Of a stretch of 64,000 nt of DNA, positions 1 through 64,000 are shown piece by piece. The notes under the pieces are model-generated. The model saw nothing but the letters and a program-made list of their open reading frames with translations, made no database searches and was not told where the DNA came from. Both the position numbers and the translations under genes were made by a program. The DNA is from Spiroplasma endosymbiont of Cantharis nigra (lineage in GTDB: Bacteria; Bacillota_I; Bacilli_A; Mycoplasmatales; Mycoplasmataceae). The stretch lies in assembly GCF_964019925.1 (NCBI RefSeq), contig NZ_OZ026470.1:930001-994000 (forward strand). Reading direction: 5' to 3'. Numbering within the stretch: position 1 is the first letter of the stretch; each line of letters starts with the position of its first letter.

Positions 1-1113
1 AGTTGAAGAGACATTAAAAATTAAATCCATCATTCAAACATGAGTTGGTTTCCAAGCCCCACCATCAGATACTCATTTATGAGAAATATTAATCTTTTCA
101 TTTCCCAATAACTTATAAGTCTCTTGATAATGACCACTTAATAATATTTGACTTTCTTCAACAGTAAGATACTCTGTTAAAAAAACTAATATGGGTCCTA
201 ATATAAATAAAGTTATATAAGTTATAAAATTTAGTTTTGTGAATAAAGAGAATTTAACTTTTTTTCCTTGTTTTCTTGCTTTAATTTTTTTCTTAATATC
301 ATGATATGTTGGATATCCTAATCCACCTATTACTCATTGACATAAGAAAGTAATTTGAATTAAATAAGCATGTGAACTTCCTTGATTATAAGGAAGTAGT
401 GAGTTACCACTTACAATATCAAAACCGGCATTATTTGTTGCACTTATTGAATGAAATATTGCAAATCAAAGTGACTTTCCAAAATCATTATAAGGATTTG
501 TAACAGTTGATGGATCTAATTTATGAGTTCCTTCAAGTGAAATTGGAGTGAAATAAAATCCAAAAAATAAGACTATTGAACCTACTAACTCCAATATTAA
601 TAAAAATACAAAAGCATCTTTTATCATTTCTACAGTGTTTGATAAACTATTATTTCCTCTTTCTTTTTGAGCAATATTTTGATCATCTAAGGAAATTTTT
701 CTTCCTATCATCACTAAAAGAGTAATTTTAATTGTAAGAATTCCAATTCCTCCAATTTGACACATTATTATTATTAGTAATTGCCCTAAAAACGAATAAC
801 CTGTATTTGTTTGCACCATAGTTATTCCTGTATCAGATATAGCACTTGAAGCTGTGAACATTCCCGTAATGAAATTTCAATGATTTTTTGAATCAACAAC
901 AACTCCCGGAATTGAAAGTAAAAAACCCCCTAATATGATAGAAAGTAAATAAGCTAAAATTATTTTTCCACTTATTCTAGAAAAAGGTAATCAGTTTTTT
1001 AACTTATTAAAGAACTTTTCATTCTTATTTTCTACACTTTTTTTTACTTCTGTCTTTTTTTTATTAGATTTACTTTTAACAATATCTTTTTCATCAGTTG
1101 AAGAATTTTTCAT
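1..1113 (-). CDS. ktrB: KtrB/TrkH-type potassium channel subunit (C-terminus cut by window edge)
   Basis: This is the membrane subunit of a Ktr-type K+ uptake system. The 371 codons present run off the window start, so the C-terminal part is missing. The N-terminus is a charged, Lys-rich cytoplasmic stretch of about 40 residues, followed by TM segments. A pore-loop-like sequence, TASSAISDTGITM, is the usual P-loop/TVGYG-like selectivity region of TrkH/KtrB. A second such loop, HSISATNNAGFDI, follows. Start at 1113 (ATG after AAAGAGG). Trp codons are TGA. It is divergent from ktrA, with 89 bp between the starts, so the two subunits are probably expressed together from back-to-back promoters. 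Family assignment is firm. KtrB versus TrkH rests on the adjacent single-RCK subunit. Confidence 0.9.
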
Positions 1114-1143
1114 AAAAATAGCCTCTTTTTAAATCTATATTAA

Positions 1144-1176
1144 ATTATACATTAAAGATTAAAAGAGTTGTATAAT
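1144..1176. promoter_or_regulatory. Back-to-back promoters of ktrB and ktrA
   Basis: A TATAAT -10 box faces right at 1171-1176, 27 bp before the ktrA start. Its inverted copy (ATTATA at 1144-1149) faces left, 31 bp before ktrB. Together they form an inverted repeat, ATTATAC at 1144-1150 and GTATAAT at 1170-1176. No good -35 box is visible for either. The symmetry may be only the two -10 boxes, or it may bind a shared regulator. Confidence 0.5.
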
Positions 1177-1202
1177 TAATAAGTTAGAAAGTTGGAGAAA
1201 AT

Positions 1203-1898
1203 ATGGCTAGAAAAAAAAGTTTTGCTATATTTGGAGCAAACTACTTTGGTCTATCAGTGGCACAAACACTAGATGAAAGAAAACAATTAATAAAGATTTT
1301 TGACTATGATGAAGAAAAATTAAATTTATATATTAATCAATTTGAATCAGTTGAAGGAGTTGTATTAGATGCAACAAATAAAAATGCTTTAGAAAAAAAT
1401 GGTATTTCACAATATGATGGAGTTATAGTATGTTTTGGTGGAAATATGGAGTCGAGTATTTTAACAGTTCTAAATTTGATAGATTTAGGTGTTGAAAATA
1501 TTATTGTTAAAGCAAGAGATGAGCGACATAAAAGAATCTTATTAGCACTTGGTCTTGAAGAAGACAAAGTTATCATTCCTGATGTTATTACAGGTAAAAT
1601 GGTTGCAACAAAATCCTTATTTGATATTGAAAGTGAAGTTCAATCAATTGACAACGAATATGTTTTTACAAGTATTACTGTTTATGAAGAAGAAATTATT
1701 GATAAATCAATATTTGATGCTGGTTTAGTTTCCAATAAGGACTTTAATATTATTCAAATAAAAAGAAATGGTAAAACTATTTTACCGGATGAATATACAA
1801 TTCTTAAAGAAGGAGATATTCTTGGAGTATATGCAAAAAATAATGTTGTAAATGATCTTGTTTTAAAAATTAGAGGAGAACAGGAAATAGATGAATAA
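1203..1898 (+). CDS. ktrA: KtrA, RCK-domain regulatory subunit of K+ uptake
   Basis: This is the cytosolic gating subunit that binds nucleotide and controls KtrB. The 231 residues match the family's usual length. An RCK_N Rossmann domain spans about residues 1-135: GANYFGLSVA replaces the canonical glycine loop, and an acidic residue follows strand 2 (KIFDYDEEK). An RCK_C (TrkA-C) domain covers about 150-225 (DKSIFDAGLV, LKEGDILGVYA). The start is set by GGAGAAAAT upstream of ATG. This is one of only four plus-strand genes in the window. It ends at a bidirectional terminator shared with gatB. Confidence 0.95.
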   Translation: MARKKSFAIFGANYFGLSVAQTLDERKQLIKIFDYDEEKLNLYINQFESVEGVVLDATNKNALEKNGISQYDGVIVCFGGNMESSILTVLNLIDLGVENIIVKARDERHKRILLALGLEEDKVIIPDVITGKMVATKSLFDIESEVQSIDNEYVFTSITVYEEEIIDKSIFDAGLVSNKDFNIIQIKRNGKTILPDEYTILKEGDILGVYAKNNVVNDLVLKIRGEQEIDE

Positions 1899-1932
1899 AA
1901 AAGGTTAACCTTAAAATATGGTTAACCTTTTT
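1897..1932. terminator. Bidirectional terminator between ktrA and gatB
   Basis: The arms AAAAAAGGTTAACC and GGTTAACCTTTTTT flank a short AT loop. A-tract and T-tract on both sides make it work in either direction. It overlaps the stop codons of both convergent genes. Confidence 0.9.
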
Positions 1933-3371
1933 TATAATTTTTCTTTAATTTTTTTAATTATTATTTCTGTTGCTATTGTAGGATTTACATTACCACCAGT
2001 ATCTTTCATAAGTTGACCCATGATTGTTTTCTCAACTCTCTCTGGTCTTTGTTCATATTGTTCCATTATTAAATTTAGATTTTCCTTAATAATAGGGTCT
2101 AAAATTTTTTCAATTTCACTTATATTTGAAATTAACTTAAGATTATTTTCCTCTACTATATCTATAATTTCCTTATTAGTTTCAAATGCTATTGGCAATA
2201 TTGTTTTAACATGCTTTGAAGAAATCATTCCCTCATCTAATAATTTTATTATTTGATTAATATCTTGTGGTCTTAATTTTGATTGAGATAATTCAATTCC
2301 ATCTTTATTTAATAAAGATTTAATATCAGTTAATAAATAATTTGCAATTTTTTTAGGTTCGGAACCTAATAGAATTGTCTCTTCAAAAAACTTTACTAAT
2401 GTTAGGTCAGACAAGATATAATTAGTATCTTCAATAGAAAGATTATAGTTTTCAATATATTTTTTTCTCTTTTGTGATGCTAACTCTGGAGAATTCCTAA
2501 TAACCTCTTCAATTCAATTTTTATCCAATTGGATTGGGAAAATATTTGGTTCTCTAAAATATTTATAATCAATTGCATTTGATTTTTTTCTCATTAAGAC
2601 AGTCTCTTGGATTGTCTCATCAAATCTTCTTGTTTCTTGATCAACAATCCCTCCAGATAACAATACTTTTGATTGTCTTTTTATTTCAAATTCAATTGAT
2701 TTTTTTACATTATTTAAAGAGTTTAAATTTTTAATCTCTACTTTTGACCCTAAATGTTCATAACCATAAGGTCTTAGTGAAATATTTATATCACATCTTA
2801 AAGATCCTTCATTCATTTTTACATCACTTACTCCTAAGAATAATAATAACTCTCTCAATTGATTTACATATTCAACAGCTTCAAACGCACTTCTAATAAG
2901 AGGTTTTGAAACAATCTCAATTAGACCCACACCACTTCTATTAAAATCAATATATGTTAATTGATCTTTATGTGTTTGTTTTGCAGTATCTTCTTCAATG
3001 TGCAATCTCTCAATTTCAATAACTTTCTTTTCCCCGTTCTCTAAATTAATACTAATTTTTCCTTCTTTTCCAATAGGAAAAAACTGTTGTGTAATTTGAT
3101 AACCTTTAACTAGGTCGGGATAAAAATAATTTTTTCTATCAAATCTTAAAAGAGGATCTATTTGCATATTTAAAGCATTACAAGTGAGTAATGCTAATCG
3201 TACACCTTCTTTATTTACTGATGGTAAAGTACCAGGATAACCCATATCAATTTCTGATACTTGTGAGTTAGGAGTTTCTCCATAACTTACTGGACCTAAA
3301 CCAAACATTTTTGATTTAGTTTTTAACTCAATATGGTTTTCAATTCCTATAACTACTTCAAAGTTATTCAT
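1932..3371 (-). CDS. gatB: Aspartyl/glutamyl-tRNA(Asn/Gln) amidotransferase subunit B
   Basis: GatB binds misacylated Glu-tRNA(Gln) or Asp-tRNA(Asn) and activates it for amidation. The 479 residues are typical. The N-terminal GatB kinase-like domain opens with VIGIENHIELKTKSKMFG and contains FDRKNYFYPDLVKGYQITQQ and FNRSGVGLIEIVSKP. The helical YqeY-like tail ends near GNVNPTIATEIIIKKI. One TGA Trp codon interrupts it near 2514. The start overlaps the gatA stop by 8 nt, implying translational coupling in ligA-gatC-gatA-gatB. Confidence 0.97.
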
Positions 3372-4833
3372 TTAAATCACCTACTTGTCTAAAATTTTTT
3401 GCAATTATATTTTCCAAGTATTTTGCTGCCTGTAGTACTTTTAAATCTTCCTTAGGTTTTGCATTTAAATTAATTCCTATTGGCATATTTTCTTGTGAAA
3501 CAAAGGGTATTGTAATTGATGGCATACCATTAAAATTTGCAAGAATCAAAATATCTTCTGCAAATACAAATTCTCCCTCTCCTTTTTGTTCTACATCAAC
3601 ACCATAAACTTGGTCAACAGTCGGCGCTGGCTCAAAAGTTGGAGGCAATATTAATATATCCACTTTTTCATATAATTTTTCTAATGCCTCTACAATAAGT
3701 CTTCTAACTTTTTTTGATTTAGCTAAAAGTATTTCCTGATTTTCCGATTTTAACTGATAACTTCCGATTAAAAATCTTCTTTTAACAGTCTCTCCAAAAC
3801 CTTCGGTTCTAGAGTTTTTTATAATTTCTTTATAATTATTTCCTTTAGCTCTTAATCCAAATTTAATTCCATCCAAATTATAATTTGAAGATACTCCCTC
3901 AGCAAAAGAAATCATCATATATGCTGCCGGTATTGCTTCAAGTAGTTTCTTATCAAATTCCAATTCAATAATTTCATGGCCCTCTGCTTTTAAAATATCA
4001 TATAGTTTAAGATAATCTTTTAGAAGTTGACCCTTTAAAAGTTTATTAACATTTTTTATATAACCAAATTTTATTTTTTTATTAAAATTATTAATATTTT
4101 TTACAAACTCTTGTTTATTATCAATTGAAGTAAAATCTCTGTCATCTTTACCATAAGTTGCCTCACATAAATATGCTAAATCCTCAACATTGTTTGTGAA
4201 AAAACCTAAATGATCTAAACTAGGCGCATAAGGAATTGCTCCATATCTTGAAATAGATCCATAAGTTGGTTTGAAACCAACTATCCCTGTTAAACTAGCT
4301 GGCTTTCTAATAGAATCACCTGTATCTCCTCCAGTAGCAAATGGTACAATTCCCTTTGCAACTGCATAAGCACTTCCACTTGAACTTCCCCCAGCAATTC
4401 TATTTTTATCATGAGGATTTCTAACTTCACCATTAAATGAGAATAAACCAGTTCCACCCATTGATAATTCATCCAATGCAGCTTTTCCTATTAGTATAGA
4501 GTCTACTTGATTAAAGCATTCAGCAATTCTTGCATCATATGATGGGATATAATTAGATAAAATTTTTGAACCTGCAGTTGTTAAAATATTTTTTGTTGTG
4601 ATATTGTCTTTATGAATAAAAGGAATTCCACTTAAAATATTTTCTTTATCGATTTTATTTTCTATTTCCTCTGCTTTTTGCATTGCCTCTTTTTCACATA
4701 AAGTGATTAAAAAATTACTATCCCAGTCAGCTTTTGATGAATCTAAAACACTCTTAATTAAATCAGTAGTTTTTAATTCCTTATTTACTAATTGATCATG
4801 TAATTTTTTTAATGTAGTTTTTTTAAAATTCAT
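3364..4833 (-). CDS. gatA: Aspartyl/glutamyl-tRNA amidotransferase subunit A
   Basis: This is the amidase subunit that frees ammonia from glutamine for GatB. It has 489 residues. The amidase signature is clear: catalytic Lys in FIHKDN (about residue 75), then GGSSSGSAYAVAKG and GGDTGDSIRKPAS, holding the cis-Ser and nucleophile Ser of the Ser-cisSer-Lys triad. The usual TGGS is TGDS here, which I recall from other mollicute GatA proteins. It lies 1 nt after gatC and overlaps gatB by 8 nt. Confidence 0.97.
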   Translation of the reverse strand: MNFKKTTLKKLHDQLVNKELKTTDLIKSVLDSSKADWDSNFLITLCEKEAMQKAEEIENKIDKENILSGIPFIHKDNITTKNILTTAGSKILSNYIPSYDARIAECFNQVDSILIGKAALDELSMGGTGLFSFNGEVRNPHDKNRIAGGSSSGSAYAVAKGIVPFATGGDTGDSIRKPASLTGIVGFKPTYGSISRYGAIPYAPSLDHLGFFTNNVEDLAYLCEATYGKDDRDFTSIDNKQEFVKNINNFNKKIKFGYIKNVNKLLKGQLLKDYLKLYDILKAEGHEIIELEFDKKLLEAIPAAYMMISFAEGVSSNYNLDGIKFGLRAKGNNYKEIIKNSRTEGFGETVKRRFLIGSYQLKSENQEILLAKSKKVRRLIVEALEKLYEKVDILILPPTFEPAPTVDQVYGVDVEQKGEGEFVFAEDILILANFNGMPSITIPFVSQENMPIGINLNAKPKEDLKVLQAAKYLENIIAKNFRQVGDLNE

Positions 4834-4834
4834 A

Positions 4835-5125
4835 TTATTTAACCACCTTTACAACTGTTATAAAATCTTCAAAAGTACTAGGTGCATTTTTAAGAATTTC
4901 ATCTTTTGATAAAGTTTTTGTTTCTTCATCTTCTCTCAAGTCATTTATAAAAATTTCAAAGGGATAATGAAGTTCTTCAACATTATCAGTATTAACTAGT
5001 AAAACTTTTTCAAATTTTTTTAATATACTATTTTCATATTTCAAAATATTTTGCAATTCTTTTTCTGATAAATCTAACATAGCATCATCTTGAAGCTCTT
5101 TTAATAATTCTAAATTAATTGTCAT
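4835..5125 (-). CDS. gatC: Aspartyl/glutamyl-tRNA amidotransferase subunit C
   Basis: GatC is the small subunit that wraps GatA and stabilises the GatA-GatB complex. It has 96 residues and keeps the family pattern: an N-terminal helix with LLKELQDDAMLDLSEKEL, and a C-terminal half beginning LHYPFEIFINDLREDE, where bacterial GatC has the P-x-N/LREDE element. It starts 3 nt after the ligA stop, so it is cotranscribed with ligA. Confidence 0.9.
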   Translation of the reverse strand: MTINLELLKELQDDAMLDLSEKELQNILKYENSILKKFEKVLLVNTDNVEELHYPFEIFINDLREDEETKTLSKDEILKNAPSTFEDFITVVKVVK

Positions 5126-5127
5126 GT

Positions 5128-7122
<1,995 letters not shown>

Positions 7123-7136
7123 TAAAATACCTCCTA

Positions 7137-8750
7137 TTAAAAATTCACTCTTGAATATTTTTTTATAATTACTACATCATTTATTTCTTCAATTGTTTTC
7201 TTTGTTCTTATAGCATAAGGCAAAGTATTTACAAATGTAAATAGTAAGACTATTAAAACCATTCCATTTGTTTCAAACATTTTTGGATAAAATGTACTTA
7301 TAAATCTTACAGAAATTGGATTATAGAATGTTAAATAACTAATTAAAAATAAGTCAATAGAGTTTGTTATTAAATCATATTTAATTTTTTTTCTAAAGAA
7401 AACTCATACAAATGAACAAGTTAGTAAAGTCATTGATATTATAAAAGTTAAAAATTGTTTTGCAATATCATTCTTTATTAATGAAGTTCATATATAAATT
7501 ATATTTAGAGAGTTATACTCTTCAGATAAAATGTTTTCATTAAATGCTAAAATAAATCCTGTTGATATCATCATAAAAAATAAAGGTACAAGTAAAACAG
7601 TGAATAGACTTCTTGTTTCTAAAAAAGTTTCAAATTTGACAACAAAAGAGTATCTCCTATTCATTAAGTAAGAAGCAAGTAGCATAATTAAAAGTATAAA
7701 TCCAAAAATAATAACTTGCAGATATAAACTTAAAATAATATTATAAAATATGAATCCTACCATGGGGAATATTGCAATTTTTAAAATATCTTTTGTAAAG
7801 TTTTGATTAAATCTTCTTTGAATTGTAAAAATAAATGCATACAATAAAAATAATATTTGATAAGAACTATCTCAAGAAAAAGATATATATCCCCCTAATA
7901 CAAATCCTATAAAAATTGGACTATACCTTTCCCTAACATTAGCTGTTGTATATCTTAATAATAATGTTGCTGCATAAAATATTAAATAGAGAAGAATCAT
8001 ATCACCTGTAAAAATGGAATAATCTAATCACCAGAAAATTATTCTTGTAATAATAAATGTTATAAAACTAATAATGAAAACAGTTATTCTATTATTTATT
8101 TTCATTTTTGGAGTAAAAGATTCATAAAATAAGAATAATATTGAAGTAATTATAAAAGCATCTAAAATAATTAATAATGGAACGATTAAATCCTTATACT
8201 GATATGGCTCAATATTTACCATCATTATTACTGAAAGTTGAAAAGTATATCAACCCTGAAACGGCTTAAATCCAAGAAAGTTAAATAAGGTTGAATCATT
8301 AAAAAATGATACAGGGTTATCTTTTAATCAATACAAAATAGCCAAAGTATTTTTATGTCTACTAAAATTTTCTTTTGATATATAGTTAATTGATGCATAA
8401 TCAATTGCTATAAAAATAACCACTACCACTAAAAATATTAGTGAGTCAATTTTTAAAAAATTAGTGTTTAATCAAAACTTTATAAAAATAAAACAAAATA
8501 GAAGATAAATTAAAGAAATTGCAAATGTATAATACACAAAGAAAACATATGGAAGAACTGATATTAATTGCAATGGAAAAGTGAATACTGATATAAAAGT
8601 AAAATAACTAAAAAAACCTGTAGCTATTGCTACAAAGTGATTCTTAATTTTGAATTTAAAAAATTCAATGAATATTAAGCCTGATGTATAAAACATAAAC
8701 AAATATAACATTGATATTCCTATTGCAATAAATATTGAAGAACTTATCAT
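7137..8750 (-). CDS. Multi-pass membrane protein of unknown function
   Basis: I do not recognise a family. The 537 residues are mostly hydrophobic, with roughly 12-14 predicted TM segments, aromatic-rich, separated by short Lys/Asn loops. One longer extracytoplasmic loop after TM3-4 (about residues 110-160, with KENFSRHKNTLAILYWLKDN) recalls the first large loop of GT-C glycosyltransferases or O-antigen polymerases, but no catalytic Asp motif can be assigned. It follows the flippase gene after a terminator and its own promoter-like site, and precedes ligA by 14 nt. A role in surface polysaccharide is possible but only inferred from the neighbour. Confidence 0.75.
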
Positions 8751-8766
8751 ATTTTCACCTTTATAA

Positions 8767-8795
8767 ATTATAGCACCTAGAAAGTGCTTAAAGAT
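8767..8795 (-). promoter_or_regulatory. Promoter with internal GCAC-N7-GTGC palindrome
   Basis: On the minus strand a TATAAT box (8767-8772) lies 17 bp before the start at 8750. A palindrome, GCACTTTCTAGGTGC, fills 8773-8787 and would sit between the -35 and -10 boxes. A weak -35 (TCTTTA) is at about 8789-8794. The same GCAC-N7-GTGC pattern occurs at the nrdF promoter. Confidence 0.5.
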
Positions 8796-8810
8796 TCTTA
8801 AAAACTAAAT

Positions 8811-8836
8811 AAAAAAATTGATTTATATCAATTTTA
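8811..8836 (-). terminator. Terminator after the flippase gene
   Basis: A 9-bp stem AAAATTGAT/ATCAATTTT (8814-8822 and 8827-8835) with a TTAT loop is followed on the minus strand by a T run. It overlaps the flippase stop codon. Confidence 0.8.
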
Positions 8837-10726
8837 TTTGCCTTTTAGAACATAAATATTTTCATTTTTTGGATTAACGTTAATTACTGTTGATTCATTA
8901 ATTAGTGAAGAACTAACTGTTGTATCTTCAATACCATACATAGCATGAGAAATCTGATTTCCTTTGTCAACAATTTCATCTACATCTATTCCATATTCTT
9001 CTAAGTTTTTCTTTCTTGATTGAGAGTTTTTTCTTAAAAGAGTTTTTTGAATAATTGGAAGATTTCTTATAATACCATTAAATAGTTTAGCATTAAGAAT
9101 ATATGAGAATAAAATTAGAACAAAAATTGTTGATAATATTGTTCCGAAGAATAAACCAATTAGAGGAGCAATATGAGCTCCTTCTCCTGTAGCACTTCTA
9201 ATATCTAAGTGTTTACTAATTAAAAATGAGTTTAATAAAATAGCAATAAATGTAGGAACAATCAATATTAAAAAATTATTTATAACATATTTTTTATTAG
9301 AGTTGTAAGTGACATATTTTCAAACATAAATTCATAAATAGCCATATCTAATAATTAAGCAAAGTAACTTAATTAAATACATACTAACAACTCCAATAAC
9401 TAAACTATTAATTCCCCCAACACCAGCTGTAACTAATATAAATGGTACCAAAACAGCTGTAATTATATAAACAACCCCAATTATATTTTGAAATTTTGAA
9501 ACTTCACCATATCTTCCTTTTGCCTGAATTAAAGTCATTTGACTATCACAAAGAATTGTAAATGCAGTAACTGCAGCATAAAGCATTGAAAAAATTGGTG
9601 TATAAAACATAAATTCAAAGGCCTTTGTACTTGGGTTTGTTGGGTCAGTTAAAGTAATGTTTTTACCATAAAGTGCACTAACAAAGTATGGAGATAATAT
9701 AGACATATTAATAAATGTAAAGGCTGCTATTAAATAACTATATAGCTCATATTTTGCATAACTATTTCAATTGATTCTTCCTCTTCTTGCAACTAATGTA
9801 ACAAAAAACTCTCTAAAAGATACAATAAAATTTGTCATTATTAGCCTAACATTTAGAGCAACAACTAAATAAAGTGAAAGCGTTGATGAAACATTTAGCC
9901 CAAAAATTACTGAAGCTATAGCAATATCTGAATTTAATAATAATGTTGACCCTAAGTTAGATCAAGTTATTTTTGAAGTTGTTGTATTTAATTTAAAGCT
10001 ATTGAAATCTCGATAATATTTCAATCATAAATATTTTTTTCTAACATATAAATATATTAATAATCCCTTTACAGGAGAGTAGAGTAATATAGGAATAAAT
10101 GCTATTACTGGATTACTAGCCTTTGCCAATAAATAAAAAGTTAATCCATTTACTAAAATATCTGTAAAAAGAATTGTTATTCTTCTTATAACATTTTTAT
10201 TATCAGCTATAATTATAGTTTCATAAACACTAAATCAATAAGCAGAAACAAAGTTTTTTGACCCAAAGATTAAAGCAATAATCATTAATTGTCAATATGG
10301 GGCAAATTTTTCATCAGTTAAATTCAAACCAATATTAGTTCAGCTATTTGGATCAAAAATGCTACTATCTTGTGCATTTACTCCTGCATATAACGGGTAA
10401 GCAAGTGCAGTTACAGTAACTAAGACTAATCCAACAATAGCTGATCTTCTAAAACTTTTTTTTGCTGTTGAGTAAATCTCATTTGCACTAATTCAATCAT
10501 TAGTTACTAATGGTTTTACAAGTAAAATTGAAGCAGCAATCCCTAAGGCTCCCTCTGCTGTTGCAATAATTGCAGAGAATGATGTTACTAAACGCACAAA
10601 CCCGTTAAACTCAGTTCCAAATTTTTCCAAAACTCAGTACATTGTTAAAAATTGAATTATTGCATTTAGAGTAGAGATTGTCGTACCAACAATAACACTA
10701 AAAATACCTTGTCTTGTAGATAACAT
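8834..10726 (-). CDS. MATE/Wzx-like polysaccharide flippase family membrane protein
   Basis: The 630-residue protein begins MLSTRQGIFSVIVGTTIST, a typical start for the polysaccharide-flippase (Wzx/RfbX) branch of the MOP superfamily. It has about 12-14 TM segments and a hydrophilic tail of about 90 residues (RKNSQSRKKNLEEYGIDVDEIVDK) that is longer than in typical members. Such proteins move lipid-linked sugars across the membrane. In a wall-less cell the likely substrate is a capsule or glycolipid precursor (inference). Start at 10726 after GGAGGTTTGAG. It ends in its own terminator. MurJ is a weaker alternative. Confidence 0.75.
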
Positions 10727-10761
10727 CTCAAACCTCCTAATATATTATTTTAATTTTAACA

Positions 10762-11655
10762 TTAAAAGCTATATTTTGATTTGTATTCATTACCATTTAA
10801 ATATTCTAAATGACCTTCAAAATTATTAAAAATTATCTTATAGGCAATTAGGTCAATTTCTCTTAGATGACTTCTCTTCCCACCATATCTGAAATCTTTA
10901 CATATTGGAGATTTATAGAAATTACAAACGGCTCTAATTTGGTGTTTTCTACCTGTTAATATTTGAACTTCATATATATTATTTTTTTCATCAATTAACT
11001 TATTTACTTGTTCAACCTTTTTAGCATTGTTAAATTTATCAATTCTAAATTTTGCCTTTTGATTATCATTATCATATTTAATATATCCTGATATTTTTCC
11101 TGTCTGTAAATTATCATTTTCTGTTTTTGCTAAATAAAGTTTTTTGATTTTAGTTTTATTATTTAACTCATTTAAAAGAATATCCAAAGTAATTTTATTT
11201 TTTGCATAAATGACTAACCCCTTTGTTAGTTTGTCAATTCTATGAACATGACTAATGACAAAACTATTTTCCAAATCAGGATTATATTCATTTTTATTTT
11301 TCAAATAACTTTTTACCATTTGATCTAAATTTATATTCACTGGTGAATGCACTTCAAGATTAGCTGGTTTATCTACAATTACAATATTTTCATCTTCATA
11401 AACTATTTCTAGTTCAGAAAAGTCCACTTCCAAAAACTGATCTCTTTTCTCAGTTTCACTACTATCATAAATTTTAACTTCATCATTTAATTTTATTTTT
11501 TGTTTTGTATCTTTAATTTTAATATCATTAATTTTGATTTTTCCTTTTCTAAATCATTTATAAATAATAGATAAATTAGTAGATTTAAAATTTTTTTTAA
11601 TAAAATTAAAGACTGTTTGATCTACATCGTTTTGATTGACTTTTATTATTGTCAT
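10762..11655 (-). CDS. RluA-family 23S rRNA pseudouridine synthase
   Basis: This enzyme isomerises uridines in RNA. The 297 residues show an N-terminal S4-type RNA-binding region (TNLSIIYKWFRKGKIKINDI, about residues 26-46) and the RluA/RluC catalytic domain. Motif II is VHRIDKLTKG; the Asp is the expected catalytic residue, and HRID replaces the common HRLD. DKPANLEVHS and TGRKHQIRAV are further family motifs. RluC or RluD is likely, but which is not clear. It starts 23 nt after the CPBP gene (AGAGGTTACTT before ATG) and is probably cotranscribed with it. Confidence 0.9.
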
Positions 11656-11678
11656 AAGTAACCTCTTTTTTTCTGTTT

Positions 11679-12638
11679 TTAAATAATAAATAAGATTAGA
11701 ATAAATGCTAATAAGTTATTTAACAAGTGCACTATTCATGAGAAAGTCATATTCCCTTTAGTAAATAAAAATACTCCTGATAATATAAAACCTGCTGAAG
11801 AATAACTAAGAATATGTTGAAAGTCAAAGCTCGGTCCGTAATGAACAAAACCGAAAAACATTGCACTTCCTACAAAACCTAATCATCTATTTGAAGCATT
11901 TAAATTGAAACAATTTCTAAGACATAACTCTTCACAAAATGGAGCAACAACAACAGTAAGTATAAATAATAAAATAATATATGTTATTTTAATTGACTTA
12001 TCACTATCTCTCAGTATACCAATTAAATTTTTTTGATTCTCACTTTCTGAGGCTCCCATTAAATTTGTCTCAATTAAATTCAAAAATATAAAAGTTGAAA
12101 CAAAATACAATATTACTGTACCTGCAAATCCTATTATAATAATTTCTTTTCATTTAGTTTTTAAAGTTTCTTTAAATCTTTTAAATATTTTTCTATCATA
12201 AAATATAGCCAAAATTATGATTATAACCTCTGTTAAAATCATAGTCAGAATTGAAGAAAAGGCAGATATTAATTCTTCATCATTATTTAAAGCCGAATTA
12301 ATTAAAAACATTATAAGCCCAGTAAAAATAAAAACAATTTGTGGTCCTATGATTAGTAGATAAATTCAAAAATAGCCACCTTTAAAAAATCCAGGTCCAT
12401 TTCTTAAAATATTAAAAACCATTCCAATAATAACTGATACTAAGTATAAGAGAGCAAAAGTTTCTTTATTATTATTACCAAACAGAGCGATAAATAGAGA
12501 CAAAATAAATGGAACTATTAGAACGGAAGTTACAAAAATCATTCCATCAGTTTTATAATTTAATATATCAAATCTAAATTTTGTCTCTTCGCTTAAACCG
12601 AAGTGCTTATCTCTAAATTTGTTTACCTTTTCTTTCAT
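11679..12638 (-). CDS. CPBP-family intramembrane glutamic endopeptidase
   Basis: The 319-residue membrane protein has about 8 TM segments. It carries the CPBP (Abi/CAAX-protease-like) motifs in order: EELCLR (EExxxR) near residue 230, FGFVH (FxxxH), and a later His in the last TM helices (HLLNN). These make the intramembrane active site in RCE1-like proteases. The N-terminal 40 residues are soluble and charged. No substrate is suggested by the neighbours (rluA-type gene downstream, crr upstream). In other bacteria the family processes peptides or confers bacteriocin self-immunity. Here the role is unknown. Confidence 0.85.
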
Positions 12639-12681
12639 TAAATCACCTTTTTAATTTTACTCCAAAAAGCCTCTAAAAAAA

Positions 12682-12711
12682 TAAAAAACCCTAACTAATA
12701 GGGTCTTTTAA
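12682..12711 (-). terminator. Terminator after crr
   Basis: A stem ACCCTA/TAGGGT (12688-12693 and 12699-12704) with an ACTAA loop is followed on the minus strand by TTTTTT. Confidence 0.85.
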
Positions 12712-12720
12712 ATATTTAAA

Positions 12721-13197
12721 TTATTTAACTTCAATTATTAAATCACCTTTTTTTACTTTACCAGTTTTTAAAACTTCAAATTTTCTTCCACTCATAGAAT
12801 CAGTTGTAAAAATTAATGGTGTATTCATTGAAGGTACTTTTTTAGATACCTTTGCCATATCTACGTTTACTAATAATTCTCCAGCTTTAATATTTGATCC
12901 TTGTTTTACTTTAATATCAAATCCTTCACCATTTAGTGAAACTGTATCCAAACCAATGTGCAATAATATTTCAACTCCATTTGAGTTTGCTATACCATAT
13001 GCATGACCACTTGGAAAAACTGTTACAAGTTTTCCATCTATTGGTGCTACAAATTCGCCATTATCAGGAATAAATGCTATTCCATCTCCAAGCATTTTTT
13101 CTGAAAATACTTCGTCTTCTACTTTTGATAGGTCAATAATTTCACCATCAACTGGTGCAAAAACTTCTAATTTTTTATTTTTTGTGAATAATCCCAT
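12721..13197 (-). CDS. crr: PTS glucose-type EIIA component
   Basis: This soluble IIA domain takes phosphate from HPr and passes it to a sugar-specific IIB. The 158 residues show the EIIA-Glc fold: FAPVDGEIIDLSKVED at the N-terminus, SGHAYGIANSNGVE, then LLHIGLDTVSLNGEGF with the phosphorylated His in LLHIGLDT. It lies 83 bp downstream of ptsI behind a terminator-like hairpin, so it may be transcribed separately or by read-through. A stand-alone IIA could serve several transporters. Confidence 0.95.
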   Translation of the reverse strand: MGLFTKNKKLEVFAPVDGEIIDLSKVEDEVFSEKMLGDGIAFIPDNGEFVAPIDGKLVTVFPSGHAYGIANSNGVEILLHIGLDTVSLNGEGFDIKVKQGSNIKAGELLVNVDMAKVSKKVPSMNTPLIFTTDSMSGRKFEVLKTGKVKKGDLIIEVK

Positions 13198-13260
13198 AAT
13201 TTACCTTCTCCTCAAACATTATTTTACAATAAAAAAATGTTATTATTATATTTTTAAATA

Positions 13261-13283
13261 AAAAAAATAATTCTTACGAATTA
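13261..13283 (-). terminator. Terminator overlapping the ptsI stop codon
   Basis: TAATTC/GAATTA stem (13268-13273 and 13278-13283) with a TTAC loop, then a run of T on the minus strand. The stop codon is part of the stem. Confidence 0.75.
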
Positions 13284-14999
13284 CTTGTTTTTCATTACTT
13301 CTTTAACTAATTTTAAAACCTCAGAAGAAGTCTCACATTCTAAAGCTTTATCTGCTAATTGTTTTACTTCTTTTAAAGTTAATTTTGACATAATGCTTCT
13401 AGCCTTTAAAATACTTGTTGCTGACATTGAATACGCATCAAGTCCTAAACCCATTAATAAGGGAAGAGCATCTGGTTCTCCTGCCATTTCTCCACACATT
13501 CCGGCTCATTTTCCATGTTTGTGTGCACCATCAATTGTCATTTTTAATAATCTTAAAATTGAGGGATTATATGGTTGATATAAGTAAGTAACATTTTCAC
13601 TCATTCTATCAGCTGCCATTGCATATTGAATTAAATCATTTGTTCCTACTGAAAAGAAGTCCGCATGTTTAGCAAAATTTTCAGCATTGACTGCTGCTGC
13701 TGGAATTTCAACCATCATTCCAATTTGTAAACCCTTGCCAACTTTAATTCCTTCTTTTTTTAATTCTGCTTTACATTCTAATGTAAATTTTTTTGCAGCT
13801 AAAAATTCATCAATTGTTGCTATCATTGGAAACATTATTCCTACTGGACCAAAAGCACTAGCTCGTAGTAAAGCTCTTATTTGATCTCTAAAAATATCTT
13901 TTCTATCTAAAGTAAATCTAATTGCACGATATCCTAAAAATGGGTTCATTTCGTGTGGGAATGAGAAGTATGATAACTTTTTATCACCACCAATATCTAA
14001 AGTCCTAATAATAGTGATTTTACCCTTCATATCTTCAACAACTTTTTTATATGAAACGAATTGCTCTTCTTCTGTTGGAAAATGATCATTGTCCATGTAT
14101 AAGAATTCACTTCTAAATAAACCTATTCCCTCTCCACCATTTTCAAGAACAGATTCTACATCCTTAGGACTTCCAATATTTCCCTCTAAAATAAAGCCAT
14201 CAAAGCCATCTTTAGTTAAAGTTGGTTTATCTTTTAATTTTTTTAATTCTTCTTTTTCTTTTTCAAAATTTTCAGCCAATTTTTTTCATTGATTTTTATC
14301 TGAGGGATTAATTTCAATATCACCAGTTTCACCATTTATTGCTAAAATATCTTTATCTTTCACGTCACGTAAAATAGTTTTCAAACCTAAAACTGCAGGA
14401 ATTTCTAAACTTCTTGCCATAATAGCGGCATGACTAGTTCTTCCTCCAATATTACATGCAAAACCCTTTACAAATTTTGGATTTAATTGTGCAGTTTGAG
14501 ATGGAGTTAAATCTTCAGCAACAATAATAACTTCTTCACTAATTGTTGCTAAATCTGCTACAGGGAGATTTAAAACATATCTAATTAATCTTTCAGTTAC
14601 ATCTTTAATATCTGCAGCTCTTTCTTTAAAATATTCATCATCCATTGCTTCGAACATGGCCATATATTTATCGGTTACTTCTTTAATAGCTTTTGCAGCA
14701 TTATAATTTTTATCTTTAATTAAAGTTGTAAATTCCTCTGCCATTGCTGGATCTTCCAATATTGAAGCATGAGCTTCAAAAATAGCTGCCTTTTCTTCCC
14801 CTAGTTTTTCTTTTGCAATTACTTGCAAATTTTCTAAATCAACTTTAGCCTTTGCAATTGATGAAGTTACAAGAGTTAATTCTGATTCAATATTTTTTGG
14901 TATTACATCTGAGATAATTATTGGTTGTTCATCTAATATATAAACCTTAGCGATTGATATACCATTACTTGCACCAATTCCTGACATTTTTTTAGACAT
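13281..14999 (-). CDS. ptsI: PTS enzyme I (phosphoenolpyruvate-protein phosphotransferase)
   Basis: Enzyme I transfers phosphate from PEP to HPr, the first step of the sugar PTS. It has 572 residues, the usual length. The N-terminal domain holds the phospho-His motif [13 protein letters not shown] (His around residue 190). The PEP-binding TIM barrel has [45 protein letters not shown] and CGEMAGEP. Start at 14999 follows GGAGAG. An in-frame ATG at 14987 would give MSGIGAS and is a possible alternative. A clear promoter lies just upstream, so it is a separate unit from the ABC operon before it. Confidence 0.97.
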
Positions 15000-15025
15000 T
15001 AAAATCTCTCCTTTAAAACAAATAT

Positions 15026-15034
15026 ATTATAACA
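15026..15034 (-). promoter_or_regulatory. Extended -10 promoter of ptsI
   Basis: On the minus strand TGTTATAAT (TG-N-TATAAT) ends 27 bp before the ptsI start. A TTTACA lies upstream, but at about 21 bp spacing, so the extended -10 probably carries recognition. Confidence 0.65.
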
Positions 15035-15066
15035 AATATTGCATATATAGAGTGTAAACAGAATAT

Positions 15067-15092
15067 AAAAAAACAACTAATTATTAGTTGTT
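15067..15092 (-). terminator. Terminator of the ABC transporter operon
   Basis: AACAACTAA/TTAGTTGTT stem (15072-15080 and 15084-15092), three-base loop, then seven T on the minus strand. It contains the stop codon of the preceding gene. Confidence 0.85.
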
Positions 15093-15730
15093 TCTAATTT
15101 TTTTGATTTTTTATTTCTCTTATTATCAATTATTTCCTTATTTACCTTATATGTTACTTTTTTTTCTACATAAATATTATAACAACTCATAATTATAAAA
15201 ATTGCTGCAAAAATAAACATTAAGGCTTGTTTTAATTTACCTAATCTTGCCTTTTGCAAAACTTGTTCAGTAAGTTTCCCATATGCCTCAATTCATTGAG
15301 CATAAGCTACCATATAATTTATTGTACTAATTAATAAAAAAAATGAAACTATTAAAATAATTGATGCACTCACAATCCTTCTAGTACCACCAGTTTTTTT
15401 TAATAAATTAAAGTGATTTAAAGTAAGTAAAAGAAGAAAAAAGAATCAACCAAAATAACTTCAAAGATTTTGATATGTAAATAAAATAAAAGTATAATCA
15501 AAATCTCATAAAATTTTAGCCTCATAATTCTCTATTTGTTTTTGTGCAAAATAAATTGAACCTTCCTTTTTACCAATTAGATTTAATTTTATAAGGTTTC
15601 CACTTTCAGTTTCAAATACCATAGGCATAAAAAATAATATAAGAATTGAAAGTAAAGACAAAATTAAATATAAAATAAATGTAGTTTTTCAATTATTTTT
15701 AGCATTAAAAATATTTTTAATTTTTATCAT
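15077..15730 (-). CDS. Membrane protein of unknown function, last gene of the ABC operon
   Basis: I do not recognise this 217-residue protein. It has four likely TM segments: one near residues 14-36, two in the middle (after FWLFTYQNL and around IVSASIILIVSFFLL) and one at about 165-185. A short soluble region follows the first, and a Lys-rich C-terminal tail ends KNKRNKKSKKLETTNN. Start at 15730 is 1 nt after the exporter stop, so it belongs to the same transcript. It may be an accessory subunit or immunity-type partner of the transporters, which is inference from position only. Confidence 0.7.
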
Positions 15731-15731
15731 T

Positions 15732-17777
15732 TTAACTTTCCCCCTTATCTACTTCATATAAATCCTTAAATAAACCTTCTTTTTTTATTAAATCGTTAAA
15801 GGTTCCAACTTGCACAATTTTTTTGAATGAATCTAATACAAAAATTTTGTCATAATTTTTAATTGTAGTTAATCTATGTGCTATTGTTATTGTAGTTTTT
15901 CCTATTATTAATTTATCGAGTTCAATAGAGATCTCCTTCTCAACTAAATTATCTAAAGCACTTGTAGCTTCATCTAAAATAATTAAGCTTGGATTCTTTA
16001 AAAATGTTCTTGCGATAACAAGTCTTTGTTTTTGACCACCTGATAATTGTTTTCCTCTTTCAAATAAAAATGTATCATACTGATTTTCTCAACTCATTAT
16101 TAGATCATGAAGTTTGGCCTTTTGACAAGCTTCTATTATTTCATCATCAGTGGCATCATTTTTAACATAGAGTAAATTTTCTTTAATAGTTCCTGAAAGA
16201 ATTTGTGGTTCTTGATCTACATAACCAATATTTTGAAGTCAGTTTTTTAAATCTATATCTTTTAATTCCATATCACCATTTACTTTGATTGAACCTTCAT
16301 AATTTTCATAAAATCTTAAAAGTAATCTTGTAACTGTAGATTTACCACATCCTGAGGGTCCAACAAATGCATATGATTTTCCTTTTTCAAAACTTATTGA
16401 TAAATTATTAAGAATATTATTTTCAGGAGAAGTTGGATAAGCAAAAGAAACATTTTCAAAAACAATGCTTTCTATTTCTTTTTTTTCAATAAATTTAGGT
16501 TCTTTAATATCAACTATGTTATCTTCATCATTTACAATACTTGCTATATTTTGAGATGATTTATTTGTTGAACTGATACTTTGGAGAATTGTATTTAATT
16601 GAAATATTGGTGTTACCATAACAAAAATACCTGCAGTAAATGTAGAAAAAACAGTTATTAATTTACTTGTATCTGAAGCATAAATGAAAACTCCAAAAAC
16701 TATTGATGATAAAGTTAGACACCCTACAGCTCCAATTATAATTCCCGGAATTATAGATATTGCAAAATTTAATTTTTTATTATACTTATTTTGCTTTTCA
16801 TTTTCTTCACTAAAATGTTCAATTTCTTTTTCTCATGTTCCTGTTGATTTAATTAATCTTATTGCAGATATTTTTTCAGTAATCTCAGAGTCACTTTTTG
16901 ATTTGGCCTCCATACTTTTTTTTACTGGTTTTGCAATAAGTAAAACTACAAATAAAGCAATTAACATTACTCCTAGTATTAAGCTAAACATTAATATTGA
17001 AATTAATTTATCAATATAAACTAGCATTGCTGTAGATCCAATTGTTGAAAAAACTATAAATAATAAAATTATTGGAGCAACTTTTAATTGTTCAGAAATA
17101 TTTTTGCAATCTTTAACTATTGTTTCAGTAATTTTTCCTTGAGAGTTTTTATTATAAAAGTCTACATTTTTTGTTAATAATGATTTAATTAATTTATTTT
17201 TTAAATCAGTTTGAGCTTCCTCACTAATAATTCCACAAAAACAATAAGCTATATACATACAAATTATTACAAATACTATTGTTGCCAAAAGAATATATAC
17301 TCATTGAATTTTTGTAATATAAAGTTCGAAAAAGATAGCAACCACATTTTTACCATCATAACTTAAATAATCAAAATAAAATTTTTGTAAAATATTATTA
17401 ATAAGTTCCTTTGGCATTTCTAAATCATTGCTCAAAATAAATTCTTCAATTTGGTTAAAAATTTCTTTTTGATCTTCTTCAATAAATGGAATTAAACCTT
17501 TTATAATTTCAGATAATAATTCTTTATTATTTAAAGTCTCTATTAAAGATTCTCCAATTAAAATAGAGGTTATTTGCCTTGCTATTAGTATGTTAAAAAC
17601 AGAAAGACAAGAAACCAAAATTATAAAAGCTATTGCAAAAAGAGATTTTACTTTATGTTTTTTTCAATAAAAAAACCAGAGTCCAAAAAAGCCTTTGCTT
17701 TTTTTAAATTCTGTTTTTTCTTTATATTCAATTAAAGATTCATCATCTATGTATCTTACAAAAAAATCTTTATTCAT
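15732..17777 (-). CDS. ABC exporter, fused permease-ATPase (MsbA/LmrA type)
   Basis: The 681-residue half-transporter has an N-terminal six-TM exporter domain (about residues 45-400) and a C-terminal ATPase domain. Walker A is VGPSGCGKSTVTRLLL, the signature LSGGQKQRLVIAR, Walker B LIILDEATSALD, and the H-loop IAHRLTTI. Between TM1 and TM2 there is an unusual acidic insertion of about 65 residues (about 75-140, with SEIIKGLIPFIEEDQKEIF). It should face outside. A homodimer is expected. It starts 17 nt after the second ABC-2 permease, in one operon. Substrate unknown; lipid, drug or peptide are all possible. Confidence 0.93.
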
Positions 17778-17794
17778 TTACTTATTTTACCTTT

Positions 17795-19672
17795 TTATAT
17801 TTTTGACTTTCCTGATCAAATTAAGTAAGCCAGATAGTTTAAACCAAATGATAATAATAAGTATATCATATAAATTACAGGCACATTATAACCAATTTTT
17901 TTCTTTAAGTTAACTTTTGAAAAAATAGGACTTAAAGGTTCATTGCCTTTGTTTTCTCTTAAATCATACTTAGCTAAATCTGTATAGTTAGAATAACCTG
18001 TTGTTATTCCTGTATATGATAAGACAGAAGCAGAAAACATTAGGTCTTTATTTAAAGAACTTCCAAATAATTGACTATGCATTGATGAAAAATGTTGAAA
18101 AATATTAATATTATTTTTTAGAATAGATTCATTTGTCCAATTTTGATATGTATCATAAGCTTCATAAGGAGTCTTGAACATATTTCCATCTTCTGCAGAA
18201 CCAGAAGTTCAATCCGCATTATAAAGTTCTCCTCTTCAAAACATATTATTTAGTCATGCTTCTGTAATAATGTTATTAATAATTAATAGTTCTGGGTATC
18301 TTAGGTAAACTTTATATATCTCATCATTTTCTTCTATATCATTATTACTAATTGAAGTAGATAAATGACTAAAATTACTTGCAAATACATAAGTGCTATC
18401 ATCAAAAAGGTCTCTCGTTGCTGATAAAGCAAAAACATACTTAGAGTAAATTGAATTTGTTCAATTCAATAAAGAGCTATATTTCTTTGTAGTTTCTTGT
18501 TTTTTTAGTCATTTAATTAATGGTGATAAATTATGAAATTTAAATTCACTCTCATAATCAAAATCTATATAACTGCCTTGATAACCTGGGCTTGATATAG
18601 TAGGTTTATTATTATCTGATTTCATACCTTGATAAATAGTTTGATAAATCTCATCCAAAATTTTAAAAATCTCTGTATTTTGTAAAACTGGTATTGGTTT
18701 TATTTCATCAGTCTCAATTTCTTCATCCTCTTGAAAATAAACGCTTGGTGCTCCCCCATATAATGCAGCCATTAAAGTATTATAAGTTTGACCTTGTTCT
18801 TTGCCCAATTTTAATAATTTATAATAATTAATATCTTGAGCATTTAAAGTTTCTATGTTCAAATTTTTTTGAACCTCACTTAAAAAAATTGAATTATTTT
18901 GATTATCTACTGAGTCTACAAAGATTGAATTAACTGATTCATCATTTTTAAATGTTTCATAAAATGATTTAGAAATATTTATTTTCAGATTTGTTTTCAT
19001 AACTGAAATATTATTAATAGGTTTTGAAAACTCTATAATTGATGGTATTGAAGTAAACATTGATGATAAGCAAAGAATCATTGCTATCATTATATTTAAC
19101 ATTACACTTCAAGCAATAGAACAAATAATTGTTACTAAAAATACAATAGGACTTCAAGCAATAGTTAGAAAAAAATAAAATATACAATTGCTTAAAATAA
19201 TACCTGATATTAAATCAAATTTAAAAACAATTGATGAAGATATAATTATTTTTATAATTGAATTTATAACTGCAACTCCACCAACAAAACTAATAAATAC
19301 AAATCATCTTAGCAAAAAAGATTTTTGAAATTTAATACCAGATCTTGTTTCAATATTTTGAATACCATCCTGCATTTGTTTCTTTATTAATTCCGTCGAG
19401 ATTATAACCATAAATACTATAAAGAAAAATACTTCACATATAAATGATATTGAGACAAATATAACTCCAATAGTAATAGCATTAAAAGGAGTTTTTAATA
19501 AACCTGCTGTGCTTGAAGAAAAGATAAAAGTTACAATAATTGAAATTATAGCTGTAGATAAAACTGCTTTATTTCTTATCAAACGTTTAAGATTAATAAG
19601 AAATAAAGTTCTAAATCCATTAAATTCTTTTACTTTCTTACTCTTTGAAGCTTTAATTTTAATTGCTTCCAT
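17795..19672 (-). CDS. ABC-2-type permease with large extracellular domain (copy 2)
   Basis: This 625-residue protein is the permease partner of the ATPase immediately upstream (1 nt gap). About five TM segments fill residues 20-210. A soluble region of about 380 residues follows, rich in Asn, Ser, Thr and acidic residues, and a single TM helix lies near the C-terminus (VPVIYMIYLLLSFGLNYLAY). The topology puts the large domain outside. The N-terminus (EAIKIKASKSKKVKEFNGF) aligns with that of the permease at 20438-22522, so the two are paralogues. No known substrate-binding motif is visible. Confidence 0.85.
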
Positions 19673-19673
19673 A

Positions 19674-20423
19674 TTAAACCACCATTTCCTTATTCATATA
19701 AATTTCTTTTAAAAGTTTCTCACCATTATTTTTTTCAGCCATTATTTCCTTATATAATTTTGCAATTGATTCACTTTTATTATCAAAATCTTTTTCCAAA
19801 ACTACTTCTCCATCTCTTATAAAAACAACATAATTTGCAACTTCTTGTAACTCTTCTAAGATATGACTAGTAATTAAGATTGTCACTCCTATTCGAGAAA
19901 GTTCATGAAGAATATTCATAAAAGATAATTTAGCTTCAACATCAACATTTGCTGTTGGTTCATCAAAAACAATATATTCAGGTGCTCTTACAAGTACACT
20001 TGCCATAATTGCCCTTTTCTTTCAACCAGCACTTAAACTTTTAATTTTTTTATTTTTATATGGTTCTAACGAAAGCATTTTAAAAACCTTATCAGCATTT
20101 TCTTTGGCTGCATTTTTGGATATATTATTAACTGCACAAATATATGCAACATAGTCTTTTAATTTCATATTTAAAGGAACACTATTTGAATCTGGGAAAA
20201 AAGCGATTCTTTGAAGATTTTGCTCTTCAAAGATACTTTTACCATCCATTAATATTTCTCCTTGCTCTAATTTTAATTCTCCGAAAAGAGCCTTAATTGT
20301 TGTAGTTTTACCTGCACCATTATCACCTACAAAAGCTACTACTGAACCTTTTTTAATTGTAAAACTAACTTGGTTTATAACAAAACCACCTAAGTCTCTT
20401 GTAATATTTTTTACTTCTATCAT
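19674..20423 (-). CDS. ABC transporter ATPase (copy 2 of tandem pair)
   Basis: The 249-residue ATPase has Walker A GDNGAGKTTTIKALFGEL, Walker B EYIVFDEPTANVD and H-loop TSHILEEL. The signature reads LSAGWKKRAIMAS in place of LSGGQ; the Trp is encoded by TGA. ABC-2 family ATPases often have LSxGMKxK here, so it is a family feature rather than a defect. It is highly similar along its length to the ATPase at 22515-23264. The gap to its permease is 1 nt. Confidence 0.93.
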
Positions 20424-20437
20424 ATTAAAACTCCTTT

Positions 20438-22522
20438 CTATAATTTAGCTTTCTTATCAAAAATTAAATATCCAACATAACCAAATGGCATAATAATTAC
20501 AATATAACAAAAGTAAGCAAGTGGTATTATGAATGATGTTCTTTTCTTGATCTTGTTTTTTTCATAAACCGGTTTCATAGAAGAACCTCTTGACTGATTT
20601 TCTGAACTAGAATTCTCAAAATCAAAAATATTTTTTATACTTAAAAATTGACCTTGAAAGAAAACAGTACCTGTTGAATTATATGAATCATTTAATAAGT
20701 TAGATGAAAATAATCCAGTTGACATTGCTGTAAAGTGTCTAGATATATCGGTAGTTAAAGTATTAGATTTTTTAGAAATATTAAAGTAAGAATATAGTCC
20801 ATCGTCAATAGTTACAGCTTTATTATCTCGTGATATTGGCCTAACAACATCAAACTCCATTGACTCTTTTCATAAATTTATAATTAATGCATTAATAATT
20901 GTTAATTCAGGAAATTTTTTATAGACTTTAGCCATTTCATTATTTTGCTCTATAATTTTATTATTTTGGCAAACTTCTAAATTTGTTTTACCATCTTCAT
21001 CTCTTAAAGTTAAATTACAAAAATCATCAGCGAAATTATCATTAAAATTTTCTTGACCATATTCATATACTTTTTTTCAAGAGAAAAAATCAAAGTTTTT
21101 ATCATAACTTAAACCTTTACTATTTACAAGAGTTAAATCAAATATTTCATTATAAATTTTATCGTTTGAAAAATATGAATCGTTATTATCAGCAATAATT
21201 GAGGTCTTGTATTTATTATAAAAATTTTTAATAAATACAAGTATATTTGAATACTCTGGCAATTTCTCAGAAATTTGATTTACAAAATTATCTATATTTA
21301 TATCCTTGGATTCTACTCTGTTGGCGTTATAATATTGAGATTCACCCTTTACGAATAATGAAGGAACCTCGTTTTCATTTTCAGAAATAAGTACATCCTT
21401 ATTCTCAAGTGTAGTTTTATTTATTTTTTCAATTATTTTTCAAATAGGTGTTCTTTCCAATAAATATTGTTGATCTACTTCATTGTTTGCTCCAAAAATA
21501 TTATAGTTATAATAAACTTGACCAAATCCAATATTTTTAAGAAGAATATGTGTCGCCTTTTCATAATTAAAGTTTCCATTATCACTAAACTCATTTTTAC
21601 TTAAATATCTTTTTGAGTTTCATCCAGGAAAAAAATCTTCTGTAGGAACAATTTTATATGAAAATTTTTTATTAGCCTTATCTTCAATCTCAACAGTTTC
21701 TTCATACTGCTTTAAAGGATCTAAAATATTAATCAAGTAACTATTCATTCCATGTAAAGACAATGAATTACCATTACCATCATCGTCATTAAATAATTCC
21801 TTATCTTTTTTAAAAGTATTATAAAAGTCTTGTGCAGAAAGCATTTTAATATTTGTTTTTCAATTATCCACTTTTGTGGTGCTCATAATAAATTTAAGTG
21901 AAGCAAACATTGGTGCTAATCCTACAGTAATCATAAATATCATTGAGAATAAAGTTGCAAGTGATGTTTTAAAAATTACCATTATCAAAGATATAAAAAT
22001 AGTTGAAAATAATGCTAAAAAATAAAAGAAGAACGTTTGTGAATAATGTAAATTAAAGAATAATGTACTATTATTTAAACTAATCAAATTTAAAAATATA
22101 GCAAATAATAAAGGTATTGTTATATAAATGCAAGCTACAGTAAAAGTAATAAGAATTCTGATTAAATAAGATTTTCAGGTTTTATATCCAGCTCTTAATT
22201 CAATAGATGATATACCATCTTTGACTTGTCTTTTAAATAGATAAAGTGAGTTTAATAATATATGAAAAATTAATGATGTTGCACCTACTAGAAATGTAAA
22301 GTATTTTAATGATGAATAACTTGCTATATCTGAAGTTTTAATAATTTTTGTATATTCGACTATAAAAAATATTATTGTTGCCAATGTAAATATTATTCCA
22401 CTTATAATTGACCCAACATTTTTCATACTCAATTTTAAATTAATTGAATAAAGTAAAGTAAAATTTTTAAAATTTTTCTTTTTTAAGTTTTTATCTACTA
22501 CAATTTTTTCCATATTATCCAT
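20438..22522 (-). CDS. ABC-2-type permease with large extracellular domain (copy 1)
   Basis: The 694-residue paralogue of the permease at 17795-19672 has the same plan: about six TM segments in the first 220 residues, a soluble Asn/Ser/Asp-rich domain of about 430 residues, and one C-terminal TM helix (FIIPLAYFCYIVIIMPF). The outer ATG at 22522 overlaps the ATPase stop by 8 nt. An inner ATG at 22513 gives MEKIVV, matching the start (MEAIKI) and 1-nt gap of the other copy, so it may be the true start. Identity between the copies is visible mainly at the N-terminus; the outer domains have diverged. Confidence 0.85.
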
Positions 22523-23264
22523 TTTCCTCTTTATTTCGATATAAATCTCTAAGAATATTCAAATCCTTAATTGGTTCATTCATATGTTTTTTATAAATAT
22601 CCATTATGTGTTCTTTTTTTCTATCGAAGTCATTTGCATACACGATTTGTCCTTTTTTAATTAATACAAGATAATCAGCAAGTTCTTGTAATTCTTCGAT
22701 TATATGACTTGTAATTAAAATTGTTATTCCCACTTTTGATAGGAGTTTAAAAATATTCATAAAGTATAATTTTGATTCAACATCAACATTTGCTGTTGGT
22801 TCATCAAAAATAATATACTCTGGTGATCTAACCAAAACACTTGCCATAATAGCTTTCTTTTTTCAACCTGACGATAATTCTTTTATTTTTTTATCTTTAT
22901 ATGGTCTAAGTTCTAATAATCTATATACGTTATCAATGCTTAAATCTGTTCTATTTTTATCCATATTATTTGCAGCACAAATATAATGTAAATATTCATG
23001 AACTCTTATATCCAAAGGCACATTATTTGAATCTGGAAAAAAAGCCACCTTTGAAAGGTTATTATTTTTAAATAGACTTTGTCCATCAATTAAAACCTCG
23101 CCACTATCTAATTTAAGTTCACCAAAAAGTGCTTTTATTGTTGTTGTTTTACCGGCACCATTATCACCTACGAAAGCTACTACTGAACCTTTTTTAATTG
23201 TAAAACTAACATCTTTTAACCCAAAATTCCCTAATTTTCTGGTTATATTTTTTATTTCAATCAT
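22515..23264 (-). CDS. ABC transporter ATPase (copy 1 of tandem pair)
   Basis: First gene of the six-gene ABC operon, 249 residues. Walker A is GDNGAGKTTTIKALFGEL, Walker B EYIIFDEPTANVD, H-loop TSHIIEEL. The signature is LSSGWKKKAIMAS. The start follows AAAGGGG. Its N-terminal 60 residues are almost identical to the second copy, while residues about 75-130 differ more. It pairs with the permease that overlaps its 3' end. Confidence 0.93.
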
Positions 23265-23315
23265 AACATTCCCCTTTACAACTATTGTAAATTAATTAAA
23301 CTGCTTTTTTAATAT

Positions 23316-23398
23316 AAAAAAAAAAAAAAAACATCTTTTGAGAAAATTAATAGATAACAAAATTTATTTTATTATCTATTTCTTTTAGATGTTTTTTT
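23316..23398 (-). terminator. Terminator of the nrdFIE operon, with A16 tract
   Basis: A long hairpin has outer arms ACATCT/AGATGT (23331-23336 and 23387-23392) and inner arms AATAGATAA/TTATCTATT. On the minus strand it is followed by sixteen T. The remaining bases to 23264 hold the unassigned promoter of the ABC operon. Confidence 0.85.
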
Positions 23399-23406
23399 AA
23401 AAATTT

Positions 23407-25572
23407 TTAAATAACACATGCATCACATTCATAATTTTCACTATCTTCAAGAACTTCTTGACGCACTCTAACATAGTATATTGAAGCACATCCTTTTTTA
23501 AAGGCTCTTACATACGCCTTATTTAAGTCTCTTGTAGTTACTTGATCAGTCATAAATAATGTTAATGATATGGCTTGATCAACATGTTGTTGTGCTGCAG
23601 CTGCAATGTCAATAATAGGATCTGGACCAACTTCATAAGCTCCTAGCGAATAGTAACCCATGTTTTCAAAGTCAATTTTATAAGCTGGTACATAAACTCT
23701 TCCAAGTTTTCCTTCTTTTCTAACTTCAACTGGTGCAACTACTGGTTGTAAACTTGGAGTACAAGAAGATAAATAACTTATTGAACCTGTTGGAGCTACT
23801 GCCATTAAGTGTGAGTTAGCTAGTCCTGTTTTTTTAATTTCGTTTGATAATTCTATTCAATCTTTTTGAGTAGGAATTGAAACTTTATATTTATCAAATA
23901 AATTTTTAATTAATTCTGATTGAGGAGCTCATTTGTCACTTTCACATTTTGTATATTTATTAAAATATGATCCATCTGCAAATTTTGAGATTTTAAATCC
24001 AGCAAAAGAACCATACTCCTTTGCCAATTTATTTGAAGCTTTAAAAGCATGAAAAGCCATTGTGTAAAAGAACATATTTGTAAAATCAATTGCTTCAGGT
24101 GAATTATAGTAAATATGATTTATTGATAAAAATCCATGTAAATTCATAGCACCTAATCCAACTGCATGATTATTTTTATTTCCATTTTCAATTGATGGTG
24201 CACTTGATAAATCACTATTTCTTGAAACATGATCTAAAGCAAGAATTGAGTTATAGATAACTTCTGAAAACTCTTCTCCACTTTCCATTGTTTTAGCAAT
24301 ATTCATACTTCCCAAGTTACAACAGATATCTTCACCTGTTTTCTTAAATGATAAGTCTGAATTATATTCACTTGGAGTTGAAACTTGAACAATTTCACTA
24401 CATAGGTTACTCATAACAATTCTTCCAGCTACTGGATGAGCATTATTATTATTTACAGTATCATCAAATAGTAAATAAGGATAACCACTTTCAAAATGTA
24501 ATTCAGCAATTGCTTGAAATAATTTTCTAGCATTAATATATGTCTTTTTAATATTTTTATTTTTTAGCATATTTTCATATTCATCAGTTACTGAAATATC
24601 TGAGAAAGGCTTCTTATAAACTTTTTCAACATCATAAGGACTGAAAAGAGCCATATCTTTATTTTCTTTTGCCAAATCAAAAGTTATATTTGGAACTACT
24701 ACTCCTAAAGATAAAGATTTTATTCTTATTTTTTCATCAGCATTTTCACGTTTTGTATCAAGGAATGACATTATATCTGGATGATGAACGTTTAAGTATA
24801 CAGCTCCAGCTCCTTGTCTTTGTCCCAATTGATTTGCATAAGAAAATGAGTCTTCTAAAATTTTCATTACAGGAATTACACCTGTTGCTTGATTTTCAAT
24901 GTTTTTAATTGGAGCACCAAATTCTCTTAAATTAGTTAAACAAATTGCAACTCCACCTCCACGTTTTGATAATTGTAAAGATGTTGTAACTGCTCTTGCA
25001 ATTGACTCCATGTTATCTTCAATTCTAAGCAAGTAACATGAGACATATTCCCCTCTTTGTTTTTTTCCTGCATTTAAAAAAGTCGGAGTTGCTGGTTGAA
25101 ATCTTCCTAATATTATTTGTTTTAAAATATTTTTAGCTTTATCAAAATTTCCACCACCTAAAAATAGTGCATTTAAAACTACTCTATCTTCATAAGTTTC
25201 AATATATTTTTTACCATCAAAACTTTTTAAACCATAAGCATTAAAAAATTTTAATGCTCCCATAAAACTAGGGAATTTAAATTTAAATGAATATGCATAT
25301 TTGCTTAATTCATCAATTTCTTTAATTGTATATTTAGAAATAATTACTTCATCATAATATTGATTTTTTATTAAGTAATCAATTCTTTCTTTAGTGGTTG
25401 AAAATTTCATCATGTTTGGTTCAATATGCTCTTTCATATATAGTTCTGCTGCCTGAATATCTAACTTAAAGTTATCCTGACCAGGCACAAATAATTTTGC
25501 TCTAGCATTTAATTTTATATACTCATCTGATTCATTTGTACCAGAAAGATTTTTTATATTATCTTTGTTCAT
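23407..25572 (-). CDS. nrdE: Ribonucleotide reductase, class Ib-type alpha subunit
   Basis: NrdE reduces ribonucleoside diphosphates using a radical passed from NrdF. It has 721 residues, the usual length. Visible motifs are the N-terminal NrdE domain without an ATP-cone, [21 protein letters not shown], the active-site loop [29 protein letters not shown], and the C-terminal redox pair in YECDACVI. It is the last gene of nrdF-nrdI-nrdE, the order seen in other mollicutes. One TGA Trp falls between 23805 and 23929. Confidence 0.97.
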
Positions 25573-25585
25573 TATTTTATTCCTC

Positions 25586-26032
25586 TCAAAAATCTTCCAA
25601 GATTTTTCTTATTGTCTCAACATCGTGTGCAGTTCCTAAAAGCTCAAATTGATATAGTAAAGGAACATTTAACTTCTTAGAAATTATTGGTCCTGCAATT
25701 GCAAATGTATCACCAAAATTAGTATTTCCAGAAGCTATTACTCCTCTACATAAATTTCTGTTATTTTCATTATTTAGAAATCTTATAACTTGAGCTGGTA
25801 CAGCCCCTTTTGTATCTCCGCCACCTCCAGCATAAGTTGGAGTTATTAAAACATATTCCTTTTGAACAATTAACTGATCATCTATTTCATAGGGAATTCT
25901 TGCATCATTTACATCTAGTTTTTCCATAAATCTATGTGTATTATTAGACACTGAAGAAAAGTATACAACAAATACTTTTCCCTTTGGTTTTTTAATATCT
26001 TTATTTGATATTTTAATAACATCGTCATGCAT
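25586..26032 (-). CDS. nrdI: NrdI flavodoxin-like activator of NrdF
   Basis: The 148-residue FMN protein supplies the oxidant that generates the NrdF radical. The N-terminal FMN loop is [32 protein letters not shown] and [15 protein letters not shown] are the typical NrdI glycine loops. It lies 3 nt after nrdF and 13 nt before nrdE. In the metal-free (DOPA) NrdF subclass NrdI is required to oxidise the tyrosine, which fits the NrdF found here. Confidence 0.95.
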
Positions 26033-26035
26033 TAA

Positions 26036-27058
26036 TTAAAATTCTCAATCCTCATCAGATGTTTCTTCAGTTACACCCATAACATAAGATGATCCATTAC
26101 CTGAGAAAAAGTCATGATTTTCATCAGCTCTTGCTGATAATTGCGTAAATATTTCTGGTTCAATTCTAGTTTCTTCTTCTGTAAATGGAGATTCATAACC
26201 CAAGTTTTGTAAAAACTTACCTGCATTATATAAACTAAATCTTACAGCATCTTCTGCAATACCAAACCCATCATATAATTCATATAAAAATTTATTTTCT
26301 AACTCTATTAATTCATATAGTAAGTCAAATACAAATTTTTTCATCTCTGCTTGTTTTGCAGGAGATAATTTTTCAACTTTTCTTTGATATTTGTATCCAC
26401 TGTAATAATTATGAATAACCTTATCTCTTAAAATTAATCTAATAATGTCTGAAGTATTTGGTAATTTTCCTCTTGCTGATAAATAAAAAGGTAAGTAAAA
26501 TCCTCCATAAAGTAAAAACCCTGGCATAAGTGCTGCTGCAACTTTTGATTTTAATGGATCATTTCCTGTGTAATATGGTATTAATGCTTTTGCTCTCTCT
26601 TGTAAACTATCACAATTAATTACTCACTCATGTGCTTCCTCAATTTGGTCACTTGAACATAAAGTTGAAAAAATTGTTCCATAAGATCTTGCATGAACAG
26701 CTACCATAAATGCAAAATTAGTATAAATAACTTGCTCATGATCTGTTAATGAGTTTGATACTTGTGCAACATCTCCAACAGTTGCTTGAATAGTATCTAA
26801 TAAAGTAAGTCCAGTAAAAGTTCTTGTTACTAATTCTTGTCATTCTGGAGTTAATGTTTTTCATGAAACTAAGTCATTTGAAACTGGAACTTTTTCAGGT
26901 AATCAAAAATTTTGTGTAGCTCTATTTCAAACTTCTAAATCCTTATCATCATTCATTACATTTCAATTTACCGATCTCATTCTTCCATTGAATTTATTCA
27001 TAGCAAACTCAATTGGAGAAAGTGAGTCATAATAATATTGATTTTTTTTCTTTGCCAT
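26036..27058 (-). CDS. nrdF: Ribonucleotide reductase beta subunit, VPK (metal-free DOPA-type) variant
   Basis: The 340-residue R2 protein is full length and ends EDWEF, the tail that binds NrdE. Of the six residues that bind metal in E. coli NrdF (D67, E98, H101, E158, E192, H195), the three glutamates are replaced: Val119 in FMVAVHARSY, Pro179 in LMPGFLLYGG and Lys213 in ILRDKVIHNYY. Asp88, His122, His216 and the radical Tyr126 are kept. This V-P-K set and the numbering match Mesoplasma florum R2, established as a metal-free enzyme using a DOPA126 radical (class Ie). The start at 27058 is supported by that numbering; its ribosome site is weak (AAAGG, 13 nt away). Confidence 0.96.
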
Positions 27059-27103
27059 TTTTATATTTTCGCCTTTCATTTAATTCCATTTTTATAGAAT
27101 AAT

Positions 27104-27151
27104 GCACTACAATAGTGCCTGTAATTATAAATGATACCTAAAAAAAGTAAA
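27104..27151 (-). promoter_or_regulatory. nrdF promoter with palindromic operator at the start site
   Basis: On the minus strand TTTACT (27146-27151) and TATAAT (27124-27129) are 16 bp apart. The palindrome GCACTATTGTAGTGC (27104-27118) covers the expected transcription start. A further half-site, GCACTATA, lies at 27201-27208. The placement suggests a repressor site. NrdR boxes are 16-bp palindromes of a related look, but this one is 15 bp, so the regulator is unknown. Confidence 0.65.
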
Positions 27152-27508
27152 TCATTTCACGTAACATTTTTTTACTAAATAAATATTAAGTAAAACAAAA
27201 GCACTATATTTGTATCACGGTTAAACTATTATCTTATATCAATTCTTTTATAATCAAACAAAAAGATTAATATAAAAAAACCCTTGTTTAACGTTAATTG
27301 TTATAAACTTACTCATTTATACTATTTCTACACACTTACCCCTAAGATAAATCTGCTAATATCCTCTATGTGAAATTTATTTTTTTATTTCTATAATGTT
27401 ATAACTAAAAAAACCTAAAAAAGGTATAGTTTTTTCAAAAAAATTTAAGAAAATAATTCATTTAATTTTTCTAAATAAAAATTTTTTTCTAAAAGAAAAT
27501 GTTAAGAA
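27152..27508. other. Gene-free 357-bp stretch, possible structured RNA
   Basis: No ORF with a credible ribosome site is present on either strand under code 4. On the minus strand two fold elements can be drawn. One has arms ATTTC/GAAAT around a purine-rich loop (about 27318-27376). The other is a bulged stem of GTTTA..AC with GTTAAAC, followed after five bases by TTTTTTT (about 27283-27314). This could be a small RNA with a terminator, or chance in AT-rich DNA. Confidence 0.3.
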
Positions 27509-27530
27509 TAAAAAAAGCCTTATCAGGCTT
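27509..27530 (-). terminator. Terminator after ptsH
   Basis: AAGCCT/AGGCTT stem (27515-27520 and 27525-27530), TATC loop, then a T run on the minus strand. Confidence 0.9.
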
Positions 27531-27537
27531 ACTAATA

Positions 27538-27801
27538 CTAGATAATTGAGTTATCTTTCATTGCTTTCTCAATTGCCTCAATAGCTTCGTTTTCGTCTTG
27601 GCCATTTGCTTCAATTGTAATTTCAGCACCAGTTTTAACTGCTAATGCCATAACATTCATAATTGATTTTAAATTACCTTCTTTATCTCCACATTTTATT
27701 TTAATTTCTGATGCGTATTTTGAAGCCTCTTTTGTTAAAACTGATGCAGGTCTTGCATGTAATCCAACTGGATCAATTACTTTAGCTGTGAATGAAGTCA
27801 T
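27538..27801 (-). CDS. ptsH: HPr phosphocarrier protein of the PTS
   Basis: HPr carries phosphate from enzyme I to the sugar EIIA proteins. The 87 residues contain the phospho-His motif DPVGLHARPASVL (His15) and the regulatory Ser46 region NLKSIMNVMAL, the site of HPr kinase, whose gene is also in this window (58676-59605). It is a single-gene unit with its own promoter region and terminator, apart from ptsI and crr. The start follows AAGGAGGA. Confidence 0.97.
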   Translation of the reverse strand: MTSFTAKVIDPVGLHARPASVLTKEASKYASEIKIKCGDKEGNLKSIMNVMALAVKTGAEITIEANGQDENEAIEAIEKAMKDNSII

Positions 27802-27825
27802 ATATTATCCTCCTTAACAATATTA

Positions 27826-27852
27826 TTGTATATAAAAATGCTAGATATACAA
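27826..27852 (-). promoter_or_regulatory. ptsH promoter region with inverted repeat
   Basis: An 8-bp inverted repeat, TTGTATAT (27826-27833) and ATATACAA (27845-27852), lies 25 bp before the start. On the minus strand TTGTAT and TACAAT within it can be read as -35 and -10 boxes 16 bp apart, so the symmetry may be incidental or an operator. Confidence 0.45.
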
Positions 27853-27886
27853 TAAAAAAGACGCTTTAAATTTTAATTTATTTATT

Positions 27887-30058
27887 CTATTCTATCTTTT
27901 CTCAAGAAGCAGAGTTTATTGGTATCATTTTAACTCCTTGCTTTGGATCTGTAAAAGCCACTGAAATATATCTATCAATAATCTTAATTACTAGACCATC
28001 TCCAAAAATCATATGCTTTATTTTATCACCTTTAACTACACCAGCCTCTAATTTATCAGGTTTTAGTTCTAAATTTGCTTTTCCTTTATAAGTACTTGAA
28101 ACATCAGTATTAGAGTGAAAATAAATACTCTTTTCTATTTCATATAATTCAGGATTAAGTTCTTGAATAAATCTAGAGGGTCCTAATTCACCATTAGATA
28201 TATAAGAATACTCTCCTGAAACATAAGATATAAAAAGTCGCTCTTGAGCTCTTGTAATTGCAACATAAAATGCTCTTCTTTCTTCTTCTAGATTTTCAAT
28301 TGATAAAAAACTCATTTTTGAGGGAAATACATCTTTGTTTAGACCCACAATAAATACAACCTTATTTTCTAATCCCTTTGCAGAGTGAATTGTTAATAGT
28401 GTAACCTTATTTATCTCATTTTGATTTTCTTCATCACTTGATAGAGCCTCTTCTTGTAAAAAGATAACTGCTCTATTTAAGTCATTTTCAGTTTCATTAT
28501 AATAAGTATCATATTTTTCCATTTGATCATAATATGCTTCTAAGTTTTGTAATGCTTCAATATCTTCTTTATCTTTTAAATCCAAACGATCTCTATAACC
28601 AGATTCTTTAATTAGAGTTTCTGTTAATTTTAATATACTTTTATTTTCTTCAAATATTTTTCTTGCATTTTTTAAACACTCTATAAGATCATTTAAATTT
28701 TTTGATATTTGATTAACTTCTTGACTTTTTGTTGTTAATAAATCAAATAAGTTTAAATTTAATTGCTCTGATGCTGCTTTTAATTTTGAAGCTGTTACAG
28801 CTCCGACTTTGGGAGTAAATGTAAAAACTCTTTCCATAGATAAATCATCTTTGAATACAACTGCTCGTAGAAGAGCAGTTACATCTTTAATTACTTTTCT
28901 ATCTCTAAATTTAAACCCTCCAATAAGCTGAAAAGGAACTTTTTGATTTTGAAACTCCTTTTCAAATTCCTGAGACCAGGCATTTGTTCGATAGAGAACG
29001 AAAATGTCTGAATACTTATAATTATTTTCCACTACAAGTTCTTTTATTTTTTTAGATACAAATTTTGCTTCGAAGTTTCTTGAAGCCACTTCTTTAACTT
29101 GAACTATTTCCCCCTCTTTTTTTTGAGTAAAAATATCCTTCTTCTCCCTATTTTTATTATTATCAATAAAGTTATTTGCAATATCCAAAATTGGTTTTGT
29201 TGATCTATAATTTTCATTTAGCATTATTGTACGAGAATTTGAAAACTCATTTCTAAAATTAAGAATAATATTTACCTTTGCACCTCTTCATGAATAAATA
29301 GTTTGATCTGGGTCTCCAACAACTGTCAGGTTATTTTTTTTGCCTGTTAATCATTTTACTAAATCAAATTGTATGTAATTTGTATCTTGAAACTCATCAA
29401 CCATTATATAGTCAAATCTATTTCTTCATTTTTCTCTTATATTTATATTATCGTTGAATAGTTTATGAACTTTTAAAATTAGATCATCAAAATCTAAATA
29501 ATTTTTTTCATACAAATATTGTTGATAATCTCTATAAGCTTTTGCTCATTTCTTTTCTTCAAAATTAAAAGTTTCTTCATATGCTTCATTTCAATCAATT
29601 TGTTTCGACTTTCAATTACTAATTTTAGATAGAATTTTTCTTTCAGGCCTATTTTTTTCTGTACTAATATCAAGTTTTTTAATTATATCCCTAATTATTT
29701 TTGCTTGATCTGAAGCATCAATAATAGTGAAATCCTTTGATATACCAATATCTTCGCAATCTTCTCTAAGCACTCTAACGCAAAAAGAGTGAAATGTTGT
29801 AATTAAAGGACTTCTATCTAAATTTGGAATTATTTTACTAACTCTATCTTTCATTTCCTGAGCTGCCTTGTTTGTAAAAGTAACTGCTAATATCTTTGAG
29901 GGGTAAATTCCCTCTTTTTCAATTAGATATGCTATTTTTGTTGTTATAACTCTTGTTTTACCACTTCCAGCTCCTGCTATTATTCTTACAGGCACATCAG
30001 TAGTAATTACTGAGTCAAGTTGCTCATCATTTAATTCTTTTAATAGTTCTTTTATCAT
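27887..30058 (-). CDS. pcrA: UvrD/PcrA-family 3'-5' DNA helicase
   Basis: The 723-residue SF1A helicase unwinds DNA in repair and plasmid or chromosome replication. Motif I is IIAGAGSGKTRVITTKI, Ia AVTFTNKAAQEMKDRV, II DEFQDTN (29385-29405), III region WSQEFEKEF, IV FKFRDRKVIKD, V TIHSAKGLE and VI FYVAITRAQERL. The C-terminal tail has the KHMIFGDGLVI Tudor-like segment typical of PcrA that binds RNA polymerase. Two TGA Trp codons fall between 29224 and 29612, and one near the C-terminus. No clear terminator follows. Confidence 0.96.
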
Positions 30059-30129
30059 GTAAATAACTCCTATAACTTTTCTATAATATCAATTTTTAGA
30101 GATAAAACTTCAGAAATTAAAATAATAAT

Positions 30130-31305
30130 TTAAATACTCTTTAAGTCTTGATAAAGTTTTTCAAAAAATTCTGATTCAATTAATTTATTGTGTCCCGGTT
30201 TAGAACTTAACATTAAGCATACACTAAATTTATTTAAGGGATCAACTAATGCTGTAGATCCTAATAAACCATCTCAACCAAATTCTCCAATTTCAGTTAG
30301 TGGAAAGTTCTTATTTTCTATTCTTACTCTAACACCATAACCATAACTATAGTCTTCATTTAAAGTTCATCTAAAGTTTGATCTTAATTTTTTTAGTCTA
30401 TCTGTTGTCATTTTTTTTAAAATTTTTTCACTAATTACTTGATTTCCCTTTAAATCTTTTCCATCAATTAAAAAATCTAAAAACTTCAAATAATCACCTA
30501 CTGTTGTAAATAAGCCAGCTCCACCCATTGGCATTTTTGGAACATTATCAATTTCTTGAATAAAAAAATTAAAATTCTCAACTTTTTCTAAAATGGGTTT
30601 ATCTTCTAATAAACTTCAATTATAAACCTTCGCCTCTCTTTTTCTATCTTTTAAGTAAAAATCGCTGTCTGACATTTGTAACTTGTCAAATATTCTTTGC
30701 TTTACAAAATCTCTATAACTCATTGATGTAGCTTTTTCTATTACAGCTGCAATAACATCTAGTGATAAGCCATATCTTCAATTTGTTCCTGGTTCAAATT
30801 CTAAAGGTATTTTTGAAAGTTTATTTATAAAACTAGGGTAATCCATAAATTTACCATCAATTGGCTTTGCAAATTCTGATAATAGTAGTGTTGTCTGTTT
30901 TTGGGTTATAGTTTTATTTCCAAAATAGGCTAATCCCGAAGTCATTGTTAATAAATGTTTAATTAAAATTTCATTCTTAGCGTCAACTATTTCATTATTA
31001 TTTTGACTATTTAAAACTTTCATATTTTTAAATTCGGGAAAAAATTTATGTAGAGGATCATTTAAATTTATTACTTTCTCATCAATTAAAGTTAAGAATG
31101 CAGCCACTGTTACGCTTTTTGTTAGTGAATAACCCCTAAAGATTAAATTCTCATTCATTTCAGATTTTGTATCTACATCATTAATTCCATAAGAAAATGA
31201 AAAAATGTTTTTTTTATTTTTATTAATTTTTAAAACTGCTCCTGTAAAATATTTTTTTTCAATTAACTCTATCAATTTATTTTTAGTGTTTTCAAAATTA
31301 TTCAT
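30130..31305 (-). CDS. Beta-lactamase-fold serine hydrolase
   Basis: The 391-residue protein belongs to the class C beta-lactamase/esterase-like family. The SxxK motif is SLTKS (about residue 58) and the catalytic Tyr is in PGTNWRYGLSLDV. It has no signal peptide or TM helix, so it is likely cytosolic. Since no peptidoglycan is expected, an esterase or peptidase role is more likely than beta-lactam resistance. It overlaps the upstream RDD gene by 8 nt and is cotranscribed with it and the glycosyltransferase. Confidence 0.85.
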
Positions 31306-31969
31306 CTTCTTCTCCTATTATTTTTTTTATTTCTTCTAAATCAATTTTACCTGGCCTATTTTTTTGTAAATGAATATGTCCAATAGTATCATCTTTTTTT
31401 TCAACAACTACTATTTTTTCTAAAAAATAAACTCTTATTTTTAATTTTAAATCTATTGAAGCAATATTATCTTTTTGTAAATAGATTGTTAAAGGAATAT
31501 AAATAAATCACATTGCCAGAAAAGTATATCCTATATTATTTATTATTTTTAAAATAATCATATTATAAGAATCTTTTGGAGTAGTAAATAAAATAACTCC
31601 CATAATAATTTGAATAATTAGTAAAAAAATTAAAGGGACATATAGAAAATATAATTCTCTTAAGAACACCTCTGATATTCTTATTTTTTCATTATTTATT
31701 TTTTTTAATCTTAGATTAAAAATTAATTTTCCCAAAGTATTTCCTTTACATAAGTATGGTAAAAGTACAAAGTAAAAAAACAAGACTAGTTGGCTTACAG
31801 GAATATTTATAAGTAAACTTTTTAAATCATGGATAGGATTTAAAAATGATAATAGTAAAGTTGGAATTGAACAGATAATAATATCAAAAAGTCTTGCAAA
31901 AAAGATTCTTCCTAAATGTGGCTTAACCAAATTATGAGAAAAATCATTTTTATTATTTTGATTTATCAT
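31298..31969 (-). CDS. RDD-family membrane protein
   Basis: The 223-residue protein shows the RDD pattern: FARLFDIIICSIP in the first TM helix (Arg and Asp in place), then GNTLGKLIFNLRLKK before a later TM pair. About four TM segments are followed by a charged C-terminal tail (QKNRPGKIDLEEIKKIIGEE). RDD proteins are thought to act in ion or solute transport, but the function is not known. It lies between a glycosyltransferase (15 nt gap) and a serine hydrolase (8 nt overlap). Confidence 0.8.
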
Positions 31970-31984
31970 TAAAAACCATCCCTT

Positions 31985-32953
31985 TTATTTTGCTAATTTT
32001 AATAGGTTTTTCATATATGACGAAAAGCCTATTACTACCTCTTTAAACTTTTCATCCTTGCTTTCTAGAAAAGCTTTATTATTTTTCATAAACTCTTCTC
32101 TTTTATCTTCAAATTTTCTAGTTGCAAAACTAGATGCCTTCTTAATTAATAATTTATTATCAAATTTTCTAATATTTCATAATCATATATGTATCATAGT
32201 TTTATAATAAGCATAATTTAAATAATCTTTTAAATTTTTAAATTTACCAATTCTTCTAAAGTAATTTAAAATATGAGTTCATTGATTAACTAAGTCAAAA
32301 ACTGAATATTGAACTTTTTGCAAGTTCATTTCTTCTAACGGTTCTTTTATGTTTAAAAATAAATATGAACTTGCCTGTCCTAAAATTTTATATGCAAATA
32401 ACATATCATATCTTACAAATCTTCTAAATTTAAAGCCAAATTCTTTTAATAAATTTGTTTTAAATAATTTATTTGATAGTGAGCTACTTAAATAAGCAAA
32501 TGGTTCAAATTCATTATTTAAATTATAAATTTTTCCTTTTTCTAAAAAAGTATCAATACATTTATCCGATAAACCAGTTAATTGAGTAGTATATTCTAAA
32601 ATATCAATCTCCTGATTTTTATATTTTCCTAATTCTTTTTTTAATATACTAATAAAATTAGGATTAATTTTGTCTCCTTGAGATATAAAATGTATATACT
32701 CACCATCTGCTAAATCAATTGCTGTGTTTCAACAAACTGAAGCTCCTTGAATTGAACTATTTATAACTATTTTTATATTTTCAATATCTCAAAAATATTT
32801 TCTTGATATTGAAAGTTGCTCATTACTTTCTAGCATTTTATCTGCAATTAAAATTATTTCATAATCATTTTCACTTTGATCTAAAATACTTTGTAATGTA
32901 GTGTCTATATTTTCTTCAATATCTTGTCATGTAAGAACAAATGAGACTAACAT
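31985..32953 (-). CDS. GT-A fold (family 2) glycosyltransferase-like protein
   Basis: The 322-residue protein is rich in TGA Trp codons. The N-terminal 110 residues look like GT2: LVSFVLTWQDIEENIDTTLQSI, LDQSENDYEIILIADKM, INSSIQGASVCWNTAIDLADG and EYIHFISQGDKINP. The usual DxD metal site appears as SQGDK, so the first Asp of the motif is not conserved and activity is uncertain. The rest is helical, basic and soluble; there are no TM helices. It heads an operon with the RDD and serine hydrolase genes. Surface glycolipid synthesis is the likeliest role, unproven. Confidence 0.75.
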
Positions 32954-33026
32954 AGAATACCCCCCTACTTATTACAATAATTTTACACTAATTTATAAGT
33001 ACAAAAAACCTTTTCTAGAAATACAT

Positions 33027-33049
33027 AAAAAAAGCAAACTAATTTGCTT
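33027..33049 (-). terminator. Terminator after asnS
   Basis: AAGCAAA/TTTGCTT stem (33032-33038 and 33043-33049), CTAA loop, then seven T on the minus strand. Confidence 0.9.
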
Positions 33050-34411
33050 CTAAAATATTAAATTTCTAGGAGTTCTTGGGAAAGAAATTACATCTCTTAT
33101 ATTTGAAGCTCCAGTTACATACATTATAAGTCTTTCAAAGCCAAGACCAAACCCAGATGATTTATAATAACCATAATTTCTAAGTTCATTATATCAACTT
33201 AAATCACTTGGTTCAATTCCCATTTCTTTACATCTCTGAATAATTTTATCAAAACTATCTTCTCTTTGACTTCCACCAACTAATTCCCCAATACCTGGTA
33301 CTAATAAATCTGCTGCTGCCACAGTTTTATTATTATCATCTTGTTTCATATAAAAAGCCTTAATATCTTTTGGATAATTAGTTACAAAAGTTGGACACTT
33401 ATTAACAACTTCGCATATGTATCTTTCATGTTCTGTTCCTAAATCAAGACCAAATTCTATATTTGATTCTTCAAATTTATGTCCCTCTTTAACAGCTTTT
33501 TTAAGAACTTCAATAACTTGTTCATATTTATTTATGGCAAATTTTGAGTTTCTTACATTATTTAATTTATCAATTAGTCCCACTTCCAAATTATCATTAC
33601 AGAATTCCAATTCTTCCTTTGCAGTCTCAAAAATATAATTAATTGTGTATTTAATTAAACTTTCAATAATTTCTAAATTTCCCTTTAAATCACAAAAAGC
33701 CATTTCTGGTTCTATCATTCAAAATTCAGCTGCATGCTTTGATGTATTAGAGTTCTCTGCTCTAAAAGTTGGACCAAAAGTATAAATATTTTTAAAGGCT
33801 TGTGCATAAGACTCACCATGTAATTGACCAGAAACAGTTAAACTTGCCTTTTTACCAAAGAAATCATCTTCATAATTAGCATCTTTTATAGTAGTAACTG
33901 TAAAAGATTCTCCTGCTCCCTCAGCATCATTAGCTGTTAGAATTGGTGTATTTACATAAATATAGTTTTTCTCTTGAAAAAATTTATGAATAGCAAAAGC
34001 TGCTACTGACCTAATTTTAAAAATAGATTGAAAAGTTTTAGTTCTTGCTCTTAAATGAGATATTTCTCTCAAAAATTCAGGTGAGTGTTCTTTTTTTTGA
34101 AGTGGATAATCTTCGATTGCTTGATCCAATAACATAATTTCTTCAGCTTGAACTTCAAATTCTTGCTGTTTTCCAGGCGTTAAAATTACATTTCCCCTTA
34201 TTTCTATAATAGAACCCACTCTAGATTGAATAGCTTGTTCATAGCCTTTAACATCAGACTTATAAACTACTTGAACATCTTTAATTGTTGTTCCATCATT
34301 TATAATTAAAAAACTGACAGCTTTACCTTGTCTATTATTTCTTACTCTTGCAATCAAATTTACTTGCTTTGCATTTTTATATTTTGAATATAATTCTTTA
34401 ATATCGTTCAT
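33050..34411 (-). CDS. asnS: Asparaginyl-tRNA synthetase
   Basis: This class II synthetase charges tRNA(Asn). It has 453 residues. The N-terminal OB fold has [20 protein letters not shown]. Motif 2 lies around [22 protein letters not shown] (Trp is TGA) and motif 3 near the C-terminus, with [15 protein letters not shown]; it ends [11 protein letters not shown]. Start at 34411 follows AAAGGAAG; an upstream in-frame ATG at 34444 is less likely because it lies over the -10 box. It has its own promoter and terminator. A tRNA-dependent amidation system (gatCAB) is also present and probably serves tRNA(Gln). Confidence 0.97.
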
Positions 34412-34435
34412 ATTAATACTTCCTTTTGCAATATT

Positions 34436-34441
34436 ATTATA
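34436..34441 (-). promoter_or_regulatory. -10 box of asnS
   Basis: TATAAT on the minus strand, 25 bp before the asnS start. The -35 region is AT-rich without a clear consensus. Confidence 0.5.
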
Positions 34442-34479
34442 CAAAAAAGAGAGTTAAAACTTCCTTTTATTTTTATTAA

Positions 34480-35589
34480 CTAATTTAGTAATAAAGAGAT
34501 TTTATCTTTTTTCTCAAATTTTAATAAGCTTCATTCTTCTACTAAATTTTTAAAAAGTTCTTCATCTTCTTCATACAAATTAATAAACTCAGCTAATTTA
34601 TAATTATATGTTTTAAAATGATATCTTATTGACTGAGTATGCATTGAAAAATTAAAAACTAAATAGTCATCCTCTTTACAATTTCTTTTCAATAATAGTT
34701 CGTAAGTATCAGAACAGCTTGTAACTTTGTCATCTGTTGAATGAAAAAATAAGGTTGGAAAGAGACTTTTTTTATCAATATCTTCTAGAACTTTAAATAT
34801 ACTGACATCATGTAAATTTAAATTACTTTCCTGTCGGTTATGTCTCTCAATTAATCTATTAATAACTTTTTTAGTTCTTCTCTTTGGCAATAAGAATAAA
34901 TAAATATTTCTAACATGTAAAAATAATCTAAATACACTTCCATAACCTGCATCTGAAACTAGAAACTGTAAATTTAGTTTCTTAAATTCTTCATTGTATA
35001 TTATCGAACAATAATTAATTACAAAAGCTCCCATACTAGTTCCCATTAAAGCCAATTTATCAACTTTTTTATTTTTTTTAATTCAATCTACTGCGCCCAT
35101 TAAATCATGCTGTTCATTTGCTCCCATTGTTGTAGAACCATTTTCTGATTGACCATGACCTCTAAAATCAAAAACCAAAATATTATATCCCATTTTTGCA
35201 AAAGTCATTGCATGATGAAGTGATCAGGTTTTATGTCCAGCAAATCAATGACAAGCAATTACTCACTTGTTAGAATTCTCATTTGGTTCATAAATTAAAC
35301 CTGAGATACTTAAACCATCTCTTGCTTTAAAATTAATTGAAGATATATTTTCAATATCTTTGACTTCAATTTCTGGTCTTTTATAAAATCTTTTAACAAT
35401 TTTATTTGTAGTAAGAATCTCTCTAAGTCAAATTTTATCTTCTCTAGATTTATTGTATTTTTTAACCTTTTTTGAAACCCTTAAAGAAGATTGTGAAAAA
35501 GGTTTTTCTAATCCTGAATAGAAAACTCTAAAACTTCTTTTAACACTATTTAATAAGGTATTCTTTCTTTGTTTTTGGGATTTTTTCAT
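34480..35589 (-). CDS. Alpha/beta hydrolase
   Basis: The 369-residue serine hydrolase has the nucleophile elbow GTSMGA (about residue 182), oxyanion-site region VIACHWFAGHK, acid residue in FFHSTDDKVT and a His in NFSMHTQSIRYH. The FDFRGHGQSENG segment is typical of esterase/lipase members. The N-terminus is basic with one weak hydrophobic stretch, so membrane association is possible. It follows the RpiR-type regulator by 24 nt in the tsaD operon. The substrate is unknown. Confidence 0.88.
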
Positions 35590-35613
35590 AAACTAATACT
35601 CATTCCTATAAAA

Positions 35614-36393
35614 TTAATTATCTGAATTTAAAAAATGATAAATTAATAAGTCATTAAAATAATTAAATGGTACAGAACTTGAGATATGCCCTTTATAAAT
35701 ACTCTTATCAGGATTATCTACTATTAAAGTATGAATAGAATTTAAATATTTTGTAATATCACTTGACGCAACTTTTCCTGAGATATATATTATTTTTCTT
35801 TTCATTTCTCCTAATTCTGTTATTGCTTTATCCAATCTTGAAGAATTACCGTATCTAGTAAAGAAAATGAAAATATCCTCTTCTTTTGAAGTTTTAATTC
35901 TATCTTTTATTGTTTCTTGATCACTATCTAATAAATAAACATTAAATCCACTTTTGTAAAAAAAGTTTGAAAGCTCATGTGCTGGGCCTGAAAGTAAATT
36001 TTCTCAATAACAAAAAAATATTTTCTTTGAAGATTTGATAATATTTAAAGTATCAAATATTGATTTTTTTTCTATTAATGCGTAATTTTGTTTAATTATA
36101 TTTATATAACCTGAAACAACATTTTCATCATTTTTTGCTATATTAATTTCTTGATTCTCTGCATCATTTGCAAGAGAAATAGCAAAGTCTCTAAACCCTT
36201 TAATGTTTAATTTTTTTAATAATCCATAAATTGCGCTATAACCAGTTCCGGCTTCTTGTGCCATTCTTTCAATTTTCATATTAGTATCAACAATTTCTTT
36301 TAAGTGATCTTTAATATAGTCAACAATTTTTTTTTCCTTTATTGTTAAATCTTTATTATCAATTGTTGTTAATTTGCTTAAAAATGATCTCAT
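35614..36393 (-). CDS. MurR/RpiR-family transcriptional regulator
   Basis: The 259-residue protein has an N-terminal RpiR HTH (about residues 18-75, TIKEKKIVDYIKDHLKEI, then MAQEAGTGYSAIYGLLKKL) and a C-terminal SIS-like sugar-phosphate domain with SKKIFFCYWENLLSGPA. The typical SIS SxS motif is degenerate (FTRYGNSSRLDKA). Such proteins sense phosphosugars and control sugar catabolism genes. The neighbours, tsaD and an alpha/beta hydrolase, give no direct target. It starts 9 nt after tsaD. Confidence 0.85.
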
Positions 36394-36402
36394 AAATCTC
36401 TC

Positions 36403-37359
36403 CTACTTTTTATCTTTAATTAAATATTCATTTGTCAGCTCAGCTATCATAGCTGCATTATCTGTACAATACTTTAAATTTGGAATATTTATATTTTTTA
36501 TATTGTATTTTTTTCCTACTTTATAAAAAATATCTCTAATACTTTGATTTGCACTAACTCCTCCAACAACAGTTATTGTATTGGGTTTAAACTCCCTAAT
36601 GGCTTTTTCAAATTTTAACATTAAACTATCAATTGCTGTTTTTTGAAAACTTGCACAAAAGTCTTCTATTATAATCTTTTCATTATTTTGGTTTAGTTTA
36701 TTGATTAAATTAAGACTAGCTGTTTTTAATCCTGAGAATGAAAAATCATAACTATCATCTTTTTTAGTAATAGGTAATTTATATTTTTTGTCATTACCTT
36801 TTTGTGCTAATTTATCTATTTTTGGACCGCCTGGATAATTAAATCCTAAAACTCTTGCTACTTTATCATAACATTCACCAACAGCGTCATCTTGAGTTGT
36901 ACCTATTAATTCAAAAATCAGTGGCTCTTTTAAAAATTGAATTTGAGTATGACCCCCGCTAACCACTAAAGCTAATACTGGATATTGAAATTTTTGTTCA
37001 ATATTTGCTCCATATATATGGCCCTGTATGTGATTCATGTCCATTAGCGGTTTTTTTAAATACATCGCAATAGTTTGTGCAACTAATTTCCCTATAATTA
37101 GACTTCCAATAAGTCCTGGATTTGATGTATAAGAAATATAATCTATATCTTCTAACTGAGAATTACTTTGTTGAAGTGACTCTAATAATACCCAATGGAA
37201 ATTCTCCACATGTAATCTTGAAGCTAATTCAGGAATGACTCCTCCAAATTCAGAGTGTTCCTTTATTTGACTTGAAATTATATTAGACAAAATCTTTCCA
37301 TTATCCATAATTGAAATACTAAATTCATCGCAACTTGACTCAATAGCCAAAATTCTCAT
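36403..37359 (-). CDS. tsaD: tRNA N6-threonylcarbamoyladenosine transferase TsaD
   Basis: TsaD makes t6A37 in ANN-decoding tRNAs with TsaB, TsaC and TsaE. The 318 residues are typical. Motifs include LAIESSCDEFSISI at the N-terminus, the metal-binding HIQGH, ALVVSGGHTQI, GECYDKVARVLG, PGGPKIDKLA, FSFSGLKTA and VVGGVSANQSIR. A promoter lies directly upstream. It leads the operon tsaD - RpiR regulator - hydrolase. Confidence 0.97.
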   Translation of the reverse strand: MRILAIESSCDEFSISIMDNGKILSNIISSQIKEHSEFGGVIPELASRLHVENFHWVLLESLQQSNSQLEDIDYISYTSNPGLIGSLIIGKLVAQTIAMYLKKPLMDMNHIQGHIYGANIEQKFQYPVLALVVSGGHTQIQFLKEPLIFELIGTTQDDAVGECYDKVARVLGFNYPGGPKIDKLAQKGNDKKYKLPITKKDDSYDFSFSGLKTASLNLINKLNQNNEKIIIEDFCASFQKTAIDSLMLKFEKAIREFKPNTITVVGGVSANQSIRDIFYKVGKKYNIKNINIPNLKYCTDNAAMIAELTNEYLIKDKK

Positions 37360-37387
37360 TTAAATCCTCCCTTTTAAAGTTAACTTT

Positions 37388-37415
37388 ATTTTACTATATT
37401 TTAAAGTCTAGTAAA
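37388..37415 (-). promoter_or_regulatory. tsaD promoter
   Basis: TTTACT (37410-37415) and TAAAAT (37388-37393) are separated by 16 bp on the minus strand, with the same -35 and spacing as the nrdF promoter. Confidence 0.6.
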
Positions 37416-37553
37416 AGATTTAATAGAATATTTCTCCAAAATGCAAAAATACACCAATATTAAGTTATTAAATAAAATATTCACTTTATCGCTTGCTTCT
37501 ATTCATAACTTAATTCTTTTAGGATTTTGAACATAAGTTATATATGCTCCCAT
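37401..37553 (-). CDS. Doubtful 50-residue ORF or gene remnant
   Basis: In the 328-bp gap between deoD and tsaD one minus-strand ORF under code 4 begins MGAYITYVQNPKRIKLWIEA and becomes hydrophobic. It has no good ribosome site and ends inside the tsaD promoter. The first half has coding-like composition, so it may be a decayed gene fragment. The rest of the gap holds only the deoD terminator and the tsaD promoter. Confidence 0.2.
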
Positions 37554-37617
37554 AAAAAATTATCTCTTAAATTAAAGTTTTTCAAAGTTGGAAATATCTA
37601 TTATTTAATAAATAATA

Positions 37618-37650
37618 TAAAAAATTCTGCATCTATTTGGGATGCAGAAT
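37618..37650 (-). terminator. Terminator after deoD
   Basis: Perfect 10-bp stem ATTCTGCATC/GATGCAGAAT (37624-37633 and 37641-37650), 7-base loop, T run on the minus strand. Confidence 0.93.
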
Positions 37651-37687
37651 TACTTATATTGATTTTAAAATTATGTTTTATTTTCTA

Positions 37688-38404
37688 TTATTTTAAATCT
37701 ATAGATGCTTCTAATGCTAATTCTATCATTCCCATAAAATTATTTTGTCTTTCTTCAGCTGTTGTTACTTCTTTAGTAACTAAGCTATCTGAAACAGTTA
37801 ATAAACAAGCTGCTTGTTTATTTGTAAGTTTTGCATTTGCAAATAATGCAAACGTTTCCATTTCAACAAGAGCTAAATTATTAGCTTTTGCAAAATCTAA
37901 TATATTTTCATATCTATAAAAAACATCAGATGAGTGACATCTTCCACTATGAATTTTAATATTTTTTTTCTTTGCAACTTCCTCTATTTTTTCAAATAAT
38001 ATTTTACCCGCTTCAATTATATTTGAATCAATATTAGCAGCAATTTTTGCATAGTTATTTTCTCCAAATGATTCTTTAACATTAAAAATATCATAAACTT
38101 TAATTTCTTCTTTATAACTTCCTGCACTTCCAACTCTTATTATGTAATCAACATCATAAAATTTAAAAAGTTCATATGAGTAAATTCCAATACTTGGACA
38201 ACCCATTCCACTTCCAGCAACAGTTATTTTTACACCTTTGTAAGTTCCTGTATACATAAACATATTTCTAACTTCATTTACAAGTTTTACATTTTCTAAA
38301 TATGTTTCTGCTATTTTTTTTGCTCTTAATGGATCTCCTGGCATTAATACAATTTTTGCTATATCTTCTTTCTTAGCATTAATATGTGGTGTTGGTATAT
38401 TCAA
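37688..38404 (-). CDS. deoD: Purine-nucleoside phosphorylase (DeoD type), TTG start
   Basis: DeoD cleaves purine (deoxy)nucleosides to base and (deoxy)ribose-1-phosphate. The 238-residue protein begins LNIPTPHINAKK and continues IVLMPGDPLRAKKIAETYLE, YTGTYKGVKITVAGSGMG, RVGSAGSY, VEMETFALFANA and LTVSDSL. The start is TTG at 38404: AAAGGAGGA lies 8 nt before it and the N-terminus then aligns with E. coli DeoD. The reading frame stays open upstream but there overlaps the permease gene. It follows the nucleoside ABC operon, which fits salvage of imported nucleosides. Confidence 0.95.
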   Translation of the reverse strand: MNIPTPHINAKKEDIAKIVLMPGDPLRAKKIAETYLENVKLVNEVRNMFMYTGTYKGVKITVAGSGMGCPSIGIYSYELFKFYDVDYIIRVGSAGSYKEEIKVYDIFNVKESFGENNYAKIAANIDSNIIEAGKILFEKIEEVAKKKNIKIHSGRCHSSDVFYRYENILDFAKANNLALVEMETFALFANAKLTNKQAACLLTVSDSLVTKEVTTAEERQNNFMGMIELALEASIDLK

Positions 38405-38445
38405 TTTAATATTCCTCCTTTTTACCAAGGATATTTTAACTAAAT

Positions 38446-38474
38446 AAAAAAAAATTTCCATAGAAATTTTTTTT
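38446..38474 (-). terminator. Terminator-like hairpin between the ABC operon and deoD
   Basis: AAAATTTC/GAAATTTT stem (38451-38458 and 38463-38470) with a CATA loop and A/T tracts on both sides. deoD has a strong ribosome site but no obvious promoter, so partial read-through is likely. Confidence 0.65.
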
Positions 38475-38480
38475 ATTAAT

Positions 38481-39422
38481 TTATCTTTGCGTTTTATCAA
38501 ATGGTATTCCATTTGCTTTTGGTGGTTTTGATTTTCTTGCAAAAATCATCATAATTACTAATGACATTACAAATGGTAGTATTCTAAATAATGAACCATT
38601 TGTTTTCATTCAATCTCCAGCATTTTCAATTACTGGAAGTCTTGTACCAAAAGCAAACATTAAAGAGAATACAAATGAGAATAATGCTATCATACTAATT
38701 CTTCATTGTCCTAGAATCATAATAGCAAGTGATATGTAACCATACCCTTGTACTGATCCTGCAAAACTACCTAATAGTCTTGATACAACGAATATAGCAC
38801 CTGCTAATCCAGCAAGCATTCCTGAAATTAGTATACAAACTATTCTATATTTTGTAACTGATATTCCAGCTGAATCTAGTGCATGCGGATTTTCACCTGC
38901 AGCTATATGTCTTGTACCTGTTTTGGTAAATGTAAAGTAGAATCCAATAATAAGAGAGATAATTATAGCTATAACAAGATATAGCGTAATTATTATGTTA
39001 ATTCCTGATCCAATCCCAATTACCATGAAATTAGTTGCAATATAGTTTTCTGGCCCTGTTAATGTTGACGTTGCAAGAACTAATGCAATTCCTTGAGCCA
39101 AAATATTTATTGCAGTACCTGATATTATTTGATCTCCCTTTAATTTTATTGCTGTAAAAGCATGAAGTAATGATAATAGTCCTCCCATCATAGCTCCAAT
39201 AAGTAATCCAACTAATTGTCACCATTGACTTATTTCAGCACCTGATGAATGAACTACATATCCAAATATACTATATCCTAAAGCTCCCATTGTCATAAAT
39301 CCTTCAATTCCAAGATTTACAACTCCAGATCTTTCAGAAAACATCCCAGCAATAGCTGCTAACATAAATATTGCAAAGAAAGTAGATGTATCACTAAACA
39401 ATGCACTAATGAAGTCTGTCAT
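38481..39422 (-). CDS. Nucleoside ABC transporter permease (second permease)
   Basis: The 313-residue protein belongs to the BPD_transp_2 permease family (YufQ/NupQ type). Features are FSERSGVVNLGIEGFMTMGA at the N-terminus (the usual RxGvvNLGiEG motif), KLKGDQIISGTAIN and TRHIAAGENPHALDSAGI. About 9 TM segments. It overlaps the first permease gene by 17 nt. With the BMP lipoprotein and the two-domain ATPase it makes a complete nucleoside importer. Confidence 0.94.
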
Positions 39423-41085
39423 ATTTATCTTTCACCTCCACTAATCTTTCAAAATATTCTTTTTTGATTTTTTCAGTATCTTGATTTTCCTTTAAATTTT
39501 CTTTATATTTAATTTTTAAATCCTTTATAAAAATTTTTGCTTCTAATTTGGAAGCAAGATAACTTTCCTTTAATATTTTTATATCTTGTTTTGTATTCTC
39601 AATAAGTTCCGTACACTCTTTAGAAATATTTGCTTTTTCTTTTTTATCATGATGACTTACTTTTGCAATTATTATATCAAGAGTTATAAACTGTCTTTTT
39701 GTTTTTTTATTATGAAAATTAATATTTAAACCCTTAATTGAATTTACTTCATAATTTTTATATCCATTTTGAATTGCATCTTTAATTGACTCTTTTAAAA
39801 CAGAGATATTTTTTAAATATTTTCTATTATAAAAAGTTTTTAATTCATTATATTGATAAGAAAGCTCTGAAAGTTTTTGTTTATCTCCTTTAGAGACACT
39901 ATTAATTTCTTTTTTAATATTAGCTAATTCTTCTAAATTTGGAATTTCTTTAATTAATTTTTTTATATTTTTAATTTCTTTTTTATAAATTGCTATTTGA
40001 TTTTTTGTAACTATATCCTTTTCAAGATACAATTTCTCTTTTATTTTTGTTCACAAATTTAGTTTAATAAATATGATATAAAGTGTTGAACAATAAATTA
40101 TAATACCAAAAATTAAATCTGCCACCTCTGGTTGTAAATTATTGAATCCTGGTGTTGTTATTGCAACTGATGCTCCTTCTTTGACAATTGCTCAAAATAA
40201 TGCAATTGGCACAATACCTAAAATATTGTTAAAGGCAACCAAAGCAATTGGAATACCATCGAAACCAAGTTGAGGAACTAAGTCCTTATTAAAAGTTATA
40301 CTACCTTGAATTAAGAAATAATAGAAGAACCCAGCCATGCTTATTAGAGCTCCTTGAATAGCCATAACCATTAAGATGTAATATTCACTTTTAATACCAG
40401 CATATTTTGCAGCAGTTGGTGAGTTACCAATTACTTTAACTTTATAACCTGTTGTTGTAAATGTAAATACAATATAGACTACAATAACAGATATTAATGC
40501 TAACATAACACATAATGCTCACAATGAATTACCAAGCATAGCCATTGATTCATTTAATGAAGGAGACGCTGCAGGTGTTCCTGAAACTGTCATATATCAT
40601 TTTAATAAGTATCAAAATATTCAATTAAGTAATATTGAAGAGGCAACCTCATGTACATTTAAATAAACTTTCATTGCCCCACAAATTACAGATATTAACA
40701 TTCCAGAAATTATAAACATTATAAAAATTAAGAATGCATTTTTTGTATCGTTACCAATTGAGTTCATTATTATATATGACATTAATAATCCTGATAGGAT
40801 TTGTCCTGAACCACCCATATTAAATATTTTTAATTTAAATCCCAGAGCTAAACCTAATCCAATTAGTATATATACTCCAAAGTAAACTAATGTTCTTTCA
40901 ATATTTGTTGATAATGCTCTTACAAATGCTGTTCCTAAAAAAGCAAATCCATTTTCACCATTAGTAAATATAAATAATACACCTACAAAAAGACCAAGTA
41001 AAATTGATATAACTGAAGACTTAACAAATCCCAATTTTTCTGTAAATCCTGGTGATTTAACAAAAGCCTCTATTTTTACTTTCAT
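39406..41085 (-). CDS. Nucleoside ABC transporter permease with a long coiled-coil tail
   Basis: The 559-residue protein has an N-terminal permease of the YufP/NupP type (about residues 1-345, with TYKVKVIGNSPTAAKYAGI and PQLGFDGIPIALVA). The reading frame continues into a Lys/Glu-rich, almost wholly helical tail of about 208 residues (352-559) starting at YLEKDIVTKNQIAI. I followed the frame through the junction: the last TM helix (LIFGIIIYCSTLYIIFIKL) runs straight into the tail without a stop. Ordinary YufP permeases lack this tail. It is cytosolic by topology and may touch the ATPase. No strong ribosome site precedes the start. Confidence 0.92.
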
Positions 41086-41101
41086 AGTTCATAGTTTAAT
41101 T

Positions 41102-42649
41102 TTAAACATTTACACTAACTCCTTCCACATTAGAAGTCATTAATTGACCAATTTTTTCCTTAGTCGCTTCTTTTTTACTTAACTTTCCAATAATATTTCC
41201 AGAGTTAAGAACAACAATCTGATCTGCTAATTGCATTACTTCTGAAAGTTCATATGAAATTAATAATATTGCTTTTCTATCCTCTTTTGCTTTTAATATT
41301 TGCTGATGTATAAATTCAATTGAACCAACATCTAATCCTCTTGTAGGTTGAAAAATAATTATAAAATCATTTTCTCTTGAAAGTTCTCTACCTATAATAA
41401 CTTTTTGTTGATTACCTCCAGATAGATCTCTTACAACTCTAAAACCAGAGTCCGAGTTTCTTACATCATAGTCTTTTATTATTTTTTGAGTGTGATTTTG
41501 TACTTTTGCAAAATTTACAAATCCCCATTTACTATACTTACTAGTTGAAATATCTTGTAAGGTTGTGTTATTTATAATATTTGCATCTAAGACTAAACCA
41601 TGCTCATGTCTATCTTCTGGAATAAAACTCATTTTATTTTTTAAATATCTTTTTGAAACTGAAGACTTTGTAATATCTTCACCTCTATAAAATATTTTTC
41701 CACTTACTGGTTTTGTTAAACCACTAAGTACTGCGGCAATTTCGTTTTGTCCATTGCCTTCAACACCAGCAATGGCAACTACTTCACCCTCTTTTAACTC
41801 TAAATTAAAATTTTTCAAACCAATAACTTTATTATTACTATGTTTTTTAACATTGATATTTTCAAATTTAATTACAGTTTCACCTGTTTTAGAAGTAGAA
41901 TTATTTTTAACTTCAACAAGTGATCTTCCAACCATTGCTTTTGAAATATCTTTGATACCTATTTTTTTAACATCATAAGTACCAACATATTTTCCTTTTC
42001 TTATAACAGTTGCTTTATCAGCTACTTTTTCTATTTCAGCAAACTTATGAGTTATAAAGATAATTGTTTTACCCATCTTTTTAAACTCTAACATAACATC
42101 TAATAATCCATCAATCTCTGTTGGAGTTAACACAGCAGTAGGTTCATCAAAAACAAGAATATCTGCATCTCTATATAGAATTTTTAATATTTCAACTCTT
42201 TGCTTCATACCTACAGATATATTTTGAACTTTTTTATTTAAATCTACTTCTAAATTATACTTATGCATTAATTCCACTGTTTTTTGAATAACTATTTTTT
42301 TATTAATAAATTCTCAACCTATTACATCTTCAGCACCTAAAGCTATATTTTTCCAAACAGGTAAAATATCAATCATTTTAAAATGTTGATGAACCATTCC
42401 TATTCCTAATTTTGTAGCCTTTATTGGAGAAGTAATTATTTCTTCTTTACCATTTATTTTTATAGTGCCCTTTGTAGGTTGGTATATCCCAAATAGAATT
42501 GACATTAGTGTCGATTTACCAGCACCATTTTCACCAACTAAACAATGTATTTCTCCTTTTTCAACTTTAAAATTAATATTTTCATTTGCAATAACTTTTT
42601 TATTAAAAATCATTGAGATATCTTCCATTTCAATTGCATAATTAATCAT
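41102..42649 (-). CDS. Nucleoside ABC transporter ATPase, two nucleotide-binding domains
   Basis: The 515-residue protein has tandem ATPase domains like YufO/NupO and RbsA. Domain 1: Walker A VGENGAGKSTLMSILFG, signature ISVGMKQRVEIL, Walker B ILVFDEPTAVLTP. Domain 2: AGVEGNGQNEIAAVL in place of Walker A (no Lys-Ser/Thr, as usual for this class), FIPEDRHEHGLV, signature LSGGNQQKVIIGREL. It starts directly after the lipoprotein stop codon (TAA then ATG). Confidence 0.96.
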
Positions 42650-44032
42650 TTAGAAAGTACCTCCTAAAGTAATATTTAGAATTTTATCTGCATAAGCCTT
42701 AATTGTTTTTTCATTAATTAATGATTTTTCAAAACTGTTATTATCAATTGTTTCAAATAATTCTATTGATGCCTTTGTTAATACATCAGGTTCAAAAATT
42801 AAAAGTATTTTTTCTTTCAATTCAGGTGTAGCTAAATTTCTACCTCCAGCTGACATATTACCACCAACTCAAAGTGTTCTTCCAACTTTACCTTCTTCTC
42901 ATTGAGAACTACTTCAAGTTTTTTCATCATCAAGCGCAACTGCAACAAATTCTTCCTGTTCATTTTTTTCAGTTAAATTAATTTTATCTTTTAAATACTC
43001 TGCAGTTTTTTTAACAACACCCTCATGATTTTCAATTCAATATGGTGTATGTGCTAAACCAACTATAGTAGCATTCTGAAGATCCTTTTCAGCACTTGTT
43101 AAGAATATTCCTTTATTCTGAGGAAAAGCTTCTGCTTGATTCGTATCTACACCAATTACTTTTACAGTTTCTCCTCCATCTTTTTGTTTTGAAAGACCAA
43201 CTACGTCTATAGTTTGTGGTCCTGCAACTGGCATTATAAAGTTTGCTCCATTTTGTATCAAAGTACTTGATACAACTAGCCCATCTCCTTGTTGAAATGA
43301 ATTAGAGTATCAACTAGCATCTGATGGAGAATTAGGAAATTGACTTTGAGTCATTTTGACTTTTTTTGTGAAATCTTGTTCATTTAAATCAAAATCATTC
43401 TTAAGTTTTTCCTTACCTTGATCAGTTTTTTTTAGTTCATTGAATACCTCAATAGCAGCTAAATATCCAACAATAAATGCATCTACTGCTCTTGGATTTG
43501 ATATTCCACCAAAAGATCCAAGAGAAATTTCTTTATATTTATCTTTTTGTTGGAGACCTCAAATTATAGCACTCATTCCTGCATAAAAGCCAGAAATATC
43601 TCCTCTAAAGCTAAATGCAAGTTCATTTGTTGCAGAACTTTCTCCATCTAGGAAAATAGTTGAGCCTTTACCGCTCATTACTTCTGGAGCATAATTTTCA
43701 CCTTCCCCAGGCATTGCATGGTGAAAGCCAGGTAATAAAATAGTTTTTGCCCCATTATTTCTGGCATTTCTATATTGATTTTTCATTACCTTTGAACTAC
43801 TATTTTCTGGTTCAATTTTAGATATTTTTAAATCTTTTTCTTGAAGAACTTCTTGAAGAAACTCATTTCCTGCTTTAAAAGTTGATTCATTAAAAGATTT
43901 ATCAGAGATTTTACCTGCATCTGTTACTAAATATATTTCTGATATTGCAGATAATTTACTACACGAAACTAGACTAGAAGTTGATGAGCAAACAACAACC
44001 CCAGCCATTAATCCTGAAAGTAATTTTTTCAC
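42650..44032 (-). CDS. BMP-family nucleoside-binding lipoprotein
   Basis: The 460-residue surface lipoprotein is the substrate-binding part of the importer. The signal peptide MKKLLSGLMAGVVVCSSTSS ends in a lipobox whose Cys is at residue 24 (SLVSC), the site of Lgt and LspA action. The Bmp domain begins IYLVTDAGKISDKSFNES, the family nucleoside-binding signature. The length exceeds the usual 350 residues, mostly in the C-terminal third. The start is GTG at 44032, 10 nt after AGGAG. A purine-riboswitch-like element sits in the leader. Confidence 0.93.
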
Positions 44033-44094
44033 TTCGTTTTTTCTCCTATATTTATTTATTTGTGTAAACTAATTATTGCTATTATTTTTGATAA

Positions 44095-44201
44095 AAAGGA
44101 CTTTATATATGTAAATTAAAAATTCCTTTAATTTATTTGCTTTTAGGAAATGTATCGGTACATTGTAGAAACATCAACCCTTTATGTCGACTTATAAAAG
44201 C
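44095..44201 (-). promoter_or_regulatory. Purine-riboswitch-family aptamer and expression platform
   Basis: On the minus strand the aptamer spans 44201-44149. P1 is GCTTTTA/TAAAAGC (perfect 7 bp). J1/2 is TAAG. P2 is GTCGAC/GTTGAT with loop ATAAAGG. J2/3 is GTTTCTA, identical to the purine class. P3 is AATGTA/TACATT. The core residues U22, U47, U51, A52 and C74 (xpt numbering) are present. C74 predicts a guanine-type ligand, not adenine. L3 is only CCGA instead of seven bases, so it is a variant. Downstream, TTCCT (44159-44155) can pair with AGGAA (44127-44123), competing with AAAGGA/TCCTTT (44129-44124 and 44100-44095) followed by TTTAT. That fits ligand-induced termination. Confidence 0.82.
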
Positions 44202-44222
44202 TGTTATTTAATTTACACTTTT

Positions 44223-44228
44223 ATTATA
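44223..44228 (-). promoter_or_regulatory. -10 box of the nucleoside ABC operon
   Basis: TATAAT on the minus strand puts the start near 44216, about 15 nt before the aptamer P1. No good -35 is seen. Confidence 0.55.
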
Positions 44229-44314
44229 GAATGAATAGTTTTAAAATAGGAATTTTATTTATATTATTTTCAAATTTTATTAATAATAAAATATAATATA
44301 ACAAGGTGAAAAAA

Positions 44315-44869
44315 ATGGACTTTAAAATAATTAAAAAAGACTTAAGAAAGCCAATCCTATGATTTGCATCATTGACATTATCTTTCATGGTTATTTCTTC
44401 AATTGTAATTCTAAGTATAGGTAGTCTAGAATTGCGAAAAAAAATATCTTTATTTTGTCAAATCAATCTTAATTTTTTATTAGTTTATGTCGTATGCTTA
44501 TTGACAAACTTAAGTAAAATTTCTATATCTCTATTTTACAATATAGAGGTTGTAACAAACTTAGAAACAAATGAAAAAGATATTAGAATATTAAAGACCA
44601 GATTTGTAACTATCTTTACAACTATTTTTACAATTGGAGCTTTCTTTATTGAATTAACAAGTGGTTCAATAATTGATAAAGTAAGTTGAACTCAAAAAGC
44701 AACAGAAGCTTGATGAATATACTTTATTCTTTTTATTATAAATTTTATATATTTATATTTATTTTTTGAAATAAATAAATATTTGATTACACAAAACTTA
44801 GAATTCAAAAATTCATATTTAGAATTTATTAAAAATCCACCAAAAAAAGAGGTTATAGAAAAAAACTAG
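44315..44869 (+). CDS. Small membrane protein of unknown function
   Basis: I do not recognise this 184-residue protein. It has four likely TM segments (about residues 16-38, 47-65, 90-110 and 128-148), a basic N-terminus (MDFKIIKKDLRKPILW) and a hydrophilic tail. Four Trp codons are TGA. AAGGTG precedes the start and TATAAT lies at 44292-44297, giving a very short leader. It is convergent with trmB; the stop codons of the two genes overlap in CTAG. The last codons lie in the shared terminator. Confidence 0.75.
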
Positions 44870-44880
44870 ACCTCTTTTTT
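44843..44880. terminator. Bidirectional terminator inside the convergent gene ends
   Basis: AAAAAAGAGGT/ACCTCTTTTTT arms (44843-44853 and 44870-44880) enclose the overlapping stop codons. Both genes encode part of the stem: the plus-strand gene the left arm, trmB the right arm. Confidence 0.88.
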
Positions 44881-45516
44881 AATTATAATTTTATTAATTT
44901 TTTTACCAATAGAATGAAATTTTTGCTCATATTCAGTTGGTATATTATCTTTCAATAAATCTTTATTTGAGTATAGATCACTAGTATTATAAAGAACCTT
45001 AAATTTAGATTCTTTAATCTGATCTAAACTAAAATTATATAACTGATCATTATCTGTTTTAATTTCAATAATCCCATTATTTTCTAATAATTCTCAATAA
45101 ATTTCTAGGAAAGTTAAATAAGTTAATCTTTTTTTATAATGTTTTGCTTTGGGTCAAGGATCTGAGAAATTTAAAAATATTCCTTTTAAAGAGTTTACTT
45201 CAAAAATATCCAATAAGTTTTCGGCAAACCTATTTAAAAACAGTAAATTATTTAGATTAAAATTTTCTTTATTAAGTGCCTTTTTTAAAGCAACTCCTAT
45301 TACAGTACTTTCCTTTTCCATGGCAATAAAATTTTTATTAGAATTTTCAATTGCTTGATTAATGACAAATTGTCCTTTTCCACAACCTATTTCTAAAAAA
45401 GTATCTTGTTTTTTTAGAAAGAATTTAGTCGGATTAATTTTTTCTTCTGTAGTTATTAAGAACTTTAAGTTTTCTTCAATAAAATCTTTTGTTCAATTTT
45501 TATTTCTTAATCTCAT
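44866..45516 (-). CDS. trmB: tRNA (guanine-N7)-methyltransferase TrmB
   Basis: TrmB adds m7G46 to tRNA using S-adenosylmethionine. The 216 residues begin MRLRNKNWTKDFIEEN. The SAM site is FLEIGCGKGQFVINQA, and the family hallmark is LNFSDPWPKAKHYKKRL, with EIKTDN following. TGA Trp codons include the Trp of DPWPK. It starts 9 nt after mgtE and is the last gene of the unit that also holds the EAL-like gene. Confidence 0.96.
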
Positions 45517-45525
45517 ATAAATTTC

Positions 45526-46965
45526 CTAAATATAACTTGCAAAGAAAATTAAACCTATTGAGAAAAATAATGCAGTTGATAAAGCATCTACTAAAGTTGT
45601 CAATAATGGAGCTGCCATAAGTGCAGGATCTAATTTAAGTTTTTTAGCAATTATTGGAAGAGTTCCTCCAATTAATTTTGCCATTATTAATGATAGATAC
45701 ATAGCAATTGAAAGTGTAGCAATTGTATACCATATTTTGGGATCTTTTAAATTGCCTTTAAATTCAATTGAATAGATAATTACCATTCTTATAAAATTTA
45801 CTAAAACAAGTATTAAACCTGTAATAATAGCTACTCTAAATTCTTTCCACATTACTCTTGCATAATCTTTAGTTTCAACCTCTTTTAAGGATAATGCCCT
45901 TACAATCATCGTTGAAGATTGACTTCCAGCATTACCTGTAGTTCCAGAAATTACAGTTAATAAAGGTGTTAATAACATCATAATAATGTAACTTGCCTCT
46001 GAAATATTGGTTTCACTTTTGGAGTGATAAATTTTTATAAAAACTGAGATTATAATTTGTGAAAAAGTAGCAGAAATCATTAATAGCAATAATCAAACAC
46101 TTCTAGATTTAACCATTTTTCAAATACTTGTCTTAAAATATTCATCATCTGTTGGACTTATACCAGCCATTTTGTGGATATCTTCAGTTACTTCTTCTTC
46201 AATTACATCTAAAACATCATCTACAGTAACAATTCCTACAAGTTTCTGTTGAACATTAATAACTGGAAGAGTTGTAATATCATATTTTTTAAATAGTTCT
46301 ATAACGCTTTCTTGATCATCTTTTGTATGAGCAAATATAACTCTTTCATCCATTACTTCAGATAATAGTGATTCACCTTTTGAAAAAACTAAATCCTTTA
46401 ATTCAACTATTCCCTTTAAATTATTTAAATCATCGACTACATAAAATGTATTATGATCTTCTGACTCTTCATCTCTTTCTCTAATTTTTTCAATTGCTTC
46501 TGTAACAGTTCAATTAATTTTAAATCTAGTATAATCAACACTCATAATACTTCCAGCAGTATCATCGTTATATTTTAAAATACTATTTATTTGAGCCCTA
46601 GCTTCAGGAGTTGAAGCTCTTAAAATCTTCTTTACAATATTAGAAGGCATTTCCTCTAATATATCTACAATATCATCTGTATATAATTCTGAGAATAACT
46701 GACTAACTTGTTTTGAAGACATCTTGTTAATTATTTCTTCTTGAATATCTGTATCAAGATGAGGAAATATTTCACTACTTGTATCATTTGTGAATAATCT
46801 TAATGCAACAATTATTATTTTCTCATCTAATTTTTCAAGAGCCTCAGCAATATCTTGTGGATAATGATTTTCCTCTAATTTTCTTAACTCTTTTATATCA
46901 TTTGCTTGAATTGCTTTTTCAATTTCTTCACTTAACGTCTTTAACTTTTCTTCTCTTTCCAACAT
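45526..46965 (-). CDS. mgtE: Magnesium transporter MgtE
   Basis: MgtE is a Mg2+-gated channel. The 479 residues comprise the N-terminal superhelical domain (about 1-130, with HYPQDIAEALEKL), paired CBS domains (about 140-260, with TTLPVINVQQKLVGIVTVDD), a plug helix and five TM helices. The pore region includes LLTVISGTTGNAGSQSSTM and LIGGTLPIIAKKLKLDPA. No M-box was found upstream; it is translated from a transcript starting at or before the EAL-like gene, 18 nt away. Confidence 0.96.
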
Positions 46966-46983
46966 ATTATTCCCTCTTATTTC

Positions 46984-48930
46984 TTATTTGTTTAATAAAT
47001 ATTTTAACTCATCTGATATATTTTCTCTTGGTTCTATTGAACTTCCAATTAATTCACCCGTAAATAATTTAACTCCTAATTGTTTAAGATGTTTATAAAT
47101 CAAATAGCTATTTACTGATGAAGCTACTAATTTTGCCTCTAACTTTTTTGCCATTTTTAAACTTTCAATTACTATATTTTCATTTTCCTTTACAAAATTT
47201 ATTTTTTTTGATATTTCATTTTCTAGAACAATAAAATCAGGTTTGTAAGAATTTAATAAAGTAAAATCTGTTTTAAGAGAACCAAAATTACTTATTGATA
47301 TCTGAATCCCGTGTTTTTTAAGCCTTTCAATATTTTTCTCCAACTCTTTTTTATCATCTACTTCTTTATTTATATCAAAATTAAGCACTAATTTAAATAA
47401 GTTTATTTTAAGATTTTTTAATTTTAAAATAAACTCGTCTGAATCAAAATCTTTATCAGATAAATAATCACTGTCATAATTTGTAAAAAATTTCTTGTTC
47501 TTTATTTTATCATTTTGCTTAGCCATTTTTTTTAATGAATGCAGCGAGATATATCTTAAAAATAAAGACGATAAGCCCATATCCATTATCAATTGGCTTT
47601 TTTGAGAAAATTCATCCGCATTTATATCCATACCACCTATAAGACCGTTTAAAAAATAATACTCAAAGTCATTTTTATCAGTTGAATAAATTGGTTCAAA
47701 CAAAGTTACAAACTGATTTAAATTTGCAATTTCATTTAGAGACAACATTTTCTTATTTTGATTTTTCTCTTTTATTATCTCCATTGGATTAACAACTATA
47801 TTTTCATCTTGATATTTAAGTAATAAATCCTTTTCAACATGTAAATTATATTCTAATAAGGTATCTAAATTATTTGAATGTAGTCCATAGAAAGAACAAA
47901 TTGATTTTAGCTTTACACTAATCTTATAATTGGAAATTATAAATAACGTATTAACCTTAGAAAAAATATCTTTGATTTTTTTTAACTCCAAATTATTTTT
48001 TTCACTAAATTCATCTTTAATTTCAAATGGGATAAAAGTTGCAAATGTTTTATAATTTGGTTTAAAGAATATTGCATTAGGAAATTGTTGTTGCAATAAA
48101 GTATAACTTTCCTCTGAAATTGAATTTACAACTTCCTCTCTTATACTTCCATTTACTTTTGATTCAAACTTTTCAAAATTTGAAATGAAATATGTTACAT
48201 ATAATCCATACTTATATTTATGTTCTTGAATCTTATTTGAAATTTGTTGATGAGCTGATGTGAAATTCAAATAATAAGTATTATCATACACTACAATATT
48301 TTGAAGTTTTAAAGCATGCAAGTATATTTGATTTATAACAGCAATATATGCATAAGCCAAATAACCACTTCCCAATCAAAAAAGTAAGTTTGTTAAATTA
48401 TCAAGAGCTAATGAATTTTTAATTGTAGCTAAAGCTCAAATTAAACCAACTATAAGTATGCTAATTGTTGTTATTGACCAATTTGATCAATTTGAAACTT
48501 TAATTCAAAATCTTGATATTAAGTAATTTACAACAGGAATTATATAAGCCAACGTTAACATTGTTATATTCCAAGCCCCAGTAGGTTTCCCAAAGTAATC
48601 ACTAAAAAGTGAAGAAAAAACTGCTAGGTTTAAAATATTACAAGTCAAAATTCCAATACCACTAAATGGTGAAATAAAAACTATGGCCACTCAATATAAG
48701 AAAGTTGGTAGCAAAATTGTTATTCCTAAATTACCAGTGTTAATTTTAAGAATTGAAATTATAATAAGAGAAAATGTTGAAACAAAACCTAAAATAAAAC
48801 CTAAAAGTATTTCATAATATATTTCTATTTTCTTAAATAGATGTCTTGTTAAACCTCAAACTAAAGTATAACAAAAAGCAATAATTGCTGTATAAGAAAG
48901 ACATGTAATTAAAACACTTATAATATCCAT
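46984..48930 (-). CDS. Membrane protein with degenerate GGDEF and EAL-like domains
   Basis: The 648-residue protein has about seven TM helices in the first 205 residues. A GGDEF-like segment follows (about 230-340: YGLYVTYFISNFEKFES, then FFKPNYKTFATFIPF where RLGGDEFAIL is expected). An EAL-like domain covers about 405-640 (FVTLFEPIYS, LVLNFDI, GIQISISNFGS, YKPDFIVLE, VASSVNS, LGVKLFTGELIGSSIEP). All catalytic motifs are lost: EAL is YYF, DDFG is SNFG, the Lys is Val, and AEGVE is ASSVN. It should neither make nor cleave c-di-GMP. It may be a sensor or scaffold, possibly tied to the MgtE gene it is cotranscribed with. Confidence 0.75.
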
Positions 48931-48973
48931 AAAATTACATTCCTTTCTCATAAAACAATTAAGCATAAAAAAA

Positions 48974-49385
48974 TGGTGGAGATGGCGGGAATCGAACCCG
49001 CGTCCAAAATACTCCAACCCATAACGTCTACAGTTTAGTTGTCTCTAACTTACACTAAAAACCAACAGAGTCAACAAGATTTAAATTTCTAGCGCTAATA
49101 ATTATTTTCAAACAAATTTATTATTAGAATCATTTGTTCTATTGTGCTAGGTAATACGTTAATCAATGAAGCACAAACACACTTCATAACGTTAAAACAC
49201 TATAAACTTTAAAAGTTTATTAAGCTGCTAAAGCAACTCCAGCTGATGCATTATTGATCATAAATGCTGGCATTTCAAATTCATTTTTTTCTTCGTTTGC
49301 ATTTTATCAAACCTAGTAGTATTAAGGTCTACCAAACCACTGCAGTTATGAGTCGGCCATATCCTGTCGAAACCGGGACACCCCC
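48974..49385 (-). ncRNA. ssrA: Transfer-messenger RNA (tmRNA)
   Basis: tmRNA rescues stalled ribosomes with SmpB. The 5' end GGGGGTGTCCCGGTTTCGAC pairs with CATCTCC before the encoded ACCA. The T arm GGTTCGATTCC is at the 3' end. The tag reading frame runs from 49300 to 49223, followed by TAATAA. It encodes 26 residues beginning ANEEKNEFEM, with PAFM and NN in the middle, and ending LAA. The LAA end and the MPAFM block resemble Spiroplasma tags. smpB lies about 1.4 kb away in the same orientation. Confidence 0.97.
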
Positions 49386-49393
49386 ATAGTTAT

Positions 49394-49399
49394 ATTATA
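49394..49399 (-). promoter_or_regulatory. -10 box of ssrA
   Basis: TATAAT on the minus strand, 8 bp before the mature 5' end of tmRNA. The -35 is weak. Confidence 0.6.
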
Positions 49400-49494
49400 A
49401 AACATTATTCATACAAATTTTAGTGCTATTAAATTTTGTATAAATAAGTTGTTTTATCCTAAAAATCAACTATTATTTAAGAGGAGGAAAAAAT

Positions 49495-49926
49495 ATGACT
49501 AAAACATCAAAAAGTTTAGGTATAGCAGGAACTATAATATCAATAGTTTTTAGCGTACTAGTAACAGTATTAGCAAGTATTGCAATAATAAGCACGGCTT
49601 CAATAATACAACAAGAAGCAGAATCAGTATTTTATATAGTTTCAATTATATTTCTAATTGTTCCATTAGCAATTTCACTGATTTTATATATTATAATTCT
49701 AGTATATTTAAAGTCAAAGAACAAAAAAAGAGTATTTACAGCAGGAATAATGGAAATAGTTGTAGCAGGTTTATCACTATTATCATTATTGACAACTAAC
49801 TATGGTTTTTTAAATATAGTGCCCGCTGGTTTAATGCTTGCAAGTGGTATTATGATTTGTGTAGAATATAGTAAATACAAAAAAGAAAATAAAAATAATG
49901 TAAATGAAGAAAATAAAGATATTTAA
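49495..49926 (+). CDS. Four-TM membrane protein of unknown function
   Basis: This 143-residue protein is hydrophobic, with four predicted TM helices (about 8-32, 44-70, 80-100 and 103-122) and a Lys/Asn/Glu-rich tail (KYKKENKNNVNEENKDI). A very strong ribosome site, AAGAGGAGG, precedes the ATG. An imperfect inverted repeat GTTGTTTTA/TAAAAATCAAC (49448-49470) lies in the leader. It contains no Trp. I cannot assign a family; the nearby minus-strand gene at 50059-50274 is also a small membrane protein. Confidence 0.75.
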   Translation: MTKTSKSLGIAGTIISIVFSVLVTVLASIAIISTASIIQQEAESVFYIVSIIFLIVPLAISLILYIIILVYLKSKNKKRVFTAGIMEIVVAGLSLLSLLTTNYGFLNIVPAGLMLASGIMICVEYSKYKKENKNNVNEENKDI

Positions 49927-50021
49927 AGCTAATTAAAATTTTAAGATTAAATATAATTCTCTAAATATAGATATGACTAAAAATCAAAAATTTATATAAG
50001 GAGATTTTTTTATATATAAAT

Positions 50022-50052
50022 AAAAAAAATCTTATAAATTAATATAAGATTT
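50022..50052 (-). terminator. Terminator of the small membrane gene
   Basis: AAATCTTATA/TATAAGATT stem (50028-50037 and 50043-50051) and eight T on the minus strand. The 70 bp before it, back to 49927, hold only AT-rich dyads. Confidence 0.8.
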
Positions 50053-50058
50053 AATAAA

Positions 50059-50274
50059 CTATTGTTCTTCAGGAATTAAGATTAATATACCAGATACCAA
50101 CCCAAATAGTCCCATAAAGAATATACTACAAATTCCTAAAGCGATATGTGGTTGATTATCACCAATAGTCTTTTTAGTAGCTATTGTCATTGGAATCATT
50201 CAAATTAATGGTATTAGTAAAAACGATGTTAATACTGTACTTATAATTGAAAAAATATACGCTGTTTGTCTCAT
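50059..50274 (-). CDS. 71-residue two-TM membrane protein
   Basis: The reading frame MRQTAYIFSIISTVLTSFLL continues through one TGA Trp to PEEQ. Two TM helices flank a short polar loop (TKKTIGDNQPH). The ribosome site AAAAGGAG is strong and a terminator follows. It resembles the many tiny membrane proteins of mollicutes without a known family. It lies 82 bp after smpB and may be cotranscribed. Confidence 0.7.
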
Positions 50275-50356
50275 CTCTTTTTCTCCTTTTTATAACAATG
50301 AGATTATAGCATTTATTAAAAGTTAATAAAATATTTTATAATCACAAAATAAATTT

Positions 50357-50797
50357 TTATTTTATTTTATTTAACCTTCTTTCAATATCTCTTTTTTTAA
50401 TTGTTTCTCTTTTATCAATTTCTCTTTTCCCTTTACCTAAAGCTATCTGTAATTTTGCCAAGTTATCTTTTAAATATAATTTTAAAGGAATTAGAGTAAG
50501 GTTCTCTAACTGAACTCTTTTTATAATCTTTTTTATTTCACTTTTATGCATAAGCAAAACTCTATTTCTAGACGGATCTTGCTTAATGTGATTTGCAAAC
50601 TCATAATTTTTTATATTCATATTTAAAATTTCGACTTGACCTTTTCTAATAAGAATAAAAGATTCCTCAATAGAAACATCCTTATTTCTGATTGATTTAA
50701 TTTCTGGACCAGTTAAAACTATTCCTACTTCTCAAGTATCTAATATTTCATAATTAAAATATGCTTTTTTATTTTTTAATAATACATGCTCACCCAT
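50357..50797 (-). CDS. smpB: SsrA-binding protein SmpB
   Basis: SmpB binds tmRNA and places it in the stalled ribosome. The 146 residues start [20 protein letters not shown], followed by [16 protein letters not shown] (Trp is TGA). The basic tail [20 protein letters not shown] probes the mRNA channel. It sits 14 nt after rnr in the common secG-rnr-smpB order, and the ssrA gene is nearby. Confidence 0.96.
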
Positions 50798-50811
50798 ATT
50801 TATCACCACCA

Positions 50812-52908
50812 TTAAACAAGCACAAAGTCTATAATTCTTTTTTTAACATCTGCATTTTTTACTTTTATTTTTACTTTTTGACCTAGTCTAAAGATTTTGT
50901 TTTGTTTGTTTACCATAATATTTGTCTTTTCTTCAAAAGTAAAGTCAGGAAGTTCTGAGATATGAATTAATCCTTCAACACAATTTTCTAGTTGCACAAA
51001 AATACCAAACTTCAAGACTGCAGCAACTATTCCCTCATACTCTTGACCAATTTTAGATTGCATATATTCAGCCATACATACTTTATTAACTTCTCTTTCG
51101 GCTGAAACTGCTTGTTTCTCAGTATCATTAATAATTCCACAAGCTTTTAAAACAAAATTTTTATTTTGCTCTAACTTTAGATCTCTTAAATCCTTACTAA
51201 TTAAGTACTGCTTTAAAAATCTATGAACAATTAAATCACTGTACCTTCTAATTGGACTTGTAAAATGTGTATAGCAATTACTTGCTAACCCAAAGTGTCC
51301 TATATTCTCCAATTCATATGCAGCTTTTTCCATAAACTTTAATAAAGTAATATTAATAACATCTCTTTCAGTAGGATCTGTTATTTGACTTTCAATTTGA
51401 GTTAAGGCATGTTTAATCATTTTTGGATTTATTTTATCCAACTCATTTAATTTTACGTTTACTCCTAAAGCTCTTAATATTGAATGCCATTCAATAAGGT
51501 TTTCTTCTTTTGGAACATCATGATTTCTATAAATAAAGGGCAATTTCTTTTCAAAAATAACACTTGCTACGCATTCGTTTGCACTTACCATGAAGTTCTC
51601 AATTAATTTTTCACTAATACCTCTTCCACGCTTTGCAATTTCAATAACATTAGAATCCTTATCCAATATTATTTTTGGTTCTGCAATATCAAATTCAATT
51701 GCTCCTCTATTTGATCTTTCCACATCAATTATTTCATGAAGTTCTTTTGCTGTCATTAGCATATCTATAATTTCTTCTTTAATCTCTACATTTTTTTGAG
51801 AATAAAGTTCATTAACTTGTTTATAAGTTAAACGTGCTTTTGATATCATGATTGATTCATAAATTTTTTTATTTATAACATTTCCTTTTAGGTCAAAATC
51901 CATTTCTGCTACCATACAAAGTTTTTCTTCATTGGGATTTAAACTACAAACTCCATTAGATAATTTTTCAGGCAACATTGGTATTACTTTGTTGGCTAAA
52001 TAAACAGAATTACCTCTAAATAAGGCTGTATTATCTAAAGGTGAAAATGGAGTTACATAATAACTTACATCTGCAATAGCTACAATAAGTTTATATCCCT
52101 TATTTGTTTTTTCGACATAAATTGCATCATCTAAATCTTTTGAATCAGCACCATCTATTGTTACTAAATTTTTATTAATTAAAGAGTTGGAAAGTCTTCT
52201 TTTAATTTTTTCATCTTTATAATCAATTGGTTTTGCAACTTCAATTGCATTATCTAATGTCAATTTATTAAATTCTGGTTTAATATCAAATTCGTAAGCA
52301 ATTGAAATAATTCTATCTATTGCCTTATTTGCATCTCCAATAATTTTTTGAATTCTTGTAAATAGTTTTCTATCTCTTACATCTAATATTTTAACTTTTA
52401 CAATTAAATCTTCTTTTAACTTAAAATCTTTCAAATTAACTAATACGATTCTATAATTTTTAAATCCAGGTTCATTCGGAATGAAATCTATAAATCTACC
52501 ACAACTACTTTTTCTCATTTCTCCAATTAATGATGTTTTAGTTCTTAAAACAATGTCTTCTACATTTGCTTTAAGTCTATCATCATTTTCTTTTTGAACA
52601 GTAAAAATAACTTCATCAGATGAAATAGAACCATTAAGTGCGTTTGGGGGTACAAAGAAATCATCATCTTCGCTGTTTAATTCTTTTATAAATCCAAACC
52701 CTTTATCATTTATTTTTATTGACCCGATTCTATATTTTTCTCCAACAAAATAAATAACATTTTCTTTAGTCCAACCAATTAAATGCTCTTCTTGAAGTAA
52801 TCTTAAAGCATCCGTAATGCTTTCATATTTTCCATTAATATTACTAGTTAAATCATTTAAATGCAGTCTATCTTTTTTCTTTAACCGCTCCAATATTATA
52901 TTTTTCAT
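50812..52908 (-). CDS. rnr: Ribonuclease R
   Basis: RNase R is a 3'-5' exoribonuclease that degrades structured RNA and works with tmRNA on non-stop mRNA. The 698 residues include a winged-helix start (MKNIILERLKKKDRLHLNDL), cold-shock domains (GFGFIKELNSEDDDFFV), the RNB domain with TIDGADSKDLDDAIYVE (the catalytic Asp cluster) and HFTSPIRRYSDLIVHR, and a C-terminal S1 domain. The start at 52908 follows GAAAGAGAA; an in-frame ATG at 53016 would overlap secG and add a non-homologous stretch. Confidence 0.97.
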   Translation of the reverse strand: MKNIILERLKKKDRLHLNDLTSNINGKYESITDALRLLQEEHLIGWTKENVIYFVGEKYRIGSIKINDKGFGFIKELNSEDDDFFVPPNALNGSISSDEVIFTVQKENDDRLKANVEDIVLRTKTSLIGEMRKSSCGRFIDFIPNEPGFKNYRIVLVNLKDFKLKEDLIVKVKILDVRDRKLFTRIQKIIGDANKAIDRIISIAYEFDIKPEFNKLTLDNAIEVAKPIDYKDEKIKRRLSNSLINKNLVTIDGADSKDLDDAIYVEKTNKGYKLIVAIADVSYYVTPFSPLDNTALFRGNSVYLANKVIPMLPEKLSNGVCSLNPNEEKLCMVAEMDFDLKGNVINKKIYESIMISKARLTYKQVNELYSQKNVEIKEEIIDMLMTAKELHEIIDVERSNRGAIEFDIAEPKIILDKDSNVIEIAKRGRGISEKLIENFMVSANECVASVIFEKKLPFIYRNHDVPKEENLIEWHSILRALGVNVKLNELDKINPKMIKHALTQIESQITDPTERDVINITLLKFMEKAAYELENIGHFGLASNCYTHFTSPIRRYSDLIVHRFLKQYLISKDLRDLKLEQNKNFVLKACGIINDTEKQAVSAEREVNKVCMAEYMQSKIGQEYEGIVAAVLKFGIFVQLENCVEGLIHISELPDFTFEEKTNIMVNKQNKIFRLGQKVKIKVKNADVKKRIIDFVLV

Positions 52909-52920
52909 AAATTCTCTTTC

Positions 52921-52956
52921 TATTAAAAAAAACACTATTAACTTAGAACAGTGTTT
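52921..52956 (-). terminator. Terminator-like hairpin between secG and rnr
   Basis: AACACT/AGTGTT arms (52931-52936 and 52950-52955) with T8 on the minus strand; contains the secG stop codon. Confidence 0.75.
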
Positions 52957-53231
52957 GAAATAATTCCCATTACAATTGTAATTATAAATAGTGTAATTCC
53001 TAAGCTGAACATCCAAATTGATGTTGTCTTATCCATACCTCTCTCTTTGGAGTTTGAGAATAATTCATCATTACCACCATTTAATGCACTTAATCCAGTT
53101 TGCGAGCTTTTGTTCTGTACTAAACCAACAATTATCATTAATACTGAGACAATTAATCCAAGAATTTCAAAACCTAAAATTATTTGATTTGCTAGTGTCT
53201 GTTGTGACGCTGTTCCGGCAAGTAAATTCAT
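52938..53231 (-). CDS. secG: Preprotein translocase subunit SecG
   Basis: SecG is the small accessory subunit of the SecYEG channel. The 97 residues have two TM helices (about 17-40 and 72-93) joined by a loop with QNKSSQTGLSALNGGNDELF, the conserved SecG loop. The start follows ATGGAGGCC. It leads the secG-rnr-smpB cluster. Confidence 0.92.
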   Translation of the reverse strand: MNLLAGTASQQTLANQIILGFEILGLIVSVLMIIVGLVQNKSSQTGLSALNGGNDELFSNSKERGMDKTTSIWMFSLGITLFIITIVMGIISNTVLS

Positions 53232-53313
53232 ACAAGGCCTCCATTCATTAAGTATATAATACTACAATTGCTACAAAAAAAGAATATTTTATACATCTAT
53301 CTTTCTATAAAAT

Positions 53314-53336
53314 GGAATAATTAAGAGAATTATTCC
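53314..53336. repeat. Perfect 9-bp inverted repeat between divergent genes
   Basis: GGAATAATT and AATTATTCC around AAGAG lie in the 161-bp gap between secG and the rhodanese-like gene. No T run follows on either strand, so it looks like an operator or RNA hairpin rather than a terminator. A TATAAT for the plus-strand gene is at 53370-53375. Confidence 0.55.
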
Positions 53337-53392
53337 AATAAGCATTATGAAAATTTATTATTTTCAAGTTATAATTAGTTTGGTGATAAAAA

Positions 53393-53788
53393 ATGCAATG
53401 ACTAGAATATGTATTTAAATTTTTAGAAAAAATTTTTAGAAAAAATGCTTTTAAATCTAAATATAAAACAAAGAATATGAAAAGTCTCAATAATATTTTA
53501 AAGAGTAAAAAGTGACAAGTAATTGATATTAGAAATAGCATTTCATATAACCAAAATCACCTTAAAGGATCTATAAATATTCCTCTACTTACTTTTAATT
53601 TAAAGTATTTTAAAATATTAGACAAAAAAAATAAGATACTGATTATTGATGAAGACTCTAGAAGTCATTTATCTATTTATAAGAGTTTAAAAGCAAAGGG
53701 CTTTAAATCATACATTTTGTATGAAGGTTACAAAAATATTAAGAATAATGCAGATTTTGATAAATTAACTAAAGTTATTGTTTATTAA
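53393..53788 (+). CDS. Rhodanese-like protein without the catalytic cysteine
   Basis: The 131-residue protein starts MQWLEYVFKFLEKIFRKNAF, an amphipathic anchor-like helix, followed by a single rhodanese domain: WQVIDIRNSISYNQNHLKGS, INIPLLTF and KKNKILIIDEDSRSHLS, where active rhodaneses have YCxxGxRS. There is no Cys at that place, so sulfur transfer is not expected. The last strands are SYILYEGYKNI. Start at 53393 follows TTTGGTGAT, and Trp codons are TGA. The closest type is the YqhL/GlpE-like single-domain group with a membrane-facing helix. Confidence 0.75.
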
Positions 53789-53826
53789 AAAAAAAAAAAA
53801 AACAGAATCTAAGTTCTGTTTTTTTT
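53787..53826. terminator. Bidirectional terminator with an A16 tract
   Basis: ACAGAA/TTCTGT stem with a TCTAAG loop, preceded by sixteen A (53787-53802) that begin within the rhodanese stop codon and followed by eight T. It serves the plus-strand gene and, on the other strand, the XRE gene. Confidence 0.88.
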
Positions 53827-53830
53827 AATA

Positions 53831-54049
53831 CTAATCTACGTCCCTAAAAAATTCAATTGGCTCTACATTTAGTGCTTTTGCTATTTTTTCAACAGATTTT
53901 AATGATATATTTCTTTTACCTCTTTCAGTATCGGAAATATAATTTCTGTGTAGCTCTGAAGTGAAGCTTAATTCTTCCTGTGTTAATTTTGCATCTACCC
54001 TTATTCTTTTCATGTTCTTACTAAATGTTTTTATAATGTTTTTTTCCAT
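53831..54049 (-). CDS. XRE-family helix-turn-helix regulator
   Basis: The 72-residue protein is a single HTH_3 domain: MKRIRVDAKLTQEELSFTSE (helices 1-2), LHRNYISDTERGKRNISLKS (recognition helix and the typical ERGxRN turn) and VEKIAKALNVEP. It follows whiA by 2 nt and ends the hprK/lgt/whiA cluster. Solitary HTH proteins of this size often regulate their own operon. The targets are unknown. Confidence 0.9.
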   Translation of the reverse strand: MEKNIIKTFSKNMKRIRVDAKLTQEELSFTSELHRNYISDTERGKRNISLKSVEKIAKALNVEPIEFFRDVD

Positions 54050-54051
54050 AT

Positions 54052-54999
54052 TTATTCTCCAATTGTATTTGCCAATTTATTTATCATTCTAAACAAATTG
54101 CTTATTCCAGATTTTGTTATTGATATATTTTTATCGTTCATTAAGACTTCCAATTCTGAAAATGATGCGTCTGGATTCTCTAATCTTATTTCTGACAGTA
54201 ACTGAGCTTTAGGCGATAATTCCAAAAGAAGATTATTTTTTATAATCTTGTTAATCTCTTCTATCTGCTTTAATCCAGTCTCTGACGATTTCTGCTGATT
54301 ATAGATATCTATATTTATCATTCTATTTATATTGTTGCTAACATCTCTATTAATTCTTGTGTTTTCAAATTTCATAACAGAAATTGGAGCATCTATAAAT
54401 TTTAGGAAATCAGAAACAGCTATAGATTTTTTAATATAGCAAACTATTTTATTTCTTTTATTTGTAGTTTTAAAGTTAAAGTGGTATTTCTTTAAAACTT
54501 TTCTAATATATTGAGCTGATTCATTTTCTTTAAATTGTAACTCTAAATGATAATTTGTAGTTTCAGGAGAATTAACACTTCCAATAGCTATAAATAGTCC
54601 AGAAATATAGGCTCGTGTTAATCCTTCTCAAGTTTTTTTAATATATTTTTCTAAATTAATTTCAATTATTTTATTTGCTAACTCTGGAAGAAATATATCA
54701 TTTTCTGATAAAAATTCAATGACATTTTCAGTTAACGTAAGTTGATAACTTTTACTATTTCTAAGTTTTTGAACTTGTATAATTGATATCTCAATTTTTC
54801 CATTATATATTGTTTTCAAAAATGAAAATATATGTCTAATAATATTATTACTATTACTTGTAAGTCTTAAAGCAACTCCACTATTTGCATATATAATTTC
54901 ACCATTATATTTTATAAAACCAGAGAGTAACATAATCTTTTGCTCATTTGTAAAAGTGTGGTTCAAAATTTCTTCTTTAACTTCCATTGCAAAAGACAT
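54052..54999 (-). CDS. whiA: WhiA-like DNA-binding protein
   Basis: The 315-residue protein has the WhiA layout. An N-terminal domain related to LAGLIDADG homing endonucleases contains AYISGLFIAIGS as its degenerate motif. A C-terminal WhiA HTH covers about residues 230-310, with LSPKAQLLSEIRLENPDASF and SKSGISNLFRMI. WhiA acts in cell division and chromosome segregation in Bacillus and regulates a ribosomal protein operon in Mycoplasma gallisepticum, as far as I recall. In Firmicutes it lies in yvcJ-yvcK-whiA; here only whiA of that set remains near trxB and hprK. Confidence 0.92.
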
Positions 55000-55008
55000 A
55001 TTACCCTC

Positions 55009-56313
55009 CTATTTTTTTTCTAATTTTTCTTTTAATTTTTGTCTTGCTTTTTCTTCTTTAATCTTGTTTTTCTCTATTTTCTTTGTTTCTATTTCCTTTT
55101 TAAACTCCTTATTATTTTCATGGTCTAAGTAGAAATATTCTTGTTCATATATAAAACCTGTAGTTCTAAATAAATATGGAAAAACAAATTGCGCCATTAT
55201 TGCTACTAATAAACCAAAGAACATTGATAAACCAATTATGGTTAAAGATAAAGTTCTTTGATACATTAAGAATAAATGATCATCTGGTCTTCCTACTTCT
55301 AAAATGAATCTTACCAAGTTTCATGCAAAGAAATATGCTCCTGCTTGCACCCCCGATCTAATTAAAGTATAGTTTTCGGGGTTGTTACATTCGGATAAAA
55401 GTTTTCCTTGTTTTCATTTTCTTTTAATATAATTTTTATCATCAATTTTAGTTATTTCTGTTTTATATAATTCAATTTCTTTTTTATGATGATTTGCATA
55501 TACTTCTCTTTTTCAAATATTAAATTTAGAAAGTTTTCAAGCTTCATAGTTAGAAAGTCCTGTAAATGATGTTTCTTGTTTTCAAGGTTTTTTTCCAAAT
55601 CATTTACCAATATTAGGAATTATAAAAGTTATTATTAATCATGCTGCTATTAAACTCATTGACTCATATAAAAATATTGGAGACATAATATAATCTTTAC
55701 CATTTTCAAGTACTAAACCGTTTAAAGTTTCGCCATCTTTTCCAGAATAAGTTCAAACCATATTTCTTCTAATTACTTGTGGCAATCAATTTAAAGTAGT
55801 AGATTTTGAATTCCATTCTGCTAATGGTTTACCAAATATTTCATGATTAAAGAAATTTCCTCATCTTCCAATTCCTTGACCAATAAGAATATTTGGAATT
55901 ATGCAATCAGTATAAACCCACAATGATACTTTTGTTCTTCTACCTAAAAAATAAAATATTATTAATCCTGCCAAAGTTCCAACATAAACTCCACCATGAA
56001 TTGCCATACCACCATTTCAGAAAGCAAATAGCCCAAAAAAACCAGAGTTATTTTGACCATAACCTGCCGCATTTAACTTACCAAAAAAACTTGCTCCTAT
56101 TAAAGATACTGGAACAATTATAGCTGCTCCAATTCATAATTCAGTAAGTGAAACTCCTCTTCTATAAAGTTTTATTGCAGAAATACCGACAGCAAAAATA
56201 ACTCCTAAAGTCATTGTTAGTGCATAAACATGAATAATTCCATAATCATCTCTGACAGTTCATCATTCTGTAGCTTCTTTTCAATTGTCCTTTTGTATTC
56301 AGCTATAAAACAT
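55009..56313 (-). CDS. lgt: Prolipoprotein diacylglyceryl transferase (canonical copy)
   Basis: Lgt attaches diacylglycerol to the lipobox Cys of prolipoproteins. This 434-residue copy has the conserved NGGMAIHGGVYVG with the active-site His, GQGIGRWGNFFNHEIFG with the Arg and Asn, and a C-terminal GRPDDHL element. It is much longer than the usual 280 residues: a soluble insert of about 110 residues (about 220-320, GKWFGKKPWKQETSF onwards) lies before the last TM helices, and a Lys/Glu coiled-coil tail follows. The other copy shares these extras. Confidence 0.93.
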
Positions 56314-56340
56314 TTTTTCAACACCTTTTTAACTTAAATT

Positions 56341-56349
56341 ATTTTAACA
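56341..56349 (-). promoter_or_regulatory. Extended -10 promoter of lgt
   Basis: TGTTAAAAT on the minus strand (TG-N-TAAAAT), 28 bp before the start and just after the trxB terminator. Confidence 0.5.
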
Positions 56350-56360
56350 TAGCAATTAAT

Positions 56361-56385
56361 AAAAAACCTTGATAATTAATCAAGA
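56361..56385 (-). terminator. Terminator overlapping the trxB stop
   Basis: CTTGAT/ATCAAG stem (56368-56373 and 56379-56384), then TTTTTT on the minus strand; the stop codon lies in the loop. Confidence 0.8.
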
Positions 56386-57308
56386 TTTTCAATATAATTT
56401 ACAGCATTTTGACCCGCAATTGCTCCATCAGAGGTAGCTGTTGCAATTTGTCTAAATGGTGTATTTCTAACATCTCCAGCCACAAATAGACCCTCTATTT
56501 TAGTTTTCATTCTTTCATCACCAATAATGTGTTTTTCCTCATTTAATATCTGAATTTGTTTTACAAAACTTGTAACTGGATAATGTCCAATAAATGGAAA
56601 AATAGCATTTACATCAATTTTTGATGTAGTATTTTCTAAAATATTTTTGATTTTAATTAGTGACACTTTCTCACTACCTTCAATACTTTCAACAATCGAA
56701 TCCAAAATAAATACTATTTTTTCATTAGATTTAGCCTTTTCCAATGTTTTATTATCCACTCTAAATTTTTTACTTCTATGAATTAAATATACTTTTGAAA
56801 CAAATCTTGTTAAAAATATAGCCTCTTCAATTGCACTATAACCTCCACCAACAACTGCCACAGGCATTTCTTTATAAAAACTTCCATCACAAACAGCGCA
56901 ATAAGAAACTCCCTTACCATAAAGCTCAATTTCTCCTGGAACCCCTAATAAATTCTCCTTTGTTCCAGTAGCAATTACTAAAGCTTTTGAAGTTAAAGTT
57001 TTTCCATTTTCTAATGTTATATTAAAGGATTCTTTTTTTTCAAAATCTTTTAAACCAGAGAACTCAAATTTTGCCCCCATTGCTGTTGCTTGCTCAAAAA
57101 AGTGCATAGCTAAATCTGGTCCTTGAATATTTGTAAACCCTGGGTAATTTTCAATTTCTCCAGTTTTAATAACCTTACCTCCAGGTGCTTCTTTTTCTAA
57201 AACTAGTACATTTAAACCTGCTCTACCAGCATATATTGCTGCACTCAAACCAGCAGGTCCTGCACCTGCTATTATCAAATCATAATCAACATTAATATGA
57301 TTTTTCAT
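56376..57308 (-). CDS. trxB: Thioredoxin reductase
   Basis: TrxB passes electrons from NADPH through FAD to thioredoxin. The 310-residue protein has the FAD loop [20 protein letters not shown], redox pair CAVCDG (about residue 137), NADPH loop [12 protein letters not shown] and FAD motif [19 protein letters not shown]. It lies between the two lgt copies, 19 nt after the upstream one. Thioredoxin is expected to supply electrons for NrdE. Confidence 0.96.
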
Positions 57309-57327
57309 ATAATCAACCTTCTTCCCT

Positions 57328-58683
57328 TCATTTTTTTGGAGCTATAAATTGTGCAAATATAATTACAGACAATCCTAATAGCAAAAATCCTGCTAAAAAT
57401 AAATAATTTAAAACCTCATTATTTTTTACAGTTAATTCATAAGGATTTCTTAACTGATCAAGGATAAGTCTTATAATAGTATAACCTAAGATATATATTC
57501 CTGCTAATACTCCACTATGAATAATTTTATAATTATTTGGATTATTTATCCCATAAAGTTCTTTGGAATCTCTTTTTACAAAAACTATAAGCTGATTTTT
57601 TTCTAATTTTAATTTCTGCAATTCAGCTTTACTATTTTTCTTTAATTCATTTTTAAAATTATAAAAGTCTTGTTTAGTTATTTTATTACTTTTTAATTTA
57701 ATTCTTTGCTTTTCAATTTCTTCATTATTTTTTTTAACTATAGACTGATACTTTTGTTTTGCCTTTATTGCTAATATTTTTCTTTTATCTATTTTTTCTT
57801 GTGCTTTTTCAACTAAATCTTTTGGAGGCTCATACAATGTATAAGCTTTTTTTCAAACTCATGATGTTGATAAATATAATTTACCATCTTTATCTTTTAA
57901 ATATTCAATAGTAGTTTGTGTATTATAACTTTTTAAATCTTCTTCATAAATAGACTTAAAAGTTTTATTTCATTTGCATGGGAAGTTTTCTGGATCAACT
58001 TTTCATGGCTTTTTACTAATTAATTTTCACAAGTTAGCAAAAACAAAAGTAATTAAAATTCAAAGAAGTAATGTTGCAAAAGATTCATACAAAAATAGAG
58101 GTTCACGAAATTGAAGAGTTTCCAATTCCGAAGATGTAGTTAAATCTTTGAAATAAAATAATCTATGTCATATAAAGTCTGGTAATCAATTTATTTTATT
58201 TAAATCGTGTACTTCTCTTCCTAATATTTCGTGATTAAATAAGTTACCTCATCTTCCAATTGATTGACCTAATAATATATTTGGAACAATGCAATCTGCA
58301 TAAACATAAATTGAAATTTTAGTATATCTACTTTTATGTCATAGTCATAAAAATGCAGCAGTTCCTCCACAAAGCATCGAACCAAAAAAACTCATTCCAG
58401 GTTCCCAAAAGAAAATTAACATATATAACTTTCACTGATCTCCTGATGATCCTAATTTTCCAAATATACTTGCTCCAATAATTCCCACTGGTAATGATAT
58501 ATATATTCCATTCATAAAATCTTTTAGTGGAATTCCTCTTTTATATAATTTGAAAGCAGAAACAAATATTACACTTAAAACACCAGCAACAACCAAAAGC
58601 GAATATAAAAATGATAGTGAATCAGATTCATATGGAATCTTTTCTCCATTTTCTCAAATAATATTAGATAAAAAATTAATCAT
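57328..58683 (-). CDS. Lgt paralogue lacking the active-site histidine
   Basis: The 451-residue paralogue of the lgt gene has the same long-insert layout. [20 protein letters not shown] is conserved, but the His-Gly-Gly loop reads [14 protein letters not shown], so the His is Phe and the second Gly is Ser. In E. coli Lgt the corresponding His103 is needed for activity. The TM core is otherwise full length. A charged tail of about 120 residues ([20 protein letters not shown]) sits before the last TM helices. It overlaps hprK by 8 nt, so it is translated from the hprK transcript. A regulatory, subunit or altered-substrate role is possible. Confidence 0.88.
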
Positions 58684-59605
58684 TATTAAAATTAATTGCT
58701 CTTTCGCTTAGGATCTCAGTCTCATCTTTATAAAGTCCACTTTGCTTAATTTTTAATTTAGCAACTGCTGCTTCAATTATATTTGGAATATTTCTTCCTG
58801 AAGAAACTGGAATTTTAATATAGGGAACTAAAACGCCTAATATTTCATATGTTGCAAAAGAAGTTCCTAATCTTTCTGAATCATCAATACCATTTTTTTT
58901 AAATTGTGTTAATTCAATAACAAGATCAATCTTTGTTTTTTCTAAAATAACTTGATACCCATTTGTTTGTGAAACATCCACTATGCCAATTCCTCTAACC
59001 TCAACTAAATTTTTTAATATTTCATGGCTTTTACCATATAATTCATTTGATTTTTTTGTAATAACTATTCTATCATCACCTACAAATAAGTGATTTGTTT
59101 TTACTAAGTCTAATGTAATTTCTGATTTCCCTATTCCTGATTCTCCAATTAATAGTACGCCCTTACCAAAGATATTTACACAAGAAGCATGCACTTCAAC
59201 TACAGGTGCGAAATAGTCATCCATAAATTCAAGAACATTTTGAGTAAAATCACTTGTTGATTCTGTTCTAGTTCTCACAAGTAAAGAGTCTGTTTCTTTA
59301 GCAACCTCAATTGCTAAATTATCTTCAAATTTATCTGTAAGAATTATCAAAGGTATATTTCTTGAAAAAAGCTTCTGATATCTTAATCTTCTTTCTTTTT
59401 CTTCGAAGTTCATAATATACAAATATTCCTTTGTAGACATAACAATTATTCTATGAGACTTCTCTCCATTTTCAAAGTAACCAGTTAGTTCTAAACCTGC
59501 TCTATTAATTCCATACACATCAATTTGATTTTCCAACTTATTTTGACCTGAAACTACTTTTAGTTTAAATTCTTCAATTATTTTTTTTGCATAAAGTTTA
59601 CTCAT
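58676..59605 (-). CDS. hprK: HPr kinase/phosphorylase
   Basis: HprK phosphorylates Ser46 of HPr with ATP or pyrophosphate and also removes the phosphate. It has 309 residues. The N-terminal domain is followed by the catalytic core with Walker A GESGIGKSEITLDLVK, LFVGDDRIVI, and the family signature EVRGIGIVDV. It ends ILVPYIKIPVSSGRNIPNIIE. The substrate gene ptsH is in this window at 27538. It leads the hprK-lgt-trxB cluster found in Firmicutes and many mollicutes. Confidence 0.96.
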   Translation of the reverse strand: MSKLYAKKIIEEFKLKVVSGQNKLENQIDVYGINRAGLELTGYFENGEKSHRIIVMSTKEYLYIMNFEEKERRLRYQKLFSRNIPLIILTDKFEDNLAIEVAKETDSLLVRTRTESTSDFTQNVLEFMDDYFAPVVEVHASCVNIFGKGVLLIGESGIGKSEITLDLVKTNHLFVGDDRIVITKKSNELYGKSHEILKNLVEVRGIGIVDVSQTNGYQVILEKTKIDLVIELTQFKKNGIDDSERLGTSFATYEILGVLVPYIKIPVSSGRNIPNIIEAAVAKLKIKQSGLYKDETEILSERAINFNND

Positions 59606-59623
59606 TTTTTTACCTCAATAATA

Positions 59624-59629
59624 ATTATA
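59624..59629 (-). promoter_or_regulatory. -10 box of hprK
   Basis: TATAAT on the minus strand, 19 bp before the start codon. No clear -35. Confidence 0.5.
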
Positions 59630-59642
59630 ACTAATAAATTTA

Positions 59643-59678
59643 TTAAAAAATCTAGATTTAGTAATCTAGATTTTTTAA
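59643..59678. terminator. Terminator after folT, within its coding end
   Basis: Perfect 16-bp stem TTAAAAAATCTAGATT with its complement (59643-59658 and 59663-59678), TAGT loop. On the minus strand a T run follows. The folT reading frame continues through one arm and stops at 59658. Confidence 0.9.
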
Positions 59679-60323
59679 TAAATATTCCGTTTTAAAACAC
59701 CATACAAACTCAGTATTTCAATTTTTTAACATTTTTCTTATAGGTAAAAATGTTAAATAAGTAAAGGAGATATAAATTGGTAAAGTTATTGGCAACTTAA
59801 TTAATTTAGCTGCAAAATCAACCCAAGCAGCATTTCCTTTTCAAGACATCATTCAAATTTGATTTAATATTAAACTTTGAAAAATATATGCTACTGAATA
59901 TAATATTATTACTTTTAATAATATTTTATTTTGTGATCTTGTTAAGAAAACAAGAGATCCAAAAAATGCTAAAACACATTTACCAAACATATAACCACCA
60001 TGATAACCATAACTACTTGGCATAACAATTGCCATTAAGGTATCTGTACAAATTGCAGAGATAACTCCACATAATGGACCAAATAATAGACCTATTAGAA
60101 AGATAATTCAATCCCCTAAAGCAATATGAATATTTCCAAAAATTGGTGGAAAATTATAAGTGAAACCAGTTAATACGGCACTACAAGCTGAAAATAATGA
60201 AATTACAGTTAAGTGCTTTAAACTAATTTTTTTGAAAGTGAAATTTTCTAATGCCAAAGCACACAATAGAATGCCAAGGACAAGAAATATCGCTGCAATA
60301 TTTGTATATAAGTATAAAGACAT
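59658..60323 (-). CDS. folT: ECF transporter substrate-binding subunit, folate type
   Basis: The 221-residue S component has about six TM segments and gives vitamin specificity to an ECF importer. FGNIHIALGDWIIFLIGLLFGP and SYGYHGGYMFGKCVLAF are typical of folate-family S components. It starts 1 nt after the folC stop, and this linkage with folylpolyglutamate synthase supports folate as substrate. The last 20 residues (after KMLKNW) read through the terminator stem, so its true end may be functionally shorter. The EcfA/EcfT genes are not in this window. Confidence 0.85.
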
Positions 60324-60324
60324 T

Positions 60325-61422
60325 TTACTCTTCCTCCTTTCATTTATATATTAATGGAATAAAGTATAAACTTCCACAAACTAATATATTTTTATGCTCA
60401 TTATCTTTAAGAAAATTTTTTCAATCTTTAACAATTGTAAAATCTGCAAACTCTCTCTTATTTATTTTTCAAGATTTTTTATGATCAAATTCTGTTAAAT
60501 AAATTTTTCTATCTCTTTTTTTTAAGCCATCCAATATTTTTTTATAGTCTTTTCCTTCACTTGCCCCAAACAAAATTATAAGGTCATTAATTTGTTTTAT
60601 TTGCTTAGATAGTTTTAAAGCACCATCATAATTATGACAACCATCTATAATAAACATTGGTTCTTTCTTTAATAAACTATACCTACCAAGTGGAGCTTCT
60701 TCAAAGGAGTTTATTGTAATACCCAAATAATTAAGTAGTTCAATAGCTAATCCCTTATTGAAACTTTGAAAATATATTGGATCAATAATTTTTTTTGTGA
60801 AAACCTTTGGATTATCATTTACTTTTTTAATAATTTTTTTATATTTTATATTATCTGCACTTAAAAATATTTTGACATTTTGTTTTGCAATAGTTAATTT
60901 TTGATAAATAATTTCTTCAATTGTATATCCCAAAACTTCTTGATGATCCATACCAAGAGAAGTAACACAAACTGCTAATTGTTTTTCAAAAACATTCGTT
61001 GAATCTTTTAAGCCACCAATTCCTGCTTCAATAACAGCTATATCAATTTTTAATTCATAGAAATATAAAATTGCAATAAGAGTTCAAATTTCAAAAAAAG
61101 TTAACTCATATTTTTTAATTAACTTTTGATTTTCTGCTAGCAACCTTTTTAAATTTTCATCAGAAATCATTTCACCATTATATTGAATTCTTTCATTTTG
61201 ATTTAAAAAGGCAGGTGATATAAATAGACCAACTTTTTTAAACTTGGTTTTTAAACCGTTAAAAATAAATTGTGAAGTTGATCCTTTACCATTTGTTCCT
61301 ACAACATTAATAACATTAAAACTATTTTGAGGATTACCAATATCTTCTAATAATTTTTTTAAATTATAGTTCTTTTTAAAAATTATTTCAGAAGGTATTA
61401 AATTTTCTTCGACACTAATCAT
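60325..61422 (-). CDS. folC: Folylpolyglutamate synthase
   Basis: FolC adds glutamates to folates and keeps them in the cell. The 365 residues are a little shorter than average. The ATP loop is [15 protein letters not shown], then [14 protein letters not shown] (folate/Mg region) and [16 protein letters not shown], the characteristic C-terminal motif. The start overlaps the uvrA stop by 8 nt and it is followed directly by folT. The pair suggests folate is imported and trapped rather than made. Confidence 0.94.
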
Positions 61423-64000
61423 TTAAATACTCCTTTAAATATTTGGCAGTAAAACTGTCTTTATTTTCAATTATTTGTTCTGGTGTACCAGTAGCAAGAA
61501 TAGTTCCTCCTCCGCTTCCACCTTCAGGACCTAAATCAATCACATAGTCTGAAACTTTTATAAAATCAAGATTATGCTCAATTGTTAAAACTGTATTTCC
61601 TTGATCAACTAAAATATTTAAAACACTTATTAATCTTTTTACATCATCAATATGTAGACCTGTTGTTGGTTCATCTAATAAAAATAAAGTTTTTCCAGTT
61701 TGTCTTTTTAATAAGAAAGTTGATAATTTAACCCTTTGTGCTTCTCCTCCAGAAAGAGTTGTTGCATTTTGTCCTAATTTTATATAACCAAGACCTACTG
61801 CTAGTATTGTTTCTAATTTTTCTCTAATTTTAGGAATATTTTCAAAAAAATCATGAGCTTCTTGAACAGTCATACTTAAGACATTTCAAATATTTTTTCC
61901 TCTATATTTTATTTGAAGAGTTTCTTCATTATATCTTTTTCCATCACATATTTCACAAACCACTTCTACATATCCAAGAAATTGCATATCAACACGAACA
62001 ACACCATCTCCTCAACATGAATCACATCTTCCACCAGGAACATTAAAACTAAATCTTCCTTTTTTATAACCCCTAATTTTAGACTCAGGGATTTCTGTGT
62101 AAAGATCTCTAATATCATCAAAAACAGATGTATATGTAGCTGGATTAGATCTTGGAGTTTTACCAATAGGATCTTGTGATACATAAATTATTTTATCAAT
62201 GTTTTCTCAACCTTTCATTGATTTATATTTACCTGGACGAATTAATTCTTTGTTCAATTCTTTTTTTAATCCTTTATAAATAACTTCTTCAACCAAAGTT
62301 GATTTTCCACTTCCACTAACTCCTGTAACTGAGATAAATTTACCTAATGGAAGAGTTACATCAATATTTTTTAAGTTATTTTCAGTAGCTCCCTTTATTT
62401 CAATTTTTAAGCCATTACCACCCCTACGTTTTTTTGGTGTAGGTATTGATAATTGTTTAGATAGATATTGTCCTGTTAAGGAATTTGGATTTTTACAAAT
62501 GTCTTCATATGTACCTTGTGCTGTAATATTTCCACCTTCAACTCCAGCACCAGGTCCAATATCAACAATTCAATCTGAAGCTTTCATTGTATCTTCATCG
62601 TGTTCTACAACAATTAAAGTATTTCCTAAATCTCTTAGTTTTTTTAAAGTAGTAATTAATTTATCATTGTCTCTTTGATGTAAACCAATTGAAGGTTCAT
62701 CCAGAACATAAAGAACTCCTGATAATTTTGAACCTAATTGTTTTGCTAGTCTAATTCTTTGAGCTTCTCCTCCAGAAAGAGTTGTTGCACTTCTAGAAAG
62801 TGTTAGATAATTTAAACCAACTTCATTTAAAAAACTAATTCTTGAAACAAGTTGATTTAAAACAAGACTTGCAATTTTTGCTTGTTGCTCATTTAAATTT
62901 AAATTTAGTAGGAAAGTTAACTCCTCTTCAATAGTTAATTCTACAAAGTCTGCAATTGAAATGTCATTAATTTTAACACTTAATGCAATATCATTTAATC
63001 TTTTTCCCTTACAAGTTTTACAAACTTTTGACATCATATATTTTCCATAATATTTTCTATTATCTTCTGATTTAGTTTCAATATATTTTCTTTCAATAAT
63101 ATTTGCAATTCCTTCAATATAATCAAAAGCTCTTAATGTATTTCCACTTACAGTAGTAATTTTAGTTTCAATTGGCTCGTCACTTCCATATAAAATAACA
63201 TTTATTTGTTTTTCACTTAATTTATTTATTTGAGAATTTATATCAATCAAATAATAATCGCAAAGTAACTTAAATTTTTGTCATTCAATATTTGTTGAAT
63301 CAACAATGTTTTTATAATATAAAATACCACCTTCACGAATAGATAACGAAGGGTCTGGAATTATTAACCCTGGATCTGCTTCCAAATTAACTCCTAAACC
63401 TGAACAAGTTTCACAAGCTCCATTTTTTTTATTAAAGGAAAATAAATTAGCTTCTAAATTTGGTATTGAGAAACCACATTCACTACAAGAATATTTTGTT
63501 GAAAATAGTTTTGTCTCATTATTTCTCTTTGGATAATAAATTTTAATAAGGCCCTTTGAGTATCCTAGACCAACTTCAATTGCTGAATAAATTCTTGATT
63601 GAAGTTCTTCATCACCTGCTTTAAAAATTAATCTGTCTACAACAATATCAATGTTATGTCTTTTATTTTGCTCCAATTGAATATCTTCTTCAAGATTTCT
63701 TACTTCACCATTTATTTGTACTCTTAAAAAATTTTCCCTTTTTAATTTTATAAAGAGATCTTTGTGAGTTCCTTTTTTATCTCTTACAACAGGAGCTAAA
63801 ATAAAGATTTGATCATCTTCTTTTGTTTCTCTTTTTAAAGTCTCCATAATTTCTTTAAGTGATGATGTTTTAATTGGACCATGACCATTTACACAAAATG
63901 GAGTTCCAATATTTGCAAATAATAATCTAAGATGGTCATGTATCTCTGTTGTTGTTCCTACAGTTGATCTTGGATTATGACTTGTTGTTTTTTGATCAAT
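61415..64000 (-). CDS. uvrA: Excinuclease ABC subunit A (N-terminus beyond window)
   Basis: UvrA detects DNA damage with UvrB. The 862 codons present lack about the first 80 residues, which lie past the window end. Both ABC modules are visible. The first signature, [16 protein letters not shown], has [17 protein letters not shown]; the second [14 protein letters not shown] has [16 protein letters not shown]. The second Walker A is encoded near 62310. Zinc fingers are CSECG...CETCSGLG (about 63390-63490) and CKTCKGK (about 63015), with a third near 61940-62040. TGA Trp codons interrupt it at several places. Confidence 0.97.

Follow-up and report, generated by a model that had tools for sequence, protein, structure and literature searches.

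A purine-family riboswitch with a guanine-type pocket, a four-nucleotide L3 and a conserved long-range helix in the leader of a nucleoside transporter operon of a Spiroplasma endosymbiont

In aptamers built on the purine riboswitch scaffold, the residue at position 51 separates two kinds of ligand, with U51 giving selectivity for nucleobases and C51 for nucleosides (PMC8872408; PMC9295807). The 2'-dG-I riboswitches hold at this position the nucleoside-selective residue C58, where both guanine and adenine switches have a U, and their pocket is formed by C31/C58/C80, that is, C/C/C at positions 22/51/74; an L3 of four nucleotides has already been published for this class (PMC8872408). In the 2'-dG switch of M. 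florum, it has been demonstrated by NMR that the antiterminator arises when the 5' aptamer strand P pairs with the switching strand T (PMC5838219). Two other relatives, guanine-II and xanthine-II, occur in Paenibacillus and other Firmicutes (PMC9295807).

The aptamer described here is encoded in the genome of a Spiroplasma endosymbiont of Cantharis nigra, within a stretch of 64,000 nucleotides (the window, positions 930,001 to 994,000 of contig NZ_OZ026470.1). An earlier note on this DNA had announced a guanine-family riboswitch ahead of a nucleoside ABC operon, an assignment borne out by the RF00167 match, covariation and gene context. All the aptamer parts that it named (P1, P2, P3, the J2/3 core and C74) have been found, but on the minus strand: according to our reading of the sequence, the riboswitch RNA runs from 44201 to 44095, and a plus-strand reading was dropped for this reason. 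In this direction, the TATAAT box is followed by a 5' leader, the aptamer, a terminator-like element, a Shine-Dalgarno sequence and the GTG start at 44032. The gap between the TATAAT box and P1 is 21 nt, not the 15 nt first claimed. The features of the locus are the following:

44223-44228, minus strand: TATAAT -10 box (from the sequence; TATAAT-like in orthologous leaders)
44208-44218, minus strand: GUGUAAAUUAA, the 5' strand of the long-range helix P0, located at the transcript start or close to it
44139-44201, minus strand: purine-family aptamer with guanine-type pocket U22/U51/A52/C74 (RF00167, RF01510, covariation, junction parse)
44201-44195 and 44145-44139, minus strand: P1, GCUUUUA/UAAAAGC
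Between P1 and P2, minus strand: J1/2, UAA
44191-44186 and 44178-44173, minus strand: P2, GUCGAC/GUUGAU
Within P2, minus strand: L2, AUAAAGG, with its GG at 44179-44180
44172-44165, minus strand: J2/3, GUUUCUAC, standard 8 nt without insertion
44164-44159 and 44154-44149, minus strand: P3, AAUGUA/UACAUU
44155-44158, minus strand: L3 tetraloop CCGA, with the CC for the L2 GG (44179-44180) kept
44146-44148, minus strand: J3/1, UCC, whose last C is C74
44091-44129, minus strand: terminator-like element AAAGGA...UCCUUUUUAU, weak here (folding; strong in orthologous leaders)
44111-44120, minus strand: UUUAAUUUAC, 10-bp complement of the 5' strand inside the terminator-like element, candidate antiterminator partner
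44078-44085, minus strand: second block of P0, AUAAUAGC, complement of the P1 5' strand GCUUUUAU with one mismatch
44062-44072, minus strand: distal 3' strand of P0, UUAGUUUACAC, past the terminator, with 12 nt separating it from the Shine-Dalgarno sequence
44043-44049, minus strand: Shine-Dalgarno sequence AUAGGAG (from the sequence)
42650-44032, minus strand: BMP/PnrA-like nucleoside-binding lipoprotein gene, GTG start (PF02608; PDB match 2fqw)
41102-42649, minus strand: ABC transporter ATPase with two ABC domains (PF00005)
39406-41109, minus strand: ABC permease 1 (PF02653)
38481-39422, minus strand: ABC permease 2
37688-38542, minus strand: DeoD-type purine-nucleoside phosphorylase (TIGR00107, 261.6 bits, cut-off 232)

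A search of the whole genome with the RF00167 covariance model returned this aptamer as its only match, with 41 bits (E 1.3e-5), above the gathering score of 37 bits. The local Rfam scan, whose program hid the weaker match of the same clan, lists it as RF01510 (2dG-I) with 37.1 bits (E 2.8e-6), under the gathering score of 51 bits of that model. When the whole window was scanned with gathering thresholds, neither RF00167 nor RF01510 was listed, a silence that is put down to filtering or competition between models and does not mean absence. Likewise, the consensus promoter scan did not list the TATAAT box, because no good -35 is present.

The three-way-junction structure is settled by covariation, a check on orthologous leaders that the earlier note had proposed. 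In alignment A1, which holds 14 such leaders, 97.4% of the P1, P2 and P3 cells are paired, as against just 26-43% in slid registers, and 13 of the 19 pairs show two-sided changes, a number reached by none of 500 shuffles. The alignment and the sequence both confirm the L3 of four bases (CCGA) with its CC kept; this CC and the GG of L2 are invariant in the 14 leaders, and from their conservation a GG/CC tertiary contact between L2 and L3 is predicted. U22, U51, A52 and C74 are found in this aptamer and in all the orthologous g1 leaders, while J3/1 measures 3 nt here and 2 nt in most relatives.

The first gene downstream, read with genetic code 4, encodes a lipoprotein recognized by PF02608 (30.3 bits, cut-off 24.1) and by a PDB match to TmpC/PnrA (2fqw, E 9.6e-4). 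The deoD-type gene, the final one of the apparent operon, probably has its true start downstream of the listed TTG. The best NCBIfam names of the transporter genes are "putative B6 ABC transporter", far under cut-off, so it is the BMP and DeoD proteins that point to a nucleoside substrate. An operon for the import of purine nucleosides and their phosphorolysis to free bases, with feedback by guanine, fits this gene content. Elsewhere in the window, a tmRNA gene is located at 48974-49385 on the minus strand (RF00023, 123 bits).

BMP genes are present in all 60 family genomes, and the pockets of their leaders differ among genera. The guanine-type pocket is kept in the window's genus; in g8 it is combined with a long L3; g7 (labelled Mesoplasma-like from its 2'-dG/nrdF content) and g3 have C22/U51/G52 (C51 in G013), and g2, g10 and g11 have U22/C51/A52. 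At least three pocket types are therefore found on one transporter operon, which thus offers a ready-made natural series in which the evolution of specificity can be tested. In the BMP leader of G031 (L213), the aptamer has apparently been lost, and the P0 boxes GTAAATAAAC / GTTTATCTAC remain together with a terminator-like hairpin.

The short L3 had been taken in the earlier note as a sign of changed ligand, a suggestion that the family census does not support. This census comprised 199 non-overlapping RF00167/RF01510 sites in 60 genomes of the bacterial family, whose junctions were parsed; the genome search gave no match for G043 and G042, although both leaders hold the aptamer. Outside genus g8, L3 is as a rule the tetraloop CCNA. 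This loop accompanies the guanine-type pocket U22/U51/A52/C74 in 31 of 36 parsed sites of the window's genus, the adenine-type pocket (U74) ahead of NCS2 permease and adenylosuccinate synthetase genes, the 2'-dG-I pocket C22/C51/G52/C74 before nrdF and lipoprotein genes (26/26 by motif count), and also the C22/U51/G52/C74 group. Moreover, L3 measures 7 nt in the purE leaders of G032, G044, G046 (and G036), all members of the window's genus, where it is 4 nt long in the other leaders of guanine type. Since one tetraloop serves all pocket types and both lengths coexist in single genomes, L3 length is, as far as these sequences indicate, a lineage trait and no predictor of the pocket. Its shortening is accordingly no sign of a new specificity, loop shape being separable from ligand choice, and may have preceded the switch to 2'-dG.

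Several pockets recorded in the census deserve mention on their own. Adenine-type aptamers (J3/1 ending in U) with a 4-nt L3 occur in g7, g10, g11, g2 and g12. Sixteen aptamers with U22/C51/A52/C74 and a normal J3/1 precede BMP, ribonucleotide reductase and other genes in G001, G002, G051-G055 and G059; judged by its residues, this is a 2'-dG-like pocket distinct from 2'-dG-I and 2'-dG-II. Seventeen aptamers with C22/U51/G52/C74 and J2/3 GACCUGC are located before guaA and BMP genes in G003 and G007-G013. Tandem BMP genes, each with its own aptamer, are found at G001:C1:611083 and 612890 and at G002:C1:54045 and 55695; in both tandems, a guanine-type pocket (U51) is combined with one that has C51.

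In addition to the aptamer, the orthologous leaders share the long-range helix P0, in which GUGUAAAUUAA (44218-44208) is complementary to UUAGUUUACAC (44072-44062), a pairing kept in 14/14 leaders. When four complete BMP leaders (G000, the window's genome, and G040, G045 and G035) are folded to minimum energy, P1 is open and P0 closes around P2, around P3 in most of them, and around the downstream hairpins. In A1, P0 is paired in 89.6% of the cells, a percentage inflated by the trimming by hand of the segments around its boxes; 12 cells carry two-sided changes (as many in 0/500 shuffles), and the covariation score is 0.206, compared with 0.015-0.078 for slid registers. RNAalifold picks the outer block of P0 over P1. 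The number of P0 pairs with two-sided changes, four, is not striking, as it was equalled by 49 of 500 shuffles, and the second block is badly aligned in some distant leaders. In G039, the second base of P1, its P1 partner and its distal partner have changed together (GUUUUUA / UAAAAAC / AUAAUAAC). The shuffle test applied leader by leader is weak in AT-rich leaders, and many single leaders are non-significant, so it is the comparison across leaders that argues for P0.

A further 16 leaders with purine riboswitches (NCS2 permease, hpt and others) contain an analogous 5'-end helix, UGUAAUUAAUAG : CURUUAAUUACA, which is 98.3% paired, with 7 cells showing two-sided changes. Here the distal strand, located upstream of the terminator or inside it, probably serves as the antiterminator. 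Long A/U-rich 5'-end pairings in the g8 hpt leaders were set aside, as they look like low-complexity matches. Regarding P0, it may be conjectured that after read-through it holds the aptamer open and closes the 5' end. The broader proposal, that P0 is a family-wide module acting after the decision, which dismantles the aptamer, caps the 5' end and stabilises escaped mRNAs so that they stay on, is put forward tentatively, as a possibility we regard as somewhat short of even. If confirmed, P0 would add a step past the usual riboswitch decision, outside the coverage of the Rfam model.

With respect to the expression platform, nine orthologous leaders (G040, G041, G039, G034, G035, G033, G030, G028 and G045) have, directly 3' of the aptamer, a terminator with a U-tail, whose predicted energy ranges from -12 to -21 kcal/mol. 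The terminator of G042 is weaker (-5.3 kcal/mol), and in G000, G029 and G043 the AAAGGA...UCCUUUUUAU element reaches only about -3.3 kcal/mol; the consensus terminator scan found none at this element in the window. The strength of the nine and the weakness here make it likely that transcriptional OFF control by termination is the ancestral mechanism, perhaps weak in the present lineage, and in the window's genome it may have decayed, given the weak element and its absence from the consensus scan. Of the competing pairing offered earlier (UUCCU/AGGAA against AAAGGA/UCCUUU), the off-switch remains plausible; AAAGGA/UCCUUU is homologous to strong terminators of relatives, although weak here; UUCCU/AGGAA is unconserved, and was dropped as antiterminator because the nearest relatives, G029 and G043, read UACCU (U-to-A).

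An antiterminator formed by the 5' strand would fit better. In folding of the growing transcript, with energies that exclude both the ligand and the L2-L3 contact, the aptamer stands alone at 84-102 nt (-11.0 kcal/mol), and from 108 nt the 5' strand and the P1 5' strand pair with the 5' half of the terminator (-16.0 kcal/mol). A similar pairing with another sequence is predicted in G040 (CUUUUAU/AUGAAAG, AUUAAAAAG/CUUUUUAAU; -18.5 vs -17.0 kcal/mol). This pairing is not a clean switch, because in the energy model its outer block, which pairs with 44120-44111, can coexist with P1 (-15.6 kcal/mol with P1 forced). For G034, G035, G041 and G042, the fold predicted ahead of the terminator is not that of the antiterminator. 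Because of these four folds and of the coexistence with P1 in G000, we infer this step rather than read it directly from the folds.

Three other explanations of the locus have been weighed. The aptamer could be a sensor of 2'-deoxyguanosine (or guanosine) of the 2'-dG-I type, given that RF01510 is the top match of the local scan and that this class likewise has a 4-nt L3; this is nevertheless very improbable, since that score lies below its gathering score while RF00167 clears its own. The 4-nt loop, here CCGA, is a shared feature but is not diagnostic, because within the family it is also found in aptamers of the guanine and adenine types. The pocket differs from that of 2'-dG-I: positions 22/51/74 are U/U/C, with U22, U51 and A52 in place of C22 (C31), C51 (C58) and G52 (G59), and J2/3 is of the 8-nt UUUCUAC type, not GACCCGC. 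Other purine classes fit no better, as C74 occupies the position where adenine riboswitches have U74, and J2/3 GUUUCUAC lacks the insertions of guanine-II and xanthine-II, with U51 retained where xanthine-II shows U51G. From the guanine-type pocket (U22, U51), guanine is therefore the predicted, and likely, ligand of the aptamer at 44139-44201.

The two remaining alternatives concern the expression platform and P0. The weak terminators of G000, G029 and G043 against the strong ones of nine relatives, together with an aptamer that is diverging in the sister G042 (changes in L2, J2/3 and L3) and lost in G031, would suit a relict, in which the aptamer persists over an eroded platform and read-through into the operon is more or less constitutive. 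We consider this unlikely, in view of the intact pocket and helices of G000, G043 and G029 and of the AAAGGA/UCCUUU and T-run kept in the terminator element; terminators of mollicutes, besides, can be weak. Somewhat less likely still is a role of the inverted boxes GTGTAAATTAA / TTAGTTTACAC as operators to which a repressor binds in the DNA, instead of as an RNA helix. Inverted repeats at the transcript start do occupy typical operator positions, and the 3' box is better conserved than its partner, but the genome contains only four copies of the motif GTGTAAAYTAA, which is evidence against a general operator: two copies are the P0 pair, and the other two have no inverted partner nearby. The spacing between the boxes also varies, two-sided changes preserve the pairing (column 10-118: UA 8, AU 5, GC 1), and RNA folding selects the P0 helix.

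The preferred reading, which we hold to be probable, is that of a guanine-class riboswitch with the 4-nt L3 typical of the family, controlling an operon for purine-nucleoside import and phosphorolysis as a transcriptional OFF switch. In this mechanism, DeoD would release guanine directly from guanosine, and bound guanine would hold P1, so that the AAAGGA...UCCUUU element ends transcription. When guanine is missing, the 5' strand of the RNA, including that of P1, would pair with the 5' half of the terminator as an antiterminator (ON), and in the mRNA that is read through, the 5' strand would then pair with the box before the Shine-Dalgarno sequence (P0), breaking P1 and closing the 5' end.

Compared with known systems, the locus resembles guanine-I riboswitches (RF00167, e.g., B. 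subtilis xpt-pbuX) in its three-way junction, its U22/U51/A52/C74 pocket, the GG/CC of L2 and L3, and the predicted OFF control, at the level of transcription, of genes for purine uptake. It differs from them in a shorter L3 (4 nt against 7 nt), a 3-nt J3/1, a weak terminator, and an antiterminator that is probably provided by the 5' strand and not by the 3' strand. In the Mesoplasma-like genomes G008-G013, the 5' end of the 2'-dG-I nrdF leaders, CAACUGAAUAUAAAAG, pairs over 16 bp with the terminator U-tract and the sequence just after it. With the M. florum 2'-dG-I switch (RF01510, nrdF leader), which according to the genome search belongs to the same bacterial family, the locus shares the 4-nt L3, a similar P2/L2 and, by our inference, an antiterminator drawn from the 5' strand (P with T); the sequence and length of J2/3 set them apart, as does the C22/C51/G52 pocket of that switch, in contrast to U22/U51/A52 here. 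Finally, guanine-II and xanthine-II (PMC9295807) illustrate that the same scaffold tolerates extra nucleotides in J3/1, and guanine-II also keeps U22, U51 and C74, but both carry insertions in J2/3, which here has its standard 8 nt.
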